From Streptomyces sp. R41 (GTDB lineage Bacteria > Actinomycetota > Actinomycetes > Streptomycetales > Streptomycetaceae): a stretch of 64,000 nt of DNA. Positions within the stretch are counted from its first letter, which is position 1. Every line of letters starts with the position of its first letter. A program made the translations under genes and the position numbers. The DNA is taken from the NCBI RefSeq assembly GCF_041053055.1, contig NZ_CP163443.1, positions 3,472,001 to 3,536,000 on the forward strand, in the 5' to 3' direction. Shown here piece after piece: positions 1 through 64,000 of this stretch. The notes under the pieces are model-generated. The model worked only from the letters and a program-made list of their open reading frames with translations, made no database searches and had not been told where the DNA came from.

Positions 1-716
1 ATCGCGGCCTCCAGGTGGTCACCGCCCACGTTGTCGAAGTAGACGTCGACGCCGTCGGGGGCGGCCTCGCGCAGCTGCTCGTCGACCGGCCCGTTCTTGT
101 AGTTGAAGGCGGCGTCGAAGCCGTACTCCTCGACGAGCAGCTTGACCTTCTCGTCGGACCCGGCGGAGCCGATGACGCGCGAGGCGCCCTTGAGCTTGGC
201 GATCTGCCCGACCTGGCTGCCGACGGCACCGGCGGCGCCGGAGACGAAGACGGAGTCGCCCTCCTTGAAGGAGGCGGTGCGCAGGAGGCCCGCGTAGGCG
301 GTGAGCCCGGTCATCCCGAGGACGCCGAGGTACGTCGACAGCGGCGCGGCCTGCGGGTCCACCTTGACGGCCTGCTTGGCGTCGACGACGGCGTACTCGC
401 GCCAGCCGAAGAAGTGCAGGACGTGGTCGCCGGCCTCGATCCCCTCGGCGTTCGAGGCGACGACCTCACCGACCGCTCCGCCCTGCATGACCTTGCCCAG
501 CTCGAAGGGCGCGGCGTACGACTTGGCGGCGCTCATACGGCCGCGCATGTACGGGTCCACGGACACGTACTTGTTCCGCACCAGGACCTCGCCCTCCCCC
601 GGCTGCCGTACCTCGGCCTCGACCAGGGCGAAGTCGTCCGGCTTGGGCCAGCCGACCGGGCGGCTGACCAGGTGCCATTCGCGGCTGACGGCGGGGAGCG
701 TGGGGGTGTCGGTCAT
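1..716 (-). CDS. NADP-dependent medium-chain oxidoreductase (CurA/prostaglandin-reductase type), 3' end outside window
   Basis: Zinc-independent medium-chain dehydrogenase/reductase that would reduce enones or quinones with NADPH in the cytoplasm. The visible N-terminal 238 residues start MTDTPTLPAVSREWHLVSRP and contain the YMRGRMS motif of the CurA/leukotriene B4 dehydrogenase group near residue 57. The nucleotide-binding stretch SGAAGAVGSQVGQIAKLKG follows, then FNYKNG. None of the zinc-ligand cysteines of true alcohol dehydrogenases is present. The gene starts at the ATG at 716 and runs off the left edge, so about the last third is missing. It is divergent from a MarR regulator 149 bp away, the usual arrangement for an oxidoreductase repressed by its neighbour. 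The substrate cannot be deduced. Confidence 0.9.
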   Translation of the reverse strand, partial: MTDTPTLPAVSREWHLVSRPVGWPKPDDFALVEAEVRQPGEGEVLVRNKYVSVDPYMRGRMSAAKSYAAPFELGKVMQGGAVGEVVASNAEGIEAGDHVLHFFGWREYAVVDAKQAVKVDPQAAPLSTYLGVLGMTGLTAYAGLLRTASFKEGDSVFVSGAAGAVGSQVGQIAKLKGASRVIGSAGSDEKVKLLVEEYGFDAAFNYKNGPVDEQLREAAPDGVDVYFDNVGGDHLEAA

Positions 717-865
717 GGGGGTGCGCCTTTCCTGTTTCCTACGGGTTTCCGCGAGTTTGTACCGATTCTCGCGTACGGCTCCGCGGGGGGCAAATACTTC
801 AGTACCTGAAACAACAATGCGCCTGAATATTTCATGATGTCAAGTAACGGGGTAACCTGGAGTCC

Positions 866-1315
866 ATGGCCACGCAGAAGACACCCCGAATCGACCCCCT
901 GACCATGGAGGTCGTCGAACTGATCGGCACGGTCGTGGCCCGCTACCACGAGGAGTACGAGGACGCGGCGGCGGAGCACGCGCTGACCGGCGCGCAGGCG
1001 CGGCTGCTGAGCCTGCTGTCGCTGGAGTCGCTGCCGATGCGGCGGCTGGCGCAGCAGCTGAAGTGCGAGCCGTCCAATGTCACGGGGATCGTGGACCGGC
1101 TGGAGGCGCGGGGGCTGGTGGAGCGGCGCCCGGACCCGGCGGACCGCCGCGTCAAGCTCGCCGCGGCGACGGCCGAGGGCCGGGAGGTCGCCCGGGGGCT
1201 GCGCGACTCCCTCAACTTCGCGCGGGAGCCCCTGGCGGGGCTGTCGGAGGACGAGCGGCTGGCGCTGCGGGATCTGCTGCGGCGGATGCTGGGGGCGGAC
1301 GTGCACGAGGGCTGA
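866..1315 (+). CDS. MarR-family transcriptional regulator
   Basis: 149-residue winged-helix regulator, the normal MarR length. The central part (about residues 38-95) reads LTGAQARLLSLLSLESLP, then RRLAQQLKCEPSNVTGIVDRL, then a wing RRPDPADRRVKLA with the conserved D-R-R. The C-terminal half is the helical dimer interface. It is transcribed away from the enone/quinone reductase gene, so by family precedent it probably represses that gene and itself from the 149-bp shared region and is released by a phenolic or electrophilic ligand. No unusual feature is visible. Confidence 0.93.
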   Translation: MATQKTPRIDPLTMEVVELIGTVVARYHEEYEDAAAEHALTGAQARLLSLLSLESLPMRRLAQQLKCEPSNVTGIVDRLEARGLVERRPDPADRRVKLAAATAEGREVARGLRDSLNFAREPLAGLSEDERLALRDLLRRMLGADVHEG

Positions 1316-1322
1316 GGCGGGT

Positions 1323-1448
1323 TCAGGCGAGTCCGCCGCCGGCGGTGGCCCGTGCGGTCCCGAGGAGCCGGCGCAGGGCGTCCACCGCCGGCGTCTCGAC
1401 GTCGCCCGGATCCGCCACCTCCGGTTCCGCGCGTCCCGCCGCCGTCAT
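1323..1448 (-). CDS. possible 41-residue ORF of unknown function
   Basis: A short frame reading MTAAGRAEPEVADPGDVETP and ending RLLGTARATAGGGLA. I see no domain and no clear ribosome-binding site. It is the only candidate in the roughly 315-bp gap between the marR gene and the SCO2400-family gene; the rest of the gap is GC-rich repeat-like sequence with a long hairpin. It may be a decayed gene end. Confidence 0.2.
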   Translation of the reverse strand: MTAAGRAEPEVADPGDVETPAVDALRRLLGTARATAGGGLA

Positions 1449-1545
1449 GACGGCAAGCCTGGCATGCGGAGTGGTTTTTCGCCCCCGCCGCCCCTGCCCA
1501 TTCCCGTACCTGGGGGCTGCCGCCCCCAGACCCCCGCTAAAAGAT

Positions 1546-1589
1546 CGCGCCGTTCCCCGCGCCCCTGAAGGGGCGCGGGGAACGGCGCG
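1546..1589. terminator. long perfect hairpin, probable bidirectional terminator/dispersed repeat
   Basis: Two 21-nt arms (1546-1566 and 1569-1589) are perfectly complementary around a GA dinucleotide; the core is TTCCCCGCGCCCCT. It sits between convergent genes (marR ending at 1315, the SCO2400-family gene ending at 1632). This matches the very common Streptomyces GGGGCGCGGGGAAC intergenic hairpin, which I know by eye from other genomes. Confidence 0.7.
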
Positions 1590-1631
1590 ACAAGCCCCCA
1601 CCGGGCAGGGGCGGCGGGGGCGAGAAACGTC

Positions 1632-2417
1632 CTACGTGCACCACCACAAGAAGCGGTTGCAGGTTTCCGACGGTGAAGGGGCCGGGGTTGGGGCGGACGT
1701 CGTGGGGACGGAGGTGACGGGGGCGGTGGTTTCGGGGGCCGAGGTGCGGGTGGGGGCCGAGGTCGCGCGTCCCGGAGTCGTGCCGGTGGTTGCCGACTCT
1801 TCATCCTTGTCCTTGTCCTTGCCGGAGGCGGACGCGGACGGAGACCCGGAGTCGGAGGGCGACGCGGAGGCGTCGGGCGAGTCGGTCGGCGAGGCGCCGC
1901 CCGCCCCCGACGAGTCACCCAGCGGCTGCGCCGTCTCCTTGGCGTCCGAGGACGTCGAACCGTCGGCCGACTCACCCCCGGCCGCCGCCGGCTTCGGGCT
2001 CAACCCTGGCGCGTCGATGCCGAGTTCGGCGAGACTCAGCCCACCCGCCGCGAGCACGAACCCCGCCGCGACGAGCAGCGTCCGGCGCCGCCGACGACGG
2101 TGCGCCGCGGCCTTGCGGTCCCGCCGGCTCGCGCCACCCGGAGCATCCGGACCTTCCGGGCCACCGGGGCCGTCGGCCCCCCGCGCCGCCCGTCCGCGCC
2201 CCCGGCCCCGATCCCGCCGCCGCGCGGCCCGTCCGGGCCGCTCGTCCGCGTCGTCGTCCTCGTCGTAGTACGCGTCGGCGTCGTCCGCGTCCACGCCCGT
2301 TTCCGGGCGCGCGTCGGTCTCCTCCGCATGCGCGCGGAGCTCTTCGACTGGGGTGCCGCACCCCGGGCAGGCAAGGGCGCCGTTGAGGTGCCGTCGGCAC
2401 GGGTGGCAGTAGTCCAT
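1632..2417 (-). CDS. SCO2400-family membrane protein with N-terminal zinc ribbon
   Basis: 261-residue protein of a family seen mainly in Streptomyces, with no known role. The N-terminus MDYCHPCRRHLNGALACPGC holds four cysteines arranged CxxC...CxxC, a probable zinc ribbon. An acidic stretch (about 40-60) and an Arg/Gly-rich basic stretch (about 62-112) follow, then one membrane segment LLVAAGFVLAAGGLSLAEL (about 114-132). A long Ser/Pro/Thr-rich extracytoplasmic linker leads to a conserved ending CNRFLWWCT. The zinc ribbon would be cytoplasmic and the tryptophan/cysteine tail outside. The low-complexity linker is typical of wall-spanning stalks. Transcribed toward marR and divergent from the dehydratase promoter. 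Confidence 0.85.
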   Translation of the reverse strand: MDYCHPCRRHLNGALACPGCGTPVEELRAHAEETDARPETGVDADDADAYYDEDDDADERPGRAARRRDRGRGRGRAARGADGPGGPEGPDAPGGASRRDRKAAAHRRRRRRTLLVAAGFVLAAGGLSLAELGIDAPGLSPKPAAAGGESADGSTSSDAKETAQPLGDSSGAGGASPTDSPDASASPSDSGSPSASASGKDKDKDEESATTGTTPGRATSAPTRTSAPETTAPVTSVPTTSAPTPAPSPSETCNRFLWWCT

Positions 2418-2575
2418 GACGCGGGAAGACTAAGTTCCTCACAGGTAACGTTCATAGGCACAGCTGTGAAGGTTGTGTGCTGAACTTCCCGTTCCGGCGT
2501 GCCGAGTTGAGACACCCCCGAACATTCCCCGCCATCCCGATCCCATCGCGTCGAAACCGTTATGCGTTCGACCCA

Positions 2576-2642
2576 TTGACACTCCAGGGGCCATGTCCTT
2601 ACTGTCACGCCAGCATTTCGAACGTGTGACGAAATTTCGAAC
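2576..2642 (+). promoter_or_regulatory. promoter with two IclR-type operator sites upstream of the sugar-acid dehydratase
   Basis: TTGACA at 2576-2581 and TACTGT at 2600-2605 (18-bp spacing) form a plausible sigma-70-like promoter. Two copies of a site follow directly: GCATTTCGAAC (2613-2623) and GACGAAATTTCGAAC (2628-2642, containing the palindrome CGAAATTTCG). The same site lies near 4930, 14182, 26246 and 28055, the last at the iclR gene itself. Placement just downstream of the -10 box fits repression. The assignment to the IclR protein is inference. Confidence 0.6.
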
Positions 2643-2671
2643 AGAGCCGAAGAGCACAGGGGGCAACTGCC

Positions 2672-3829
2672 GTGCGCATCACGGGAATCAGCACACACGT
2701 GGTCGGGACGCCCTGGCGGAACCTGACGTACGTCCAGGTGCACACCGACGAGGGCATCACCGGAGTCGGCGAGACCCGCATGCTGGGCCACACCGACGCG
2801 CTGATCGGCTATCTGCGGGAGGCGGAGGCCAATCACATTCTCGGCTCCGACCCGTTCGCTGTCGAGGACCTCGTCCGACGGATGAAGTACGGCGACTACG
2901 GACGCGCCGGCGAGATCGTGATGTCCGGCATCGCCGTCATCGAGATGGCCTGCTGGGACATCAAGGGCAAGGCCCTCGGGGTACCGGTGTGGCAGCTGCT
3001 CGGCGGCAAGGTCACCGACAAGGTCAAGGCGTACGCCAATGGGTGGTACACGACCGAGCGGACCCCGGAGGCCTATCACAAGGCCGCGCAGGAGGTCATG
3101 GCCCGCGGGTACAAGGCCCTCAAGATCGACCCCTTCGGGACCGGGCACTTCGAGCTCGACCACGACCAGACCCTCTACGCCGTCTCCCTCATCGAGGCCG
3201 TGCGCGACGCCATCGGGCCGGACTCCGAGCTGATGCTGGAGATGCACGGACGGTTCTCCCCTTCCACCGCCATCCGGCTCGCCCGCGAGCTCGCGCCCTT
3301 CAAGCCCGCCTGGCTGGAGGAGCCGGTCCCGCCGGAGAACCTCAAGGCGCTGGAGAAGGTCGCCGCCAAGGTCGACATCCCGGTCGCCACCGGTGAGCGC
3401 ATCCACGACCGCATCGAGTTCCGTGAGCTGTTCGAGGCTCAGACCGTCGACATCATCCAGCCCGACGTCGGCCACATCGGCGGGATCTGGGAGACGCGGA
3501 AGCTGGCCGCCACCGCCGAGGCGCACTACGTGCTCGTCGCCCCGCACAACGTCGGCGGGCCCGTCCTCACCGCCGCCTCCCTCCAGGTCGGCTTCACCTC
3601 GCCGAACTTCAAGATCCTTGAGCACTTCAACGACTTCGCGGACGCGGAGATCAAGAAGGTCGTGAAGGGCGCGCCGCAGGTCGTCGACGGCTACTTCCAG
3701 CTGTCGCACGAGCCCGGTCTCGGCGTCGAGCTGGACACCGACGCGGCGGCCGAATTCCCTCAGCAGCAGGCCCGGTTCGACCTCTGGGCGGACGGCTGGG
3801 AGCAGCGCAAGCCGAAGGGGACGCAGTGA
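2672..3829 (+). CDS. enolase-superfamily sugar-acid dehydratase (mandelate racemase/galactonate dehydratase type)
   Basis: 385-residue enolase-superfamily protein, which would dehydrate a sugar acid such as galactonate or arabinonate to a 2-keto-3-deoxy acid. N-terminal capping domain to about residue 115, then the barrel. The metal ligands read as Glu190 (in LMLEMHGRF), Glu216/217 (WLEEPVPPEN) and Glu242 (ATGERIH). Asp265 (QPDVGH) and His292 (APHNVGGP) form the usual acid-base dyad, and His192 parallels the H185 position of DgoD. The first ligand is Glu-x-His rather than Asp-x-His, so the exact substrate is open. The GTG start at 2672 lies 29 bp after the second operator. The gene overlaps the next by 4 bp, so the two are co-translated. 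Confidence 0.85.
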   Translation: MRITGISTHVVGTPWRNLTYVQVHTDEGITGVGETRMLGHTDALIGYLREAEANHILGSDPFAVEDLVRRMKYGDYGRAGEIVMSGIAVIEMACWDIKGKALGVPVWQLLGGKVTDKVKAYANGWYTTERTPEAYHKAAQEVMARGYKALKIDPFGTGHFELDHDQTLYAVSLIEAVRDAIGPDSELMLEMHGRFSPSTAIRLARELAPFKPAWLEEPVPPENLKALEKVAAKVDIPVATGERIHDRIEFRELFEAQTVDIIQPDVGHIGGIWETRKLAATAEAHYVLVAPHNVGGPVLTAASLQVGFTSPNFKILEHFNDFADAEIKKVVKGAPQVVDGYFQLSHEPGLGVELDTDAAAEFPQQQARFDLWADGWEQRKPKGTQ

Positions 3830-4830
3830 GCACCGCGGTCGTCATCGAGGCGCCGGGCGAGCACCGGCTGACCGCCCACGAGCCCCGGGAGCCGGGGGCC
3901 GGCGAGGCGCTCGTCCGCGTCCACGCCGTCGGCATCTGCGGCAGCGACCGCGAGGTCTATCAGGGCAACCGGCCCGACGGGTACGTCCGCTACCCCCTCA
4001 CGCCCGGCCACGAGTGGTCCGGGACGGTGGAGAGGGTCGGCGCGGACGTGCCCGAGTCCCTCGTCGGCCGCAAGGTCGTCGGCGAGGGCTTCCGCAACTG
4101 CCAGGTCTGCGACCGCTGCCACGCGGGCGAGACCACGCTGTGCACGGCGGGGTACGAGGAGACCGGCTTCACCCAGCCGGGCGCGATGGCCACCACCCTC
4201 ACCCTCCCCGCCCGGCTGCTCCATGTCCTGCCGGACGACGCCGACTTGACGGCCGCCGCCCTGCTGGAGCCCGCCGCCTGCATCGCGGCCGCCGCGCTCA
4301 AGGCCAACGCAAGGCCCGGTGAGCGGGTCGCGGTGGTGGGCACGGGGACCCTCGGGATGTTCGCCGTGCAGTTCCTGAAGGCGGGCTCCCCCGCCGAGCT
4401 GCTCGTGGTGGGCACCCGGCCGGATCGCGACAAGCTCTCCAGGGACTTCGGCGCCACCGACTTCCGCACCCGGGACCAGGAACTCCCCGACGACTTCGAC
4501 GTCGTCATCGAGACCGCCGGGTCCGCGTCCGCCGCGCGCACCGCCGCCTCCCTGCTCAGGCGCGGCGGACGCCTGGTCCTGACGGGGATCCCGGCGCCGG
4601 GCGCCGAGGGACTCGACCCCACCGATCTCGTCGTACGGCAGCTGGAGGTGCACACCGTGTTCGGGGCGCCGCCGGAGGCCTGGGCGCACACGGTGCGGGT
4701 GTTCGGCGCGGGGCTGCTGAACCCGTCGCCGCTGGTCACGCACGAGCTGCCGCTCGCCGAGTTCCCCCAGGCCATCGAGCTGGTGGGGTCCGGGGATCCC
4801 AAGGTCGGAAAGGTCCTTCTGCGTCCATGA
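3826..4830 (+). CDS. zinc-dependent alcohol/sugar dehydrogenase
   Basis: 334-residue zinc-containing medium-chain dehydrogenase, probably NAD(P)-dependent and acting on a sugar or polyol. Catalytic zinc ligands are Cys38 (GICGSD) and His62-Glu63 (PGHEW). The structural zinc lobe has Cys92, Cys95, Cys98 and Cys106. The Rossmann motif is VVGTGTLGMFAVQFLK (about 169-184). It overlaps the dehydratase by 4 bp. With the lactonase at 26414 and the dehydratase upstream, it could be the sugar 1-dehydrogenase that opens a non-phosphorylative pathway, but a role on a polyol or on the keto-deoxy product is equally possible. Confidence 0.88.
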   Translation: MSTAVVIEAPGEHRLTAHEPREPGAGEALVRVHAVGICGSDREVYQGNRPDGYVRYPLTPGHEWSGTVERVGADVPESLVGRKVVGEGFRNCQVCDRCHAGETTLCTAGYEETGFTQPGAMATTLTLPARLLHVLPDDADLTAAALLEPAACIAAAALKANARPGERVAVVGTGTLGMFAVQFLKAGSPAELLVVGTRPDRDKLSRDFGATDFRTRDQELPDDFDVVIETAGSASAARTAASLLRRGGRLVLTGIPAPGAEGLDPTDLVVRQLEVHTVFGAPPEAWAHTVRVFGAGLLNPSPLVTHELPLAEFPQAIELVGSGDPKVGKVLLRP

Positions 4831-4867
4831 GCCGTCCATGAGCCAGGTTCTTCCGCTCCCCTGATCC

Positions 4868-4909
4868 GTACGCCGGTACGGAGACACCTGACGCTTCGTA
4901 CCGGCGTAC
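4868..4909. terminator. 13-bp inverted repeat between dehydrogenase and next gene
   Basis: GTACGCCGGTACG (4868-4880) and its exact complement CGTACCGGCGTAC (4897-4909) are separated by 16 nt. It could be a partial terminator or an mRNA processing hairpin inside the operon, or a regulator site. There is no T-tract after it. Confidence 0.45.
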
Positions 4910-4929
4910 ACCCACCGACACGAACCATG

Positions 4930-4944
4930 TCCGAAATATCGAAC
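4930..4944. promoter_or_regulatory. IclR-type operator copy
   Basis: TCCGAAATATCGAAC; its reverse complement begins GTTCGATATTTCGG and matches the GTTCGAAATTTC site found at the other sugar promoters with one change. It lies 14 bp before the GTG of the next gene, which suggests an internal regulated promoter in addition to the one at 2576. Confidence 0.5.
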
Positions 4945-4958
4945 GCGAAGGACAGCTT

Positions 4959-5927
4959 GTGACCGACGCCTCCCTTACGGCAGCCCGTCGACCCGGTGAG
5001 CAGGCGCTCGCCGCGCTCGGCCTGGGCGCGCCCGACCTCTCACCAGCCGACGCCTCGCCGCACACCTTCCCGGGAGGCGGCCGCTGGCGCACCGAGGTTC
5101 CGTCCGTCGAAGGCCCCGAGGCCGTTGCCGTGGTCCTCAAGGAGTCCTCGCGGCTCGATGTGCCGATCCACCGGATCAGCCAGGGCAGCGGTGTCTGGAT
5201 GCTGACCGACGCCGAGATCACCGAGATGGTCGAGGCCACCGGTGAGCGCGACATCGAGCTCTGCCTCTTCACCGGGCCGCGCGGCACCTGGGACATCGGC
5301 GCCTCCGTACGCACCGACTCGCGCGGCGCCGGCCTGCGCGCCCGGGGCCACGACGCGGTCGCCGGCTGTGTCGAAGACGCCGTCCGGGCAACGGAGTTGG
5401 GCGTCAAGTGCCTGCTCGTCGCCGACGAGGGCGTGCTGTGGACGCTGCACCGGGCCCGCGTCGCCGGGATCATCCCGGCCGACACGACACTGAAGGTCTC
5501 GGCGCTGGTGGGCCCCGTCAACCCGGCCTCGTACGCCGTGTACGAGAACCTCGGCGGCGACTCCATCAACGTACCGAGTGATCTGACGCTCGATCACCTC
5601 ACCGAGATCCGGCGGGTCTCCGCCGCCCCCATGGACATGTACATCGAGGCCCCCGACGACCTCGGCGGGTACGTGCGGATGTACGAGGTCGCCGAGCTGA
5701 TCCGGCGCGGCGCACCGCTCTATCTGAAGTTCGGTCTGTCCAAGGCACCCGGGATCTACCCGTACGGCACCCATATGCGGGACCTGACCCTGGACACCGC
5801 CCGGGAGCGGGTACGGCGCGGCCGGCTCGCTCTCGACCTGCTCGCCCGGCACGGCGCGGACGGCGACATGGCGCCGCTCGGCTCCCGGCTGCCCGGCCCG
5901 CTCAACCGCTTCCCCACCGAGGCCTGA
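4959..5927 (+). CDS. U32-peptidase-like/TIM-barrel protein of unknown function in sugar operon
   Basis: 322-residue soluble protein. I recall relatives annotated as U32-family peptidase in actinomycete sugar operons, but I see no peptidase motif I trust. The alternating hydrophobic strands (VAVVLKES, IELCLF, CLLVADEGVLW, TLKVSALVG, MDMYIEAP, LYLKFGL) and glycine loops suggest a beta/alpha barrel. A stretch CVEDAVRATELGVKCLLVAD resembles a barrel strand with a phosphate- or carboxylate-binding loop. It sits between the dehydratase/dehydrogenase pair and the sugar importer, so an aldolase, isomerase or other lyase step acting on a keto-deoxy sugar acid is possible. That is a guess from context. 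The GTG start is preceded by GAAGGACAG. Confidence 0.7.
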   Translation: MTDASLTAARRPGEQALAALGLGAPDLSPADASPHTFPGGGRWRTEVPSVEGPEAVAVVLKESSRLDVPIHRISQGSGVWMLTDAEITEMVEATGERDIELCLFTGPRGTWDIGASVRTDSRGAGLRARGHDAVAGCVEDAVRATELGVKCLLVADEGVLWTLHRARVAGIIPADTTLKVSALVGPVNPASYAVYENLGGDSINVPSDLTLDHLTEIRRVSAAPMDMYIEAPDDLGGYVRMYEVAELIRRGAPLYLKFGLSKAPGIYPYGTHMRDLTLDTARERVRRGRLALDLLARHGADGDMAPLGSRLPGPLNRFPTEA

Positions 5928-5966
5928 ACACCCTCTCAACGACGAGAAGAACAAGGACTGATCACC

Positions 5967-7073
5967 ATGCGCACTCGCAGAAGCGCCCTCACCCTCATAG
6001 CCGGAGCCGCCTCCCTCGCCCTCACCCTGACCGCCTGCGGACAGAGCGGTGAAGGCGGCAGCAAGGAGGACAAGGGCAGTGCCAAGGGCGGCACCATCGG
6101 TATCGCGATGCCCACCAAGTCCTCCGAGCGCTGGATCGCCGACGGCAAGAACGTCGTCAAGGACCTGGAGTCCAAGGGCTACAAGACCAAGCTGGTCTAC
6201 GGCGAGGACGACCCCGACCAGCAGGTCTCGCAGATCGAGAACCTGATCACGCAGGGCGTCAAGGGCCTGATCGTCGCGGCCATCGACAACAAGTCGCTGA
6301 ACAACGTGCTGCAGCAGGCCGCCGACGCCAAGATCCCGGTGATCGCCTACGACCGTCTGATCCTCGGCACGAAGAACGTGGACTACTACGCGTCGTTCGA
6401 CAACACCAAGGTCGGTGAGCTGCAGGCCAGCTACATCGTCGACAAGCTGGGCCTGAAGGACGGCAAGGGCCCGTTCAACATCGAGCTGTTCGCCGGCTCC
6501 AACGACGACAACAACACCAAGTACTTCTTCAACGGCGCGATGAGCGTCCTGCAGCCGTACATCGACAACAAGAAGCTCGTCGTCAAGTCCGGCCAGACCA
6601 AGCTCACCCAGGTCACCACCCTGCGCTGGGACGGCGCCACCGCGCAGAAGCGCATGGAGGACATCCTCACCTCCACCTACAAGAGCGGCAGGGTCGACGC
6701 GGTCCTGTCGCCGTACGACGGCATCTCCATCGGCATCCTCGCCGCGCTGAAGTCGGACGGCTACGGCTCCTCCAGCAAGCCGCTGCCGGTCATCACCGGC
6801 CAGGACGCCGAGCTCGCCTCGGTGAAGTCGATCATCGCGGGCCAGCAGACGCAGACCGTCTACAAGGACACCCGCAAGCTCGCCGATGTCGCCGCGGCCA
6901 TGGTCGACGACGTCCTCAACGGCAAGAAGCCGGAGACCAACGACACCAAGACGTACGACAACGGCACCAAGGTCGTCCCCGCCTACCTGCTGCAGCCGGT
7001 GAGCGTCGACAAGACCAACTACACGAAGGAACTGGTCGACACCGGCTACTACAAGGCCAGCGAGCTGCAGTAG
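5967..7073 (+). CDS. monosaccharide ABC transporter substrate-binding lipoprotein (ChvE/XylF type)
   Basis: 368 residues. Lipoprotein signal [10 protein letters not shown]...LTLTACGQ with the lipidated Cys24, so it is anchored on the outer face of the membrane. The mature part is a two-lobed type-I periplasmic-binding fold: [15 protein letters not shown], the [17 protein letters not shown] strand-helix, [10 protein letters not shown] and ITGQDAEL are characteristic of ChvE. ChvE proteins bind xylose, arabinose, galactose or glucose. It is 45 bp upstream of the ATPase gene and clearly part of the same importer. Low-level monomer binding fits a pathway that takes up sugars released by the secreted arabinanases. 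Confidence 0.92.
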
Positions 7074-7118
7074 TCCCCCTGTCGGTCAATTCCTACGGCC
7101 TGAAGAAAGGGCACGACC

Positions 7119-8669
7119 ATGGCGGGACCCGTCCTGGAAATGCGCTCGATCGTCAAGACCTTTCCCGGCGTCAAAGCGCTGTCGGACGTCACGCTGACCG
7201 TCCGTCAGGGCGAGGTTCACGCCATCTGCGGTGAGAACGGCGCCGGAAAGTCCACCTTGATGAAGGTGCTCTCCGGCGTCCATCCGCACGGCACCTACGA
7301 GGGCGACATCCTCTTCGAGGGTGAGACCTGCGAGTTCAAGGACATCCGGGCGAGCGAGCAGCACGGCATCGTGATCATCCATCAGGAGCTGGCCCTGGTG
7401 CCGTTCCTGTCGATCGCGGAGAACATCTTCCTCGGCAACGAACACGCCTCGGGCGGGTTCATCAACTGGAACGAGACGCTGAAGCACGCCACCGAGCTGC
7501 TGCGCCGGGTCGGTCTGACCGACCACCCGGAGACCCGGATCACCGACATCGGCGTGGGCAAGCAGCAGCTGGTGGAGATCGCCAAGGCGCTCTCCAAGAA
7601 GGTGAAGCTGCTCATCCTCGACGAGCCGACCGCGGCTCTCAACGACGAGGACAGCGGCAAACTCCTCGATCTCATCCTGGAGTTGAAGAAGCAGGGCATC
7701 ACCTCGATCATCATCTCCCACAAGCTGAACGAGATCCGCCGGGTCGCCGACTCGGTGACGATCCTGCGCGACGGCCGGTCCATCGAGACTCTCGACGTCA
7801 AGGCGCCGGAGACCACCGAGGACCGGATCATCTCCGGCATGGTCGGCCGCGATCTCGACCACCGCTTCCCCGACCGCACGCCGTTCGAGGGCGAGGTGGG
7901 CTCGGCGCCGGCCCTTGAGATCCGCAACTGGACGGTGCACCACCCGATCGACCAGCAGCGCAAGGTGGTCGACGATGTGTCGATCAACGTGCGGCGCGGG
8001 GAGATCGTCGGCATCGCGGGCCTGATGGGCGCCGGCCGCACCGAGCTCGCGATGAGCGTCTTCGGGCGCACCTACGGCCGGCACGCGGGCGGCACGGTCC
8101 TCAAGGACGGCAAGGAGATCCGTACGAAGACCGTCGCCGAGGCGGTCGATCACGGCATCGCGTACGTCACCGAGGACCGCAAGCACTACGGCCTCAACCT
8201 CATCGACAACATCAACCGGAACATCTCGCTGACCGCCCTGGGCAAGGTCGCGAGGCGCGGTGTGGTCGACGAGCACGAGGAGCGCAAGGTCTCCGAGCGC
8301 TTCCGCAAGTCCATGAACATCAAGGCGCCGACCGTCTTCGAGACGGTGGGCAGGCTGTCCGGCGGCAACCAGCAGAAGGTCGTCCTCAGCAAGTGGATCT
8401 TCGCGGGTCCCGAGGTGCTGATCCTGGACGAGCCGACGCGCGGCATCGACGTGGGCGCCAAGTACGAGATCTACACGGTCATCGACCAGCTGGCCGCCGA
8501 GGGCAAGGCGGTCGTCTTCATCTCCTCCGAGCTGCCCGAACTGCTCGGTATGTGCGACCGCATCTACACCATGGCCGCCGGGCGGCTCACGGGCGAGGTC
8601 CCGCGGGCCGAGGCCACGCAGGAAGTGCTGATGCGCCAGATGACGAAGGACAAAGAGGTAACCCGATGA
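7119..8669 (+). CDS. mmsA: monosaccharide ABC transporter ATP-binding protein (MmsA/GguA type)
   Basis: 516-residue double ATPase that energises sugar uptake. Domain 1 has Walker A GENGAGKS (38-45), a signature region [14 protein letters not shown] and Walker [12 protein letters not shown]. Domain 2 lacks a classic Walker A lysine ([11 protein letters not shown]), as is usual for RbsA/XylG-type proteins, but retains [13 protein letters not shown] and [20 protein letters not shown]. It ends in an ATGA overlap with the permease. Other sugars (ribose, methylgalactoside) have similar ATPases; the ChvE-type receptor upstream favours the multiple-monosaccharide subgroup. The symbol follows the NCBI name of the subgroup. 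Confidence 0.93.
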
Positions 8670-9910
8670 GCACGGATGTGACGGACAAGGTCCCGGCCTC
8701 GGCGCCGCCCGGCAAGAGCGGGAGTTCGGCCGACGGCAACCTGCTGCAGCTGATGCTGAACGGCCTGCGCCGCAACATGCGGCAGTACGGCATGCTGATC
8801 GCCCTCGGCCTGATCGTCGCCCTCTTCGCGGTCTGGACCGACGGCGACCTGCTGCTGCCGCGCAACGTCTCCAACCTGGTGCTGCAGAACAGCTACATCC
8901 TGATCCTCGCGATCGGCATGATGCTGGTGATCATCGCGGGTCACATCGACCTGTCGGTGGGATCGCTGACGGCGTTCATCGGCGCGTTCGCGGCCGTGCT
9001 GACGGTGCAGCACGGTGTGGCGTGGCCGGTGGCGCTGGTGCTGTGCCTGCTGGTGGGCGCGGTGGCCGGCTCGATGCAAGGGTTCCTGATCGCGTATCTC
9101 GGCATACCGTCGTTCATCGTCACCCTGGCCGGCATGCTGCTCTTCCGCGGTCTGACGGAGATCTTCCTGCAGGGCCAGACCCTCGGCCCGTTCCCGGACG
9201 GCCTGCAGAAGCTCGGCAACGGCTTCCTGCCGGAGGTCGGCCCCAACACCAACTACCACAACCTCACCCTGCTGCTGGGCTTCGTGCTGCTGGCCTTCGC
9301 GGTCTACCAGGAGGTCCGCGACCGCAAGCGCCAGCAGGAGTTCTCGCTGGACGTGCTGCCGCGCAACGCCTTCCTGCTCAAGCTGGTCGCCATCGCCGCC
9401 GCGGTCCTCGCGGTCACGATGCTGCTCGCCAGCTACCAGGGCGCGCCGATCATCCTGATCGTCCTCGGCGTCCTGGTGGTCGGTTACGGCTACGTCATGC
9501 GCAACGCCGTCTTCGGCCGCCACATCTACGCGATCGGCGGCAACCTCCCGGCGGCGAAGCTGTCCGGCGTCAAGGACAAGAAGGTCACCTTCTTGGTCTT
9601 CCTGAACATGGGCGTGCTCGCGGCCCTGGCGGGTCTGGTGGTCGCCGCCCGTCTGAACGCGGCCTCGCCGAAGGCCGGCCTGAACTTCGAACTCGAGGCG
9701 ATCGCCTCGTCGTTCATCGGTGGCGCGTCCATGAGCGGCGGTGTCGGTACCGTGCTCGGTGCCATCATCGGTGGTCTCGTCCTCGGCGTGCTGAACAACG
9801 GCATGAACCTTCTCAGCGTCGGCACCGACTGGCAGCAGGTCATCAAGGGCCTGGCCCTGTTGGCGGCGGTCGGCTTCGACGTGTGGAACAAGCGCAAGTC
9901 CGGTTCGTAA
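8666..9910 (+). CDS. mmsB: monosaccharide ABC transporter permease (MmsB/GguB type)
   Basis: 414-residue polytopic permease of the BPD_transp_2/RbsC class. The N-terminal about 30 residues are hydrophilic. Ten or so membrane segments follow, including [37 protein letters not shown] and [20 protein letters not shown]. The motif [10 protein letters not shown] is the ribose/xylose permease hallmark. A larger central loop ([11 protein letters not shown]) matches the GguB/MmsB group. The ATG at 8666 overlaps the ATPase stop codon. A strong hairpin follows the stop. Confidence 0.93.
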
Positions 9911-9917
9911 GTCAGCT

Positions 9918-9942
9918 GGGCCCCGCCACCAAGGCGGGGCCC
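9918..9942 (+). terminator. hairpin terminator after the permease
   Basis: GGGCCCCGCC (9918-9927) pairs perfectly with GGCGGGGCCC (9933-9942) over a 5-nt loop, 8 bp after the permease stop codon. It would end or attenuate the importer mRNA before the epimerase gene. Confidence 0.7.
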
Positions 9943-9963
9943 CACCCTTTACGGGAGCCGCAA

Positions 9964-11112
9964 ATGGAACTGAACAGACGCACGGTCATCGCAGGGGCCG
10001 CGGCCGCGGGCATCGCCGCGACCACGCTCGGGGGAACGGCACACGCCACGGGAGGCAGGAAGCCGGTGAAGGAGCTCTTCGGCAAGCTCGCCGACGGGAC
10101 GAAGGTCTACCGCTGGTCGCTGGAGAACGGCGGCACGCGCCTGAAGGTCCTGTCCTGGGGCGGCGTCGTCCAATCCCTGGAGATCCCGGACCGGCACGGC
10201 CGCTACAAGAACGTCTCCCTGGGCTTCGACAACATCGAGGACTACGTCGCGAAGACCCCGTACTTCGGCGCGCTCATCGGCCGCTACGGCAACCGCATCG
10301 CCAAGGGGCAGTTCACTCTCGACGGCAAGAGCTACCAGCTGTCCGTCAACGACGGCGTGAACAGTCTGCACGGCGGTTCCCAGGGCTTCGACAAGCACGT
10401 CTGGGACGTGGAGGGCTTCACCTCCGGCTCCGACGTCGGCCTCGTCCTGCACTACACCAGCGTCGACGGCGAGATGGGCTACCCCGGCACGCTCAAGGCG
10501 AAGGTCACCTACACCCTCACCCGGCACGGCGACTGGCGCATCGACTACGAGGCCACCACCGACAAGGCCACCGTCGTCAACCTCACCAGCCATGTCTACT
10601 GGAACCTGGCGGGCGAGGGCAGCGGCTCGATCTACGACCACGAGCTGAAGATCGCCGCCTCCCGCTACACCCCCGTCGACTCGGGCCTGATCCCCACCGG
10701 TGAGCTGGCCAAGGTCGCGGGCACCCCCTTCGACTTCCGCCACACCAAGACGGTCGGCGAGGACATCCGGGTCGCCAACCAGCAGCTGCTGTACGGCAAG
10801 GGCATCGACCACAACTGGGTGCTCGACAAGGGCATCACGGCGAAGCCCGAGCACATCGCCACCCTGCGCGATCCGTCCTCCGGCCGCACCCTGAAGATCG
10901 CCACCGACCAGCCGGGCCTGCAGTTCTACTCGGGCAACTTCCTGGACGGCACGCTCGTCGGCACCGGTGGCCACATCTACCGGCAGGGCGACGCGCTGTG
11001 CCTGGAGACGCAGCACTTCCCGGACTCGCCGAACCAGCCGAAGTTCCCTTCGACGGTCCTGCGGCCGGGCGAGACGTACCGCAGCACGACGGTGCACTCG
11101 TTCAGCGCCTGA
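9964..11112 (+). CDS. secreted aldose 1-epimerase (galactose mutarotase family)
   Basis: 382 residues. It interconverts alpha and beta anomers of aldoses. The N-terminus MELNRRTVIAGAAAAG...GGTAHA is a twin-arginine signal with an Ala-x-Ala cleavage site near residue 29, so the enzyme works outside the cell, unlike the cytoplasmic GalM. The mutarotase core is clear: GRYGNRIAKGQFTL, NDGVNSLHGGSQGFDK (catalytic-type His in LHGG), NLTSHVYWNL (second His) and GLQFYSGNF. The C-terminal ALCLETQHFPDSPNQPKFPS carries the conserved Glu and the family ending. It starts at 9964 with GGGAGCCGCAA as a ribosome site. Downstream of the importer, it probably supplies the anomer the receptor binds. Confidence 0.92.
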   Translation: MELNRRTVIAGAAAAGIAATTLGGTAHATGGRKPVKELFGKLADGTKVYRWSLENGGTRLKVLSWGGVVQSLEIPDRHGRYKNVSLGFDNIEDYVAKTPYFGALIGRYGNRIAKGQFTLDGKSYQLSVNDGVNSLHGGSQGFDKHVWDVEGFTSGSDVGLVLHYTSVDGEMGYPGTLKAKVTYTLTRHGDWRIDYEATTDKATVVNLTSHVYWNLAGEGSGSIYDHELKIAASRYTPVDSGLIPTGELAKVAGTPFDFRHTKTVGEDIRVANQQLLYGKGIDHNWVLDKGITAKPEHIATLRDPSSGRTLKIATDQPGLQFYSGNFLDGTLVGTGGHIYRQGDALCLETQHFPDSPNQPKFPSTVLRPGETYRSTTVHSFSA

Positions 11113-11215
11113 GGCCCTTGACGGCTTCGCGGGGGCCCCGGTTGCGCCGGGAAGCGAACCCACACTGAATTCACACGAGTTGAACAGCGCCACCTCCGTA
11201 TCCGTATGAGAGGGC

Positions 11216-11239
11216 GGCCCGTGCTCCCCCGCACGGGCC
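11216..11239 (+). terminator. hairpin after epimerase gene
   Basis: GGCCCGTGC (11216-11224) and GCACGGGCC (11231-11239) around a CTCCCC loop. A second GC-rich element (GAGGGCCCG...CGGGCCCG) follows at about 11250-11277. Together they separate the sugar operon from the aminotransferase gene. Confidence 0.55.
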
Positions 11240-11294
11240 ACCCAAAGACGGAGGGCCCGTCCTCCCCCGCGGGCCCGCCCTATACGGAGGTTCC

Positions 11295-13007
11295 ATGGCC
11301 GGCAATGTCACCTCGCTCTTTCGCGGCACTGCGGCGCACAGCCCGTCCATGGCCGCGCTGACGCGGGAGGGTGACGGGGCCGGTCCGGTGGACTTCTGCA
11401 TCCCGTGCAATCCGTACTTTCCGACGCCCGCGATGTTCGACGAGCTGGCCGGCCGGCTGCGCGAGATCATCACGTACTACCCGAGCAGCGCCGACACCAT
11501 CACCGCCGAGCTGTGCTCGCTGCTCCAGCTCCCGCCGCAGTGCGTCGCGATGGGCAACGGCTCGACCGAACTCATCACCTGGATCGACCACTTGCTGGTC
11601 CGGGAGTCCCTGGCGATACCCGTGCCCACCTTCGGCCGCTGGACCGATCAGCCGATGGAGACCGGCAAGCGGGTCGACATGTTCCCGCTCCAGGAGTCCA
11701 CCGGATTCGCCCTGGACCTCGCCAAGTACGCCCAGTTCATCCGCGCCCGTGGCACGCGTGTCGCCGTCATCTGCAACCCGAACAACCCCGACGGCGGCTT
11801 CCTCCCCCGCCAGTCGGTCATCCAGTTCATGGACGCGATGGCTGACCTGGACCTGATCGTCATCGACGAGTCGTTCCTGGAGTTCGCCGACGCCGAGTCC
11901 GAACCGAGCGTGGTCGAGGACGCGGTGATGCGGCCCAACGTCATCGTGCTGCGCAGCCTCGGCAAGAACTTCGGCCTGCACGGCATCCGCTTCGGCTATC
12001 TCGTCGCCAACCCGGCCCTCGCCGGCAAGGTCCGCTCCATGCTGCCCAAGTGGAATCTCAACTCCTTCGCCGAGACCGTGGTGTTCATGCTCAAGGAGCA
12101 CGGCCAGGAGTACATGCAGAGCCTGCACATGGTCCGCCGCGACCGGCTCGACATGGCCCAGCAGCTCTCCCAGCTGCCCGGCCTGACGGTCTACCCGTCG
12201 CAGGGCAACTTCCTCTTCGTGCGCCTCCCCGTGGGCGCCGAAGGCACCGTGGTCCGGGACCGGCTGCTGACCGAGCACCGGATCCTGGTCCGCGAGTGCG
12301 GCAACAAGATCGGTTCGTCCAGCCGCTTCCTGAGACTCGTGGTGCGCCCCCAGGTGGACGTGCGTCGCCTGGTGTCCGGCCTGGAGCAGGTGCTCTACGG
12401 GACCAGGAGGGGAGCCGCCGTGCCCGAGCTGAGCACAGGGACCAGCTACAGCTCGGGCACGGCGGCGGTTGACCGCCTGGTCAGCGCCACGAACGGGGCG
12501 GGCATGCAGGGCCTGGCCGCGCAGGCGAACGCGTGGCCGGGGCCCGCGCCGGCACAGCCCGGGCCGATGCCGAGCCTGCCCGCCGCGCAGCCCGCGGCGG
12601 TGGCGAACTTCCCTGCCCCGCAACAGCCGGCGGCCGTGTCGAACTTCCCCTCCCCGCAGCAGCCCGCGGCGGTGTCGAACTTCCCGTCCCCCGCTTCGCA
12701 GCCCGCCGCCCCGCAGCCCACCGCCTGGCCGGCACCGGCCGCGGCGCAGGCGCCCGGGGCGATGCCCGGCCTGGCACCGGGCTCGGCACCAGCGCCCGCG
12801 ATGCCCGCCGCGGCCCAGGCCCCAGGACTCCAGCCCGTCGCCCAGACCGGGATGCCCGGCATGACGAACGCCGCCTCGCTGGGCGCCCAGGGAGGCCTGA
12901 CGGCCGCCCAGGTCCGGGGCCGCACCCAGCCGGAACCACAGCCCCAGCCACAGCAGCCCACCGGCTGGCCGGCCGTGGGCGCCATGCTGTACGGCCAGGC
13001 GGGTTAG
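11295..13007 (+). CDS. fold-type I PLP aminotransferase (HisC/CobD-like) with repeat-rich C-terminal tail
   Basis: 570 residues. Residues 1 to about 370 are a complete class I/II aminotransferase of the histidinol-phosphate aminotransferase/threonine-phosphate decarboxylase group: GNGSTELITW, CNPNNPDGG (substrate and PLP-ring loop), VIDESFLEF and the PLP lysine Lys224 in RSLGKNFGLHGIRFGY. The remaining about 200 residues are Pro/Ala/Gln-rich low complexity, including three 12-residue units like QPAAVSNFPSPQ encoded by 36-bp repeats (12588-12695). Such a tail is not part of HisC. The amino acid substrate is unknown, and no his or cobalamin genes are nearby. The TAG stop is formed at the junction with a MITE (13006-13192), so the natural end may lie elsewhere. 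Confidence 0.88.
   Translation: MAGNVTSLFRGTAAHSPSMAALTREGDGAGPVDFCIPCNPYFPTPAMFDELAGRLREIITYYPSSADTITAELCSLLQLPPQCVAMGNGSTELITWIDHLLVRESLAIPVPTFGRWTDQPMETGKRVDMFPLQESTGFALDLAKYAQFIRARGTRVAVICNPNNPDGGFLPRQSVIQFMDAMADLDLIVIDESFLEFADAESEPSVVEDAVMRPNVIVLRSLGKNFGLHGIRFGYLVANPALAGKVRSMLPKWNLNSFAETVVFMLKEHGQEYMQSLHMVRRDRLDMAQQLSQLPGLTVYPSQGNFLFVRLPVGAEGTVVRDRLLTEHRILVRECGNKIGSSSRFLRLVVRPQVDVRRLVSGLEQVLYGTRRGAAVPELSTGTSYSSGTAAVDRLVSATNGAGMQGLAAQANAWPGPAPAQPGPMPSLPAAQPAAVANFPAPQQPAAVSNFPSPQQPAAVSNFPSPASQPAAPQPTAWPAPAAAQAPGAMPGLAPGSAPAPAMPAAAQAPGLQPVAQTGMPGMTNAASLGAQGGLTAAQVRGRTQPEPQPQPQQPTGWPAVGAMLYGQAG
12588..12695 (+). repeat. three 36-bp tandem repeats within the aminotransferase tail
   Basis: Units 12588-12623, 12624-12659 and 12660-12695 each encode a version of QPAAVSNFPSPQ. 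Units 2 and 3 differ by a few bases. In-frame repeat expansion explains part of the long low-complexity tail. Confidence 0.8.
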
Positions 13008-13192
13008 GGCCTGTCTTTCGGATCACGCCGACTTCGGGTTACGGCGCCTCACAACTGCCGGTGAGCGGAGCTTCGTGCGTGCAGCTGCAAGGCGGAGGAG
13101 GGAGTCGACGCGGAGCGTCGCCGACCGACGACAACGCCGCAGATGTGAGTGCCAAGCCCCGCGGCCCAGGCGTGATCCGAAAGACAGGCCCT
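13006..13192. mobile_element. 187-bp MITE with perfect terminal inverted repeats and 9-bp target duplication
   Basis: The left end AGGGCCTGTCTTTCGG... (13006-13029) is the exact reverse complement of 13169-13192, giving 24-bp terminal inverted repeats. The direct repeat AGGCGGGTT flanks it at 12997-13005 and 13193-13201, the signature of transposition. The interior has no open frame for a transposase, so it would have been moved in trans. It lies between the aminotransferase and GH43 genes and contributes the AG of the aminotransferase TAG stop. The outermost 11 bases recur at 16944. Confidence 0.85.
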
Positions 13193-13200
13193 AGGCGGGT

Positions 13201-14169
13201 TCAGTACGCCACGGGCCACCCACTGCTCCAGTTCAGCAGGTTGATGCCGAGCTTGGGTGTCCCGCTGTCGTTGCCGTCGTAGTAGTGGTAGACGATCAGG
13301 TCGCCGTCCGAGTCGGCCATGATGGACTGGCCGCCGGGCCCGATGACGCTGCCGTGCGACTCCAGGACCGGGGTGCCGCCGCTGTTGAGCATGGCGACCC
13401 CGCTCTGGTCGTAGTACGGCCCGGTCACGCTCGTCGCCCGGCCCACCTTGACCTTGTACGTGGAGCTGGTGCCCTGGCAGCAGACGTCGTACGAGGCGAA
13501 CAGGTAGTAGTAGCCGTTGCGCTTGACGATGTACGGCGCCTCGACGGCCTTCGTGCCGGTCGGGCGGGAAGCGATCGAGTACCGCGTCGTGTTGCTCGCG
13601 AGCTGCTTCCCGGTGGACGGATCGATCTGGATCATCTTGATGCCGGTCCACCAACTGCCGAACGACAGCCACCACTTGCCGTCGTCGTCCACGAAGAGGT
13701 TCGGGTCGATGGCGTTGTAGTCGCTGGCGGTGGTGGAGGTGTAGACGGTCCCGTAGTCGGTCCAGGAGCCGGGCAGCCCGGTCGTCGAACCGGCGAGCCC
13801 GATGGCGGACTTGTTGGACCCGAAGGTCGAGACGGCGTAGTACATCAAGTACTTCCCGCCATGGTACGAGATGTCGGGCGCCCAGGCCTCGGTGGCGTAC
13901 GTCGACCACCAGCCGGGTTTGGTGGTGAACGCGTCGCTGCCCGCCGTGAACGCGATCCGGTCGGTTGAGGTCTTGTAGCTCAGGCCGCCACCGGTGGCGT
14001 ACAGCAGATACCGCCCCGCCGAGGTGCGGATCATCGTCGGGTCGTGCACGACGACGGAACCGGTGACGGTGCCGGGGTTGGGGTACGCCGACGCGGTGGT
14101 CGGGATCAGGGCGAGAAGGACGGCCGCCGGGACGGCGAGCAGTGCCGTTCTGCGGGAGGTGCGGCTCAT
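13201..14169 (-). CDS. secreted arabinan endo-1,5-alpha-L-arabinosidase (GH43), copy 1
   Basis: 322 residues. Cuts the alpha-1,5-arabinofuranan backbone of plant arabinan outside the cell. Signal peptide MSRTSRRTALLAVPAAVLLA...TTASA, about 28 residues. The five-bladed propeller active site of GH43 is complete: base Asp43 (VHDPTMI), pKa-tuning Asp155 (NAIDPN) and acid Glu210 (AVEAPYI). The blades WAPDISYHGGKYLMYYAVSTFG and YYYLFASYD are typical of single-domain endo-arabinanases. No carbohydrate-binding module is attached. It has its own promoter (14182-14248), nearly identical to that of the oligosaccharide importer. A close paralogue lies at 22070. Confidence 0.93.
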   Translation of the reverse strand: MSRTSRRTALLAVPAAVLLALIPTTASAYPNPGTVTGSVVVHDPTMIRTSAGRYLLYATGGGLSYKTSTDRIAFTAGSDAFTTKPGWWSTYATEAWAPDISYHGGKYLMYYAVSTFGSNKSAIGLAGSTTGLPGSWTDYGTVYTSTTASDYNAIDPNLFVDDDGKWWLSFGSWWTGIKMIQIDPSTGKQLASNTTRYSIASRPTGTKAVEAPYIVKRNGYYYLFASYDVCCQGTSSTYKVKVGRATSVTGPYYDQSGVAMLNSGGTPVLESHGSVIGPGGQSIMADSDGDLIVYHYYDGNDSGTPKLGINLLNWSSGWPVAY

Positions 14170-14181
14170 ACGGACCCTCCT

Positions 14182-14248
14182 GTTCGAAATGCTGAACGCA
14201 GGTCAGGACCTCGAACGGGACCGTAGAATCGAAGCGCTTGCGAGTCAA
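14182..14248 (-). promoter_or_regulatory. GH43 copy 1 promoter with palindrome and IclR-type site
   Basis: Read on the minus strand: -35 TTGACT (14248-14243), 17-bp spacer containing CAAGCGCTTC (14240-14231), -10 TACGGT (14225-14220), then GTTCGAGG and a site containing ATTTCGAAC (14182-14197 on the plus strand reads GTTCGAAATGCTGAAC). AGGAGGGT precedes the ATG. The block matches the importer promoter at 26246-26312 base for base over most of its length. The AAGCGCTT palindrome resembles a LacI-family operator, and the TTCGAAAT site the proposed IclR operator. Confidence 0.65.
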
Positions 14249-14396
14249 CGCTTCTCACACCGAACTCCCGTCACACACCTGTGATTACGGCCCTGGAGGC
14301 CGCCAGCTTCCCCTTGTCTCACAAGCAACTTGACGTCTCGTCACTTTGCAGAACTGACAGCTCGCCAACAGCATCCCCTCCTACGGTGCCGTGTCC

Positions 14397-15158
14397 ATGA
14401 CAGACACTTCAGATGCCCCGATCGGGCGCCGCACCGTACTGATCGCCTCGGGCGCCACGGCCGCCGTGCTCGCCGTGGGCGCCGCAGCTCCTGAAGCCCC
14501 CACAGCCGACGCGGCGGACGCGAGCCCCGCCGCCGCGGCGGCCGTCTGCACCCTCACGAAGGAGATGACCGAAGGCCCCTACTACCTCGACGGGCAGCTC
14601 GTCCGCTCCGACATCACCGAAGGCAAGGCGGGCGCCCCCCTCAAGCTGGCGCTGACCGTGGTCGACGACGACACCTGCGCCCCGATCGCCAACGCCCTCG
14701 TCGAGATCTGGCACTGCGACGCGCTCGGCGAGTACTCCGGGTTCGTCGGCAACAACGGCCACGCCGAACCGGACGACGGCACCTTCCTGCGGGGCGGCGT
14801 GCTGACGAACTCCAGCGGCGTCGCGAACATCACCACGATCTACCCCGGCTGGTACCGAGGCCGCTGCGTGCACATCCACGTCAAGGTGCACACGGGTGTG
14901 ACCCTCACCTCCGACGGCTCCCTCACCGGCGGCCAGGAACTCCACACGGGCCAGCTGTTCTTCAGCGAAACGGTCACGACCGCCGTCGCCAAGGTCTCCC
15001 CGTACTCCACCAACACCGTCACCCGCACCACCCTCGCCCAGGACTCCATCTACGACGACGGAGGCGCCGCCTCCGGCCTCCTCACCCTGACGGCCCTGGG
15101 CAGCTCCGCCTCCTCCGGCTACACGGGCACCCTGACACTCGGCGTCGAACAGAGCTGA
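14397..15158 (+). CDS. secreted intradiol ring-cleavage dioxygenase-like protein
   Basis: 253 residues from the ATG (a GTG two codons earlier is possible). Twin-arginine signal with GRRTVLIASGATAAVLAVG, so it is exported folded. The intradiol dioxygenase fold follows: TEGPYYLDG carries the first Fe(III) tyrosine, IYPGWYRGRCVHIHVKV the second tyrosine and both histidines, and ALVEIWHCDALGEYSG is the conserved strand. These four ligands are the full non-haem Fe(III) set, so it should be active on catechols. Secreted intradiol enzymes of this small type occur in Streptomyces and are thought to act on lignin-derived or extracellular catechols. No other aromatic genes are nearby. A hairpin terminator follows. 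Confidence 0.88.
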   Translation: MTDTSDAPIGRRTVLIASGATAAVLAVGAAAPEAPTADAADASPAAAAAVCTLTKEMTEGPYYLDGQLVRSDITEGKAGAPLKLALTVVDDDTCAPIANALVEIWHCDALGEYSGFVGNNGHAEPDDGTFLRGGVLTNSSGVANITTIYPGWYRGRCVHIHVKVHTGVTLTSDGSLTGGQELHTGQLFFSETVTTAVAKVSPYSTNTVTRTTLAQDSIYDDGGAASGLLTLTALGSSASSGYTGTLTLGVEQS

Positions 15159-15185
15159 TCCACAGACCCTCCCCCCACGGAGAAA

Positions 15186-15215
15186 GGGGCGGCCCGCATC
15201 GACGCGGGCCGCCCC
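15186..15215 (+). terminator. hairpin terminator after dioxygenase gene
   Basis: GGGGCGGCCCGC (15186-15197) pairs with GCGGGCCGCCCC (15204-15215) around ATCGAC, a perfect 12-bp stem 27 bp after the stop codon. Confidence 0.75.
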
Positions 15216-15330
15216 GCTCCGCACCCGGCCCCGGTTCCTCGGCGCGCGTTCGAAGACCGCGTGAAGAGTCCTGGTGATTAAGGTCGCGCCCACGGGCACG
15301 GCATGATCGACCGGCGAGGAGAAACATCAG

Positions 15331-15888
15331 ATGGTGAAGGTGTGGCGTTTAGGAGTCTCGCTCATCGCGGCCGGTGCGGCGATCGTCGGCGTAGCCACCA
15401 GCGCGCAGGCGTACTCCGGGTTCACGGCCGAGAAGTACAACCAGATCCAGTTCGGTATGACGAAGGACCAGGTCTGGGCGATAGGCGGCGGCGCACAGGC
15501 GTGTGAGACCGGTGGGCTCGTCGGGGACAACGCCATCCTGTGCTGGGCCGAGTCGGGCGACTACGTGCCGTACGGCGGCTTCAGCTTCAACGCGGACGGG
15601 AAGCTGTACAACAAGCGGAGCGAGCTCCTGTTCAAGGCGAAGACGCCGTCCATCAGGCTCGCTCAGTACAACCGGACGACGCTGGGCATGACCGAGGCAC
15701 AGGTGTGGTCGGTCGTCCCGAAGGACTCGTGCGTGGCGCAGCAGGAGACCTACCCCAACTGGCCGGCCACGAACGGCCACGCGGTGGAGTACTACTGCCC
15801 CTCCGCGACCGGCCGGTTCCCGCCGAGCGCGTACCTCACGTTCACCGACGGCACGCTGACCTACCGCCACCAGCGCAGCCTCACCTGA
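15331..15888 (+). CDS. secreted beta-lactamase inhibitory protein (BLIP)-like protein
   Basis: 185 residues, signal peptide MVKVWRLGVSLIAAGAAIVG...SAQA (1-27). The mature part is two tandem about 76-residue domains, each beginning with the BLIP signature: YNQIQFGMTKDQVW and YNRTTLGMTEAQVW. Cys58/Cys71 and Cys134/Cys156 match the two BLIP disulfides, CETGG is shared, and Asp77 in SGDYVPY is at the position of the BLIP Asp49 loop that plugs class A beta-lactamase. The ending LTFTDGTLTYRHQ also fits. From memory it aligns throughout with S. clavuligerus BLIP. No beta-lactam genes are in the window, so the target (beta-lactamase or a penicillin-binding protein) is open. GGAGAAACATCAG precedes the ATG. 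Confidence 0.88.
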   Translation: MVKVWRLGVSLIAAGAAIVGVATSAQAYSGFTAEKYNQIQFGMTKDQVWAIGGGAQACETGGLVGDNAILCWAESGDYVPYGGFSFNADGKLYNKRSELLFKAKTPSIRLAQYNRTTLGMTEAQVWSVVPKDSCVAQQETYPNWPATNGHAVEYYCPSATGRFPPSAYLTFTDGTLTYRHQRSLT

Positions 15889-15900
15889 CGCGCCGAGTCC

Positions 15901-16809
15901 CTACACCGCCACGGGCTGCCGCTCCTCGACCGCCGGCTCCGCCTCCTTCTCCTTGCGGTAGGCGCGGATCGAGTACGTCAGGGCGGCGGCCCACAGCGCG
16001 TACAGGAGGACGTAGACCGGGGTGCTGAGCCCCGCGGACGCGCCGACCCAGTCGCTCCCCAGGAGCGTACGGACGTTGGTGACGATGATGACGCCGCCGA
16101 CCGCGGAGCCCAGCACGCGCGGCGGGACCAGGCGGACCAGCCAGGCGGCGACGGGCGCGGCGACCAGGCCGCCGAGCAGGAAGGCGAGCACCCAGCCCCA
16201 GTTCAGGCCCTGGGAGCCGAGCGAGAAGAGGAAGCCGAGACTCGCGGCGACGGCGACCAGGAACTCGCTGGTGTCGACCGAGCCGATCACCTTGCGGGGC
16301 TCCAGACGCCCGCTGGCCAGGAGCGCCGGGGTGCCGACCGGGCCCCAGCCGCCTCCGCCGGTGGCGTCGAGGAAGCCTGCCACCAGGCCGAGCGGGGCCA
16401 GGAACCGCTTGCGCAGAGGCTTGCCCAATTGGCCCTTGGGCATGCCGCGGAAGGTGAAGCGGGACATGACGTACAGGCCGAGCCCGAGCAGGATCAGCGA
16501 CATGGCCGGCTCGGCGACCTCCGTCGAGAGCTTGGAGAGGACCGTCGCGCCCAGGAAGGAGCCGACCGCGCCCGGCACGCCGATCTTGGCGACGACCTTC
16601 CAGTCCACGTTCCCGAAGCGCCAGTGCGAGGCGCCGGACATCAGCGTGGTGCCGATCTCGGCGAAGTGGACCGTGGCCGAGGCGGCGGCCGGGTTGGTGC
16701 CCATGGCGAGCAGCAGCGTGGTCGACGTCACGCCGTACGCCATGCCGAGGCTGCCGTCCACCAGCTGGGCGCCGAGGCCCGCGAGGGCGAGCAGTATCAG
16801 CGTGCGCAT
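15901..16809 (-). CDS. TauE/SafE-family sulfite/sulfonate exporter
   Basis: 302-residue membrane protein with about eight predicted helices. The N-terminal repeat shows GAQLVDGSLGMAYGVTSTTLL and the second repeat GLVAGFLDATGGGGWGPVGTPALL, the two signatures of the TauE/SafE family. It probably exports sulfite or a related anion. The gene lies just downstream of a wrecked Rrf2-family regulator on the same strand; Rrf2-TauE pairs are common in Streptomyces sulfur genes. Loss of that regulator could leave the exporter constitutively expressed. The C-terminal tail is hydrophilic and acidic/basic. Confidence 0.9.
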   Translation of the reverse strand: MRTLILLALAGLGAQLVDGSLGMAYGVTSTTLLLAMGTNPAAASATVHFAEIGTTLMSGASHWRFGNVDWKVVAKIGVPGAVGSFLGATVLSKLSTEVAEPAMSLILLGLGLYVMSRFTFRGMPKGQLGKPLRKRFLAPLGLVAGFLDATGGGGWGPVGTPALLASGRLEPRKVIGSVDTSEFLVAVAASLGFLFSLGSQGLNWGWVLAFLLGGLVAAPVAAWLVRLVPPRVLGSAVGGVIIVTNVRTLLGSDWVGASAGLSTPVYVLLYALWAAALTYSIRAYRKEKEAEPAVEERQPVAV

Positions 16810-16943
16810 GCGGAGGACCGTCCCGTCGTTGCCCGGCTTTCCTACCGGTTCGGCAGGGATGAACGGGAGGTGACGCTAGGTGCTGAAACTGAGGGCAGCC
16901 TGAGGACGCGATGAGGATCGTTCACAGGCGGCCGGCCCAGGCC

Positions 16944-17026
16944 TAGGGCCTGTCTGACAATTCCCGTCTGCCCCGCGACGCCATGCACGCACTCTCGCCG
17001 CCCCGGGCGCAGACCCAAGTACGTTC
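16944..17026. mobile_element. one-ended MITE fragment
   Basis: Begins AGGGCCTGTCTGACAATT, sharing the first 11 bases with the complete MITE at 13006, and continues with a GC-rich body. The expected complementary right end is not found in the next 400 bases. It abuts an inverted piece of the rrf2 gene, so the missing end was probably lost in the same rearrangement. Confidence 0.5.
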
Positions 17027-17104
17027 GCGTACACCGGCCCCGCGGAACCGCTGCTGCCGCTGTGGGTCGCGGCCCGCGCCAACGTACGGAAGATCCTCGA
17101 GGGC
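17027..17104 (+). other. inverted internal segment of the rrf2 pseudogene
   Basis: Read on the plus strand this 78-bp piece encodes AYTGPAEPLLPLWVAARANV and RKILEG, the conserved C-terminal part of the Rrf2 protein whose N-terminal part is on the minus strand immediately to the right. Flipping it restores continuity after ...RGERPTQL. The segment is bounded on the left by the MITE fragment. Confidence 0.75.
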
Positions 17105-17483
17105 GAGCTGGGTGGGCCGTTCGCCGCGTACGGAGACGATCGGGCCGTCCACCGTACGGATGACATCCGCGACGGTGATCGCGTCGGGGGCGCGTGCGAG
17201 CCGGTAGCCGCCACTGCCGCCGCGCCGGAGATCGCCGAGGATTCCCTCCAGGAACTTGTGGGGAATGTCCTGCGCGGCGGCGATGGCCTCCGCCTTCGCC
17301 GGGCCGCCGGCCTGCCGTACGGCGAGCTCCAGTACCGCCCGTACCGCGTAATCCGCCCGCGCCGAGATCCTCATATGACCATTGTGGGAGGTTTCGCTGT
17401 GGACAATGGCCGCACCCTCCGCCAAGTTCTCGGCTTGGCTCGAACAGGGGGGACCCTCATCGCTGTCCTCGGGAGGACCCCGC

Positions 17484-20453
17484 ATGGTGTTGAGCAGACG
17501 TACCTTCAGCGCAATCGCCGGCACCGCCGCGCTCGGCCTCTCGCTGAGCGGCAGCGGGAGCGATGAGGCGTGCGCCGCCGGAAGGGCGCCCGTCGCTCCC
17601 ACCGGGCCCGCGCCCGGGCGGCCCGCGGCCGACCGCAAGGCGCACACCGTCGGCTTCGACCGCTATTCGATGCTGATCGACGGCAAGCGCCTCGTGCTCT
17701 GGTCCGGCGAGGTCCACCCCTTCCGTCTGCCGAGCCCCTCGCTGTGGCGGGACGTGCTGGAGAAGCTGCGCGCCCACGGCTACAACACGATCAGCGTCTA
17801 TGTGTCGTGGAACTACCACTCCCCCGCGCCGGGGAAGTACGACTTCACCGGCGTCCGCGACCTCGACCTGTTCCTGCGCACGGCCGCCGAGACCGGCCTG
17901 TACGTCATCCTGCGGCCGGGCCCGTACATCAACGCCGAGGTCGACGCGGGCGGCTTCCCCGGCTGGCTGACCGTCACCAAGGGCACGGCCCGCACCTCCG
18001 ACCCGACCTATCTGAAGTACGTCGACGAGTGGCTGACCGCCGTCGACCGGATCGCCGCGAAGCACCTCTACACCAAGGGCGGCGGCACGATCGTCCTCTA
18101 TCAGCTGGAGAACGAGTACGCGGACAACGTCGACAGCCCCCTCGGCCGCGACTACATGACCCACCTCTACACCAAGGTCCGTGCGGACGGCATCGACGTG
18201 CCGCTCTTCCACAACGACAAGGGCAGGAACGGGTACTGGGCCCCGGGGACCTTCGACACGGGCAGGGAGAAGGGCCGTTACCTGTACGGCTTCGACGGCT
18301 ATCCGTCGCCCTTCGCGACCCCGCCCGACTGGGGCTACTTCGGCATCGGCGGTACGAAGGGCGGCTCGACCGCGAGTCCGGAAACCCCGGGGCTCATCGC
18401 CGAGTTCGGGGGTGGCTGGTTCGACCCGTGGGGCGGCGCGGAGTTCGACGGCAAGGGGTACGCGGAGTCGCGCCGGACCCGCGACGCGGCGTACGAGCGG
18501 CGCTTCTACCTCACCAACCTCGCCAACGGCATCAAGGTCCACAACGTCTACATGACCTTCGGCGGCACGTCCTGGGGCTGGCTGCCCGCGCCGATCGTCT
18601 ACACCTCGTACGACTACGGTGCCGCCCTCGACGAGGCCCGGCAGCCCACCGCGAAACTGATCCCGATGCACCAGATCGGGCAGCTCCTGCACTCCGTGCC
18701 CGACCTGGCGAAGCTGGACCGCGCCGAGGACATCACGGTCGACGGGGACGGGATCAAGGCATACCACCTCGTCAATCCGGACACGAAGGCGCACTTCTAC
18801 GTGCTGCGCAATGACAGCTCCGCCGGGGTGGTCGCCTCCGTGCCGCTCGCCGGAACGACCGCCGACGTGCCCGTCCCCGGTCTCGACGCCCGGTTGCTCG
18901 CCACCGGAATCGCCCTCGGAAGGCGGAAGCTGAGGTACTCCACCGCCCAACCGATGCTCTGGCTGAACGCCGGGCGCCAGGACATCGCCGTGCTCACGGG
19001 CTGCGCGGGCGAATCGACGCAGACCGCGCTGGAGTGCGCGAGCGAGCCGACGGTCACCGTGCTGGCGGGGAACGCGGGGCACACGTACGCCGACGGGGTC
19101 CTGCGGGTGGACGCACAACTCGGCGGTATCACACGGGTGTTGGTGAAGGGCGGCGGTGCCTCGACACCTCTCCTGCTGCTGCTCGCCGACGACGAGACCT
19201 CCGGACGGCTGTGGCGGTACGACACCCCGTCCGGCCCGGTGCTGGTGCACGGCCCCGCACTCGTGCGCACCGCCGTCCTGCGCGGCGCCACCGTCCATCT
19301 CACCGGGGACACGGTCGAGGCGGCGGACCTTGAGGTCTGGGGGCCGCGTGGAATGAGTGAAGTCATCTGGAACCAGGGCACGTTGAAGGCGAAGGCCACC
19401 AAGTCCGGCAGCCTGCGGGCCGAGCAGCTGCTGCCCGGTGTGCCCGGCGTCCGGCTCCCCGCGCTGGCCAACTGGCGCCGGTCCGCCGAGAACCCGGAGT
19501 CCGCCGCCGACTATGACGACTCCGGCTGGAAGGTCGCGAACAAGAAGTCCTCGTACAGCGTCACCCCCGTACCCGCCGGGCAGCCCGTGCTGTTCGCCGA
19601 CGACTACGGCTACCACTACGGCGATGTCTGGTACCGGGGCCACTTCACGGACGCGGCCGGCGCGGATTCCGTGTCCCTCTCCTACATCTCGGGCGCGCAG
19701 GGCCTGCTGATGGCGTGGCTGGACGGGAAGCCGCTGGGTACGCATCGGATGCCGGTGCCGGACAAGAAGACGGTCAGGCAGGGGACCTGGTCGGCCACGG
19801 CGACGTTCCCCGTCCCCGAGAAGACGGGGCCGCGCGTGTTGTCCGTCCTCGTGCGCCGTATGCAGCACGACGAGGACGGGGCCGCGAAGGACACCCACAA
19901 GGTGGCCCGGGGCCTGACGGCTGTGACCTTCAAAGGGGCCTCTCCGGCGGCCACTTGGCGGATCCAGGGCGAGGTGGCCCCGGACCCGGTGCGCGGGCCG
20001 GTCAACAACGGGGGTCTGTACGGGGAGCGGCACGGCTGGCATCTGCCCGGGTTCGCGGACAGCGGCTGGAAGGTCGTCGACTTCCCGCGCGCCGAGCGGC
20101 GGCAGGGTGTCACCTGGTACCGCACCGGCTTCCGGCTCGCCGTCGACGCGAGGGTGGACGCCTCGATCGGGCTCACGCTCACCGACGACCCGGCCCGCGC
20201 CTACCGCGTGCAGATCTTCCTGAACGGCTGGAACATGGGCCAGTACATCAATGATGTGGGCCCCCAGCACACCTTCGTGCTGCCGAACGGACTGCTCCGC
20301 ACACGGGGGCTCAACACACTTGCCCTCGCGGTGCTGTCCGACGGGACCACACCGGCGGGCCCGGGCGAGGTGAAGCTGACACTGCTGGGCAGCGCGGCCG
20401 GAGGAGTGCCGGTGACACTGGTCGCCTCCCCCGGCCGTACCCACAAGAGCTAG
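17484..20453 (+). CDS. secreted GH35 beta-galactosidase
   Basis: 989 residues. Hydrolyses beta-linked galactose, here probably from the galactan or arabinogalactan chains of pectin. The ATG at 17484 (preceded by GGGAGGACC) opens a twin-arginine signal, SRRTFSAIAGTAALGLSLSG. The GH35 barrel covers about residues 50-390: WSGEVHPFRLP, acid/base Glu211 in QLENEYAD, nucleophile Glu307 in LIAEFGGGWFD. The remaining 600 residues are beta-sandwich domains, with two jelly-roll galactose-binding-like domains near the C-terminus (WYRGHF and WYRTGF motifs). It is convergent with the GH51 gene, the two stop codons sharing CTAG. Confidence 0.92.
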   Translation: MVLSRRTFSAIAGTAALGLSLSGSGSDEACAAGRAPVAPTGPAPGRPAADRKAHTVGFDRYSMLIDGKRLVLWSGEVHPFRLPSPSLWRDVLEKLRAHGYNTISVYVSWNYHSPAPGKYDFTGVRDLDLFLRTAAETGLYVILRPGPYINAEVDAGGFPGWLTVTKGTARTSDPTYLKYVDEWLTAVDRIAAKHLYTKGGGTIVLYQLENEYADNVDSPLGRDYMTHLYTKVRADGIDVPLFHNDKGRNGYWAPGTFDTGREKGRYLYGFDGYPSPFATPPDWGYFGIGGTKGGSTASPETPGLIAEFGGGWFDPWGGAEFDGKGYAESRRTRDAAYERRFYLTNLANGIKVHNVYMTFGGTSWGWLPAPIVYTSYDYGAALDEARQPTAKLIPMHQIGQLLHSVPDLAKLDRAEDITVDGDGIKAYHLVNPDTKAHFYVLRNDSSAGVVASVPLAGTTADVPVPGLDARLLATGIALGRRKLRYSTAQPMLWLNAGRQDIAVLTGCAGESTQTALECASEPTVTVLAGNAGHTYADGVLRVDAQLGGITRVLVKGGGASTPLLLLLADDETSGRLWRYDTPSGPVLVHGPALVRTAVLRGATVHLTGDTVEAADLEVWGPRGMSEVIWNQGTLKAKATKSGSLRAEQLLPGVPGVRLPALANWRRSAENPESAADYDDSGWKVANKKSSYSVTPVPAGQPVLFADDYGYHYGDVWYRGHFTDAAGADSVSLSYISGAQGLLMAWLDGKPLGTHRMPVPDKKTVRQGTWSATATFPVPEKTGPRVLSVLVRRMQHDEDGAAKDTHKVARGLTAVTFKGASPAATWRIQGEVAPDPVRGPVNNGGLYGERHGWHLPGFADSGWKVVDFPRAERRQGVTWYRTGFRLAVDARVDASIGLTLTDDPARAYRVQIFLNGWNMGQYINDVGPQHTFVLPNGLLRTRGLNTLALAVLSDGTTPAGPGEVKLTLLGSAAGGVPVTLVASPGRTHKS

Positions 20454-21952
20454 CTCAGCCGGATCACGTTCCACGACAGCGGCTCCAGGACGGCGCTCAG
20501 CGTGCCGTCCTGGAGGGTGGTCCCCTCGACCGGGTGCGGGGTGACCCGCTCCTGGTCGTCGAGGGTGTTGGTGGCGTCCGGGTCGGCGTCCGCGAGCGCG
20601 CTGTGCTCGACGACCGTCGTCAGCCCCAGCCGGTTCAGGGCGACTTCGAGCGGCAGCGACTCGCTCTGGCTGCGGTTGACGGCGAAGACGGTGACCGAGC
20701 CGTCCTCCGCGCGCACGGCGGTGGCGTGCAGCAGGTCCGCCTCGCCGTACTTCTTCGTCTCGTACGTCGGCGAGTCCACCCGTACGTCGAGGACCTGGCC
20801 GCGCCCGTACTTCGAGGCCTGCGCGAACGGGAAGAACGTCGTCTGCCGCCAGGCCGGGCCGCCCGGCTCCGTCATGATCGGCGCGATGACGTTGACGAGC
20901 TGGGCGAGGCAAGCCACTGTCACCCGGTCCGCGTGCCGCAGCAGCGCGATGAGCAGGGAGCCGAAGACGACGGCGTCCGTGACGGAGTAGACGTCCTCCA
21001 GGATGCGCGGGGCCTCCTGCCAGTCCTCGACCGGGTGCGGGTTGGGCCGGCTCTGGTACCAGACGTTCCACTCGTCGAAGGAGAGGTTGATCTTCTTCTT
21101 CGACTTCAGGCGGGCGCCCACGTGGTCGCAGGTCGCCACCACGTTCTCGATGAAGGACTCCGTGTCGACGGCGGAGGCGAGGAAGGAGTCCCGGTCGCCG
21201 TCGGTCTCCTCGTAGTAGGCGTGCAGGGAGATGTGGTCGACGAGGTCGTACGTCTCCTGGAGAACGGTCGCCTCCCACTCGGCGAAGGTCGGCATCCCCT
21301 GCCCGGAGGAGCCGCACGCGACGAGTTCGAGGTCCGGCTCGATCTGCCGCATCGCACGGGCGGTCTCGGCGGCGAGCCGGCCGTACTCCTCGGCGGTCTT
21401 GTGGCCGGTCTGCCAGGGGCCGTCCATCTCGTTGCCGAGGCACCACAGCTTGATTCCGAACGGGTCCTTGTCGCCGTGCGCCACGCGCAGGTCCGAACGG
21501 GCGGTCCCGGAAGGGTGATTGGCGTACTCCTGGAGCGCCAGGGCCTCGGCGACGCCGCGCGTGCCGAGGTTGATGGCCATCATCGGCTCGGCCTGCGGAC
21601 CGACCTTCTTCAGGAAGGCGATGTACTCGGACAGGCCGAAGCGGTTGGTCTCCGTGGAGCGCCAGGCCAGGTCGAGACGGCGGGGGCGGTCCTCGGCCGG
21701 GCCCACCGAGTCCTCCCAGTTGTAGCCGGAGACGAAGTTGCCGCCGGGGTAGCGGATCGTGGTGACGCCGAGTTCGCGGACCAGGTCCAGTACGTCCGTG
21801 CGGAGGCCCGTCTCGTCGGCCGAGGAGTGGCCGGGCTCGAAGATGCCTGTGTAGACGCAGCGGCCGAGGTGTTCGACGAAGGATCCGAAGAGTCGTGGGT
21901 CGACCTTGCCTACGGTGAAGGCGGGGTCGAGGGCGAAGCGGGCGGTGCGCAT
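20450..21952 (-). CDS. alpha-N-arabinofuranosidase (GH51)
   Basis: 500 residues with no signal peptide, so cytoplasmic. Releases terminal arabinofuranose from imported arabino-oligosaccharides. GH51 residues: acid/base Glu175 in WCLGNEMDGPW, nucleophile Glu294 in SFDEWNVWY, plus N-terminal FGSFVEHLGRCVYTGI and RYPGGNFVSGYNWED. Length equals the family norm. The ATG at 21952 follows AAAGGAAACC; an upstream in-frame extension to 22057 is low-complexity and unlikely to be translated. It is the last gene of the minus-strand unit importer-GH43-GH51, 117 bp after the GH43 gene. An internal location fits import of oligomers by the adjacent MalEFG-type transporter. Confidence 0.94.
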   Translation of the reverse strand: MRTARFALDPAFTVGKVDPRLFGSFVEHLGRCVYTGIFEPGHSSADETGLRTDVLDLVRELGVTTIRYPGGNFVSGYNWEDSVGPAEDRPRRLDLAWRSTETNRFGLSEYIAFLKKVGPQAEPMMAINLGTRGVAEALALQEYANHPSGTARSDLRVAHGDKDPFGIKLWCLGNEMDGPWQTGHKTAEEYGRLAAETARAMRQIEPDLELVACGSSGQGMPTFAEWEATVLQETYDLVDHISLHAYYEETDGDRDSFLASAVDTESFIENVVATCDHVGARLKSKKKINLSFDEWNVWYQSRPNPHPVEDWQEAPRILEDVYSVTDAVVFGSLLIALLRHADRVTVACLAQLVNVIAPIMTEPGGPAWRQTTFFPFAQASKYGRGQVLDVRVDSPTYETKKYGEADLLHATAVRAEDGSVTVFAVNRSQSESLPLEVALNRLGLTTVVEHSALADADPDATNTLDDQERVTPHPVEGTTLQDGTLSAVLEPLSWNVIRLS

Positions 21953-22069
21953 GGTTTCCTTTCGGGCGCGATGTGTTGGGGGGTGGCTTGTGTTCGTCGG
22001 CGGGTGCGGGTGGTCTTGTGCTGAGCGCGCCCACGCGGCGGAGCCGCACGGTGTCACAGCCCCGCGCCC

Positions 22070-23035
22070 CTAGACCACGCTCGGCCAGCCGTTCTTCTTC
22101 CAGGCCAGCCTGTTGAGCCCCAGCTTTGGTGTGCCGTTGTCGTCCGCGTCGTAGTAGTGGTACGCCAGCCAGTCCTGGCCTCGATCGCGGAACACCGACT
22201 CGCCGCCGGTGCCGATGTAGCGGCCGTGTCCGGCCAGCAGCAGGTCACCGCCGCCCTCCAGCAGGGGTGTGCCATCGCTGTCGACGTACGGGCCGGTGAC
22301 GCTCGTGGAACGGCCGACCTTGATCTTGTACGTGGAGTTCACGCCCGCGCAGCAGGCGTCGTACGAGGCGAAGAGGTAGTAATAACGGCCGTGTTTGACC
22401 ACGTACGGGCCCTCGACCGCGTACGGGGCGTCCGGGCGGGTCGCCAGGTGGTGGACGGTGGTGCCCTCGACGGCCTTGCCGGTGCTCGGGTCCAGTTCGA
22501 CCATGCGGACGCCGGTCCAGTACGAGCCGAACGCCATCCACAGCTTGCCGTCGGCGCGGATCACGGCCGGGTCGATGGCGTTCCAGGCGTCGGTCGTCTC
22601 GGAGGTGAAGACCTTGCCGTGGTCGGTCCAGGTGCCGGGCAGGCCGGTCGGGGACGTGGCGACGCCGACCGCGGAGTGGTTGGTGCCCCAGGAGGAGACG
22701 GCGTAGTAGAGCCAGTAGCGGCCGTCGCGGTACGAGATGTCCGGTGCCCAGGGGTCGCCGGTCGAGTTGTACTCGTACCACCAGCTCGGGGGCGTGGCGA
22801 AGGCGTTGCCCGCGTCGTCCCACTGGACGCGGTCCTTGGAGAGGCGGGCGCCGATGATGCCGCCGGTGGAGTAGGCCACGTATCCGCCGGACTTGAGGTG
22901 GATGACCGTGGGATCGTGGATGATCTGCTGGCCGGTGAGCGGGATGGGGTCGGGGTAGTCGGCGGCTTGCGCGGTGGTGGGCAGGAGGGCGAGGAGGGCG
23001 GCGGCGAGGACCGTCGCGAATCTGTAGCGCTTCAA
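22070..23035 (-). CDS. secreted arabinan endo-1,5-alpha-L-arabinosidase (GH43), copy 2
   Basis: 321 residues, signal peptide MKRYRFATVLAAALLALLPT...TAQA (about 1-25). GH43 catalytic set: Asp41 (IHDPTVI), Asp155 (NAIDPAVI), Glu208 (AVEGPYV). Same single-domain layout as the protein at 13201, with aligned blades (WAPDISYRDGRYWLYYAVSSWG, YYYLFASYDACC), so the two are paralogues from an old duplication. It lies 21 bp after the second permease gene and is probably co-transcribed with the importer. Two endo-arabinanases may differ in preference for branched versus linear chains. Confidence 0.93.
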   Translation of the reverse strand: MKRYRFATVLAAALLALLPTTAQAADYPDPIPLTGQQIIHDPTVIHLKSGGYVAYSTGGIIGARLSKDRVQWDDAGNAFATPPSWWYEYNSTGDPWAPDISYRDGRYWLYYAVSSWGTNHSAVGVATSPTGLPGTWTDHGKVFTSETTDAWNAIDPAVIRADGKLWMAFGSYWTGVRMVELDPSTGKAVEGTTVHHLATRPDAPYAVEGPYVVKHGRYYYLFASYDACCAGVNSTYKIKVGRSTSVTGPYVDSDGTPLLEGGGDLLLAGHGRYIGTGGESVFRDRGQDWLAYHYYDADDNGTPKLGLNRLAWKKNGWPSVV

Positions 23036-23056
23036 CTGCGTCTCCGGTTTCGGGAG

Positions 23057-23932
23057 TTACTGGCCCGCGAGACCGGTGTGCGCGACACCGGCGACGATCT
23101 GGCGCTGGAAGAAGACAAAGACGATGATCAGCGGCAGGCCCGCCATCAGGCCGCCGGCCATGAGCTGGGCCCACTGGATGCCGTAGGAGTTCATGACGGT
23201 CGCGATGCCGTTGGGCAGGGTCATCAGGTCGGGGTTGTTGGTCACCATGTACGGCCACAGGAAGTTGTTCCAGGACGCGATGAAGGTGAAGATCCCCACG
23301 GCGGAGAGGGACGGGCGCGACAGCGGCACGATGATGGTGAAGAAGACCCGCCAGCGGCCCGCGCCGTCGATGAACGCGGCCTCCTCCAGCTCCCTCGGAA
23401 TGCCCTGGAAGAACTTGTAGAGGATGTAGACCATCGCGGCGGGCGCGCACTGCGGAAGGATCATGCCCCAGTAGGTGTCGACCATCCCCATCTGCTGGAC
23501 CGTGGTGAACAGGGGCACGCCGAGGACGGCGGGCGACACCATGAGCCCGGCCATGACCAGGCCCATCAGGGCGCCCTTGAAGCGGAACTCGGTGCGCGCG
23601 AAGCCGTAGCCGGCGAGCGCGCTGACCAGCAGCACGATGGCCGTGACACAGACCGAGACGACGAGCGAGTTCACGAACCAGTTGGTGATGTTGCCGGTCT
23701 CGAAGATGGCCTTCCAGGCCTGGGCCGTCCACACCTTCGGCAGCCAGTGCGGCGGCACCTCGACGGCCTCGGTCTCCGACTTGAGAGAGGTGAACAGGGC
23801 CCAGGCCAGGGGCGCCATCCACACCGCGGAGACGGCGACACCGAGGAGGGTGAGAATGATCTGGCTGGGCGTCCAGGGCTTCCTGGTACGGCTCTTGATC
23901 CTTGCCTTGGCCTGTATTTGCGTGGCGGTCAT
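23057..23932 (-). CDS. oligosaccharide ABC transporter permease (MalG/AraQ type)
   Basis: 291 residues with six predicted helices (for example LTLLGVAVSAVWMAPLAWAL and LVVSVCVTAIVLLVSALAG). The EAA loop reads ELEEAAFIDGAGRWRVFFTIIVPLSRP, which docks a shared MsmK/MsiK-type ATPase. No ATPase gene is present in this unit, as usual for Streptomyces sugar importers that share MsiK. The gene overlaps the upstream permease by 4 bp. Substrate by context: arabino-oligosaccharides. Confidence 0.92.
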   Translation of the reverse strand: MTATQIQAKARIKSRTRKPWTPSQIILTLLGVAVSAVWMAPLAWALFTSLKSETEAVEVPPHWLPKVWTAQAWKAIFETGNITNWFVNSLVVSVCVTAIVLLVSALAGYGFARTEFRFKGALMGLVMAGLMVSPAVLGVPLFTTVQQMGMVDTYWGMILPQCAPAAMVYILYKFFQGIPRELEEAAFIDGAGRWRVFFTIIVPLSRPSLSAVGIFTFIASWNNFLWPYMVTNNPDLMTLPNGIATVMNSYGIQWAQLMAGGLMAGLPLIIVFVFFQRQIVAGVAHTGLAGQ

Positions 23933-24888
23933 CGCACGCCCTCCTCACGCTTGCGCAGCAGCCACATCCGGCCGAGGGCGACGGACGCGATGATCACGAA
24001 GAAGATGATGGAGATCGCGGAGGCGTAGCCCACGCGGTAGCTGGTGAAGCCCTCTTCGAGGGTGTACTGGACGAAGGTGCGGGTCGACTCCTCCGGTCCG
24101 GGACCGAAGTCGTAGATCACGACAGCCTGGTCGAAGACCTGGAGCGAGGCGAGGATCTGCAGGGCGATGACGAGGCCGGTGATGTTGCGCAGCATCGGCA
24201 GGGTGATGTGCACCATGCGGTGCCAGGCGTTCGCTCCGTCCAGCTTGGCCGCCTCGTACAGGTGGTCCGGGATGGACTGGAGGGCGGCGAGGTAGAGCAG
24301 GAAGCTGAAGCCGACCGTCCACCACAGGGTGCAGATGACCACGGCGAGCATGGCCGTCGACTTCTCGGTGAGCCAGGCCGTGTCGATGCCCAGGACGTAA
24401 TTCACCATGCCCGTACCGGGGTTGAACAGCCACTGCCACAGGTTGCCCGCGACCGTGGACGGCAGCAGGAACGGGGCGAAGAAGCACAGCCGCCACAGCC
24501 ACTTGGCGCGCTCGATGTGGTGGGCGAGCATCGCCATGAGGAAGGCGATGACGGTGATGCAGGGCACGACCAGGAGCGTGAAGTACGCGCTGTGGCCGAG
24601 GGAGTCCCACACCAGCGGGTCGTGGAAGGCCTCGCGGTAGTTGTCCCAGCCGACGAAGTTCGCGCCGACGCCCGAGACGTTGGCGTCGGTGAAGCTCAGA
24701 TAGATGCCCCGCAGGATCGGCCAGATCACGAACAGGGCGAACAGGACGAGGAACGGGGCGATGAACCAGCCGCCGTGCTGGAGCCTGCGTCCCATGCGGG
24801 CCCGGAGGCTGTCTGCGCTTCCGGCGCTGGTGGAACGTATCGGCTTCGAGGCGGGCGCGAGAGTGGCCTCGGCACTGGTCGCGGTCAT
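23929..24888 (-). CDS. oligosaccharide ABC transporter permease (MalF/AraP type)
   Basis: 319 residues. A cytoplasmic N-terminal about 40 residues, then six helices starting GGWFIAPFLVLFALFVIWPI. Contains PFLLPSTVAGNLWQWLFNPGTG, typical of MalF-type permeases, and an EAA loop YEAAKLDGANAWHRMVHITLPM. The ATG at 24888 overlaps the stop of the binding-protein gene by 4 bp, and the downstream permease start overlaps this stop by 4 bp, so the three are translationally coupled. Confidence 0.92.
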   Translation of the reverse strand: MTATSAEATLAPASKPIRSTSAGSADSLRARMGRRLQHGGWFIAPFLVLFALFVIWPILRGIYLSFTDANVSGVGANFVGWDNYREAFHDPLVWDSLGHSAYFTLLVVPCITVIAFLMAMLAHHIERAKWLWRLCFFAPFLLPSTVAGNLWQWLFNPGTGMVNYVLGIDTAWLTEKSTAMLAVVICTLWWTVGFSFLLYLAALQSIPDHLYEAAKLDGANAWHRMVHITLPMLRNITGLVIALQILASLQVFDQAVVIYDFGPGPEESTRTFVQYTLEEGFTSYRVGYASAISIIFFVIIASVALGRMWLLRKREEGVR

Positions 24889-26231
24889 GCGGCACCTCCC
24901 TGCGCGGCGGTCTTGCCGTCCATCGGGTTCTTCATGGCCAGCAGCTTTTCCAGCACGTTCTTCATGCTGTGGGCGGCCGCGGCCGGCTTCGCGGAGCCGA
25001 GGTTGGAGGAGGCGACGACGGGCCCGATGCGGGCGGCGAGCGTGCCGGTGGAGCCCGAGAACCATGCCTTCGGCTCGGTCGCCTGGTGGTCCATGGCCGA
25101 GACGTACTCGTTCTGCGGGGTGAGCTTCTTGTACGCGGCGGACTCGAGGGTCGGGGTGTAGGCGGGGATGTGACCGCCCGCGGCCCAGGCGAGGGCGTTC
25201 TTGACGATGTACGCGGCCAGCCGGTGAGCGCCCTCGTTGGAGGAGCCGCCCCGGCTCGACTGGTGCGGCAGGACGAAGGAGTGCGACTCGGCGTGCGTCG
25301 CCTGCTTGCCGAAGACGGGGGGCAGCGGGGTCGCGCCGTACTCGATCTTCGCGCCCGAGTAGACGGGCACGGACCAGTTGCCCTCCCAGACGAAGGGCGA
25401 GCCGTTCATGAACTGCTCGGCGTCGGCCGCGCCGGCGATGGCGTACCCGTCGGTGACGTGCCGGCGCAGGAATTCCAGCACCTGGGTGGCCTTGTCCTCG
25501 TCGAAGACGACGTCCGTCATCGCGGAGTTGAAGTAGGTGCCGCCGAGCTGTGTGTAGAAGGCGACGAAGAACCACCAGGAGAAATTCTGGTCGTTGGCGT
25601 GGATGCCGACGGTCTGCAGGCCTTTCTTGGTGGACTTCTTGGCGGCCTTCAGGGCGTCGAACCACTCCTTCGTGGAGGTGATCGGCACGATGAGGCCGTC
25701 GTCCCCGAGGAGACCCGCCTTCTTCAGGACGTCCTTGCGGTAGAAGGACAGCTGGGCGTGGATGTCGAGGGGCAGCGCGTAGAGCTTGCCGTCGATGACG
25801 GCGCGCTTCCACAGCGCCGGGTTGAAGTCCTGTTCGCGGATGCCGTACTTGGCGAGCAGGTCCATGTCCCAGGGGTCCAGCAGCCGTCCCGGCGCGAAGC
25901 CGGCGACGCGCCCCAGGTGCATGACGCTGAGGTCGGGCGCGCGACTGCCGGAGGCCGCCATGGCGAGCTTGGTGTAGTACGGATTGCCCCACTGGAGGGT
26001 CGAATCCTTCACGTCGATGTCGGGGTTCGCCTTACGGAAGGCGTCCAGCATCGCGATCATGTTGTACCCGTCGCCGCCGCTGAAGAGGTTCCAGTAGCGG
26101 ACGCGGGTGTTCGCACTGGACGCGAGCGCGTCCGCACCGGTGCCAAGGGCGGCGAAGCCCAGACTGCCCGCGACAGTCAACCCACCTACTCCGGCCAGGA
26201 GTTGCCTTCGATTCAGGCCAGGTCGTCCCAT
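24885..26231 (-). CDS. oligosaccharide ABC transporter substrate-binding protein (MalE type)
   Basis: 448 residues. The N-terminus MGRPGLNRRQLLAGVGGLTV has a twin-arginine-like signal with no obvious lipobox, so export by Tat is likely. The mature protein has the family-1 solute-binding pattern: VRYWNLFSGGDGYNMIAMLDAF, APDLSVMHLGRV, KLYALPLDIHAQLSFYRKDVL and FMNGSPFVWEGNW. Many aromatic residues fit oligosaccharide binding. First gene of the unit with two permeases, GH43 and GH51, driven by the promoter at 26246-26312. The likely ligand is arabino-oligosaccharide released by the GH43 enzymes. Confidence 0.92.
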   Translation of the reverse strand: MGRPGLNRRQLLAGVGGLTVAGSLGFAALGTGADALASSANTRVRYWNLFSGGDGYNMIAMLDAFRKANPDIDVKDSTLQWGNPYYTKLAMAASGSRAPDLSVMHLGRVAGFAPGRLLDPWDMDLLAKYGIREQDFNPALWKRAVIDGKLYALPLDIHAQLSFYRKDVLKKAGLLGDDGLIVPITSTKEWFDALKAAKKSTKKGLQTVGIHANDQNFSWWFFVAFYTQLGGTYFNSAMTDVVFDEDKATQVLEFLRRHVTDGYAIAGAADAEQFMNGSPFVWEGNWSVPVYSGAKIEYGATPLPPVFGKQATHAESHSFVLPHQSSRGGSSNEGAHRLAAYIVKNALAWAAGGHIPAYTPTLESAAYKKLTPQNEYVSAMDHQATEPKAWFSGSTGTLAARIGPVVASSNLGSAKPAAAAHSMKNVLEKLLAMKNPMDGKTAAQGGAA

Positions 26232-26245
26232 GCCCCGCCCTCACT

Positions 26246-26312
26246 GTTCGAGATTTCGATAGATGATCGCAACTTCGAACGGGACCGTAAAATCGAAGCG
26301 CTTCCGCGTCAA
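26246..26312 (-). promoter_or_regulatory. importer promoter with GAAGCGCTTC palindrome and IclR-type sites
   Basis: On the minus strand: -35 TTGACG (26312-26307), 17-bp spacer holding the perfect palindrome GAAGCGCTTC (26304-26295), -10 TACGGT (26289-26284), then GTTCGAAG (26280-26273) and ATCGAAATCTCGAAC (26260-26246). The same order and nearly the same bases occur at 14182-14248. Two different regulators are suggested: one on the palindrome between -35 and -10 (LacI-like), one on the TTCGAAAT sites downstream (IclR-like). Confidence 0.7.
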
Positions 26313-26364
26313 TGCTTTGCGCAAAAGTTCCGAACAGCGTTCGGGATACCGGCCATTGGAGACA

Positions 26365-26403
26365 GCGATGCCCCCCGTCCACCAGGTGGACGGGGGGCAT
26401 CGC
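26365..26403. terminator. strong hairpin terminator downstream of the lactonase gene
   Basis: Arms 26365-26383 and 26385-26403 are perfectly complementary over 19 bp (GATGCCCCCCGTCCACC core) with the centre at 26384. It lies 11 bp beyond the lactonase stop, ending the iclR-lactonase mRNA before the importer promoter. Confidence 0.85.
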
Positions 26404-26413
26404 GCAGAGGCCG

Positions 26414-27265
26414 CTACCCGGCGAACGCGGGCTGGGGCAGCCCCTTCCCCGCACCGGGCACCACCAGCACCGAGCCCGACATCGGGTGCGGCGCCTCAAG
26501 TCCCGTACGGGCCGTGGTGATGTAAAGGTCGGTCAGATCGGCGCCGCCGAACGCGCAGGCGGTAGGGCGGCGGACGGGAAGTTCGACGACCCGGTCCAGT
26601 TCGCCGTCCGGGGTGTAACGGCGGACCGCGCCGCCGTCCCAGAGGGCCACCCATACGCAGCCGTCGGCGTCGACGGTGAGGCCGTCGGGGAAGCCGTCGT
26701 CGACGTCGGCCAACGGCCGCCTGTTGGTCGGCAGTTGATCCTCGCCCACGTCGAAGACGTCGATCCTTCGGGTCGGGGAGTCGATGTAGTACATCAGCCG
26801 GCCGTCCGGGCTCCAGCCCGTGCCGTTGCTGACGGCGACGTCGTCGAGGATCGTCCGGACCGTGCCGTCGGGGGCGATCCGCGACAGCGTGCCGCCACGC
26901 GGCGCCTCGTCGTAGCGCATGGTGCCGCACCACAGCGAGCCGTCGGGGGCGACCGCCGCGTCGTTCGCGCGGCGGCCGGGCACGGGCTCGCGGTGCAGCC
27001 ACCGGAAGGGCTCACCCGAACCCGGTGCTCCGTAAAGCCCCACTCCGTCACGGAGGTTGACGACCAGACCGCCGCCCGCGCGGGGCTTGGCGGCGCCCAC
27101 GTGCTGTTCGGTGGCCATGACCGTGCGGTGTCCGGAGACCGGGTCGTACGTGTGGACCCGGGAGCCGAGGATGTCGACCCAGATGAGCCGCTGTGCGTGC
27201 GGGTCCCAGGTCGGGCCCTCGCCGAGGGCCGCATGCGCGTGTACGGCGACCTCGACGGCCGTCAT
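26414..27265 (-). CDS. SMP-30/gluconolactonase-family sugar lactonase
   Basis: 283 residues, six-bladed propeller of the SMP-30/LRE family; hydrolyses an aldonolactone to the acid. Motifs: LGEGPTWDPHAQRLIWVDI with the metal-binding Glu, RANDAAVAPDGSLWCGTM with the Asn, VAVSNGTGWSPDGRLMYYIDS with the second Asn and Asp, and FPDGLTVDADGCVWVA with the catalytic-type Asp. All four metal-ligand regions are intact. It is coupled to iclR by a 4-bp overlap. With the zinc dehydrogenase and enolase-family dehydratase at 2.7-4.8 kb it completes sugar to lactone to acid to keto-deoxy acid; arabinose or galactose are the likely sugars from the hydrolases present. Confidence 0.9.
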   Translation of the reverse strand: MTAVEVAVHAHAALGEGPTWDPHAQRLIWVDILGSRVHTYDPVSGHRTVMATEQHVGAAKPRAGGGLVVNLRDGVGLYGAPGSGEPFRWLHREPVPGRRANDAAVAPDGSLWCGTMRYDEAPRGGTLSRIAPDGTVRTILDDVAVSNGTGWSPDGRLMYYIDSPTRRIDVFDVGEDQLPTNRRPLADVDDGFPDGLTVDADGCVWVALWDGGAVRRYTPDGELDRVVELPVRRPTACAFGGADLTDLYITTARTGLEAPHPMSGSVLVVPGAGKGLPQPAFAG

Positions 27266-28035
27266 CCGACGTTCCGGTGGCCGAGCCGCTCGGACAGCTC
27301 GGCGGCGCCCTTCGCGGCGAGCTGCTCCAGTTCGGCGCGGCGCTCGTCGCTCCAGCGGATCATCGGTACGGAGATGGAGAGCGCGGCGACGACCTGTCCC
27401 GTACGGTCGCGCACCGGGGCGGCGACGCAGCTGACGTCCGGGTTGGACTCACGGCTCTCCACGGCGATGCCGCGGCGGCGGATCTCCGCCAGGGCCTCGC
27501 GCAGGGCGGCCGGCTCGGTGATGCTGTTGGGCGTCATCGCGACCAGCTCGGCGTTGTCGGGGATGCGCGACGTCAGCTCCGGCTCGGGGAGCGAGGCGAG
27601 CAGCATCTTGCCGACGGAGGTGCAGTGCGCCGGCAGGCGACGGCCCGCCGCCGACACCATGCGCACGGCGTGCGTGGAGTCGACCTTCGCGATGTAGATG
27701 ACGTCGGTGCCTTCGAGGATGGCCACGTGTACGGTCTCGTCGCAGGTCTCGGCCACGGAGCGGGCGACCTGCTGGCCCTCGGCGGCGAGGTCCAGCTGCT
27801 CGGCGTACCGGCTGCCGAGCTGGTACGGCCGCACGCCGAGCCGGTAGCGTCCCGGCTGGCCGGGCACCTGGACGATGTACGACCGGGCGGCGAGCGTGGT
27901 GACCAGCTCGTGCACCGTCGTGCGGGGCAGCTGCAGCTTGCGCACGATGTCGGGGGCGGAGAGAGTGCCGTCCCCGTCCAGGAAGAGCTCGAGTATGTCC
28001 AGAGCTCGGGTCACGGCAGGTACGAGGCGTCCCAC
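27262..28035 (-). CDS. IclR-family transcriptional regulator of the sugar region
   Basis: 257 residues from a GTG at 28035, chosen because GGGAGGGGG lies 6-7 bases before it; an upstream TTG at 28068 falls inside the operator site. The N-terminal winged helix is VTRALDILELFLDGDGTLSA, then IVRKLQLPRTTVHELVTTLA. The C-terminal effector domain has HCTSVGKMLLASLPE, MTPNSITEP and SCVAAPVRDRTGQVVAALSIS. IclR proteins of this type sense sugar acids or keto-deoxy acids. A copy of the GTTCGAAATTTC site overlaps the region just upstream of the start, consistent with autoregulation, and other copies sit at the sugar promoters. Confidence 0.9.
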   Translation of the reverse strand: MGRLVPAVTRALDILELFLDGDGTLSAPDIVRKLQLPRTTVHELVTTLAARSYIVQVPGQPGRYRLGVRPYQLGSRYAEQLDLAAEGQQVARSVAETCDETVHVAILEGTDVIYIAKVDSTHAVRMVSAAGRRLPAHCTSVGKMLLASLPEPELTSRIPDNAELVAMTPNSITEPAALREALAEIRRRGIAVESRESNPDVSCVAAPVRDRTGQVVAALSISVPMIRWSDERRAELEQLAAKGAAELSERLGHRNVG

Positions 28036-28054
28036 AACCGGCCCCCTCCCTTGT

Positions 28055-28069
28055 GTTCGAAATTTCAAC
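28055..28069. promoter_or_regulatory. IclR-type operator at the iclR gene
   Basis: GTTCGAAATTTCAAC lies 20 bp upstream of the GTG of iclR and is the best copy of the site shared by the sugar promoters. A weaker half-site GACGAAC follows at about 28083. Confidence 0.6.
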
Positions 28070-28256
28070 AGACGATCGGCATGACGAACACAGGTTACTC
28101 ATGGCTGTCTTGAGCGGGCAATGGTCGGTGACGGGGCCGTCTTTCAGCGAGGGAACCGATCGACAGGGCGAGACGGGTGGTGGGCGGGAAACCGACGGGA
28201 GGGGAGCGCCCGGTGACTGGTTGACGGGGGGCGCTCGGAAAGGCCACGACGGGAGG

Positions 28257-29501
28257 TCAGCGCCGGGCTCGTGGGTCCCCCAGCTCGCCCCGGAGCCGTT
28301 GCGCCCGCAGCACCAGCTCCAGCTCGAAGCGCCGGTCGGGATCATCGACCTCGTCGCCCCAGAGTTCCCGTATCTGCCGGAGGCGGTAGCGCACGGTCTG
28401 CGGATGAACCCCGAGTCGCGCGGCGACCTCGGGCGCACCACCCCGCGTTTCCAGCCAGGCCAGCAGGGTCTCGGCCAGCCGCCGCCCGTGCGTGGGCCCG
28501 CAGTGGGCAAGGGGCGCAAGACAGCGCAGCGCCAGGTCGTCGATCAGCTCCTCGGGCTGGAGGAGAACCAAGGCCTCCGTGTGTTCCGTGCAGTGGAGAA
28601 CCTCCCCTGCGGGGAGCAACCCCCGCTCCATGAGCCGTACCGCCGCCTCGGCCCAGCGCAGCGACTTCGCCGCGTCGGCGAGCGGCACCGGCGGCCCGAT
28701 CGCCCCGGCCCACCCGGTCAGCGCCCGGTGCAGCAGCTCAGGGCGCCCGGCCGCGTCCGGCTCGGGCACGACCATGCGGGGCTGCTCGTACTCCATGTCG
28801 AGCAGCACGCTCTGCCCGACGGCGGGAGCGACGGCCTCCCGGGCCGGCCGCAGCAGCACGCCGACGGCGATCCGGTCGGGCAGCGGCCAGCCGATCCGGG
28901 CGGCGCGTTCGACGAGCGCCTCGGCGGGGTCGCCCCGGTGATGGTGCTCGGAGAGCAGTAACTCCATCAGGCGCCGCTGGAGGCGCAGCCGCTCCCCCGC
29001 CTGCCGGGCCGCCGCTTCGGCGTAACCCCGTACGGACTGATCCACCAGGCCGTCCAGATACTCGTATCCGGCGTCGACAAGCTCGTACATCGCCGGTGGC
29101 GGGATGTCGACCCGCTGCCCGATCTCGGCGAACCGCCGCCAGGCGAGCCGTACCCCGAGCCGGTAGATCGCCTGGAGCGAGTCGAGGCTGCGGCCGTGCA
29201 GGCCCTCGCCCCGGCCGAATTCCTGGAACACCTCGGGATGGACCCGCGGGCGACCCTCCGCCGTCTCCAGATGCTGCACGAAGACCTCGATCGCACGGCG
29301 GATGCCGACCAGGGCCATCGGCTCCCCGGAGTCGTCGAGGACGACCGGCAGATGCGGGTACTCGCGGCGGATCTCGCGCAGGATCTCCTCGGCGAGCGCG
29401 GGTGCCTCGGCCATGGCGATCGCCGCGAACTGCCGCACCTGGACGCGGGGAACCTCGTGCCAGGCCGAGTGCAACGCGACGGTTCCCGGACGAGCGGTCA
29501 C
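28257..29501 (-). CDS. PucR/CdaR-type transcriptional regulator
   Basis: 414 residues. The C-terminal about 60 residues form the PucR helix-turn-helix: LAETLLAWLETRGGAPEVAA, RLGVHPQTVRYRLRQIRELW. Before it lies a GGDEF-like/CdaR central domain, and the N-terminal half (FAEIGQRVDIPPPAMYELVD) is a helical sensory domain common in Streptomyces PucR proteins. I chose the GTG at 29501 because AGGAG lies 8 bases upstream; a TTG at 29507 would place the site too close. The gene overlaps the small upstream membrane-protein gene, so they are coupled. The ligand is unknown. It is not obviously linked to the sugar genes, which end at 28035. Confidence 0.88.
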   Translation of the reverse strand: MTARPGTVALHSAWHEVPRVQVRQFAAIAMAEAPALAEEILREIRREYPHLPVVLDDSGEPMALVGIRRAIEVFVQHLETAEGRPRVHPEVFQEFGRGEGLHGRSLDSLQAIYRLGVRLAWRRFAEIGQRVDIPPPAMYELVDAGYEYLDGLVDQSVRGYAEAAARQAGERLRLQRRLMELLLSEHHHRGDPAEALVERAARIGWPLPDRIAVGVLLRPAREAVAPAVGQSVLLDMEYEQPRMVVPEPDAAGRPELLHRALTGWAGAIGPPVPLADAAKSLRWAEAAVRLMERGLLPAGEVLHCTEHTEALVLLQPEELIDDLALRCLAPLAHCGPTHGRRLAETLLAWLETRGGAPEVAARLGVHPQTVRYRLRQIRELWGDEVDDPDRRFELELVLRAQRLRGELGDPRARR

Positions 29502-29503
29502 GG

Positions 29504-29719
29504 TCAACGCTCCTGGCCGACATTCTCATAGGTGATCAGTGGCGTGTTCGGCTGGTCCGGCGTCGCGTCGAGGAGCGCGACGACACCGAGCGCGGCGCCC
29601 ACGGCGAGTGCGGCGGCGGCCGCGACAGTCAGTGCGGCGGCGAGCAGTCTGGACATCGCAGGGTCAGCCTCTCTGTCGGAGGTCGTCCCCACCCCGGTAC
29701 TCCGCGCGGCCGTGGTCAT
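29504..29719 (-). CDS. small single-pass membrane protein (DUF2613-like)
   Basis: 71 residues, or 50 if translation starts at the ATG at 29656 (MSRLLAAALTVAAAAALAVG). One membrane helix, then a short outside tail ATPDQPNTPLITYENVG. This tail is conserved in small Streptomyces proteins I associate with DUF2613, without certainty. The gene is upstream of and overlaps the pucR-type gene, so it may be a membrane partner or a leader for its translation. Confidence 0.65.
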   Translation of the reverse strand: MTTAARSTGVGTTSDREADPAMSRLLAAALTVAAAAALAVGAALGVVALLDATPDQPNTPLITYENVGQER

Positions 29720-29814
29720 GCGGCTGCGCGACTCCTGCCCCGTTCACCGGTCCCGTCCGGTGAGGTCCTGTCGCCGGCCTGGCGCCAGAGCCTCGCCACA
29801 GTCTCGACAATGCA

Positions 29815-29844
29815 TTGACACCCCGTCAAGGGTGCGCCTACGGT
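29815..29844 (+). promoter_or_regulatory. probable promoter of the DUF3068 gene
   Basis: TTGACA (29815-29820), 18-bp spacer, TACGGT (29839-29844). It leaves an untranslated leader of roughly 105 nt before the ATG at 29959. It is in the 239-bp divergent gap with the small membrane-protein gene. Confidence 0.5.
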
Positions 29845-29958
29845 TCCCGGCCCATACCGCACGTGCACTTTCCCTCCTGGTGTCGACGCATCCGTATCAC
29901 CTCGTACCACCCGATATCACCCGTGCGTCGAGCCTCCTCACGCCCCTGGAGTGCCCGG

Positions 29959-30936
29959 ATGCGTCGCAGAGTCTCACCCGTCTCCCTGATCCTTCTCGGC
30001 CTCGGCACCTTCCTGCTCGTGCTGGCCCCGATGCTCGCGTGGTACGTGGAACCGCGGGCCGCCGTGAACCCGATCGACATCGACACGACCGCCGTCTACA
30101 CCGGCACGGGCAGCGTCTTCGACGTCGACAAGGTCGAGACCGTGCCCGACCAGAAGATCACCGTCACCCAGCGGGTACGCGGCGACGTCGCCGACAGTGA
30201 GCGCAGCGGAAAGGCCGTCTGGGACGTGACCACCACGGTCGACACGGACAAGTCGCTGCCGGCCGCCGACCCGCACGACGCCCTGGAGTTCGTGCCGGGC
30301 CGCTGGGTCACCGACCGCAGGACCAACACACCGGCGCACTGCTGCCAGGAGAAGCCGTACTTCGAGGGCGAGGCCTACCTCAAGTTCCCCTTCGACGTGC
30401 AAAAACGCGCGTACCGCTGGTGGGACAACTCGCTCGGCGCGACGGTCACCCTGAACTACCGGGGCACCAAGAAGATCCGCGGGTACGAGGGCTACCGGTT
30501 CACCGGATCCGTCCCCGCGACCAGGACCGGGACCCGTCTGGTGCCGGGCGCGATCGTCGGGGAGCCGAAGCGCAGCCAGGTGCTCGCCGAGGAGTGGTAC
30601 GCCAACCACCTGATCGAGCTCGTCGTCGACCAGCGCACGGGCCGGGTGATCTACGCGCAGGTCGGCCCGCGCAGGACGCTGCGCGCCCCGGGCGGCAAGA
30701 AGGACGCGACGGTGCTCCTGGACAGTCAAAAGCTGGCCTTCACAGCCGCGACGCAACAGGACCAGGTGGACCAGGCGAAGACCGAGAGCGGGCAACTGCG
30801 CATGGTGGGGCAGACGTTGCCGATTGGTGCCGGTGTGCTCGGTTTCGTGCTGGCCGCGGTGGGGGTCGTTTTGGTGGTACGCGGGCGACCGGATCCCGAT
30901 ACGTCCGAGTCGTCCCAGCCTCCGCTCACGATGTGA
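29959..30936 (+). CDS. DUF3068 (PorA-family-named) membrane-anchored protein
   Basis: 325 residues. An N-terminal helix (VSPVSLILLGLGTFLLVLAP) anchors a large extracytoplasmic beta-rich domain (about 30-295: YTGTGSVFDVDKVE, FVPGRWVTDRRTNTPAHCC, YRWWDNSLGATVTLNYRGTK), and a second helix, GAGVLGFVLAAVGVVLVVRG, lies near the C-terminus. This two-helix layout is typical of DUF3068, an actinobacterial family of unknown function that NCBI labels PorA family. The ATG at 29959 is preferred over upstream frames because the hydrophobic helix starts directly after it. The glycosyltransferase operon follows on the same strand across a repeat array. Confidence 0.87.
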   Translation: MRRRVSPVSLILLGLGTFLLVLAPMLAWYVEPRAAVNPIDIDTTAVYTGTGSVFDVDKVETVPDQKITVTQRVRGDVADSERSGKAVWDVTTTVDTDKSLPAADPHDALEFVPGRWVTDRRTNTPAHCCQEKPYFEGEAYLKFPFDVQKRAYRWWDNSLGATVTLNYRGTKKIRGYEGYRFTGSVPATRTGTRLVPGAIVGEPKRSQVLAEEWYANHLIELVVDQRTGRVIYAQVGPRRTLRAPGGKKDATVLLDSQKLAFTAATQQDQVDQAKTESGQLRMVGQTLPIGAGVLGFVLAAVGVVLVVRGRPDPDTSESSQPPLTM

Positions 30937-31104
30937 TGTGCCGTCAGCTCCACAAAGCCCGGAAATTGTCACCTCGGTGAGTAGCCGCATCGAACCACTG
31001 GGCGAAAACTGTCCAACCCCACCCGAGCACAGCCCGCCCACATCCCCGTCACGGCGAATGCCCAGAACCCCCACAGCTGGGCAGATTCTCGGCCCCATCC
31101 CGTC

Positions 31105-31297
31105 GAAAGACCAGAGAAGCGCCGTCCCACCGAAAGAACGCAAAAGCGCCGCCCGACCGAGAGACCGGAGAGGCGCCGCCCCACCGCAGGAGACCAGCCA
31201 GACGCCACCCCACGGCGACACCCGAGAAGCGCCACCCCACTTGCAAGAGACCAGCCAGACGCCACCCCACGGCGACACCGGAGAAGCGCCACCCCAC
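31105..31297. repeat. array of seven degenerate about 27-bp tandem repeats
   Basis: Units begin at 31105, 31132, 31159, 31186, 31214, 31241 and 31271 (27-30 bp each), most ending in GCGCC..CCCACC. The last four form two nearly identical about 56-bp super-units. It fills most of the 436-bp gap between the DUF3068 gene and the glycosyltransferase gene. The rest of the gap (30937-31104, 31298-31372) shows no gene. The opposite strand is open and would encode repeats like GWRLAGL, which I take as a by-product. Confidence 0.8.
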
Positions 31298-31372
31298 CGA
31301 ACGATTCAGAGATCCGCACCGCGCCCTACCCCCCACGCTGAGTTCCGCACCCTGAGACGAGTTGGAGCACCC

Positions 31373-32524
31373 ATGCCCCAGCACGTGCCTTCCTCGCTGC
31401 GCGCCGCGCTCCCCCGCCCCGCGCAGCACCCCCCGGCGCTCCCCCCACAGCCGCGCCGTATCGTTTTTCTCGCCCGCCGTGATCTCGGCAACCCGGCGGC
31501 GGGCGGCTCCGAACTCCTCGTCGACCGTCTGGCCGACGGGCTGACCGAGCTCGGCCACCAGGTCACCCTGCTGTGCGGCGGCCCCGCGGCCTACCGCGAC
31601 TACCGGGTCGTCTCGGCGGGCGGCGACCTGGGCCACTATCTGCGCGCCCGCCCCGCGTTCCATCGCCAGGTCGGTGACTGCGACCTCCTTGTCGAGGTGT
31701 GCAACGGGATGCCGTATCTCGCACCGCTGTGGCACCACGGCCCCACCCTCTGTCTGGTCAACCACGTCCACACGGACCTGTGGAAGATGCGGTTCGGCGG
31801 GCCGCTGGCGCCCGCCGCCCGGCTCGGCCGAAGACTCGAGCACTGGGCGCTGGCCGGCGCGCAGCGCCGCAATCTGCTGGTCGCCGTCTCTCCGTCGACG
31901 GCACACGCCCTGCGCGCGATCGGGGTCGAGCGGGACCGCATCCGGGTCGTGCACAACGGGGTCGAGGAGCCGGGGCCGCGGGCCTCGCGCTCGCCGGAGC
32001 CGCTGTTCGTGGCGATGGGGCGGCTCGTCGAGTACAAGCGGATCGATCTGCTGCTGCGGCTGTGGGAGCGGGTCCGCCCGGTCACCGGCGGCCGGCTGGT
32101 GATCGTGGGAGACGGCCCCGAGCGGGAGCGCCTGGAGCAACTCGCGGGCCCGGGGGTCGAGTTCACCGGCCATGTCTCCGAAGCCGAGAAGCACCGTCTG
32201 CTGTGCGCCGCCTGGCTGCTGCTGCATCCCTCCGCGGTCGAGGGCTGGGGCCTGGTGGTCACCGAGGCGGCCGCGCGCGAGACCCCGGCGATCGCCTTCG
32301 ACGTACCCGGACTGCGCGACTCAGTGGTGGACGGCGAGACGGGTCTGCTGGCCGCCGGCGAGTCCTCCTTCGCGGCCGCCTGGTGCACCCTCGCCCTGTC
32401 CACCCACCGCCGCACCCTCATGGGCAAGGCCGCCCGCGACCGCGCGGCCCGGTACCGCTGGAACCACACGGTCCGCCAGTTCAGAGCGGTGGCCGCGGAG
32501 GCGGTGAGGGGCTGGACGCCATGA
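31373..32524 (+). CDS. GT4-family glycosyltransferase
   Basis: 383 residues, GT-B fold, cytoplasmic. N-terminal donor-independent domain starting IVFLARRDLGNPAAGGSELL with the glycine-rich loop of GT4 enzymes. The C-terminal nucleotide-sugar domain has VHNGVEEPG, FVAMGRLVEYKRIDLLLRLW, LVIVGDGPERERLEQLA and the E-x7-E motif in PSAVEGWGLVVTEAAARETP. First gene of a long coupled operon (ATGA overlap with the next gene). Donor and acceptor unknown; the AftD-like gene two positions on suggests lipid-linked or wall glycan assembly. The ATG at 31373 follows GTTGGAGCACCC. Confidence 0.92.
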   Translation: MPQHVPSSLRAALPRPAQHPPALPPQPRRIVFLARRDLGNPAAGGSELLVDRLADGLTELGHQVTLLCGGPAAYRDYRVVSAGGDLGHYLRARPAFHRQVGDCDLLVEVCNGMPYLAPLWHHGPTLCLVNHVHTDLWKMRFGGPLAPAARLGRRLEHWALAGAQRRNLLVAVSPSTAHALRAIGVERDRIRVVHNGVEEPGPRASRSPEPLFVAMGRLVEYKRIDLLLRLWERVRPVTGGRLVIVGDGPERERLEQLAGPGVEFTGHVSEAEKHRLLCAAWLLLHPSAVEGWGLVVTEAAARETPAIAFDVPGLRDSVVDGETGLLAAGESSFAAAWCTLALSTHRRTLMGKAARDRAARYRWNHTVRQFRAVAAEAVRGWTP

Positions 32525-33279
32525 CGGCCCCCGACGAGGGTGTGGGTACCGGCCTCAAGGACCCCTCCATACGCCGCTCCCTCGCTCTCTTCCGTGCCTT
32601 CCTGCACGAGCAGGACGACCCCGAGTCCTGCTATTCACTACTCGCCCGGGACGCCGCCGACCAGGTCGAGGCGTACGGCGGCGCCGTCGAGGGCCGTACC
32701 GTCGTGGACGTCGGCGGCGGCAGCGGCTACTTCACCGAGGAGTTCCGGCGGCGCGGGGCCAGCGCCTATCTCTTCGAGCCGGACGTAGGGGAGTTGGGGC
32801 CGAAGCCACCCGACTCGGCGGTCGTCGCGGACGGGTATCTGCTGCCGCTGGCGGACGGGGTCGCCGACGTCTGCTTCTCCTCCAATGTCCTGGAGCACGT
32901 GGCCGATCCGCAGACGTTCCTGAGCGAAATGGTGCGCGTGACCCGCCCGGACGGGCTGATCTACGTGTCGTTCACCAACTGGCTGTCCCCGTGGGGCGGT
33001 CACGAATGGGCGCCCTGGCACTACTTCGGCGCCGAGCGGGCGCGGGCCCGCTACCGGCGCCGTACCGGCAAGGCAGCCAAGCACACCCTCGGCGAGAACC
33101 TCTTCGCCGTACACATCGGCACCACCCTGCGGCAGGTGCGCGGCCGCGACGACGTCACGGTCGTCGCGGCGCGCTCCCGCTACTGGCCGTTCCTCGCCTC
33201 CGCTGTCACCAGGACACCGGTACTGCGCGAGTTCGCCACCTGGAACCTCCTCCTCATCCTCCGGCGGTGTCCACCATGA
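32521..33279 (+). CDS. class I SAM-dependent methyltransferase (Methyltransf_11)
   Basis: 252 residues. SAM motif I is VVDVGGGSGYFTEEF (about 61-75), motif II acidic residue in AYLFEPDVGE, motif IV-like NVLEHVADPQTFLSEMVRV. The C-terminal part (WLSPWGGHEWAPWHYFG) resembles sugar or lipid-linked glycan methyltransferases in wall clusters. It overlaps the glycosyltransferase stop and the AftD-like start by 4 bp each. It probably methylates the same glycan that the neighbouring transferases make. Confidence 0.9.
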   Translation: MTAPDEGVGTGLKDPSIRRSLALFRAFLHEQDDPESCYSLLARDAADQVEAYGGAVEGRTVVDVGGGSGYFTEEFRRRGASAYLFEPDVGELGPKPPDSAVVADGYLLPLADGVADVCFSSNVLEHVADPQTFLSEMVRVTRPDGLIYVSFTNWLSPWGGHEWAPWHYFGAERARARYRRRTGKAAKHTLGENLFAVHIGTTLRQVRGRDDVTVVAARSRYWPFLASAVTRTPVLREFATWNLLLILRRCPP

Positions 33280-36200
33280 CGAGCACGGTCCAGGCTCCTC
33301 CCCCGGCAGCCGTCCGCCCCGCCGCGACCACCTCAGGGCCCCCCGAGGGGCCGCGCTCGCGGCGGTGGCTGCTGGGTTTCTGGGCCGTGGTGTTCGTGCT
33401 GTTCCTGGCCGTGCACCCCGGGCGGACGACCTTCGACACCAAGCTCGGTGTCGCGCTCGACCCCTGGCAGTTCCTCTCCGATCTGGGCCAGTTGTGGCAC
33501 GACCGGGGCGGCTTCGGCGGCATCCAGGACCAGTACGTCGGCTACGTCTGGCCGATGCTGCCGTTCTACGGCCTGTGCAAGCTGATCCACCTGCCGGTGT
33601 GGCTCGCGGAGCGGCTGTGGCTGTCGATCGTCGTGTCCGTCGCGTTCTGGGGCGCCCTGCGCCTCGCCGAGCGGCTGCGGATCGGGAGCGGGGCCTCGCG
33701 CCTGCTCGCCGCCGCCGCGTACGCGCTGTGGCCGGTCTTCACGATCGTCGTCGGCTCGACCTCGGCCGCGGCGCTGCCGGGCGCCTTCCTCCCCTGGGTC
33801 CTGCTGCCGCTCACCAACGAGCGCTACACGGCCCGGATCGCGGCCCTGCGCTCGGCGCTGATCGTCCCCTTCATGGGCGGCGTGAACGCGGCCGCGACCC
33901 TGGCATCCCTGCTTCCGGTCGGGCTGTATCTGCTCTCCCGGCCGCGCGGGCCCCGGCAGCGCAAGCTGATCGCCTGGTGGGTGCCGGGCGTGATCCTGGC
34001 GACGGCCTGGTGGTGGATCGCGCTGCTGATGCTCGGCATGTACGGCGAGAACTTCCTTCCCTACATCGAGACTTCACAGACCACGACGGCCACGATGTCG
34101 GCCACCGAGTCGCTGCGCGGCGCCGGCAACTGGGTCGCGTATCTGCATTTCGGCGAGGCCTGGCTGCCGGCCGGCTGGACCGTCGCGTCCTCGGTGATCG
34201 TGATCATCTGCTCGACGCTCGCGGCCGGGCTCGGTCTCGCGGGCCTCGCGAGACGTGACATGCCCGAGCGCCGCTGGCTCGTGCTGACCGTGCTGTCGGT
34301 CGCGCTCGTCACCCTTGCCGGGTACGGCGGTTCGTTCGGTGCGCCCTTCCACGGCGTGGTCCAGGACTGGCTGAACGGCTGGCTCGTCCCCTTCCGCAAC
34401 ATCTACAAGTTCCAGACGGGACTGGCACTCGCCCTGGTCCTCGGCCTCGCGCATCTGGTCGCTGTCGCCTCCGAGACGCGCGGCGCCCGTCCCGTACGCG
34501 GCCGCCGCTTCGCACCCCTCGTGGCGGCCGTGCTGATACTGCCGGGGCTCGCCTGGCCCTACCTCAACGGGTCGATCCTGCAGCCGGGTTCGTTCCAGGA
34601 GCTCCCCAAGTACTGGCAGGCCACGGCCGACTGGCTGGAGAAGTACTCCCCCGACTCCCGCGCCCTCGTCGTCCCCGCCACCGCGCACGGCATCTACACC
34701 TGGGGCTCCCCCGTCGACGAGCCCCTCGACGTGCTCGCCGACTCCCGCTGGGCGGAGCGGGATTACGTCCCGTTCGGCACCGCGGGCAACCGGCGTGCCA
34801 TGGACGCGGTCGAGCAGGCGCTGATGACGGGCGGCGACGTCCCGGGCCTGGCCGACTACTTGAGCCGCGCCGGGCTCTACTACGTCGTCGTACGCAATGA
34901 CCTGGACCCGGATCAACTCGGTTACGTCCCGACCGCGACCGTGAAGCGGACCCTGGAGCAGTCCGGGTACCAGCGGGTCACCGGCCTCGGGCCGATCATG
35001 ACCGGCGGCCGGATCGCGAACGACACCCCGATGCAGGTCGAGGGCCTGTATCCGCGCCAGCGCGCCGTCGAGATCTACGAGCCGACCGACAAGGACGTAC
35101 CGAGGCCCGGACAGGCCGGGCTGAAGCCGATCGCGGACACGGCCGTCGTGTCCGGCGGCCCCGAGTCGCTCCTCCCGCTGGCCGCCGACCCGTCGATGCG
35201 CGGCCGCGCCGCCGTGCTGACCGGCGACAACCATCCGGGCCTCGGCACGTCCGAGGTACAGGTGGTGGGCGACGGGCTGCGACGCGCCGACACCCGTTTC
35301 GGCCTGGTCAACTCCAACACCTCGTACACCTACACGCGCGACCAGCGCAACGACAGCGACAGCGTCCAGGACCCCGGCAAGAAGCCGCACCAGATCCTGC
35401 CGACGAAGGGCATCCGGCACCAGACGGTGGCGCAGCTGCGCGGCGCCCGCTCGGTCACGGCGTCGTCCACCGGCAACTGGCTCTTCTACCTCCCGCAGTA
35501 CGACCCCGTGAACGCCTTCGACGGCAACCCCGACACCGCGTGGGCCGAGGGTGCGGCCGGCTCGGCGAACGGGCAGTGGCTGCGCATCCGCTTCGACGGG
35601 TCGGTCGACGTGCCGTCGTCGTTCAAGGTGACTCCGCTGCCTCAGGACGGGGTCCGGTCGGCGGCGACGCGGGTGCGGGTCGAGACGGAGAAGGGTTCCG
35701 TCACCAGTTATCTTCAGCCGAACGGCATGACCCAGTCGATCAAGGCCCGCCCCGGGTCGACGAGTTGGCTGAAGATCACGATCGTCGACTCCACCGAGCA
35801 GCACGCCGGTCTCACCGGCGCGGGCTTCTCCGAGATCGACCTCCCGGACGTCCAGGTGACCCGCCTGCTGCGGCTGCCGACGGACGCCTCCGGCTCGGAC
35901 GCCTCCTCCGAGATCGTCTCCCTGCACCGCACCACCGACCCCACCGGGCTCTCCCCGACGGGCACCGAGGCGGGCCTGCACCGCAGCTTCTCGACCTCGA
36001 CGGCGGGAACGTACGAGATGAAGGCGAGCGCGGTCCCGGTCCCGGGCGAGGACCTCGACAAGCTGCTGTACGAGGTCGCGCCCGAGCAGCAGAGCCGGAT
36101 CGTCGCGACGGCGGACTCCACGGCGAAGCTGGGCGCCGGCCTGTCCGCGCGCAACCTCACGGACGGCGACCTCACGACGGCGTGGATCGCGGGCGGCAAT

Positions 36201-37784
36201 CCGACGATCCACCTGAGCTGGCCCGACAAACAACCGGTCTCGTCCATCGTGCTGGCCCCGGCGGGCGGCCTGTCGACCCGCCCGACGAAGGTGAACATCA
36301 GCTCCCCGGACGGGGCGGCGATCGTCGGGGTCGACGAGAACGGCTGGGCCCGCTTCGACCCCATCACCACCGACCACCTCGACATCACCATCACCGAGAC
36401 CGCACCGCTGACCGTCCACAACCCGGTCGCCGACGACGACCTGCAGCTCCCGGTCGGACTGACGGAGGCCTACATCCCGGGCCTCGACCAGTACCGCACC
36501 CCGCAGCCGTCCGGCACCCGGAAGTTCTCGCTCCCCTGCGGGAGGGGTCCGGTCGTCGCGGTCGACGGGAAGCTGTTCGAGACGAGCGCGAAGGGGACGG
36601 TACGGGATCTGGTGGAGCGCCGCGCGGTCGATGTGACGCTCTGCCAGGAAGGCCGTACGGACCCGGCCCTGGAGCTGAGTGACGGCTCGCACCGGGTCGA
36701 GGCGGGCGACGCCGGTCCGCTGGCCCTCACGGACGTGACGCTGACGCGCGGGACGGTCGCGGAGGCGGCCACCGCCGGGCGGGATCTGAAGATACGTGAC
36801 TGGCTGGGCGACCGCCGCGAGGTGACGGTCGGCTCGGGCGCGGCCTCGTACCTGACGACGTACGAGAACTACAACGACGGCTGGAAGGCCACGCTGAACG
36901 GCAAGGAGCTCACGCCGGTACGCCTCGACGGCTGGCAGCAGGGCTGGCAGATCCCGTCCGGCGCGGGCGGCACGGTCAAGCTGTCGTACGAGCCGTCGAC
37001 GACGTACGAGGCCGGGCTGATCGGCGGCGGGGTCGCCGTGGCCGCTCTGGCGGGCCTCGTCCTGTGGCGCCGCCGCTCGCCCAACCCCGACGAGCCGCAG
37101 CCGGTACCGCCGCTGCCCGGGCTGTGGCCGGGCCTGGTCGCGCTCACCCTGGTCGGCATCGTCATCGCGGGCTTCTTCGCCCTGCTGGTCCCGGCGCTGG
37201 CCGTGCTCGCCCGACGGCGGCACACCCTGCTCGTACCGATCGCGTTCCTCGCGCTCGCCGGGGCGGGGATCGCCGCCGCGACGGGGGCGGGGTCGCCGGT
37301 GTCGGCGGACGAGGGGGCGTTCGGCCCCGCGGCCCAACTGCTGGCGCTGATCGGCTTGTTCGCCGGTCTGGTGAGCGTACGGGAGCCGGACGCCTCCGGG
37401 TCGGCGAGCTCGCGGTGGGAGGCGCCACCGGGTTCCTCGAAGGCACCCACGGCACCGCTGCCGCAACGGATGCGGGGGGAGAGTGGGGGGCCGGGAGCCT
37501 TGCCCGGGGGCTTCGAGGAGAAGCCCGGCGCGAGGGCGGAGTCGGCCGGAGAGAAGCCCGGCGCGGGGGCCGAGTCGGCCGGAGAGAAGCCCGGCGCGTC
37601 CGAACAAGGGGCCGGGGCCGGGGCCGTCGTCGGCCCTATCGTCTCGGCCCGCGGTCCGGGTTCGGCCCAGCCGGAGCCGGACCCCCCGACCGCGCGCATC
37701 GCGTTCCGCAAGCCGAGGTTCAGGGCGACACCGCCCGAGGTACCCGGCACCCAGGAGGACACGGGGAGGGGCGAGGCCACATGA
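33276..37784 (+). CDS. AftD-like alpha-(1->3)-arabinofuranosyltransferase (GT-C, DUF3367) with discoidin domains
   Basis: 1502 residues, membrane enzyme. The N-terminal about 420 residues hold the GT-C multi-helix core (WLLGFWAVVFVLFLAVHPG, then the loop IQDQYVGYVWPM where the catalytic acidic residue would lie). A large outside region contains two F5/8-type (discoidin) domains, about 720-800 (GARSVTASSTGNW...DGNPDTAWAE) and about 935-1005 (NLTDGDLTTAWIAGG). Further helices follow at about 1245-1360, then a low-complexity tail with 11-residue repeats EKPGARAESAG. In mycobacteria AftD adds arabinofuranose to arabinogalactan and lipoarabinomannan. Streptomyces has neither polymer, so the acceptor here is unknown. 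Coupled by ATGA overlaps on both sides. Confidence 0.88.
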   Translation: MTSTVQAPPPAAVRPAATTSGPPEGPRSRRWLLGFWAVVFVLFLAVHPGRTTFDTKLGVALDPWQFLSDLGQLWHDRGGFGGIQDQYVGYVWPMLPFYGLCKLIHLPVWLAERLWLSIVVSVAFWGALRLAERLRIGSGASRLLAAAAYALWPVFTIVVGSTSAAALPGAFLPWVLLPLTNERYTARIAALRSALIVPFMGGVNAAATLASLLPVGLYLLSRPRGPRQRKLIAWWVPGVILATAWWWIALLMLGMYGENFLPYIETSQTTTATMSATESLRGAGNWVAYLHFGEAWLPAGWTVASSVIVIICSTLAAGLGLAGLARRDMPERRWLVLTVLSVALVTLAGYGGSFGAPFHGVVQDWLNGWLVPFRNIYKFQTGLALALVLGLAHLVAVASETRGARPVRGRRFAPLVAAVLILPGLAWPYLNGSILQPGSFQELPKYWQATADWLEKYSPDSRALVVPATAHGIYTWGSPVDEPLDVLADSRWAERDYVPFGTAGNRRAMDAVEQALMTGGDVPGLADYLSRAGLYYVVVRNDLDPDQLGYVPTATVKRTLEQSGYQRVTGLGPIMTGGRIANDTPMQVEGLYPRQRAVEIYEPTDKDVPRPGQAGLKPIADTAVVSGGPESLLPLAADPSMRGRAAVLTGDNHPGLGTSEVQVVGDGLRRADTRFGLVNSNTSYTYTRDQRNDSDSVQDPGKKPHQILPTKGIRHQTVAQLRGARSVTASSTGNWLFYLPQYDPVNAFDGNPDTAWAEGAAGSANGQWLRIRFDGSVDVPSSFKVTPLPQDGVRSAATRVRVETEKGSVTSYLQPNGMTQSIKARPGSTSWLKITIVDSTEQHAGLTGAGFSEIDLPDVQVTRLLRLPTDASGSDASSEIVSLHRTTDPTGLSPTGTEAGLHRSFSTSTAGTYEMKASAVPVPGEDLDKLLYEVAPEQQSRIVATADSTAKLGAGLSARNLTDGDLTTAWIAGGNPTIHLSWPDKQPVSSIVLAPAGGLSTRPTKVNISSPDGAAIVGVDENGWARFDPITTDHLDITITETAPLTVHNPVADDDLQLPVGLTEAYIPGLDQYRTPQPSGTRKFSLPCGRGPVVAVDGKLFETSAKGTVRDLVERRAVDVTLCQEGRTDPALELSDGSHRVEAGDAGPLALTDVTLTRGTVAEAATAGRDLKIRDWLGDRREVTVGSGAASYLTTYENYNDGWKATLNGKELTPVRLDGWQQGWQIPSGAGGTVKLSYEPSTTYEAGLIGGGVAVAALAGLVLWRRRSPNPDEPQPVPPLPGLWPGLVALTLVGIVIAGFFALLVPALAVLARRRHTLLVPIAFLALAGAGIAAATGAGSPVSADEGAFGPAAQLLALIGLFAGLVSVREPDASGSASSRWEAPPGSSKAPTAPLPQRMRGESGGPGALPGGFEEKPGARAESAGEKPGAGAESAGEKPGASEQGAGAGAVVGPIVSARGPGSAQPEPDPPTARIAFRKPRFRATPPEVPGTQEDTGRGEAT
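37518..37601 (+). repeat. 33-bp in-frame tandem repeat in the AftD-like tail
   Basis: Units 37518-37550 and 37551-37583 plus a partial third encode EKPGA(R/G)AESAG. They lie in the predicted cytoplasmic tail after the last membrane helix. Confidence 0.75.
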
Positions 37785-39355
37785 CAGCGGTGGAGCACCC
37801 GGCACGGGACGGCACCGACGGTCCGATCCAGCCCCCCGTACGCATCCCGTTCCCGGTGGTGGACGAGGTCGCCCGGCACTGCCTCCAGGAGGAGGAACCG
37901 GAGACGGTCCACATCGAGGTCCACCTGCCGGGCCGTCTCGACCCGGACCGACTGAGGACGGCGTTCACGCGGGCGCTCCGCCGCCACCCCCGCATCCTGA
38001 TGCGCGAGGCCCCGGGCCCCTGGTACCGCCGCCGCTACGAGTGGGAACTGACACCGGGGCCGGACGTGGAGGTGGTGTCGTTCACCTCCGCGGACTCCGA
38101 CGCACTCCGGGACGCCCGGACCAGGGCCCTGCTGGAAGCACCGCCGCTCTCCCTTTCCCCACCGATACGCCTGGAGGTGGTGCAGCGCGCGGGCCGGGCG
38201 GTGGGAAGCGAGGCAACGGACGCGGTGGGCGAAGCCACGATGGGCAAGCGCACCGATTCAGCCGCAGGCACGCATGCAGCCAGGGACGGCTCCCCGCCCT
38301 CAGCGGCTCCAGCAGCGCCGGGCACCGCCGCAGCCGACATGGCTGCGGGCATGCCCGCTCGGGGCGGCACCCGTCCGACAGAGAGCGGCACCCCGCAGGC
38401 GCCGGGCTCGCCGTCCCGCCCCCACGCCGGCCCCACCCCCGGTCACCCACACGCCAAGGGCACAGTCCTCTTCCTCACCATCAACCACACCGCCCTGGAC
38501 GGCCCCGCCTGCCTCCGCATCCTGGCCACCGCGGCCGAGCTGTACGGAGGCAAGGACAACACCCCCGCCGCACCCCCGGTGCGTACCCCCGACGCGACGG
38601 ACACCCCCCAGGTGGACGCCCCCTCCACCTGGACCCCACCCGCCAGGGTCGCCCACGGCACCCCCGAGCCCTCCCCCGGCAACGGCATGCTCGTCACCGA
38701 GCTGAACGTCCCGCGCCGCCCCAAGGGCTCCCCGTACACGGTGAACGACCAGCTCATGGCCACCACGGCCCTCATGCTCGCCCACTGGAACAGGGAACAC
38801 GGCGCCCGTCCCCGCCCCTTGCGCATCACGATGCCCGTCGACGACCGCCCGCGCGACGCGGACATGCCGATCGGCAACGGGACACGGCTCGTAGAAGTCA
38901 CCTTCGCCCCCGAGGAGGTGGACGCGCACAGGATGAGCGAGCTGCTGCGCCGCACGGCGGACCGCACCCGCGCGCTGAAATCCCTCGACCGTCCCCAACT
39001 CGGCCACGGCGCGGCACTGTTGACCGCCCCCGTGGTCCCCGTGGCGTGGCGCGCGGCGGTCACCAGAGGCCTGCGCAGAGCGGCCGGTCCCTGGACCTCG
39101 ACCACGCTGCTGAGCAACATCGGCCGCATCCCGTACCCCCTGGACTTCGGCGAGGCGGCGGGCCGCGCCCACGCGGTCTGGTTCTCGGCCCCCGCCCGCA
39201 TGCCCCGCGGCCTGACCGTCACGACCGCATCCACCGCGGGCCGCCTGCACCTCGCCCTGCGCTGGTCCCGCACCCTGCTCAGTCACGGCGACGGCGCCCA
39301 CCTCCGCGACCTCTTCGAGCACTACCTGCACGCGACGGAGGGGGACACCCCATGA
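37781..39355 (+). CDS. condensation-domain/acyltransferase-like protein
   Basis: 524 residues with the chloramphenicol-acetyltransferase/NRPS condensation fold. The N-terminal lobe has ALRRHPRILMRE, the active motif is INHTALDGPA with His236 and Asp240 (N-H-x3-D-G instead of H-H-x3-D-G), and the C-terminal lobe has YTVNDQLMATTALMLAHW and ITMPVDDRPRDADMPIGNGT. Stand-alone proteins like this (PapA/WES type) move acyl chains onto sugars, lipids or amines. An Ala/Gly/Pro/Thr-rich insert (about 140-228) separates the lobes. There is no carrier or adenylation domain nearby, so NRPS work is unlikely. In this operon it could acylate a glycan or lipid intermediate. Confidence 0.82.
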   Translation: MTAVEHPARDGTDGPIQPPVRIPFPVVDEVARHCLQEEEPETVHIEVHLPGRLDPDRLRTAFTRALRRHPRILMREAPGPWYRRRYEWELTPGPDVEVVSFTSADSDALRDARTRALLEAPPLSLSPPIRLEVVQRAGRAVGSEATDAVGEATMGKRTDSAAGTHAARDGSPPSAAPAAPGTAAADMAAGMPARGGTRPTESGTPQAPGSPSRPHAGPTPGHPHAKGTVLFLTINHTALDGPACLRILATAAELYGGKDNTPAAPPVRTPDATDTPQVDAPSTWTPPARVAHGTPEPSPGNGMLVTELNVPRRPKGSPYTVNDQLMATTALMLAHWNREHGARPRPLRITMPVDDRPRDADMPIGNGTRLVEVTFAPEEVDAHRMSELLRRTADRTRALKSLDRPQLGHGAALLTAPVVPVAWRAAVTRGLRRAAGPWTSTTLLSNIGRIPYPLDFGEAAGRAHAVWFSAPARMPRGLTVTTASTAGRLHLALRWSRTLLSHGDGAHLRDLFEHYLHATEGDTP

Positions 39356-40086
39356 CCACAACCGCCCCGGCACGGCGCGGACTTCGCGAGTTCTACGAGG
39401 ACCCCGCCGTCCCCGTCGCCTCGGGCACCCCGCGCAGTCTGCGCCAGGCCCGCATGCTGGCCGCCGCGCTGGGCCCGGCCACGGCGGGCGCGAAGACCGT
39501 CCTGGACATCGGCTGCGGCGACGGCACCGCGGCCGCGACCGCCGCCCCCCTCCTCGCCGGCCACCGCCTGATCGGCGTCGACTGGTCGCAGGACGCCCTC
39601 AGACGCGCCCACGCCCATATGCCGTACGCGATCCGCGGCGAACTCACCGACGGCGGGCTGCCGTTCAGGACGGAGTCGGCCGACGCGGTGCTCTTCAGCG
39701 AGGTCGTCGAGCACCTCGTGGACCCGGACAGCGCGCTCGACGAGATCCGCCGAATCCTGTGTCCCGGCGGCCACTTGATGCTCTCCACCCCGAACCTCGC
39801 CGCCTGGTACAACCGCGCCCTGCTGCTCGCCGGCGTCCAACCGGTCTTCTCGGAGGTGAGTCTGCGCGCCATCCACGGCCGACCGGGGAGCGAGGTCGTG
39901 GGCCATCTGCGGCTCTACACGGCCCGTGCGCTGCGGGAGTTCGTGACCGCGTCGGGCTTCGAGGTCGTACGCCTGGCGGGTGCGCCCTTCCACGGCGTAC
40001 CGCGCCCGCTGCGCCCCCTGGACCGGCTGGCCTGCGCCGCGCCGTCCCTGTCCTCCATCCTGCTCCTGCACGCGCGAAGGACGTAG
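39352..40086 (+). CDS. class I SAM-dependent methyltransferase
   Basis: 244 residues. Motif I TVLDIGCGDGTAAATA (about 49-64), motif II LIGVDWSQDALRRAH, and LFSEVVEHLVDPDSALDEI with LCPGGHLMLSTPN, typical of methyltransferases acting on lipid quinones, sugars or small molecules. It overlaps the acyltransferase gene by 4 bp and is 3 bp from the next gene. A second methyltransferase in the operon points to more than one methylation on the product. Confidence 0.9.
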   Translation: MTTTAPARRGLREFYEDPAVPVASGTPRSLRQARMLAAALGPATAGAKTVLDIGCGDGTAAATAAPLLAGHRLIGVDWSQDALRRAHAHMPYAIRGELTDGGLPFRTESADAVLFSEVVEHLVDPDSALDEIRRILCPGGHLMLSTPNLAAWYNRALLLAGVQPVFSEVSLRAIHGRPGSEVVGHLRLYTARALREFVTASGFEVVRLAGAPFHGVPRPLRPLDRLACAAPSLSSILLLHARRT

Positions 40087-40089
40087 CCC

Positions 40090-41007
40090 ATGTGGTGGGG
40101 AGTGGCCGCGGCCCTGCTGGCGAACGTCCTGTACAGCACCGGATTCGTCCTGGAGAAACGCGCGTTGGCGGCCCTGCCCGAGGTGGACATCCGCCGCCCG
40201 GCCCGGCTGCTGCGGCTGGTCCTCGGCAGCCCCCTGTGGATCGGCGGCTCGCTGGCCCTCGCCGCGGGCTTCGGCGCCCAGCTCGCCGTCTACCGCACCC
40301 TTCCGATCGCCGCGGCCCAGGGCATCTTCGTCTCCGGCCTTGTCCTGCTTGTGCTGCTCTCCTCCCGGCTGCTCGGCGAGGAGACGACAGGCCGCGAGCG
40401 GTACGCGCTCGGTGCGATCCTCGCCGCTCTGCTGATGGTCGTGCTGTCCCTGCGCGAGGGCACGGACACGGTGAGCCGCAGCGCCCCGGTGCCGCTGATC
40501 CTCACGGTCTGCCTGCCGTCGCTCTCGCTGGGCGTGTGGCTGTACGGAGCCGCCGAGCGCCGCTCCAAGCACCGGCACCGCATGCCGACCACGGGTGTCG
40601 AATACGGCGTCGCGGTGGGCCTGTTGTACGGCGTGAGCTCGCTCGCCATCAAGGGCGTGTCGAGCTACTTGACGACAAGCGACCTGGGCGGAGCGGTGGT
40701 CGGCCTCCTCCGCTCCCCGTACCCCTATCTCCTTCTCTTCACCGGCGCCTTCGGCCTGGTCATGTCGCAGGCGGCGCTGCAGCGCTGCCGGGCCTCGCTG
40801 ATCGTGCCCGTCTGCACGACGGTGACCTGCCTGTTCACGGCGGTGCTCGGCACGCTCGCGTTCGGCGAGGCGCTGCCGCACGAACCGGTGCGGCTCGCCC
40901 TGCGCCTCGCGGGCACCGCGCTCGCGGTGTCGGTCCTGCTGGCCATGCCCAAGCACGACGAAGCGCCCCAACCCCCCATCGGTGCCAAGGAGCTGACACC
41001 CCCATGA
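40090..41007 (+). CDS. DMT-superfamily (EamA-like) membrane protein
   Basis: 305 residues, nine or ten predicted helices, beginning WWGVAAALLANVLYSTGFVL and with paired halves typical of the drug/metabolite superfamily (AQGIFVSGLVLLVLLSSRLL; SQAALQRCRASLIVPVCTTV). Could export or flip a small molecule or lipid-linked sugar; EmrE-like arabinose-4N-lipid flippases belong to this superfamily. It sits inside the glycan operon with a 4-bp overlap to the next gene, so translocation of the operon's intermediate is a reasonable guess. Confidence 0.85.
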   Translation: MWWGVAAALLANVLYSTGFVLEKRALAALPEVDIRRPARLLRLVLGSPLWIGGSLALAAGFGAQLAVYRTLPIAAAQGIFVSGLVLLVLLSSRLLGEETTGRERYALGAILAALLMVVLSLREGTDTVSRSAPVPLILTVCLPSLSLGVWLYGAAERRSKHRHRMPTTGVEYGVAVGLLYGVSSLAIKGVSSYLTTSDLGGAVVGLLRSPYPYLLLFTGAFGLVMSQAALQRCRASLIVPVCTTVTCLFTAVLGTLAFGEALPHEPVRLALRLAGTALAVSVLLAMPKHDEAPQPPIGAKELTPP

Positions 41008-41231
41008 ACCCCGACGACCCGCTGCTGAAGATCCTGGCCTGCCCGCTGGACAAAGGGCCCCTGCACCTTCTCGTACCGGACGAGTCCGTGGCAGCCGAAG
41101 AGGCGCTCTACAACCCGCGCCTGCACCGCCGCTACCCGATCGTCGACGGCATCCCTCAGCTGCTGCCGTCCTCCGGGCAGCAGGTCACGGAGGACGAACA
41201 CGAGGAACTCCTCAAACGGATGGCCCCATGA
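41004..41231 (+). CDS. Trm112-like small protein with incomplete zinc site
   Basis: 75 residues. The Trm112 pattern is visible: LLKILACPLDKGPLHLL and RRYPIVDGIPQLLPSS. Normal bacterial Trm112 proteins have a CxxC near residue 13 and a second pair later; here only Cys13 remains, so zinc binding is unlikely. Trm112 proteins in eukaryotes and archaea bind and activate methyltransferases. Position directly before, and overlapping by 4 bp, the FkbM methyltransferase suggests a partner role, which is inference. Confidence 0.85.
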   Translation: MNPDDPLLKILACPLDKGPLHLLVPDESVAAEEALYNPRLHRRYPIVDGIPQLLPSSGQQVTEDEHEELLKRMAP

Positions 41232-42133
41232 CAGACCCCAGGACCGGTCGCGTGAAGAAGACCCTGGCCGCCCGCCTCGCCCCCTTGCTCCCCACCCGTC
41301 TGGTCGCCGCCACCGCCCGGCTCGTCTACCCGCGTTTCGAACCCGAGCTGGCCCGGCTCGCCGACCTGTGCCCACCCGGTTGCGGCACGGCGGTGGACGT
41401 GGGCGGCTGGTACGGCCCCTGGAGCCGCCGACTGGCCGGCCGAGCCCGCCGCGTGGTGGCCGTCGAACCGGTCCCCCACCTGGCCAGACTCCTCTCCGCC
41501 GCCACCCCCGGGAACGTCCGCGTGATCAGCGCCGCCGCCTCCGACCACCGGGGCACGGCCCAGCTGTGGCTGCCGCCGGACGACGCGGGCGACCGAGGCG
41601 TGTCCTCCCTCGTGCGCAGGGACATCCACGCCCGCGCGCTGAAGGTCCCCTGCCTGACCCTCGACAGCCTGGGCCTCCGCGACGTCGGCTTCATCAAGAT
41701 CGACGTGGACGGCAACGAGCTGGCGGTGCTGCGCGGCGCGCGGGCCCTGCTCACCCGCGACCGCCCGGCTCTCTTCATCGAACTGGAGTCCCGTATCCAG
41801 CCGATCGCCCCGGTCGTCGAGCACCTCGCCGAGCAGGGCTACGCCGGGTGGGTGCTCCCCGGCGCCGCCTGGCTGCCCCTGGCCTCCTTCCCCCTGGAGG
41901 CCCACCAGGCGCAGACGTCGTACGTCGTCTCCCAGGGCCTGCTGCGCCGGGTGCTGCCGCCGCACGGCCCCCGTTACGTCAACTCGGTCCTGTTCCTGCC
42001 CGACGGGCGCCGTCCGGGCGAGGCCCACGTACGCGACCATGGACCTCATGCCGGCCAAACGCCCCACCACCCCCTTCACCCCTCTCGACTTCCAGCTGGT
42101 CCTGCTGCGCCGCATGGCCGACCACAACCCTGA
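41228..42133 (+). CDS. FkbM-family methyltransferase
   Basis: 301 residues as read. SAM motif I is TAVDVGGWYGPWSRRLAG (about 54-71), followed by VVAVEPVPHLARLL, DSLGLRDVGFIKIDVDGNEL and ALFIELESRI, the FkbM signature. FkbM enzymes O-methylate sugars or polyketides. Homology seems to end near YVNSVLFLP (about residue 257); the last about 44 residues (RDHGPHAGQTPHHPLHPSRL...) look like out-of-frame reading of the next gene, which overlaps by 95 bp. A start at 41228 overlaps trm112 by 4 bp. Confidence 0.88.
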   Translation: MTDPRTGRVKKTLAARLAPLLPTRLVAATARLVYPRFEPELARLADLCPPGCGTAVDVGGWYGPWSRRLAGRARRVVAVEPVPHLARLLSAATPGNVRVISAAASDHRGTAQLWLPPDDAGDRGVSSLVRRDIHARALKVPCLTLDSLGLRDVGFIKIDVDGNELAVLRGARALLTRDRPALFIELESRIQPIAPVVEHLAEQGYAGWVLPGAAWLPLASFPLEAHQAQTSYVVSQGLLRRVLPPHGPRYVNSVLFLPDGRRPGEAHVRDHGPHAGQTPHHPLHPSRLPAGPAAPHGRPQP

Positions 42134-42644
42134 CCTCGTCGAGGACGCCCGCCACGAGCTGGGCGTCTCCATCGCCGACATGCGCGAGGCCAACCGCCGC
42201 TGGCAGGCGATGCTGCACGCCCCGCGCTCCCGGGCGGCCACCTCCCGCTACCGCTCGATCCTCGGCGCCCCGGAGTCGGTCACCCCCCGCCAGATCGGCG
42301 ACCTGGCCTGCGAGGCCCTGCTCTGGCCCGTCCCCCTCTGGCCCGACCTGCGCTTCGAGGTCCTCGTCGCGCCCAACGGAGTGGCCTGGAACGAGTGGCT
42401 GGTGCGGGCCCCCGGCGCCCCCGGCCCGGTCCTTGAGACCCTGGACGACCTCACTCCCTGGTCCTGCACGGTCGACGAGGCCGCCCGCGCCTTCGCCCCC
42501 GCCCGCCCCCTGGAGGGCACGGCCCCGACCCGCTGGGGTCTGGCCTTCACGGCCCCGGACCCGTCGGGCGTACGACACGAATGCGCGGCGGAGTTCACCT
42601 GGGGGCTGCTGCAACGGGTGGCCGTCAAAGGGCAGCGGCCTTGA
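42039..42644 (+). CDS. conserved hypothetical protein, last gene of glycan operon
   Basis: 201 residues, soluble, no domain I recognise. Helical N-terminal part (FQLVLLRRMADHNPDLVEDA, GVSIADMREANRRWQAML), then WPVPLWPDLRFEVLVAPNG and a basic ending. The ATG at 42039 or 42048 overlaps the FkbM frame by about 90 bp, unusually long for this operon. GC composition and codon use match the neighbours, so it is a real gene. It overlaps the convergent ATP-grasp gene by 20 bp at its end. Confidence 0.75.
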   Translation: MDLMPAKRPTTPFTPLDFQLVLLRRMADHNPDLVEDARHELGVSIADMREANRRWQAMLHAPRSRAATSRYRSILGAPESVTPRQIGDLACEALLWPVPLWPDLRFEVLVAPNGVAWNEWLVRAPGAPGPVLETLDDLTPWSCTVDEAARAFAPARPLEGTAPTRWGLAFTAPDPSGVRHECAAEFTWGLLQRVAVKGQRP

Positions 42645-43512
42645 GGATCGCCTCCACGACGACGGGCAGCGACTCCGGGTGCAGCCAGAGGAAGAGATTC
42701 GGCTCGACCAGCTCCAGCTCCATCACCCGGGGCTCGCCGTCGTCGCCGTCGACGAGATCGACGCGGGCGTAGAGCAGGGCGTCGGCCCCGTCCGGCACGG
42801 CGGCCAACGCCCGTTCGGCGACGGCCAGTTCGGCGAGGGTCGGCTCCCAGGACGCCAGCCGCGGATGGGGAACCTTGTCCCCGTCGAACGGTGTCCCCGG
42901 CTCCAGCACGGCACCCTTCCGGCTGGCGTGCAGCAGCCGACCGCCGAAGAACTGCAACGCCCGCTCGCCACGGACGTCGATGTTCTTCACGTACGGCTGC
43001 ACCATCGCGGTCAGCCCCTCGGCGTGCATCCGCGCGAGCTGCCGTATCGCCCTCTCCCGCTCCTCGGGGGTGTACCGGGCGGCGTACCGCGCTCCCGCAC
43101 CGGCGGTGGGCTTCACGACGAACTCCTGGTCCTCGGGCAGCTCGACGGGGTCACCCGGCGCGAGATACCGGGTCGGCACGACCGGGACACCCGCCGCCGC
43201 CAGATCCCCGACATACCGCTTGTCGGTGTTCCACCGCACGACCCCCGCCGGATTCGCGAGCCGTGTGAGCCCACCGCACCGCTCGGCCCACGCCACGAAC
43301 TCCGCCACCCGCCAGCTGTAGTCCCAGGTCGACCGGATCACGGCGAGATCGAAGCCCGCCCAGTCGACCTCGGGGTCGTCCCAGTACGCGACGACGGCTT
43401 CGGCTCCGGCGTCCTCCAGGGCCGCCCTGAGCACGGGCAGATCCCGATCCGCGCCGGGCTCCTCGCCCGGGTTGTAGCTGACGAGCGCGACACGGGCCAC
43501 GGCGGTCTCCAT
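42625..43512 (-). CDS. ATP-grasp domain protein (RimK/DcsG-like)
   Basis: 295 residues. N-terminal pre-ATP-grasp domain (VARVALVSYNPGEEPGADRD, DLAVIRSTWDY), central lobe with KRYVGDLAAAGVPVVPTRYL and EFVVKPTAGAGARYAARY (ATP-binding Lys and loop), and C-terminal lobe with VMELELVEPNLFLW carrying the Mg-binding Glu-x-Glu...Asn. Such proteins ligate a carboxylate to an amine or build small peptides or antibiotics such as cycloserine (DcsG). No partner gene is adjacent: it is single and convergent with the glycan operon. The ATG at 43512 is chosen as upstream codons do not resemble the family. Confidence 0.85.
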   Translation of the reverse strand: METAVARVALVSYNPGEEPGADRDLPVLRAALEDAGAEAVVAYWDDPEVDWAGFDLAVIRSTWDYSWRVAEFVAWAERCGGLTRLANPAGVVRWNTDKRYVGDLAAAGVPVVPTRYLAPGDPVELPEDQEFVVKPTAGAGARYAARYTPEERERAIRQLARMHAEGLTAMVQPYVKNIDVRGERALQFFGGRLLHASRKGAVLEPGTPFDGDKVPHPRLASWEPTLAELAVAERALAAVPDGADALLYARVDLVDGDDGEPRVMELELVEPNLFLWLHPESLPVVVEAILKAAAL

Positions 43513-43580
43513 CCTCGTAGGACATCTCGGGACGATCCCGCCGCAGGGTAACAACCAGCCGTGCAACCGCGGCAACCCAT

Positions 43581-43602
43581 TTGACCTTCACCTTTGGTGA
43601 AG
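43581..43602 (+). promoter_or_regulatory. MerR-type promoter/operator of the MerR-PP2C gene
   Basis: TTGACC (43581-43586) is directly followed by the perfect dyad CTTCACC-TTT-GGTGAAG (43586-43602), placed where MerR proteins bind between -35 and -10. It lies 50 bp upstream of the ATG at 43653, so autoregulation is likely. Confidence 0.65.
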
Positions 43603-43652
43603 CCGCAGCATCGATGGCGGAACGAGGAACGACCGGACCACGGGGTGGGCGC

Positions 43653-44738
43653 ATGGACATGCTGACGATCGGGGCCTTCGCGAAGGCGTGCCGGCTGTCG
43701 CCGAAGGCGCTGCGGCTGTACGACGAGCTGGAGCTGCTGCGGCCCGCCCGGGTCGACCCGGAGACCGGGTACCGGTACTACGCGGTCGGGCAGCTGGAGC
43801 AGGCACGTCTGGTGGCGTGGCTGCGGCGGCTCGGGATGCCGCTCGCCCGGATCCGGCGGGTGTGCGCCATGGCGCCGGGGCCGGCCGCGCGGGAGATCCG
43901 CGCGTACTGGGCCCAGGTCGAGGCCGATACGGTCGCCCGCCGGGATCTGGCGGCGTTCCTCGTGGACCATCTCTCGCCGTCCCCAGGGAAGGACACCAGC
44001 ATGCTGGAGCTCCGTTACTCCGCTCTCTCCGACACCGGTCTGGTCCGCACCGCCAATCAGGACACCGCCTACGCGGGCACCCGCGTCCTCGCCGTGGCCG
44101 ACGGATTCGGGCCCGGCGGGGCGCCCGCCAGTACGGCGGCGGTGGAGGCCCTCAAGTTCCTGGACGACGAGCCGCTCCCGGCCGGAAGTGTGCTCAATCT
44201 CCTTGAGGACGCCGTCCAGGGCGCCACCCAGGCCGTCCAGGACATCGCCCCCGACGGGGAGGACGCCGGAACCACCCTCACCGCGATGGTGTGGACCGGC
44301 TCCCAGCTCGCGCTGGTCCACATCGGGGACTCGCGCGCGTATCTGCTCCGCGACGGGGAGCTGTTCCGGATCACCCACGACCACACCGTGGTCCAGTCGA
44401 TGATCGACGAGGGCAGTCTCACGCCGGAGGAGGCGACCACCCATCCCCAACGCTCCCTGCTCCTGAAGGCGTTGGGCATCGGCTCGGCCGCCCCCGTCCC
44501 CGATCTGCGGCTGCACGACGCCCGGCCGGGCGACCGCTATCTGCTCTGCTCGGACGGCCTCTCCGGTGTCGTACCGGATGAGGGGATAGCGCGGATCCTC
44601 ACCTCACGTGCCGCACCCGAGGAGGCCGTTCGGTCCCTCGTCGACACGGCGAACGACTCCGGTGGCCCGGACAACGTGAGTTGTGTGGTCGCGGATGTGG
44701 CGGACGCCAGTGCCACCACCGGCCCCCGGTTCAGCTAG
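43653..44738 (+). CDS. MerR-type DNA-binding domain fused to PP2C phosphatase
   Basis: 361 residues. Residues 1 to about 70 are a MerR winged helix (MLTIGAFAKACRLSPKALRL, then YDELELLRPARVDPETGYRY), followed by a short coiled helix to about 112. From about 117 a complete PP2C/SpoIIE-like Ser/Thr phosphatase follows: LVRTANQDTAYAG, VLAVADGFGPGG, ALVHIGDSRAYLLRDGEL, RYLLCSDGLSG and GGPDNVSCVVADV, with all metal aspartates present. The usual ligand-binding domain of MerR is replaced by an enzyme. It could be a regulator whose DNA binding is tuned by, or which delivers, phosphatase activity. The operator at 43586 suggests autoregulation. It converges on and overlaps the monooxygenase gene by 8 bp. 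Confidence 0.88.
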   Translation: MDMLTIGAFAKACRLSPKALRLYDELELLRPARVDPETGYRYYAVGQLEQARLVAWLRRLGMPLARIRRVCAMAPGPAAREIRAYWAQVEADTVARRDLAAFLVDHLSPSPGKDTSMLELRYSALSDTGLVRTANQDTAYAGTRVLAVADGFGPGGAPASTAAVEALKFLDDEPLPAGSVLNLLEDAVQGATQAVQDIAPDGEDAGTTLTAMVWTGSQLALVHIGDSRAYLLRDGELFRITHDHTVVQSMIDEGSLTPEEATTHPQRSLLLKALGIGSAAPVPDLRLHDARPGDRYLLCSDGLSGVVPDEGIARILTSRAAPEEAVRSLVDTANDSGGPDNVSCVVADVADASATTGPRFS

Positions 44739-46164
44739 AGCGGCCGCCCGCCGCCTTCCACTCCTCGTCCGTGAGCGGCGGCCCGGTGAGCTGTGGCTTG
44801 AGCGGGCCGAGCACGGCGGCGAGGAGCACGCCGGGGGCGAGGAGTACTTGCGCGCCGCGCTCCAGGGAGGACACGTCGGTGAAGCGGCGCGCGACGCGGC
44901 CGTTTCCGGTGGCGGTGTACAGGAGCCGGTCGACGTACGCGGCCAGGATCCTGTCCCTGAGCGTGGGGCCGGCCTCTGTCGCGCCCGGGAAGAAGACGTC
45001 CTGGCCGGTGGCGAGGTCCCAGGCCGCGTTGACCGGGCGGGCCACCGCCTTCTGCAGGACGCGGGCCGGCCGGGGCGCGCCCCGGCCCCGGCGGCGGATC
45101 ACATCGCGCAGGGCGACGGCGCTCTGGGCCGCGACCGACATGCCATGACCGTAGATGGGGTTGTACGCGGCGAGCGCGTCGCCGATGACGAGGAAGCCGT
45201 CGGGCCACTGGCGTGAACGCTCGTAGTAGTAGCGGCGGTTCGCGGTGGTACGGGTGAACGCCACGCCGGTGAGCGGCTCGGCGCCCGCGATGAACTCGCC
45301 GATGACGGGGTGCCGTAGCTCCTCGAAGGCGAACCGCTCGAAGTCGCCCTCGTCGGCGGTGGGTTCACCGCCCCGGGTGCCCGACAGGGTGACCAGCCAC
45401 CGGCCGTCCTCGATGGGCAGCAGGACACCCGCCCGGCCCGGGCGGCCGTCGCGCGGGGCGGCCTGCACATTGAGGACGGGGAAGCCATGCCGTGCGTGCT
45501 CCGGGGCGCGGAAGATCCGACTGGCGTATGCCAGGCCGGAGTTGACCTGCCGTACCTCCGGTTCGGGAAGGCCGAGGGCGGCGAGCCACTCCGGTGTGCG
45601 GGAGGCGCGTCCGGTGGCGTCGACGACCAGGTCGGCGGGGAGGGTGCGCTCCGCGTCGTCATGGCTGCGGACACGGACTCCGGTGACGGCGGTCGCGGTG
45701 CCTTCCAGGCCGAGGGCCTCTGCGCGCTCGACGAGCTTGATGCGGTCGTCGTCGAGGATCTGGGCGCGGACCGTCGCGTCGAGGAGGTCACGGCTGCAGA
45801 GGATCATGTGGTGGGACTCGTTCCAGCGGCGGAACCAGCCCTGGGGCGACAGCGCGACCATGTCCCTCGGGAGCGGCAGCCGGTGCGCCCCGGCGTCCGC
45901 CAGCAGCCCGGTGACACCCGGGACGAGTTCCTCCATCGCGTGGGCACCGCCGGACCACAACAGATGGACGTGCTGGGCCTGCGGGAGGTTCTTGCGGCGC
46001 TCGGGCCCGTCGGGCAGGACGTCGCGCTCGACGACCGTGACGACGTCCGCGAACTCGACCAGGGCGCGTGCCGCGAGCAGTCCGGCGAGGCTGCCGCCGA
46101 GGACGACGGCGGATCTCAGGGGGCGATCGCTCAGGAGACGATCGCTCGTGGGGCTGGCACTCAT
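44731..46164 (-). CDS. FAD-dependent monooxygenase-like oxidoreductase
   Basis: 477 residues. FAD fold begins SAVVLGGSLAGLLAARALVE with the Rossmann glycines and ends strand 2 at VTVVERDVLPDG. Middle motif LPADLVVDATGRASRTPEWL and C-terminal GFLVIGDALAAYNPIYGHGM (the GD motif that binds FAD ribose) place it with geranylgeranyl-reductase/PHBH-like hydroxylases. The substrate is unknown. It is the last gene of a four-gene unit with an XRE regulator, an ImmA-like peptidase and a MAB_1171c membrane protein, overlapping the latter by 4 bp. Confidence 0.88.
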   Translation of the reverse strand: MSASPTSDRLLSDRPLRSAVVLGGSLAGLLAARALVEFADVVTVVERDVLPDGPERRKNLPQAQHVHLLWSGGAHAMEELVPGVTGLLADAGAHRLPLPRDMVALSPQGWFRRWNESHHMILCSRDLLDATVRAQILDDDRIKLVERAEALGLEGTATAVTGVRVRSHDDAERTLPADLVVDATGRASRTPEWLAALGLPEPEVRQVNSGLAYASRIFRAPEHARHGFPVLNVQAAPRDGRPGRAGVLLPIEDGRWLVTLSGTRGGEPTADEGDFERFAFEELRHPVIGEFIAGAEPLTGVAFTRTTANRRYYYERSRQWPDGFLVIGDALAAYNPIYGHGMSVAAQSAVALRDVIRRRGRGAPRPARVLQKAVARPVNAAWDLATGQDVFFPGATEAGPTLRDRILAAYVDRLLYTATGNGRVARRFTDVSSLERGAQVLLAPGVLLAAVLGPLKPQLTGPPLTDEEWKAAGGRSS

Positions 46165-47378
46165 GGGGCGGGCACGCTCTCTGCTGCGGCGGCCGCGCGC
46201 TCGCGGACCGCCCTGATGTCGTCGGTGTGGCGGAGGGCCCGGGACACGGCCTCGATCCCCTCCAGCAGGTCTTCGATGTCCGGGCTGCCCAGAGGGGCGT
46301 CGGCGTCGTCCTCCCGGGAACGTCGTTTGGTCTGGATGGCGTCCTGGATCGCCACGACATGGGCGAGCGGCCTCGCCCGCCCGGCCTCGCGCCCCAGGCC
46401 GACCGCGGCGTCGTACGCCCGTCGGTCCAGGTCCTCGTCGATGTACCGGGCGAGGTGGAGCAGCGCGTCCCGGATGAACGTCTCGCGGCGTGTCAGGCGC
46501 AGTTCGGGGGTGGCCCGCAGCTTGAAGGGGACCCGGCCGCCCGTGACGGTGCGCGTCAGCAGGTACAGGGGCCGCAGGCGCCAGTGGCTGAGCCGGGTGC
46601 GCGCGCGGCGGTGCAGGTACTGGCCTGCGTGCGGAAGGATGAAACCCACCGCGATCAGGATGGCGGAGAGACAGGCGACGGGCGGCGACAGGGCCGTGCT
46701 CAGCCAGTCCAGGTCGTGGCCGGTCCAGCGGGCGACGACCGCCGCGATCTTCGAGGTGTCGTAGATCAGGTTCATCGCGTAGCCGACGCCGAGGAACTTC
46801 AGGCCGCTACGAAGCCATATGTCGAGGCCGTCGGTGCGGATCCAGTTCCGGATCAGCCGGTAGGTGATGAGGCAGGCCACGGTGTGCGCGAGCAGGTAGA
46901 GCACGATCTCTTCGCGCATGAAGGCGGTGGTGGCGTAGTACGTGTCGAGGTCCCGCACCCGCTCGACGGGGGTATCGGCGAGCGCGAACAGCACCCACAG
47001 CGCGACGATCACGCCCGAGTAGACGCTCACCACCCATCGCGTGGCGCGGCGGGTCGTCTCCGAGCGGTCGGAGATGCCGTTGCGCCAGGCGGTGATCAGC
47101 AGCAGACAGGATCCGCAGAACGCGGTGATGAGGCTGTAGACCAGGGGCGCCGAGATGTTCGGTACGCCGGTGACGCGGTTGGTCCAGGCGATGGTGGGCG
47201 GCGCCGCGAAGACGAAGACGCCGCAGGCGAGGAGGAGCAGGCCGCCGACGGCTCTGAGCAGGGGGTCCTTCCAGAGCTTGATGATGCTGGGCAGTTTGAT
47301 CGCCAGGGCGGCGGTCAGGACCGCCGCCGGTATCCAGAAGGAGATGTACAGGCCGTCGAAGAAGCGGGAAGGATTCAT
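46161..47378 (-). CDS. MAB_1171c-family membrane protein
   Basis: 405 residues. About seven membrane helices in the first 250 residues (SFWIPAAVLTAALAIKLPSI, VSVYSGVIVALWVLFALAD, VACLSAILIAVGFILPHAG), then a soluble, charged C-terminal domain of about 150 residues (LRLTRRETFIRDALLHLARY, AVGLGREAGRARPLAHVVAI). NCBI names this family putative transporter MAB_1171c; no transport has been shown to my knowledge. The layout (sensor-like membrane part plus cytoplasmic helical part) would also suit signalling. Lies between ImmA-like and FAD genes in one operon. Confidence 0.85.
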   Translation of the reverse strand: MNPSRFFDGLYISFWIPAAVLTAALAIKLPSIIKLWKDPLLRAVGGLLLLACGVFVFAAPPTIAWTNRVTGVPNISAPLVYSLITAFCGSCLLLITAWRNGISDRSETTRRATRWVVSVYSGVIVALWVLFALADTPVERVRDLDTYYATTAFMREEIVLYLLAHTVACLITYRLIRNWIRTDGLDIWLRSGLKFLGVGYAMNLIYDTSKIAAVVARWTGHDLDWLSTALSPPVACLSAILIAVGFILPHAGQYLHRRARTRLSHWRLRPLYLLTRTVTGGRVPFKLRATPELRLTRRETFIRDALLHLARYIDEDLDRRAYDAAVGLGREAGRARPLAHVVAIQDAIQTKRRSREDDADAPLGSPDIEDLLEGIEAVSRALRHTDDIRAVRERAAAAAESVPAP

Positions 47379-47384
47379 CGCCGG

Positions 47385-47987
47385 TCAGTCCTGGGGTCCG
47401 CGATAGCCCAGGGACGCCTGGATGGCCCGGCCCACCGGGTCGACGGGTCCTCGGGTACGGGAGCCGGTCACCCAGGAGCGGAAGACGCTGGCGAGGTGCA
47501 GGCCGAAGTCCTCGGCCTCGGCTTCGTCCGCTTCGTGGGATCCGTTGCGGGCGGCGACGGTGAGGGCGATCTCCTGCCAGTCGGGGCTCTCGGAGAGGGC
47601 ACGTGCGGCGGCGGCCGCGCCGTCGACGTGATGGTCGCGGTGCCCTTCCTTCATGTGCCACAACTCATGGCCCAGGATGACGAGTTGCTGCACGGTCTCG
47701 GCGCGCTCCTCGATGATGACGAGGTCGAAGTCGTGGAACTCCATCCACAGGCCGGTGACCTCGATCTCGTCGGGAAAGCGCTCGAAGCGCAGCTGGACGG
47801 GACGGCCGTCACGCCGCCTGCTCATCTCCTCGCACAGGGCGTCCGCCAACTCCCGTACGTCGACCGGGGTGTCGATCCTCTTCCGCAGTACGCGGCTGAG
47901 CTCCACCGCGAGGGCGCGCATCTCGGAGTCGGCCCGGGGCGAACGCAGCGCCGCCGCGAGCCCGCGAATCCTGCGGACCAGCTTCAT
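47385..47987 (-). CDS. ImmA/IrrE-type metallopeptidase-like protein
   Basis: 200 residues. The zinc-peptidase motif H-E-L-W-H occurs at His107-His111 in VILGHELWHMKEGH, with flanking helices like the ImmA/IrrE (Peptidase_M78) group and Streptomyces 'toxin' annotations. ImmA-type proteases cut XRE-family repressors to relieve repression, and the XRE gene is immediately upstream with a 4-bp overlap. The downstream acidic helix (SHEADEAEAEDFGLHLASVF) could supply the third zinc ligand. It is therefore a good candidate to regulate its partner by cleavage. Confidence 0.85.
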   Translation of the reverse strand: MKLVRRIRGLAAALRSPRADSEMRALAVELSRVLRKRIDTPVDVRELADALCEEMSRRRDGRPVQLRFERFPDEIEVTGLWMEFHDFDLVIIEERAETVQQLVILGHELWHMKEGHRDHHVDGAAAAARALSESPDWQEIALTVAARNGSHEADEAEAEDFGLHLASVFRSWVTGSRTRGPVDPVGRAIQASLGYRGPQD

Positions 47988-48592
47988 CGTTCCGCCTCCT
48001 CGCCGCCCAGCAGGCCTTCGAGCATCAGCACGAGCGCCTCCTGCTTGCGGGGCGTGAGCCGCTTGCCCCGCAGCGCGAGCGTCACGACTCCGTGCTTGAT
48101 CGTGAACTTGAGCAGGGGGCCCTCCTCCGTGCCGCCTTCGAGTTCCTGAAGGGTGCGCTGAAGAGCTGCGTTCAGGGCGACGGCGGCCGGGTCGGTGAAG
48201 AACTTGGTGCCCTGGTCGATGTGGAAGAACTCCGCGAGCCGGGTGAGGTCCGGCACGTTCGGCATCTTGTCGCCGTTGAGGAGGGAGCGTGCCCATTTCT
48301 CGCTGATCCCGAGCCGGGCGGCGACCTCCCGGCACACATCGGCGGGCCTCCTCCCGCTCTCGGCGAGATACGCCTCGTACAGCGCGCGCACCCGCCCCCG
48401 GATCCGGTCGTCCACCTTGTCCTCGGGCGGCGCCTCGCCGTCGAGCAGGGCCCGGATCTCCCCCTCGGGGAGGGCGGTCCGCCCCGACAGGGCACGCGTG
48501 TCGAGGACTTCGCCTCGGTCCAGACGCTTCTCGGCGATCCGCGCGTCGAGGCGTGCGAGTGTCTCGGGGAGAGGCGGCGGGGACTCACTCAC
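47984..48592 (-). CDS. XRE-family HTH regulator
   Basis: 202 residues from the GTG at 48592, preceded by GGGAG at 7-8 bases. The helix-turn-helix is in the middle: RRPADVCREVAARLGISEKW, ARSLLNGDKMPNVPDLTRLA, EFFHIDQGTKFFTDP, i.e. an XRE/Cro type. The first about 70 residues are an added acidic domain with a second HTH-like pattern (LDTRALSGRTALPEGEIRAL). The C-terminal part (about 150-200) is probably for dimerisation or protease recognition. It heads the operon; tandem palindromes 83 bp upstream are likely its operators. Confidence 0.86.
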   Translation of the reverse strand: MSESPPPLPETLARLDARIAEKRLDRGEVLDTRALSGRTALPEGEIRALLDGEAPPEDKVDDRIRGRVRALYEAYLAESGRRPADVCREVAARLGISEKWARSLLNGDKMPNVPDLTRLAEFFHIDQGTKFFTDPAAVALNAALQRTLQELEGGTEEGPLLKFTIKHGVVTLALRGKRLTPRKQEALVLMLEGLLGGEEAER

Positions 48593-48674
48593 CAAGGGGC
48601 TCCCGGCAGTTGATTCATAAAGTTGTCGCGTTGGCCGAGACTACGTGGCCGGGTCGGCCCGCGCCATGGTTTCC

Positions 48675-48706
48675 GAACGATCGTTCCCGCTTCAAGAACG
48701 ATCGTT
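48675..48706. promoter_or_regulatory. tandem palindromic operators upstream of the XRE operon
   Basis: GAACGATCGTTC (48675-48686) and AACGATCGTT (48697-48706) are palindromes whose centres lie 21 bp apart, two helical turns on the same DNA face. They sit in the 181-bp gap between the GNAT gene end and the XRE start. Cooperative binding of the XRE protein is the simplest reading. Confidence 0.65.
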
Positions 48707-48773
48707 GCCGGCGGATATGCGCCCGCGTCCGGAGGCAGCAGGCGGGGAGGGCTCAGCCGGCGGTGCCGTGGAG

Positions 48774-49301
48774 TCAGGGCTTCAGGAGTCCGCCCACCCA
48801 CCAGTCGTGCGGTTGACCGTTGACCATGCTGCGATTGCGGAGGGTTCCCTCCAGCGTGAAGCCGAGCTTCTCGGCGAGTGCGCGGGAGGCCACGTTGCCG
48901 ACCATCGCCCACCACTCGATTCGATGCGCATGGAGCGCGGTGAAGCCCCAGTCGCACAGCGTCCGCGCGGCCTCGGCGGAGTACCCGTGGCCACGCTGCT
49001 CTTTGGCCGCCCAGTAACCGAGTTCGTAGACACCCCGGTCACGTTTGGTCAGACAGAAGGAGCCAACCAGAGCGCCGTTGTCCGTGCGGAAGGCGCCGAG
49101 GATGTAATCGCCGTCCGTGGCCCAGCCCTTGGGAGCAGTCTCTTCGACGTATCTCTCGGCGTCCTCACGCCGGAACGGTGTGGGCGCCGGCGTGTAGTAC
49201 TGGATGTCCACATCCTGGCAGGCCGCGTACACCGCGTCCGCGTCGTCGGGAGTGAAGGGCCGTAACAGCAGGCGGGCGGTCGCGAAAGTCACCGGATCCA
49301 T
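48774..49301 (-). CDS. GNAT-family N-acetyltransferase (RimJ-like)
   Basis: 175 residues. GNAT fold of the RimJ/RimL group: starts TARLLLRPFTPDDADAVYAA, has the acetyl-CoA loop YWAAKEQRGHGYSAEAARTL and NVASRALAEKLGFTLEGTLR. Likely acetylates a protein N-terminus or a small amine. The ATG at 49301 is preferred to a start 36 nt upstream because the fold begins there. A single gene in a gap before the minisatellite. Confidence 0.9.
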   Translation of the reverse strand: MDPVTFATARLLLRPFTPDDADAVYAACQDVDIQYYTPAPTPFRREDAERYVEETAPKGWATDGDYILGAFRTDNGALVGSFCLTKRDRGVYELGYWAAKEQRGHGYSAEAARTLCDWGFTALHAHRIEWWAMVGNVASRALAEKLGFTLEGTLRNRSMVNGQPHDWWVGGLLKP

Positions 49302-49419
49302 GACGGCAGTATCGCCAGGGCCTCTATGGGCGGCCAACAGTTTTCTTCACCGGCCAGCGAGGGTGCGCAACCCGGCGCATACGTGGTGCCGCTCTCTTCG
49401 GGACGGGTGCCGCCTCCAG

Positions 49420-49620
49420 TAACACGCATGGACGACCCCCGACCCGCAGCCACCCACACGCGATAGGAGCCACGCACGGACGACTCCCGATATCCGCAGC
49501 CACCCACACGCGATAGGAGCCACGCACGGACGACTCCCGATATCCGCAGCCACCCACCCACAGAAGGAGCCGCCCGTCGACGACCACCGACCCGCAGCCA
49601 CCCACCCACAGAAGGGGCCG
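49420..49620. repeat. minisatellite of about 50-bp units
   Basis: Two identical 50-bp units occur at 49451-49500 and 49501-49550 (each begins CACCCACACGCGATAGGAGC). Diverged units of 48 bp and about 22 bp follow to 49620, and a partial one lies before 49450. It occupies the middle of the 501-bp gap between the GNAT gene and the phosphodiesterase gene. I see no gene elsewhere in the gap; 49621-49802 holds the leader of the next gene. Confidence 0.85.
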
Positions 49621-49802
49621 TGCCGGTACATCGAATGCCCGCATCCGGACGGATCCAAAAAAGACAGCACCCTTCCACCCCACAACCGATCCGTTCGGAT
49701 GCGGGCGGATGTACCGGCGCGGCCCCGACCCACCTCCGTACCGTGGACGAACCGGCGCCCGCACCCGGGCACGGACTCACGGAGCCCCGAAAGGACCCCA
49801 CC

Positions 49803-50552
49803 GTGATCGTGATCGCCCACGTCAGCGACCTCCACATCGACAGCGACCGCCGCAGCGTCGAGCGCGCCGAGGCTGTCATGGCGTACCTCGAAGACCTCCC
49901 CCACGACCTGGACGCCGTCCTCGTCACGGGAGACATCGCGGACCACGGCCTGCCGTCCGAGTACGAGGAGGTCCGTCGGCTCCTCACTTCCCGGCACCCG
50001 GTCCTGGTCTGCCCCGGCAACCACGACGAACGCGCCGCGTTCCGCGAGCACTTGCTCGGCCGCCCCGCCGCGCCGGGCCCGGTCAACCAGGTCCACCACG
50101 CGCCGGGCTTCACCCTGGCCCTGTGCGACTCCTCGGTACCGGGCAAGGACCACGGCCACCTGGAAGACGAGACCCTGACCTGGCTGGACGACGTCCTCAC
50201 ACAGGCCACGACCCCCGTCCTGGTCGCGTTCCACCACCCACCGACCACCCTCAACATGCCGTACGTCGACGGCATCCGCCTCCTGGACGAGCGGCCCCTC
50301 GCCGACCTGACCGCCCGCCACCCCCATCTCACCGCCTTCCTCACCGGCCACGCCCACACCCCGGCGGCCACCACCTTCGCGGGCCTCCCCCTCCTGGTGG
50401 CACCCGGCGTCGTCTCGACCAGCCGCCTCCCGTGGGAACACCGCGCCCACCCGGACGACCACGTCCACCTGGACCTGCCGCCCGCGCTGGCGTTCCACGT
50501 CCTGGACGCGGACGGGCGACTCACCACCCACTACAGGAGCGTCATCGTGTAG
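49803..50552 (+). CDS. CpdA/Icc-like class III metallophosphodiesterase
   Basis: 249 residues. Calcineurin-fold metal motifs are complete: VIAHVSDLHIDSD, LVTGDIADHG, VCPGNHDER, AFHHPP and FLTGHAHTPA. By family it hydrolyses phosphodiesters such as cAMP; substrates other than cAMP are possible. The GTG at 49803 is preceded by AAAGGACCCCACC. It is alone, 57 bp before matB and on the same strand, so partial co-transcription is possible. Confidence 0.9.
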   Translation: MIVIAHVSDLHIDSDRRSVERAEAVMAYLEDLPHDLDAVLVTGDIADHGLPSEYEEVRRLLTSRHPVLVCPGNHDERAAFREHLLGRPAAPGPVNQVHHAPGFTLALCDSSVPGKDHGHLEDETLTWLDDVLTQATTPVLVAFHHPPTTLNMPYVDGIRLLDERPLADLTARHPHLTAFLTGHAHTPAATTFAGLPLLVAPGVVSTSRLPWEHRAHPDDHVHLDLPPALAFHVLDADGRLTTHYRSVIV

Positions 50553-50609
50553 GAACGGGAACGGTTGTGACAGTGCCCGCAGAGAGTCCCCTACTGGCAA
50601 GGAGTACGT

Positions 50610-52091
50610 GTGTCCTCCCTCTTCCCGGCCCTGGCGGGCGGTTCGGTCGCGGAGCGGTCCGCGCTGCGTTTCGGTGATCGGTCCCTGACGTACGCGGAGC
50701 TCGCCGCATCGGCGGGTGAACTGGCCGGGCGGCTCGGCGGTGCCGGGAGGGTCGCCGTATGGGCGACACCGACCCTGGAGACAGCCGTCGGTGTCGTGGC
50801 CGCCCTCCTCGCCGGGGTGCCGGCGGTACCGCTCAACCCGAAGTCGGGCGAGGGCGAGCTCGGGCACATTCTCGGCGACAGTGCGCCGTCGATGGTGCTC
50901 GCCGGTTCGGGCGACGAACTGCCGGAGGCCGTACGGGCGTTGCAGCGGATCGACATCCAGACGCACATCCCTGGAACGGCCGTACCGCCCGCCGAGGCGG
51001 ACCCCGCCGCCCCCGCCCTCATCATCTACACCTCCGGCACCACCGGCCCGCCCAAGGGCGCCGTCCTCCCGCGTCGCTCCATCGCCTCGACCCTGGACGC
51101 GCTGGCCGACGCCTGGCAGTGGACGGGCGACGACGTGCTCGTGCACGGACTGCCGCTGTTCCATGTGCACGGGCTGATCCTCGGCATTCTGGGGCCGCTG
51201 CGGCGCGGCGGGTCAGTACGGCATCTGGGGCGGTTCAGCGCGGAGGGCGTCGCGCGGGAGCTGAACGACGGCGCGACGATGCTGTTCGGGGTGCCGACGA
51301 TGTACCACCGGCTCGCCGAGGCGCTCGCCGAGGACGTGGAGCTGGCCAAGGCGCTCGGCCGGGCGCGGCTCCTCGTGTCGGGTTCCGCCGCGCTGCCCGT
51401 GCACGACCACGAGCGGATCACGGCCGCGACCGGGAGCCGGGTCGTCGAGCGGTACGGCATGACCGAGACTCTGATGATCACGAGCGTCCGGGTGGACGGT
51501 GCGGCGCGCCCCGGCACCGTCGGGATGCCGCTGTCCGGCGTCGACCTGCGGCTCGTCGAGGAGGACGGATCGACGATCGCCGGGTACGACACCGATGGCA
51601 CCCCCACGGGCGCGTACGACGGCGAGAGCGTCGGCGAGATCCAGGTCCGCGGGCCGAACCTCTTCACCGAGTATCTGAACCGGCCCGACGCCACCGCCGC
51701 CGCGTTCACCGAGGACGGCTGGTTCCGCACCGGCGACATGGCGGTCCTCGACCCCGACGGCTCGGTACGCATCGTCGGCCGCAAGGCCACCGACCTGATC
51801 AAGAGCGGCGGCTACAAGATCGGCGCCGGGGAGATCGAGAACGCGCTGCTCGAGCATCCGGCGGTACGCGAGGCCGCCGTCACCGGTGAGCCCGACGACG
51901 ATCTGGGCGAGCGGATCGTGGCCTGGATCGTCCCCGCGGACCCCCAATCACCGCCACCAGAAGCGGAGTTGGCCGACCACGTGGCCCGCCGCCTCGCCCC
52001 GCACAAGCGGCCACGCACCGTGCGCTTCCTCGAGTCCCTGCCCCGCAACGACATGGGCAAGATCCTGAAGCGGGCGCTGCCGCGTGACTGA
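50610..52091 (+). CDS. matB: malonyl-CoA synthetase MatB
   Basis: 493 residues. ATP-dependent activation of malonate (and methylmalonate) to the CoA thioester, feeding fatty-acid and polyketide synthesis. ANL-family motifs: IIYTSGTTGPPKGA (P-loop, about 145-158), FGVPTMYH, ERYGMTETLM, GWFRTGDMAV and VGRKATDLIKSGGYKIGAGE, ending LPRNDMGKILKRAL with the catalytic Lys. From memory the sequence is nearly colinear with characterised S. coelicolor MatB (SCO2444), including the start MSSLFPAL. It overlaps the following carboxyltransferase gene by 8 bp, so both act on malonate metabolism. Confidence 0.93.
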   Translation: MSSLFPALAGGSVAERSALRFGDRSLTYAELAASAGELAGRLGGAGRVAVWATPTLETAVGVVAALLAGVPAVPLNPKSGEGELGHILGDSAPSMVLAGSGDELPEAVRALQRIDIQTHIPGTAVPPAEADPAAPALIIYTSGTTGPPKGAVLPRRSIASTLDALADAWQWTGDDVLVHGLPLFHVHGLILGILGPLRRGGSVRHLGRFSAEGVARELNDGATMLFGVPTMYHRLAEALAEDVELAKALGRARLLVSGSAALPVHDHERITAATGSRVVERYGMTETLMITSVRVDGAARPGTVGMPLSGVDLRLVEEDGSTIAGYDTDGTPTGAYDGESVGEIQVRGPNLFTEYLNRPDATAAAFTEDGWFRTGDMAVLDPDGSVRIVGRKATDLIKSGGYKIGAGEIENALLEHPAVREAAVTGEPDDDLGERIVAWIVPADPQSPPPEAELADHVARRLAPHKRPRTVRFLESLPRNDMGKILKRALPRD

Positions 52092-53424
52092 GCGGTTCTC
52101 GGCGCGCGAGACCATCGCCCTGGTCGCCGACACCTTCACAGAACTCCCGTCCCCCATAAGGAAGTTCCAGCCCAATGGCCCACTCTCCTGGCAGGGGTAC
52201 GACGACTCGCGCGCCCGCGCCGCCGCCCGTACCGGCGAGGAGGAGTCCGTCGTCTGCGGCACCGCGGCCATCGGCGACACCCCCGCCGTGCTGATCGCCT
52301 TCGAGTTCGGCTTCCTCGGCGGCTCGCTCGGCGAGCGCACCGGCGACCGCCTCCAGGCGGCGTACACCCACGCTCGCGAGCACCGTCTCCCCGTCGTCTC
52401 GTTCGTCGCCACGGGCGGCAGCCGGATGCAGGAGGGCATGCTCGCGCTCAGCCAACTCCAGCGCGTGGCCCATCAGTCGGCTCTCAACCGCGAGGCCGGG
52501 CTCGCCCAGATCGCCGTGCTGCGGGACCCGACGACGGGCGGCGGCTGGGCCACGCTGGGCGCGGGCGCCGATGTGACCCTGGCGCTGCCCGGCGTCCAGG
52601 TGGGCTTCGCGGGCTCCCGGGTCCGCCCGCCCGACGCGGACCCGGCGGCGTACACGGCTCAGGCCCAGCTGGCGGCGGGGGCGGTGGACGCCGTCGTACG
52701 ACCGGAGGAGCTGCGGGGCACGCTCACGCTGTGGCTGGGCCTGCTCACCAGGCCGTCGGCCGAGGCCGCGCCCGCCCCGCCCGCCCTGGGCGCACTCGAC
52801 CTCCCCGCCAGCGGCTGGGACGCCGTCCGGCGCGCCCGCTCCCCCGAACGCCCTCGCGCCGAGGCCTACTTGGACGCGTACTTCACACGCCGGGCAGCCA
52901 TCAGCGGAGACCGCTGCGGCGGCACGGACGACGGCATGCTGTGCGGCTTCGGTCTCGCGCGGGACGGGCGGCCCCTCGCCTACGCCGCCCAGTGCGGGAC
53001 CGCGACCCGGCCCGCCGGCTACCGCACCGCCGCCCGGCTGATCCGGCTCGCGGGCCGACTCGGCATCCCCGTACTGACGTTGGTGGACACGCCGGGAGCC
53101 GCCAACGACGCCGACGCGGAGCGGCAGGGCGCCGGCGCGGCGATCGCGGACCTGTTCGCCGCGGTGGCCACCGCCCGTACGCCCGTCACCACGCTGGTGA
53201 TCGGCGAGGGCGGCTCGGGCGGCGCGCTCGCGCTGGCCGCTCTGGGCAACACCTGGGCCACGCCCGACAGTTATTTCTCGGTCATCGCCCCGGAGCTCGC
53301 GGCCGCGATCCTGAAGCGGTCCCCTGAAGAGGTCGAAGCGACGGCCGACCAACTCCGCATCCGTCCCCAGGACTTGCTGGACCTGGGGGTGATCCGGGGC
53401 ATCACGGAGAACACCGGGAAGTGA
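52084..53424 (+). CDS. fused carboxyltransferase (AccD/AccA- or MdcDE-like)
   Basis: 446 residues with two crotonase-fold halves. The first half resembles beta-type carboxyltransferase (VCGTAAIGDTPAVLIAFEFG, VSFVATGGSRMQEGMLALSQ), the second alpha-type (GIPVLTLVDTPGAANDADAE, LVIGEGGSGGALALAALGNT, YFSVIAPELAAAILKRSPEE). It is shorter than separate AccD plus AccA. There is no zinc ribbon at the N-terminus. Candidate activities: decarboxylation of malonyl thioesters (as malonate decarboxylase MdcDE) or carboxylation in reverse. Coupling to matB by an 8-bp overlap suggests use or control of malonyl-CoA. The GTG start at 52084 is used. Confidence 0.82.
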   Translation: MTERFSARETIALVADTFTELPSPIRKFQPNGPLSWQGYDDSRARAAARTGEEESVVCGTAAIGDTPAVLIAFEFGFLGGSLGERTGDRLQAAYTHAREHRLPVVSFVATGGSRMQEGMLALSQLQRVAHQSALNREAGLAQIAVLRDPTTGGGWATLGAGADVTLALPGVQVGFAGSRVRPPDADPAAYTAQAQLAAGAVDAVVRPEELRGTLTLWLGLLTRPSAEAAPAPPALGALDLPASGWDAVRRARSPERPRAEAYLDAYFTRRAAISGDRCGGTDDGMLCGFGLARDGRPLAYAAQCGTATRPAGYRTAARLIRLAGRLGIPVLTLVDTPGAANDADAERQGAGAAIADLFAAVATARTPVTTLVIGEGGSGGALALAALGNTWATPDSYFSVIAPELAAAILKRSPEEVEATADQLRIRPQDLLDLGVIRGITENTGK

Positions 53425-53431
53425 ACGGATC

Positions 53432-53473
53432 GGCGGCGCCGGCTCCCCCCTCCCAAGGGAAGCCGGCGCCGCC
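53432..53473. terminator. bidirectional hairpin terminator
   Basis: GGCGGCGCCGGCT (53432-53444) pairs exactly with AGCCGGCGCCGCC (53461-53473), 13 bp, loop 16 nt. It lies between convergent genes, the carboxyltransferase (ends 53424) and the subtilase (ends 53491). Confidence 0.8.
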
Positions 53474-53490
53474 CGCACGCAGGGGGCCGG

Positions 53491-56400
53491 TTACCGCACT
53501 CCCACCGCCCGGATGATCTCCTGCCGGACGGATCCGCCCTGGTCGTCACGCGCCGAGGCCCGCAGGGAGATGAACTCGGCGTCGCGCGGCACGCTCAGAG
53601 TCCCCTTCCAGGACGCCTTGCCGCCGGAGAGCGGAACCGACGGCACCTCCTTCCACGTATTCCCGTCGTCGTACGACACTTCGAGCTTCCCGCCCTCGAT
53701 GGTCCCCGTGTCCGGCGCACCCTTCACATACTCGGCGTAGATCCCCACCGGCACCCGGCTGCCGCCGCGCACATCGCCCGCGAGGTCGGTGTCGATGTCG
53801 TAGCCGAGGTTGAGGAGCGGCAGGAAGGTGAAGTGGTCCTCGGGGGTGGCCGCCGATCGGACGGTCCACTCGGAGTGGCCCTTCGTGGACAGCTTCCAGC
53901 GGTCAGCGTCCAGGGTCGTGTCCGTGACGACCTTGTACGTGTGCTCGTCGGCGGGCGCGTCCCAGACGTACGCGCCGGAGCTCATCCGCCGGTCGACCAG
54001 CGAACCGTCCTGGTACACCTCCGTGAACTGGGTCATCCCGGTGTCGTCGCTCCACACGTCGCCGAAGCCCGTGTGGTCGGGCCCGGAGTCGCCCCAGCCA
54101 GGCGTGTTGAACTGGATCTGGTTGCCCGCGCGCTGCTGGCCCCAGCCGAGTCCGGTGCCGAGCCAGGGGTGCCAGACGGGCTTGAACCAGTCGAGGGTCG
54201 AGTGCGTGCCGCCCCGGTAGGTGATCAGTCCGCTGCGTTCCTCCAGTGTGCCCGGCCCGACGGCGACGGACTCGTGCCACAACTGCCCGGCACCTGTGGA
54301 GACATAGTCGGTCCGCTCGGCCGGGTAGTCGATCCGCTCCTGGAAGCCGATGCCGATGGGGAAGGCGTCGGTGATCGAGTAGCGGAACTCGCCGCCCGAC
54401 ACGGGCCGCGCCGCGTGGAACCTGGCGTCCAGCACGGCGAGTTCGCCCTTGCCGGGCTCGTACGTGAGGTCACCGCGCGGAATGGCTCCCGCGTGGCCCT
54501 CGGAAAGGTCGTACACGTACGGGGTGTTGCGCGTCCCGGTCATGTCGGCGCTTCTGGCCGCCCGCAGCCGTGCCGCGTCCGCCGCGCTCACCGTGGCGAT
54601 CTGCAGCGGCCGGTCCGCGTTGTCGTCCGTGCCGAACCAGGCGTTGAGCCGCCCGGCCGTGTCGTCGGTGACGAACAGGGCCTTGGCGCCCGCGTCCTGA
54701 GCGGCCTGGGCGAGAGCGGCGGGTTCGACACCGTCGGCGAGCCGGGCGAGCACGGCCTTGCCGCGCACGTCCTTGCCGGTGAAGACTCCGTCCCCGACAT
54801 CGACCAGCGGCAGCCTGCTCCGCCCCTCGATCAGCGTGCCGCCCGGCTGGACGACCGCCTCACCGATGCCGTCGACCTCCAGCAGCGGCTTGCCGAGCCG
54901 CCACACCGTCCGGTACTCGAAGCCGCCTTTGGTCACCTTCGCGGTCGGCGCGGCGAAGACGCTGTCGTACTTCACCGGCACCTGCACGGCGCCGAACAGG
55001 TCGGAGCCGCCCGCGTTCCGGTCGTACTCCATCAGCAGCTGCCTGGTCTCGGTCCGCCGGTCGACCTTCGCCTTCAGTTCTCTCAACTGCCGCCCATCCA
55101 GAGTGACTTCGCGGTCCTGGTCGAGCGTGATCTCGGGCGCCGCGAGGAAACCGAGCCCGAGCGAGTCCCGGCCGTGGCTGCCGTGCACGTCGAGGAAGGA
55201 CGTGAGGCTGTACGTCCCCGGCTTCAGGCGGAGCTTCAGGGTGCCGGAGTCACCGACCGGCGCGGGGTAGGCGTCGACGCCCTCGGCGAGCTGCTGGACG
55301 ACGAGGTCGGCGGCGGTGGCGGCGCCCTCCCGGTCCTTGACGTGCACGGTGAGCGTGTACCGCTCCTCTTCCTTGACCAGCCCGAACGTGGTGTGCGCGA
55401 CGGGGGTGCCGGCGACGGACGCGACGATCTGCCCGGAGGTGTTGCCGACGGGCGCCTTGGAGCCGTCACCCGTCACCGTCGTGGAGGCGGTGCCGTGCGC
55501 GGGCACGGTGAGCGTGGAATCGGCGAGGGTCGCGACACCCTCGGCGGCGCCCTGCACGGCCAGGCGCAACTCGACCGCGGCGTCGGATGAATTGCTGTAC
55601 GTCACCGTCCTCGTGACAGGCTTGTTCGTGTCGTACGGCCAGCTGTAGAAGCCGAGGTCGGCACTGCCCGTGGCGGTCACGGCAGCGTCGACGGCATCGG
55701 GCACGCTCAACCGTCCCGAGCCCAACACATAGGCGGACGCGTCGAGTTGCTTCGACGTCGACATCAGCGCGTCCTTCAGCTGGGCGCCGGTCCAGTCGGG
55801 GTGCTTCTCGGCGAGCAGCGCGGCCACGCCCGCGACGTGCGGCGTCGCCATCGACGTACCGCTCATGGAGGTGTAGTAGCCGCTGCCGTCCACGAGTTGG
55901 GAACGGGCGGCGAGGATGTCGACGCCGGGTGCGGAGAGGTCGGGCTTGAGCGCGTTGTCGCCGTAGCGCGGTCCGGCGCTGGTGAAGTAGGCGGCCTGGT
56001 CCTGCGAGTCCACCGCGCCGATGGTCAGTGCGGAGTCGGCGGCGCCGGGCGAGCCGATGGAGGAGGGGGCGCCGGTGTTGCCGGCGGCTATGACGAAGAG
56101 GGCGCCGGTCTCCTCGGACAGGGTGTCGACCGCCTCGGCCATGGGATCGGTGCCGTCACTGGCCTCGGTGGAACCAAGGCTCATGGAGATCACCTTGGCG
56201 TGCACATCGCGGGCGGCCCACTCCATACCGGCGATGATCTGCGACTCGCTGCCCGAACCCTGGTCGCTGAGCACCTTGCCGACGGCGAGCGTGGCACCGG
56301 GCGCGACGCCCTTCTCCGTACCGTCGGAGGCGGCACCGCTGCCGCCGACCGTCGATGTGACATGGGTGCCGTGCCCGTTGCGGTCGGCGACCTCCTGTCC

Positions 56401-57117
56401 GTCGATGAAACTCTTGGTCTGCGAGACCCTGTCCGCCAGGTCGGGGTGGCTGGTGTCGACACCGGTGTCGAGGACGGCGACCGTGACCCCCTTCCCGGTG
56501 AGCCCGGCCTCCCAGGCCTTCGGTGTGCCGATCTGCGCGTTGGACTCGGCCATGTCGGCCTTGACGCGCCCGTCGAGCCAGACCTTGCCTATCCCCTCCT
56601 GGCGGGTCATCGCCCGCCAGAACGTCCGCCCCTTGTCCGCCTCGACGGCGGCACCGCGGATGCTCGGCAGCGCGCGCGTCTTCTCCGCCCCACGCGGAGT
56701 GGCCGTGCTGCTCTTCTTCTCGTACGTCACGATCAGCGGCAGCTCGTCCGTCTTCCGGTCGGTGAGCCCCTGACGTATCAGCTCGCTCACGTCGAACAGC
56801 CGCCGGTCCAGGGTGCCCGCCCGCAGATACGGCAGCGCCTCGTCCGGTACGACGGAGACGGCGCCGTTCGCCACCTGGGTGCGCACGGCTCCGGTGGCCC
56901 CCTTGGGGCGCTCGACGGTGACCGTCTTCTTGCCGCCGGCGAGGTCGGTGACCGTCACCTTGTCGCCGGTGACGAGGGTGACGGTGCGGGCGGCGGAGGC
57001 GGCCCGGGTCGGCGAAGAGCCGGCTTCTTGCGCGCCCGCCTGCCCCATCGGCAGCAGGGCGAGCACGAGCCCGGCCGACATCAGTCCGGCCCCGCGTCTC
57101 GCTGGTCCTTTGGTCAT
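53491..57117 (-). CDS. large secreted S8 serine peptidase (subtilase)
   Basis: 1208 residues. Signal peptide RRGAGLMSAGLVLALLPMGQ...AGAQ (about 1-30), propeptide to about 195, then the subtilisin domain with Asp217 (VAVLDTGVDTSHPDL), His249 (NGHGTHV), the oxyanion Asn (FVIAAGNTGA) and Ser422 (SGTSMATPHVAG). The C-terminal 700 residues are beta-rich and include a protease-associated-like segment (GKAVLARLADGVEPAALAQA) and a final FN3-like fold. Size and layout fit Streptomyces extracellular 1100-1250-residue subtilases. The ATG at 57117 is used; the longer frame upstream is not homologous. Divergent from the HAD remnant. Confidence 0.92.
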   Translation of the reverse strand: MTKGPARRGAGLMSAGLVLALLPMGQAGAQEAGSSPTRAASAARTVTLVTGDKVTVTDLAGGKKTVTVERPKGATGAVRTQVANGAVSVVPDEALPYLRAGTLDRRLFDVSELIRQGLTDRKTDELPLIVTYEKKSSTATPRGAEKTRALPSIRGAAVEADKGRTFWRAMTRQEGIGKVWLDGRVKADMAESNAQIGTPKAWEAGLTGKGVTVAVLDTGVDTSHPDLADRVSQTKSFIDGQEVADRNGHGTHVTSTVGGSGAASDGTEKGVAPGATLAVGKVLSDQGSGSESQIIAGMEWAARDVHAKVISMSLGSTEASDGTDPMAEAVDTLSEETGALFVIAAGNTGAPSSIGSPGAADSALTIGAVDSQDQAAYFTSAGPRYGDNALKPDLSAPGVDILAARSQLVDGSGYYTSMSGTSMATPHVAGVAALLAEKHPDWTGAQLKDALMSTSKQLDASAYVLGSGRLSVPDAVDAAVTATGSADLGFYSWPYDTNKPVTRTVTYSNSSDAAVELRLAVQGAAEGVATLADSTLTVPAHGTASTTVTGDGSKAPVGNTSGQIVASVAGTPVAHTTFGLVKEEERYTLTVHVKDREGAATAADLVVQQLAEGVDAYPAPVGDSGTLKLRLKPGTYSLTSFLDVHGSHGRDSLGLGFLAAPEITLDQDREVTLDGRQLRELKAKVDRRTETRQLLMEYDRNAGGSDLFGAVQVPVKYDSVFAAPTAKVTKGGFEYRTVWRLGKPLLEVDGIGEAVVQPGGTLIEGRSRLPLVDVGDGVFTGKDVRGKAVLARLADGVEPAALAQAAQDAGAKALFVTDDTAGRLNAWFGTDDNADRPLQIATVSAADAARLRAARSADMTGTRNTPYVYDLSEGHAGAIPRGDLTYEPGKGELAVLDARFHAARPVSGGEFRYSITDAFPIGIGFQERIDYPAERTDYVSTGAGQLWHESVAVGPGTLEERSGLITYRGGTHSTLDWFKPVWHPWLGTGLGWGQQRAGNQIQFNTPGWGDSGPDHTGFGDVWSDDTGMTQFTEVYQDGSLVDRRMSSGAYVWDAPADEHTYKVVTDTTLDADRWKLSTKGHSEWTVRSAATPEDHFTFLPLLNLGYDIDTDLAGDVRGGSRVPVGIYAEYVKGAPDTGTIEGGKLEVSYDDGNTWKEVPSVPLSGGKASWKGTLSVPRDAEFISLRASARDDQGGSVRQEIIRAVGVR

Positions 57118-57150
57118 GTGTGCCCTCTCTTCGTCGACGCCCGGGCTGCT

Positions 57151-58061
57151 GTGTCGCTGCGCTGCGAAGAGTGTCGGGGGGCTTGTGTTGCGGGGGAGTC
57201 GACGGGAGCTGGCGGGAAGGCGCCCTGGCGGCTTCCCGCCAGGACAGGCGGGTACGAGCCACAGAAACCGGGACAGCCCACGCCGCCGCAGCCCCCGCCG
57301 CCCGACCCGGCGAGGAACCGCCGGAAGCGCAGGGCGGAGGCGAAACAGCGGTCCCTGACCGCCGTCCTGCAGGGCGCCGAGTGCGTACTCCTGGGCTTCG
57401 ACGGCGTGCTGACGCCGCTGTGGGACGGAGTGGGGCCCGACAGGGCCGCTCACGAGCTCGCCGCCCTCCTCGTGGAACTGCGGAATCCCGAGGAGGCCCT
57501 GAGCGGCGAGCCCCTGCTGACGGACTGCGCGTCCTCGGAGCTCGTGGAGGGATACACCAACCCTCTCGACCTGCTGCGCGCGTTCTCGCACCACCGGCTG
57601 GGCGACCCTCTGCGCCGGGAACTCCACCGGATCGAGGCAAGGGCCGTCCCTTCGGCAGGGCCCATCACTTGCGCGGACACCCTCGTCCGCACCCTCGCCG
57701 CCACCGGCCGGGCCCCGCCGTCGTCGCCGACACCTCACCCCGCGCTGTCATGTCCTATCTGCAGTCCCGGGGACTGACCAACGCCGTGACCGGCGGAATC
57801 CACGCGCGTTGCGACGACCTCACCCTGCTCATGCCGAACCCCGGCTGCCTCCACCGCGCCCTGAACGAGCTGGGCGTGGCCGCCTCGGAAGCCGTACTCA
57901 TCGGATCCACCGTCGCCGAACTGAGCGCCGCGCAGGCCATCCAACTCCCCTTCGTCGGCTACGCCCGCAACGAAACGATCGAGCGGCGTCTGATCCGCGC
58001 GGGCTGCGAACAGACCGTCACTACCCTGGAGCCGGTGCTCACAGCCTTCCGTACCGACTGA
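57151..58061 (+). pseudogene. HAD-family hydrolase, split by a frameshift
   Basis: The N-terminal part (ECVLLGFDGVLTPLWDGV, with HAD motif I D-G-V) is in one frame and stops near 57777. The C-terminal part (VVADTSPRAVMSYLQSRGLT, then LMPNPGCLHRALNELGV and VLIGSTVAEL with motifs II-IV) is in another frame ending at 58061. The switch is in the G/C run CGGGCCCCGCC at 57709-57719, where one base appears missing. Either the gene is dead or the assembly has an error. The start is uncertain; GTG at 57151 is the only early candidate in frame, with a proline-rich leader. Upstream of mbl on the same strand. Confidence 0.7.
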
Positions 58062-58199
58062 GTCCGCCGGAGACCACCCATCCAGCGGCACCCCACCCGG
58101 CCCCTCAGGAAAGGCGCCCCCTCCCCGGTGACCGCACGATGCGAGAGAGGACCGCCGCCCGGCGAAGTCCCACGGTCCGCGCTCTCGGGAGGAACTGCC

Positions 58200-59237
58200 A
58201 TGACCGTCAGTCTGGAGCAGCTGCGCCGCTGTCACTTCGCCGTCGACCTGGGCGCGGCACGGACCCGTGTGTACGTGAAGGGCGCGGGTCTGGTCGTCGA
58301 CCAGCCGAGCGTCGCCGCGATCAACACGAAGACCGGCGCGCTGATCGCGGTCGGCGAGTTCGCCGAGAAGATGACGGGCCGTACGCCCGACTACATCCGT
58401 GTCGTCCGGCCGGTGACCGGCGGCACCGTCGTCGACATCGAGATGGCCCAGCGCATGCTGCGCCATCTGCTCGGCGACAAGGTGCGCCGCACGCTGCGCC
58501 GCAAGCCGCGGCTGCGGGCCGCTGCCTGCACCCCGCACGACGCCGACCCGCTGGCGCAGCGCGCCGCGATCGAGACGCTGGTGGGGCTGGGGGCGCGGCG
58601 GGTCGAGCTGGTCGACACGCTGATCGCCGCCGCGGTCGGGTGCGGTCTGCCCGTGGAGCGGCCCGAAGCCACCATGGTCATGGTGTGCGGGGCCGCCGCG
58701 ACCCAACTCGCCGTGCTGTCGCTGGGCTCGATCGTCACCGCCGAGCGCATCCCGGTGGGCGGCGAGGCCGTCGACCACGCGATCGTGCAGCACCTGCGGC
58801 ATCAGCACGAGCTGATGCTGCCCAGTCAGGCCGTACGGCCCCTGCAGCTTGCCCTCTCCGGGAACGGGCTCACTCCGCACGGTCCCGCGTCGACGGAGAT
58901 CCACGGGCGGGATGTGGCGACCGGCCTGGCCCGTTCCGTGCAGGTCGACACCGCCGCCGTACGCGATGCCATCCAGACCCCGCTCACCGCGGTGCTCGAC
59001 GGGATCGGGAAGGTGCTGCGCTCGTGCCCGCCGGACCTGGTGGCCGACCTCGCGGACCGCGGGATCATGATGGTCGGCGGCAGCGCGCTGCTGCCGGGTC
59101 TCGACCAGATGCTGCGGCACGCGACAGGCATGCCGGTACACATCGCCGAGCGGCCCGACGTGTGTGCCGTGCAGGGGCTCGGCTACATGCTGGAGGGCAA
59201 GATCGAGCCGCTGGTTCTCGACCCGCTGGTGAGCTGA
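58200..59237 (+). CDS. mbl: MreB-like actin homologue Mbl
   Basis: 345 residues. Bacterial actin fold: CHFAVDLGAARTRVYVKGAG (phosphate-1 strand), VRPVTGGTVVDIEMAQRMLR, MVCGAAATQLAVLSLGS (phosphate-2), MMVGGSALLPGLDQMLRH (adenosine motif). It matches the MreB family but with changes in the phosphate loops, as in Streptomyces Mbl (SCO2451 in S. coelicolor), which works with MreB in spore-wall formation. The ATG at 58200 follows GGGAGGAACTGCC. The next gene starts 25 bp later, so the sensor gene may be co-expressed. Confidence 0.88.
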   Translation: MTVSLEQLRRCHFAVDLGAARTRVYVKGAGLVVDQPSVAAINTKTGALIAVGEFAEKMTGRTPDYIRVVRPVTGGTVVDIEMAQRMLRHLLGDKVRRTLRRKPRLRAAACTPHDADPLAQRAAIETLVGLGARRVELVDTLIAAAVGCGLPVERPEATMVMVCGAAATQLAVLSLGSIVTAERIPVGGEAVDHAIVQHLRHQHELMLPSQAVRPLQLALSGNGLTPHGPASTEIHGRDVATGLARSVQVDTAAVRDAIQTPLTAVLDGIGKVLRSCPPDLVADLADRGIMMVGGSALLPGLDQMLRHATGMPVHIAERPDVCAVQGLGYMLEGKIEPLVLDPLVS

Positions 59238-59262
59238 CGGCCCGGCGTCCCAGGGGCCTCGC

Positions 59263-60744
59263 GTGACCGACCCCGTCCCCCGCCTCCCGGCCCTCCTGGA
59301 AGCCGTCCTCAGCGTCGGTACCGACCTCGAACTGCGGGCCACGCTCCAGCGCATCGTGGACGGCGCCGCCGAGCTGACGGGGGCCCGGTACGCGGCGCTG
59401 GGCGTGGTCGACCCGGGGCACGACGGGCTGATGGAGATCGGTACGGCGGAGCTGCCCGAGTCCGGCCGAAGGAGCTTCATCGGGCGGACGGACGACTCTC
59501 TGGGCGTACCCATCCGTGTCCACGACGAGGTGTTCGGGAACCTGTGTCTCGCCGAGAAGTCCGGCGGCCCGTTCACCGACCAGGACGAGCAGTTGCTGCG
59601 CGTCCTCGCCGCCCAGGCGGGCATCGCGATCGCCAACGCCCGGCTGTACGAGACGGCCAGGCAGCGCGAGCGGTGGATCCAGGGCGCGGCGGCCGTCACC
59701 ACCGCGCTGCTCACCGGTGAGGACGCCGCCGACGCGCTGACGACCGTGGCCGACCGGGCCCGGGTCCTCGCCGACGCCGCGGCGGGCGTCATCCTCCAGC
59801 CGACGGCGGAGGGCGGCATGGAGATCGTGACCGCGTCCACGCTTGACGACCCCGGCGACATCGTGGGCACCACGATCGCGCCCGGCAGCCCGGTCCTTGA
59901 ACAACTCCTCGGCGGCGAGCCGGTGTTCATCGAGGACTCGGCGACCGACCCCCGGATGACGACTCACGTACGGACGCGCTTCGGGCCCAGCATGATGCTC
60001 CCCCTCCAGGCGGGCGGCCGCCTCATCGGCACGCTCGCGCTCCCCCGCCGGCGCGGCGACCGGCCGTACACCTCCGTGGAACGGCTGCTGGCCACGCAGT
60101 TCGCCTCGCAGGCCGCGCTGGCCCTGGTCCTCGCCGACGCCCAGCACAGCCGTGAGCGCCTCGCGGTCTACGAGGACCGTGACCGCATCGCCCGCGATCT
60201 GCACGATCTGGTCGTCCAGCGCCTGTTCGCGACCGGCATGATGCTCGAATCCACGCAGCGAAGGAGCGCGGGCGCCGGCGGCGACATGGAATCCGGCGGC
60301 TCGGGCGAGGACGTGCACGCCACGCTCGGCCGGGCGGTCGACGAGCTGCAGTCCACCATCCAGGAGGTCCGCACGGCCATCTTCGCGCTGCAGCAGCCGC
60401 CGGCGGACGCCCCCACCACGTTCCGCGGCAAGGTGCTGCGCGAGACGGCCGGGGCGGCGGCGGTGCTCGGCTTCCAGCCGTCCACACGGTTCACCGGCGC
60501 CGTGGAGAACCGTATCCCGGAGTCCGTGGCCGGTCATCTGCTCGCGAGCCTGCGCCGCGCGCTGGCCGCCGCGTCCCGCCGCGCCGGAGTGTCCCGCATC
60601 GACGTCACGGTCGACGCGACGGCGACCCTGCCCGACGGCCGCGCCGGCGTCCGACTGACCGTCCACGACGACGGCACCACGGAGGACGGCGGAGCGGGCA
60701 CCACGGTCACCTGGCAGTCACCGCTGCGAGCACCACCGAGGTGA
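59263..60744 (+). CDS. GAF-domain sensor histidine kinase (DevS-like) with decayed ATPase domain
   Basis: 493 residues. Two GAF domains (about 20-130 and 145-285), then the HisKA_3 dimerisation helix with His314 in DRIARDLHDLVVQRLFATGM. The C-terminal HATPase part is abnormal: the N-box reads ALAAASRRA instead of NAxRHA, the G1 box ends DDGTT, and the G2 box is missing. ATP binding is therefore doubtful. The GAF domains show no obvious haem motif. No response regulator gene follows. It may act as a phosphatase, scaffold or partner of another kinase. 25 bp after mbl. The stop codon lies inside the first of three 31-bp repeats. Confidence 0.85.
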   Translation: MTDPVPRLPALLEAVLSVGTDLELRATLQRIVDGAAELTGARYAALGVVDPGHDGLMEIGTAELPESGRRSFIGRTDDSLGVPIRVHDEVFGNLCLAEKSGGPFTDQDEQLLRVLAAQAGIAIANARLYETARQRERWIQGAAAVTTALLTGEDAADALTTVADRARVLADAAAGVILQPTAEGGMEIVTASTLDDPGDIVGTTIAPGSPVLEQLLGGEPVFIEDSATDPRMTTHVRTRFGPSMMLPLQAGGRLIGTLALPRRRGDRPYTSVERLLATQFASQAALALVLADAQHSRERLAVYEDRDRIARDLHDLVVQRLFATGMMLESTQRRSAGAGGDMESGGSGEDVHATLGRAVDELQSTIQEVRTAIFALQQPPADAPTTFRGKVLRETAGAAAVLGFQPSTRFTGAVENRIPESVAGHLLASLRRALAAASRRAGVSRIDVTVDATATLPDGRAGVRLTVHDDGTTEDGGAGTTVTWQSPLRAPPR

Positions 60745-60813
60745 GCCGTCACCGCTGTGAGCACCACCGAGGTGAGCCGTCACCGCTGTGAGCACCAGCG
60801 ATGTGAGCCGTCA
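60721..60813. repeat. three 31-bp tandem repeats across the sensor gene end
   Basis: Units 60721-60751, 60752-60782 and 60783-60813, with the pattern CCGCTGTGAGCACCACCGAG then GTGAGCCGTCA; the third differs at two bases. The stop codon TGA of the sensor gene is in unit 1. The rest of the 283-bp gap to the FxsA gene contains no gene I can support. Confidence 0.85.
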
Positions 60814-61027
60814 CCGCTCCTCGCAACCGACACCCGCCGAACTGACGTCTCCCCGGCCGAGCCTTCGCGTCGCCGGGAAATCGGATTCACACTGTCGGCC
60901 CCGCTCCGATTGCGTAAACCCGGACTCGGCGCTAAGCATGAAATCTAGGAAGAATCAACCCCGCACCAGAGATCCAACTGATAGCCTCCGCCTCGACAGT
61001 CACTCAACCCAACGAAAGTCCCAAAAA

Positions 61028-61210
61028 ATGAACCTTTCGGTGACGCCGGCGACGCACCACTCCGCCGCCCCCAGGCCCGTGCGCCGACCGCACACGCCCC
61101 TGTCGGCCATCGACCCGCTCGGGGCTGCCGCCGTGAGGTCCGCCGGTCGAGTGACGGACATCCCCGGACGACGTCCGGTCAAGCCGATCACTTTTGACTC
61201 GGCGCTGTAG
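61028..61210 (+). CDS. fxsA: FxSxx-COOH RiPP precursor FxsA
   Basis: 60-residue precursor peptide. The leader is basic and proline-rich (MNLSVTPATHHSAAPRPVRR), the middle contains PLSAIDPLGAAAVRSAGR, and the C-terminus reads GRRPVKPITFDSAL. The last five residues F-D-S-A-L fit the defining FxSxx-COOH pattern exactly. The radical SAM enzyme FxsB, encoded 153 bp downstream, would crosslink Phe and Ser in FDS into a three-residue cyclophane. The ATG at 61028 fits family leader length; an upstream in-frame ATG at about 60938 is less likely. Confidence 0.88.
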   Translation: MNLSVTPATHHSAAPRPVRRPHTPLSAIDPLGAAAVRSAGRVTDIPGRRPVKPITFDSAL

Positions 61211-61363
61211 GCGCCGTAGATCACGCAGACTTCGGCACGGGCGCATCCGGCGGTACGACGACCGCCCGGTGCGCCCGCGCGCGTGCGCCGGAGCCCTCAA
61301 CCGCCTTGACCGATCAAGGGGTTGGCGGTACAAGCAACCCTCCGTCGGCACTATTCTCACCCC

Positions 61364-63523
61364 GTGAAGCTGCAGCAGTTCGTCCTCAAGATCCACAGTC
61401 GATGCGACCTCGCCTGTGATCACTGTTATGTGTACGAGCATGCCGATCAGAGCTGGAAAGGCCGCCCGACCTTCATTTCCGAAGAAACGCTCGGAAAAGT
61501 GGCCCGGCGATTCGCGGACTATGCGGAAGAACAAAAACTACCCTCCGTTTCCGTGATCCTTCACGGTGGCGAACCTCTTCTCGTGGGTCCCGTCCGTATG
61601 AGAAACATCTGTGCGGAACTCACTCGAACCATCGCCCCGGTGACCGCTCTCGATCTCCGTATTCACACCAATGGCGTGCAGCTCAACACGCGCCATCTCG
61701 ATGTGTTCAAGGAATTCGGCGTCAAGGTCAGCATCTCGCTCGACGGCGACCGTGCAGCCAACGACCGGCACCGACGCGATCGGCGGCGGCGCAGCAGCTA
61801 CGACCGGGTGCTGCGCGCGATCGAGCTGCTGCGCACACCCGAGTACCGGCATCTCTACAGCGGTCTGCTGTGCACCGTGGACGTGGTCAACGACCCCGTC
61901 GCCGTGCACGACGCGCTCGCTGCCCTGCATCCGCCCCGCATCGACTATCTGCTGCCGCACTCCACCTGGGACAGTCCACCGCCCAGGCCGGTCGACTCGC
62001 CCACCGCGTACGCCGATTGGCTGCTCAAGATCTTCGACCGGTGGGACCGGCAGGGGCGCACCGTCTCGGTGCGGACCTTCGAGTCGGTCCTCAGCACCCT
62101 GCGGGGCGGGCCGAGCCTGACGGAGGCGATGGGGCTCGCGCCGAGCGATCTCGCGGTGGTGGAGACCGACGGCAGTTTCGAGCAGGCGGACTCGCTGAAG
62201 ACGGCGTACGACGGGGCACCGGCGACCGGTTACGACGTCTTCCAGCATCGCTTCGCGGAGTTCGCGCGGCATCCCGGCGTCCGCGCCCGCCAGCTGGGCC
62301 TCGCCGGTGTCAGCGCGACCTGCCGCCGCTGCCCGGTGATCGAATCGTGCGGCGGAGGCCTCTACGCCCACCGGTACAGCAGCGGCCGCGGCTTCGACAA
62401 TCCGTCCGTTTTCTGTTCCGACCTGCGCGCTTTCGTCGACGGCGTGGCCGAGCGCATCACCGACCACACCCTCAGCCCGGCCGTCCGCGACCGGGACGAA
62501 CTCCGTTTTGCTCAGGGTGAGTTGAATCGGCACTCGCTCTCCCACGCGGTGGCCCGGCACTCCGGAGAGCCGGACTGGGACGAAATGTGGCGGGCCTTCC
62601 TGTACTTGGACGGCACGCCGGACGCGACGCCCGAGGTCGACGAGATCCTCGCCCACCCCTATCTGCACACCGCGCTGAAGCACTGTCTGCACGACCGGGT
62701 CACCACCCCGGCGCCGCTCGCCTCAGCGATCGTCGCGGTCGCCGTCCGCGCACGGGCCGACCTCAAGCTCACCTGGGACCAGACCGCCCCCGAGCTGCAC
62801 CTCCCCACCCTGGGGACCCTCGCGCTCCCGGAAGGGGGCCGCCTCGAAGTCACCGTGACCGCCGGCCGGCTCCGGGTGCGTACCACCACGGGCGAGGAGT
62901 GCGGCCCCGAGGACACCCCCGCTCCATGGCGCCCCCTGCACCCCATGACCCTCACGGACGGCACCCCGCTGCTCCTCGACGACGCCGACCCCCTGCGCGA
63001 CTGCTACCCCGCCCGCGTCACCCCGCCCCTCGACCCCGACGAGCTCGCCAGGTTCACCGAACGGCTGTGCACGGCCTACGAGTTGATGGAGGAGCGCGAG
63101 CCCGGCTGGCGTGACGACGTCAACGCGCTGCTCGCCACCACGGTCACCCCGCTCGTGGCGGGCGCCGGAGTGCGGCTCGGCGCGCACGGGCTCGGCGCGG
63201 TGGGCGTGGCCGTCGACTTCGAGCCGGAGGAGTTCGTGCGTGAACTGCCGCGCACCGGACGTCTGGCGCGGCTCGCGGCGCTGCGGGAGACGGCGGATCT
63301 GAACGTGCCGGGCAGCAGGGCCGGACGGCTGCTCGACGAGGCGAGCCGGGAGCTCGGCAACGCCGCCTTCTGGAAGGGCGACGACGACGCGCGCGCCGCC
63401 GCGCTGGAGCGGACGGGCCGCGCCCTGGAGCAGCTGGCCACCCGATCTCAGGGCGAACTCACCGAGACGGGCGCGGTGTTGGCCGAGGAACTGCGGGCCG
63501 AGTGGGCGGGCCACCGTGACTGA
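61364..63523 (+). CDS. fxsB: FxsB-family radical SAM/SPASM cyclophane-forming peptide maturase
   Basis: 719 residues from the GTG at 61364. Radical SAM cluster Cys14, Cys18, Cys21 in HSRCDLACDHCYVYEH; glycine motif ILHGGEPLL; SPASM cysteines in TCRRCPVIESCGGGLYAHRY plus FCSDL for auxiliary Fe-S clusters. It acts on FxsA. The C-terminal 350 residues resemble the HEXXH-motif peptide-modification domain often found next to FxsB (AHPYLHTALKHCL, ELHLPTLGTLALPE), but no HExxH occurs where expected; the stretch reads FVRELPRTGRLARLAAL. It therefore may serve in substrate binding only. The 8-bp overlap with the acetyltransferase gene couples them. Confidence 0.88.
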   Translation: MKLQQFVLKIHSRCDLACDHCYVYEHADQSWKGRPTFISEETLGKVARRFADYAEEQKLPSVSVILHGGEPLLVGPVRMRNICAELTRTIAPVTALDLRIHTNGVQLNTRHLDVFKEFGVKVSISLDGDRAANDRHRRDRRRRSSYDRVLRAIELLRTPEYRHLYSGLLCTVDVVNDPVAVHDALAALHPPRIDYLLPHSTWDSPPPRPVDSPTAYADWLLKIFDRWDRQGRTVSVRTFESVLSTLRGGPSLTEAMGLAPSDLAVVETDGSFEQADSLKTAYDGAPATGYDVFQHRFAEFARHPGVRARQLGLAGVSATCRRCPVIESCGGGLYAHRYSSGRGFDNPSVFCSDLRAFVDGVAERITDHTLSPAVRDRDELRFAQGELNRHSLSHAVARHSGEPDWDEMWRAFLYLDGTPDATPEVDEILAHPYLHTALKHCLHDRVTTPAPLASAIVAVAVRARADLKLTWDQTAPELHLPTLGTLALPEGGRLEVTVTAGRLRVRTTTGEECGPEDTPAPWRPLHPMTLTDGTPLLLDDADPLRDCYPARVTPPLDPDELARFTERLCTAYELMEEREPGWRDDVNALLATTVTPLVAGAGVRLGAHGLGAVGVAVDFEPEEFVRELPRTGRLARLAALRETADLNVPGSRAGRLLDEASRELGNAAFWKGDDDARAAALERTGRALEQLATRSQGELTETGAVLAEELRAEWAGHRD

Positions 63524-64000
63524 TCGCACCCAACTGGCTCATTTATTCGCCGAGTTGGGGGTGCGCCCCGGCGGCATCCTCATGGTCCACGCCTCCCTCG
63601 GCGGTGCGGGGCTGCGCGACACCCACGTACGGGACGCGCTGCTCGACGCGCTCGGCCCCGACGGCACGCTCGTCGTGCCCGCCTTCTCGCCGGAGAACTC
63701 CTTCACCTCCCGGGCGTACAAGGCGCTCACCGACGGCATGTCCGAGGACGAGGAGGCGGTGTTCCGGGCGTCGGCGCCCCCGTTCGATCCCGATACGACG
63801 CCCTGCCCGACGATGGGCGTGCTCGCCGAGTGCGTACGGACCACCCCGGGCGCCGTGCGCAGCGGGCATCCGCACACCTCGCTGGCCGGGCTCGGCCCCC
63901 GGGCCGGGGAGCTGCTGGGCCAGCACGATCCGCACTGCCATCTCGGTGAGCGCTCCCCGCTGGCGCGGCTGTACGCCGCCGACGCCCAAGTCCTGCTGTT
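63516..64000 (+). CDS. AAC(3)-family N-acetyltransferase, 3' end outside window
   Basis: First 161 residues of an aminoglycoside 3-N-acetyltransferase-fold protein: ILMVHASLGGAGLRD, DALGPDGTLVVPAFS, PPFDPDTTPCPTMGVLAECV, RTTPGAVRSGHPHTSLAGLG, LGERSPLARLYAADAQVLL. These are the AAC(3) signature regions. In Fxs RiPP loci such a gene commonly follows fxsB, so acetylation of the modified peptide (or self-protection) is more plausible than aminoglycoside resistance. It starts at the GTG at 63516 inside the end of fxsB. Confidence 0.87.
   Translation, partial: MTDRTQLAHLFAELGVRPGGILMVHASLGGAGLRDTHVRDALLDALGPDGTLVVPAFSPENSFTSRAYKALTDGMSEDEEAVFRASAPPFDPDTTPCPTMGVLAECVRTTPGAVRSGHPHTSLAGLGPRAGELLGQHDPHCHLGERSPLARLYAADAQVLL

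Follow-up and report, generated by a model that had tools for sequence, protein, structure and literature searches.

The 3' end of the window, a stretch of 64,000 nucleotides from Streptomyces sp. R41, carries the first part of a known Fxs system, most components of which belong to families named by NCBIfam; the genes of the whole operon are arranged in the order fxsA - fxsB - aac(3)-like - fxsC - fxsT. Most probably, this operon yields a peptide that signals within the cell to an NLR/TIR-like module. Its AAC(3)-like enzyme appears to be an addition that recurs in such operons and has received little description. We give a probability of about one half to the full reading, in which FxsB would form a ring in the FxsA peptide, the AAC(3)-like protein would acetylate it, and the modified peptide would signal inside the cell to FxsT, which would in turn control FxsC. 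Of this, the genes present, their order, their motifs and the conservation are observed, and the ring, the acetylation with its site, the signalling and the role of an effector are inferred. The original prediction had taken the precursor, the radical SAM enzyme and the AAC(3)-like gene for a complete system. That wording is not exact: the window ends within the third of these genes, and two more that had been overlooked, fxsC and fxsT, lie further on; their presence in the operon changes the likely biology.

The FxsA precursor and the radical SAM/SPASM half of FxsB

The precursor gene fxsA (61028..61210, + strand) starts with ATG at 61028, stops at 61208-61210 and encodes, as originally described, a 60-residue peptide with the C-terminus ITFDSAL. 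It would consist of a leader followed by a putative Phe-Asp-Ser-Ala-Leu core (codons at 61193..61207, + strand). Since FxsA scored 18.6 bits (E 0.0016) against TIGR04268, under the cut-off of 28, its name depends on the C-terminal motif and on the context. We compared 81 loci, i.e. the window locus and 80 relatives. Of these, 79 had an FxSxx-COOH open reading frame in the 1.5 kb preceding fxsB, compared to 2 of 614 control windows drawn downstream on both strands. The two exceptions are L012, in which an FDSAL precursor lies on the opposite strand, and L030, in which the precursor ends in FNAGL; with the opposite-strand precursor of L012 included, FxSxx stands at the extreme C-terminus of a peptide adjoining fxsB in 80/81 loci. 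Precursors without this end beside a retained fxsB, which the original prediction had named as evidence against its reading, thus do occur, in a single lineage (FNAGL; L030 and L143). They do not refute the class because alanine is a known acceptor for HaaB, a related enzyme.

The fxsB gene (61364..63523, + strand) has a GTG start at 61364 and a stop at 63521-63523 and encodes a radical SAM/SPASM enzyme of 719 residues, of the FxsBH form, that scored 596.6 bits against TIGR04269 (cut-off 370). Both cysteine motifs of the original prediction were recovered: Cys14, Cys18 and Cys21 of the CX3CX2C motif for the radical SAM cluster (61403..61426) and SPASM cysteines Cys320, 323, 329 and 351 (62321..62416), all on the + strand, were invariant in 20/20 aligned sequences (the window FxsB and 19 chosen relatives). 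In the predicted model, the radical SAM half matched ChlB (9gm3, 9gmc). FxsB can thus be assigned by sequence to the FxsB-type cyclophane maturase family and is predicted to make a ring. The triceptide synthase MscB, whose precursor pattern is Phe-X-Ser, is reported to connect Phe C4 with the beta-carbon of the Ser two positions further on (PMC11002830); judging from this motif, we read MscB as an FxsB-family enzyme, and the same Phe-X-Ser chemistry would be expected of the window FxsB. By this precedent, the radical SAM chemistry of FxsB would link Phe56 with the Ser58 beta-carbon in FxsA, and the three-residue cyclophane so formed would be followed by two C-terminal residues. Taken together, the FxsB score, the FxSxx end and an MscB precedent that fits F-D-S uphold the assignment to the Fxs cyclophane RiPP class.

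The C-terminal domain of FxsB

The second half of FxsB, overlooked in the original prediction, is a hydroxylase-type domain without HExxH (residues 370-714; 62471..63505, + strand). FxsB scored 310.1 bits against NF040587, described as the "inactivated beta-hydroxylase extension form", above the cut-off of 225. The predicted model of FxsB matched SjiH as well as ChlB: the C-terminal domain matched the SjiH structures 22nu and 22ob by sequence over residues 378-618, and 22ob also by fold. By contrast with intact relatives, the HExxH motif is gone; in an alignment with 10 intact relatives it is replaced by R-T-G-R-L (residues 630-634; 63251..63265, + strand), so that hydroxylation is not expected. 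HExxH was retained in 0/81 loci, and this absence places the domain outside the ChlH-type alphaKG-HExxH hydroxylases. The domain, its metal motif lost, probably serves binding or structure only. A new metal-free activity, or a need for the domain in precursor recognition, seems to us somewhat unlikely: the domain was kept despite the loss of HExxH in 81/81 loci and an Arg occupies the fourth motif position in 80/81, but the remaining positions vary freely, and in two loci that possess AAC(3), FxsC and FxsT (L094 and L140) no C-domain match was seen next to the radical SAM gene.

The AAC(3)-like gene

As originally claimed, fxsB is overlapped by an AAC(3)-like gene (63516..64000, + strand, cut by the window end), whose GTG start at 63516 gives an 8-base overlap with the end of fxsB. 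The full-length gene (L004:5516-6286) ends with its last codon at genome position 3536286 and encodes 257 residues. An NCBIfam scan returned general AAC(3) models alone, all under cut-off, the best with 115.5 bits, far below the cut-off of 270; by contrast, the protein scored 206 bits against Antibiotic_NAT (PF02522, cut-off 25). Its best solved-structure match was the Antibiotic_NAT enzyme FrbF (E 2.2e-46), with which, as with other Antibiotic_NAT enzymes, it shares the catalytic His and Glu. These residues, His173 and Glu176, were intact in 61/61 Fxs-linked copies, the motif being that described in PMC8956665; at the place of Ser170 the family motif has Thr. The protein, an active-looking acetyl-CoA transferase, would most likely acetylate the Fxs product; linkage, fusions and co-occurrence tie it to Fxs. 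We considered a lysine near the core as a general acceptor and rejected it: of the 81 precursors, 14 of the 52 that are AAC(3)-linked and 2 of the 29 others carried a Lys among their 15 C-terminal residues. Since most AAC(3)-linked precursors have no Lys near the core, an N-terminus freed by trimming is the likelier site.

Linkage was counted in named relatives with enough flank, i.e. 75 for FxsC and FxsT, 77 for AAC(3) and 71 for the upstream region. The AAC(3)-like gene adjoined fxsB in 49/77 relatives and not in 28/77. Three loci carry in-frame fusions, of AAC(3) to FxsB in L012 (997 aa) and L017 (981 aa) and of AAC(3) to the C-terminal domain in L089. Among same-genus genomes with an NF040587 match over cut-off, 95/97 encode the AAC(3) subfamily, a count that ignores kinship, and in 32 of these 95 the gene is not beside fxsB. 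Among genomes without such a match the subfamily was found in 20/295: 12 of these copies adjoin an Fxs locus that scores lower, is split or decayed, or is cut by a contig end, and 8 lie outside an Fxs operon, including one on a short contig and one located some 1 kb beyond an Fxs locus with intact HExxH. A close copy was absent from two of the 28 unlinked relatives (L042, and L007, which retains a remnant) and likewise from G053 and G530, so that AAC(3) is not essential. Weaker paralogs (39-48% identity) were found in 6/41 genomes with NF040587 over cut-off versus 40/109 without, indicating that the link to Fxs does not extend to AAC(3) relatives in general; in two of these 46 genomes (G014 and G096) the weaker copy lies beside an Fxs locus.

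One may ask whether this acetyltransferase gene is a mere passenger of the operon, its enzyme acting on a small molecule that has nothing to do with the peptide. The subfamily also occurs at other sites, in stretches devoid of Fxs genes and often beside a YigZ-family gene, and in a tree to which a distant paralog was added, 22 of 23 unlinked copies separated from the Fxs-linked ones (97/99), so that a separate older function is possible. The gene is moreover optional. Nevertheless, the overlap with fxsB, the linkage in 49/77 relatives, the three fusions and the presence in 95/97 FxsBH genomes make the passenger explanation unlikely, and we retain acetylation of the Fxs product as the plausible role.

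AAC(3) as a simple substitute for the lost hydroxylase was rejected as a rule, since L089, L110 and L111 possess both an HExxH-type motif within the C-terminal domain and AAC(3), whereas in L103 and L126 the motif is missing and no AAC(3) is linked. In 20 stretches, mostly the highest-scoring of the under-cut-off NF040587 matches, HExxH was present inside the C-terminal domain in 20/20 and AAC(3) adjoined in 2/20. The locus of G066 (L087), which ranks high among these matches, has lost the motif and carries AAC(3); its inclusion gives 20/21 and 3/21, but it was picked for its AAC(3), and stretches chosen largely by AAC(3) yield no rate. In the titles and abstract starts that we surveyed, a coverage mostly outside subscription papers, no paper was recognised that treats an AAC(3)-like enzyme of an Fxs operon.

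FxsC, FxsT and the proposed signalling module

The AAC(3)-like gene is followed by fxsC (L004:6388-7713) and then by fxsT (L004:7710-11645), both beyond the window. From fxsB to fxsT, neighbouring genes overlap or are separated by about 100 bases. A scan of L004 2700-11900 found a terminator-like hairpin of 20 pairs 3' of fxsT and no second one on the + strand, for a chance expectation of 2.7 on both strands. A promoter scan of the locus gave no result, and PADLOC gave single-protein matches alone and no named system.

FxsC scored 233.9 bits against NF040588 (cut-off 130), 170.3 bits against TIGR04276 (cut-off 55) and 35.2 against the Pfam model TIR_2 (cut-off 28). Glu102, which would be the TIR catalytic glutamate by a weak alignment to 3h16 (E 0.31), was conserved in 73/75 FxsC proteins and replaced by Gln in 2. 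The predicted FxsC model is of low confidence (mean pLDDT 67); its TIR structure matches were weak, and no PDB match reached E 0.001 or better. FxsT scored 1026.7 bits against NF040586 (cut-off 300) and contains ParA-like, TIR, NB-ARC and TPR domains, NB-ARC being matched at 25.7 (cut-off 23.5) together with TPR models of Pfam. Its ParA-like part has the variant Walker A KGGTGR in 75/75 and the NB-ARC P-loop is retained. At the position matching the catalytic glutamate, FxsT has Val, Leu, Ala, Ile or Phe in 72/75, so that its TIR domain looks dead. FxsT would be an NLR-like STAND ATPase with intact NB-ARC and TPR parts; it may bind the modified peptide as a ligand or signal inside the cell and control FxsC, a TIR-like protein with the catalytic glutamate retained. 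The pair is reminiscent of immune sensors and executioners.

This arrangement resembles known systems. FxsB, the inactivated C-terminal domain, FxsC and FxsT match the NCBIfam FxSxx-COOH/FxsB (FxsBH) systems over cut-offs (models TIGR04268, TIGR04269, NF040587, NF040588, TIGR04276 and NF040586); the differences are the below-cut-off FxsA and the AAC(3)-like gene between fxsB and fxsC. The operon can also be likened to the stand-alone peptide-processing systems (AP-ATPase, inactive MinD/ParA domain) of Kaur et al. 2020 (PMC7159879). The two have in common an FxSxx peptide, a radical SAM/SPASM enzyme and an AP-ATPase with a variant-Walker-A ParA-like domain; the "metallopeptidase" of those authors corresponds to the fused motif-less domain, and the relevant section does not mention an acetyltransferase partner. 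Kaur et al. predicted that peptides of this kind act as toxins or signals within conflict systems, and the original statement that the function of Fxs peptides is undescribed was thus too strong.

An alternative is an exported natural product, either an antibiotic or a between-cell signal, with FxsC and FxsT serving simply in regulation or protection. In its favour, tailoring often ends with N-acetylation, and darobactin and dynobactin, likewise radical-SAM cross-linked peptides, are antibiotics. However, there is no space for a transporter or protease gene from fxsB to the hairpin after fxsT, and FxsC (72/75) and FxsT (73/75) are kept more regularly than AAC(3), so that export appears quite unlikely, and we favour the intracellular signal. 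As a speculative and rather doubtful extension of this signal reading, a cyclophane-locked, AAC(3)-capped peptide might license or restrain FxsT/FxsC as an intracellular ligand, and AAC(3) might be a permanent part of those Fxs systems that lack HExxH, retained in the genome irrespective of its position relative to the operon. If the signal reading is true, an AAC(3)-family enzyme gains a peptide substrate, a Streptomyces gene that resembles aminoglycoside resistance can be a RiPP tailoring gene, and the role of Fxs peptides becomes the question of whether a defined, small modified peptide turns an ATPase of the NLR-like kind, together with a TIR protein, on or off.

The mbl neighbourhood

The original prediction had also drawn attention to the proximity of mbl (a name we take from it) and of a GAF sensor. 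Both mbl and a GAF kinase lie directly upstream of the locus in the window genome, which could suggest that the locus acts in cell shape. Upstream sequence of at least 6 kb was covered in 71 relatives, however, and of these MreB/Mbl was found beside fxsB in 23 and the GAF kinase in 11, all of them with an FxsB radical SAM part at least 74.7% identical to that of the window. The proximity is therefore clade-limited; on this synteny we rejected an mbl-centred function, and a part for the locus in cell shape is very improbable. The window genome encodes one further MreB/Mbl relative (E 1e-10 or better).

Organization of the Fxs operon

The window covers positions 3472001-3536000 of the 10.46 Mb chromosome, and the three predicted features were found in the sequence as described: FxsA (ATG 61028, 60 residues, C-terminal FDSAL), FxsB (GTG 61364, 719 residues) and an AAC(3)-like gene (GTG 63516) overlapping fxsB by 8 bases. 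The system had been thought to end there; fxsC (L004:6388-7713, L004 being the stretch of this genome running past the window end) and fxsT (L004:7710-11645), each scoring above its NCBIfam threshold, continue the operon downstream, with a terminator-like hairpin of 20 pairs 3' of fxsT. The locus is mostly a known system, the parts other than the AAC(3)-like enzyme bearing NCBIfam names. FxsB scored strongly over the TIGR04269 cut-off and FxsA under that of TIGR04268. Relatives were the best 80 of 341 FxsB matches with names, all from Streptomyces. Of the 81 loci, 79 have an FxSxx-COOH ORF upstream of fxsB, versus 2 of 614 control windows. As to the two loci without such an ORF on the same strand, L012 carries an FDSAL precursor on the opposite strand, and the precursor of L030 ends in FNAGL, as does that of L143; the retention of fxsB with loss of the FxSxx end, named beforehand as contrary to the prediction, was encountered in this one lineage, which does not refute the class, Ala being an acceptor known from the related enzyme HaaB. 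In MscB, the ring joins Phe C4 to Ser C-beta (available part of PMC11002830), and the Fxs ring chemistry may by analogy follow this precedent.

The FxsB C-domain lacks HExxH

The radical SAM/SPASM assignment of FxsB in the original prediction stands; its hydroxylase-type second half had been overlooked (residues 370-714, NF040587, 310 bits, cut-off 225). This extension form is already labelled inactivated by NCBIfam. HExxH was absent from the C-domain in all 81 loci and, in an alignment with 10 intact relatives, is replaced here by RTGRL (window 63251-63265). The fourth motif position is Arg in 80/81 loci while the remaining positions drift. In L103 the motif is SEFQR, suggesting that HExxH was lost there separately and recently. 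The predicted FxsB model (mean pLDDT 81, pTM 0.55) matched ChlB and SjiH structures, and sequence matches covered residues 3-365 (ChlB) and 378-618 (SjiH entries). The source genome holds two more FxsB-like radical SAM genes (G000:C1:2312967-2314067, L002, and 7053070-7054164, L003), each near a C-domain ORF with HExxH (HEMQH and HELQH, respectively). FxsB also weakly matched pVip of PADLOC (E 3e-9).

The AAC(3)-like enzyme accompanies the HExxH-less form

The best solved-structure relative of the AAC(3)-like enzyme is FrbF, and the enzyme is far from the NCBIfam cut-offs for resistance AAC(3). The catalytic His and Glu, as defined for the AAC(3) family in the available part of PMC8956665, were present in 61/61 Fxs-linked copies. 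The gene was found at the locus in 49 of the 77 named relatives with at least 1.2 kb downstream; L007, with a short remnant only, was scored among the 28 without it. For these 28 loci, a close copy was found elsewhere in 26 genomes, L042 having none and L007 a distant paralog only. In-frame fusions join the enzyme to FxsB in L012 and L017, and to the C-domain in L089 (G014), the last as a single 970-residue frame with HEFLH at residue 595, within the domain match 480-701. The gene order of L089 is fxsC-fxsT-fxsB-fusion, with a MreB-like gene at the far end. In L136 (G625), which has MreB upstream, the AAC(3)-like gene keeps an open frame, whereas FxsB and FxsT appear as fragments only.

Across 392 Streptomyces genomes, an FxsB whose inactivated extension scores over cut-off occurred in 97, and 95 of these contained the AAC(3) subfamily (E 1e-56 or better), which was absent in G053 and G530. 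The copy lies within 3 kb of fxsB in 63 genomes; in the other 32 it either shares the contig with fxsB at a distance of 293 kb or more (16) or falls on a different one, which may reflect a contig break (16). Among the remaining 295 genomes, 20 had the subfamily: 12 next to an Fxs locus that scores lower, is split or decayed, or is cut by a contig end, and 8 without an adjoining one (G029, G056, G444, G488, G511, G553, G582 and G598), the G598 copy being on a short contig and that of G056 following an HExxH-intact Fxs operon at a distance of about 1 kb. Fisher's test gave 5e-68 for this co-occurrence, ancestry ignored. Among the titles and abstract openings searched, no description was found of a recurrent AAC(3)-like partner or of how constantly it occurs together with the HExxH-less form.

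The evidence that the enzyme is part of Fxs biology is good; that the association arose repeatedly and independently is only weakly supported. In a first tree (86 rows, midpoint root), copies at YigZ sites formed one clade among Fxs-linked copies. A second tree (44 rows), to which a distant paralog was added, split 22 of 23 unlinked copies from Fxs-linked ones at 97/99, L132 alone nesting among the latter; the long-branched paralog grouped among the unlinked copies. Given these placements, a single move out of the operon or a single recruitment into it may account for the origin of the gene. The 22/23 split also lends some weight to a passenger gene unrelated to the Fxs peptide, an explanation that is unlikely, if slightly less so because of the second tree. 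Unlinked copies mostly adjoin a YigZ-family gene (different neighbours in L142/L147, L144 and L132), and no Fxs gene was detected in the stretches of L093, L095-L100, L127, L128, L130 and L131, which have such a pair. In L091 and L092, the pair lies close to an HExxH-intact Fxs operon.

The acetyl acceptor would probably be the amine freed by leader removal. A lysine close to the ring was ruled out as a general acceptor, because no more than 14 of the 52 precursors linked to AAC(3) carry Lys among their last 15 residues. No protease gene was found in the operon as read here.

FxsC and FxsT

FxsC and FxsT were found in 72 and 73, respectively, of the 75 named relatives with at least 7.5 kb downstream. 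The NB-ARC P-loop of FxsT is intact, its ParA-like domain carries the variant KGGTGR in 75/75, and the catalytic position of its TIR segment is hydrophobic or Ala in 72/75 (the other 3 unlisted); FxsC keeps the TIR glutamate in 73/75. Judged from sequence, FxsT looks like an NLR-like sensor and FxsC like its separate TIR executioner, a pair for which the Fxs peptide would be a signal or regulator. The available part of Kaur et al. 2020 (PMC7159879) describes peptide-processing systems of actinobacteria that stand alone and include an AP-ATPase and an inactive MinD/ParA domain; for the larger conflict systems, it proposes that the peptides are a toxin or a signal amplifying these systems. The N-terminal part of FxsT matched the PADLOC candidate defence family PDC-M28B (E 2e-22, L004:7710-11642).

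The mbl neighbourhood

Proximity to mbl and a GAF sensor had been thought notable. Among the 71 named relatives with at least 6 kb upstream, MreB/Mbl was found in 23 and the GAF kinase in 11, and the mbl neighbourhood was confined to loci whose FxsB radical SAM identity to that of the window is at least 74.7%; it is therefore not a signature of the Fxs system. A 31-base tandem repeat (window 60717-60818, 3.3 copies, 95% matches) spans the 3' end of the GAF kinase coding sequence, including its final codons and the stop.
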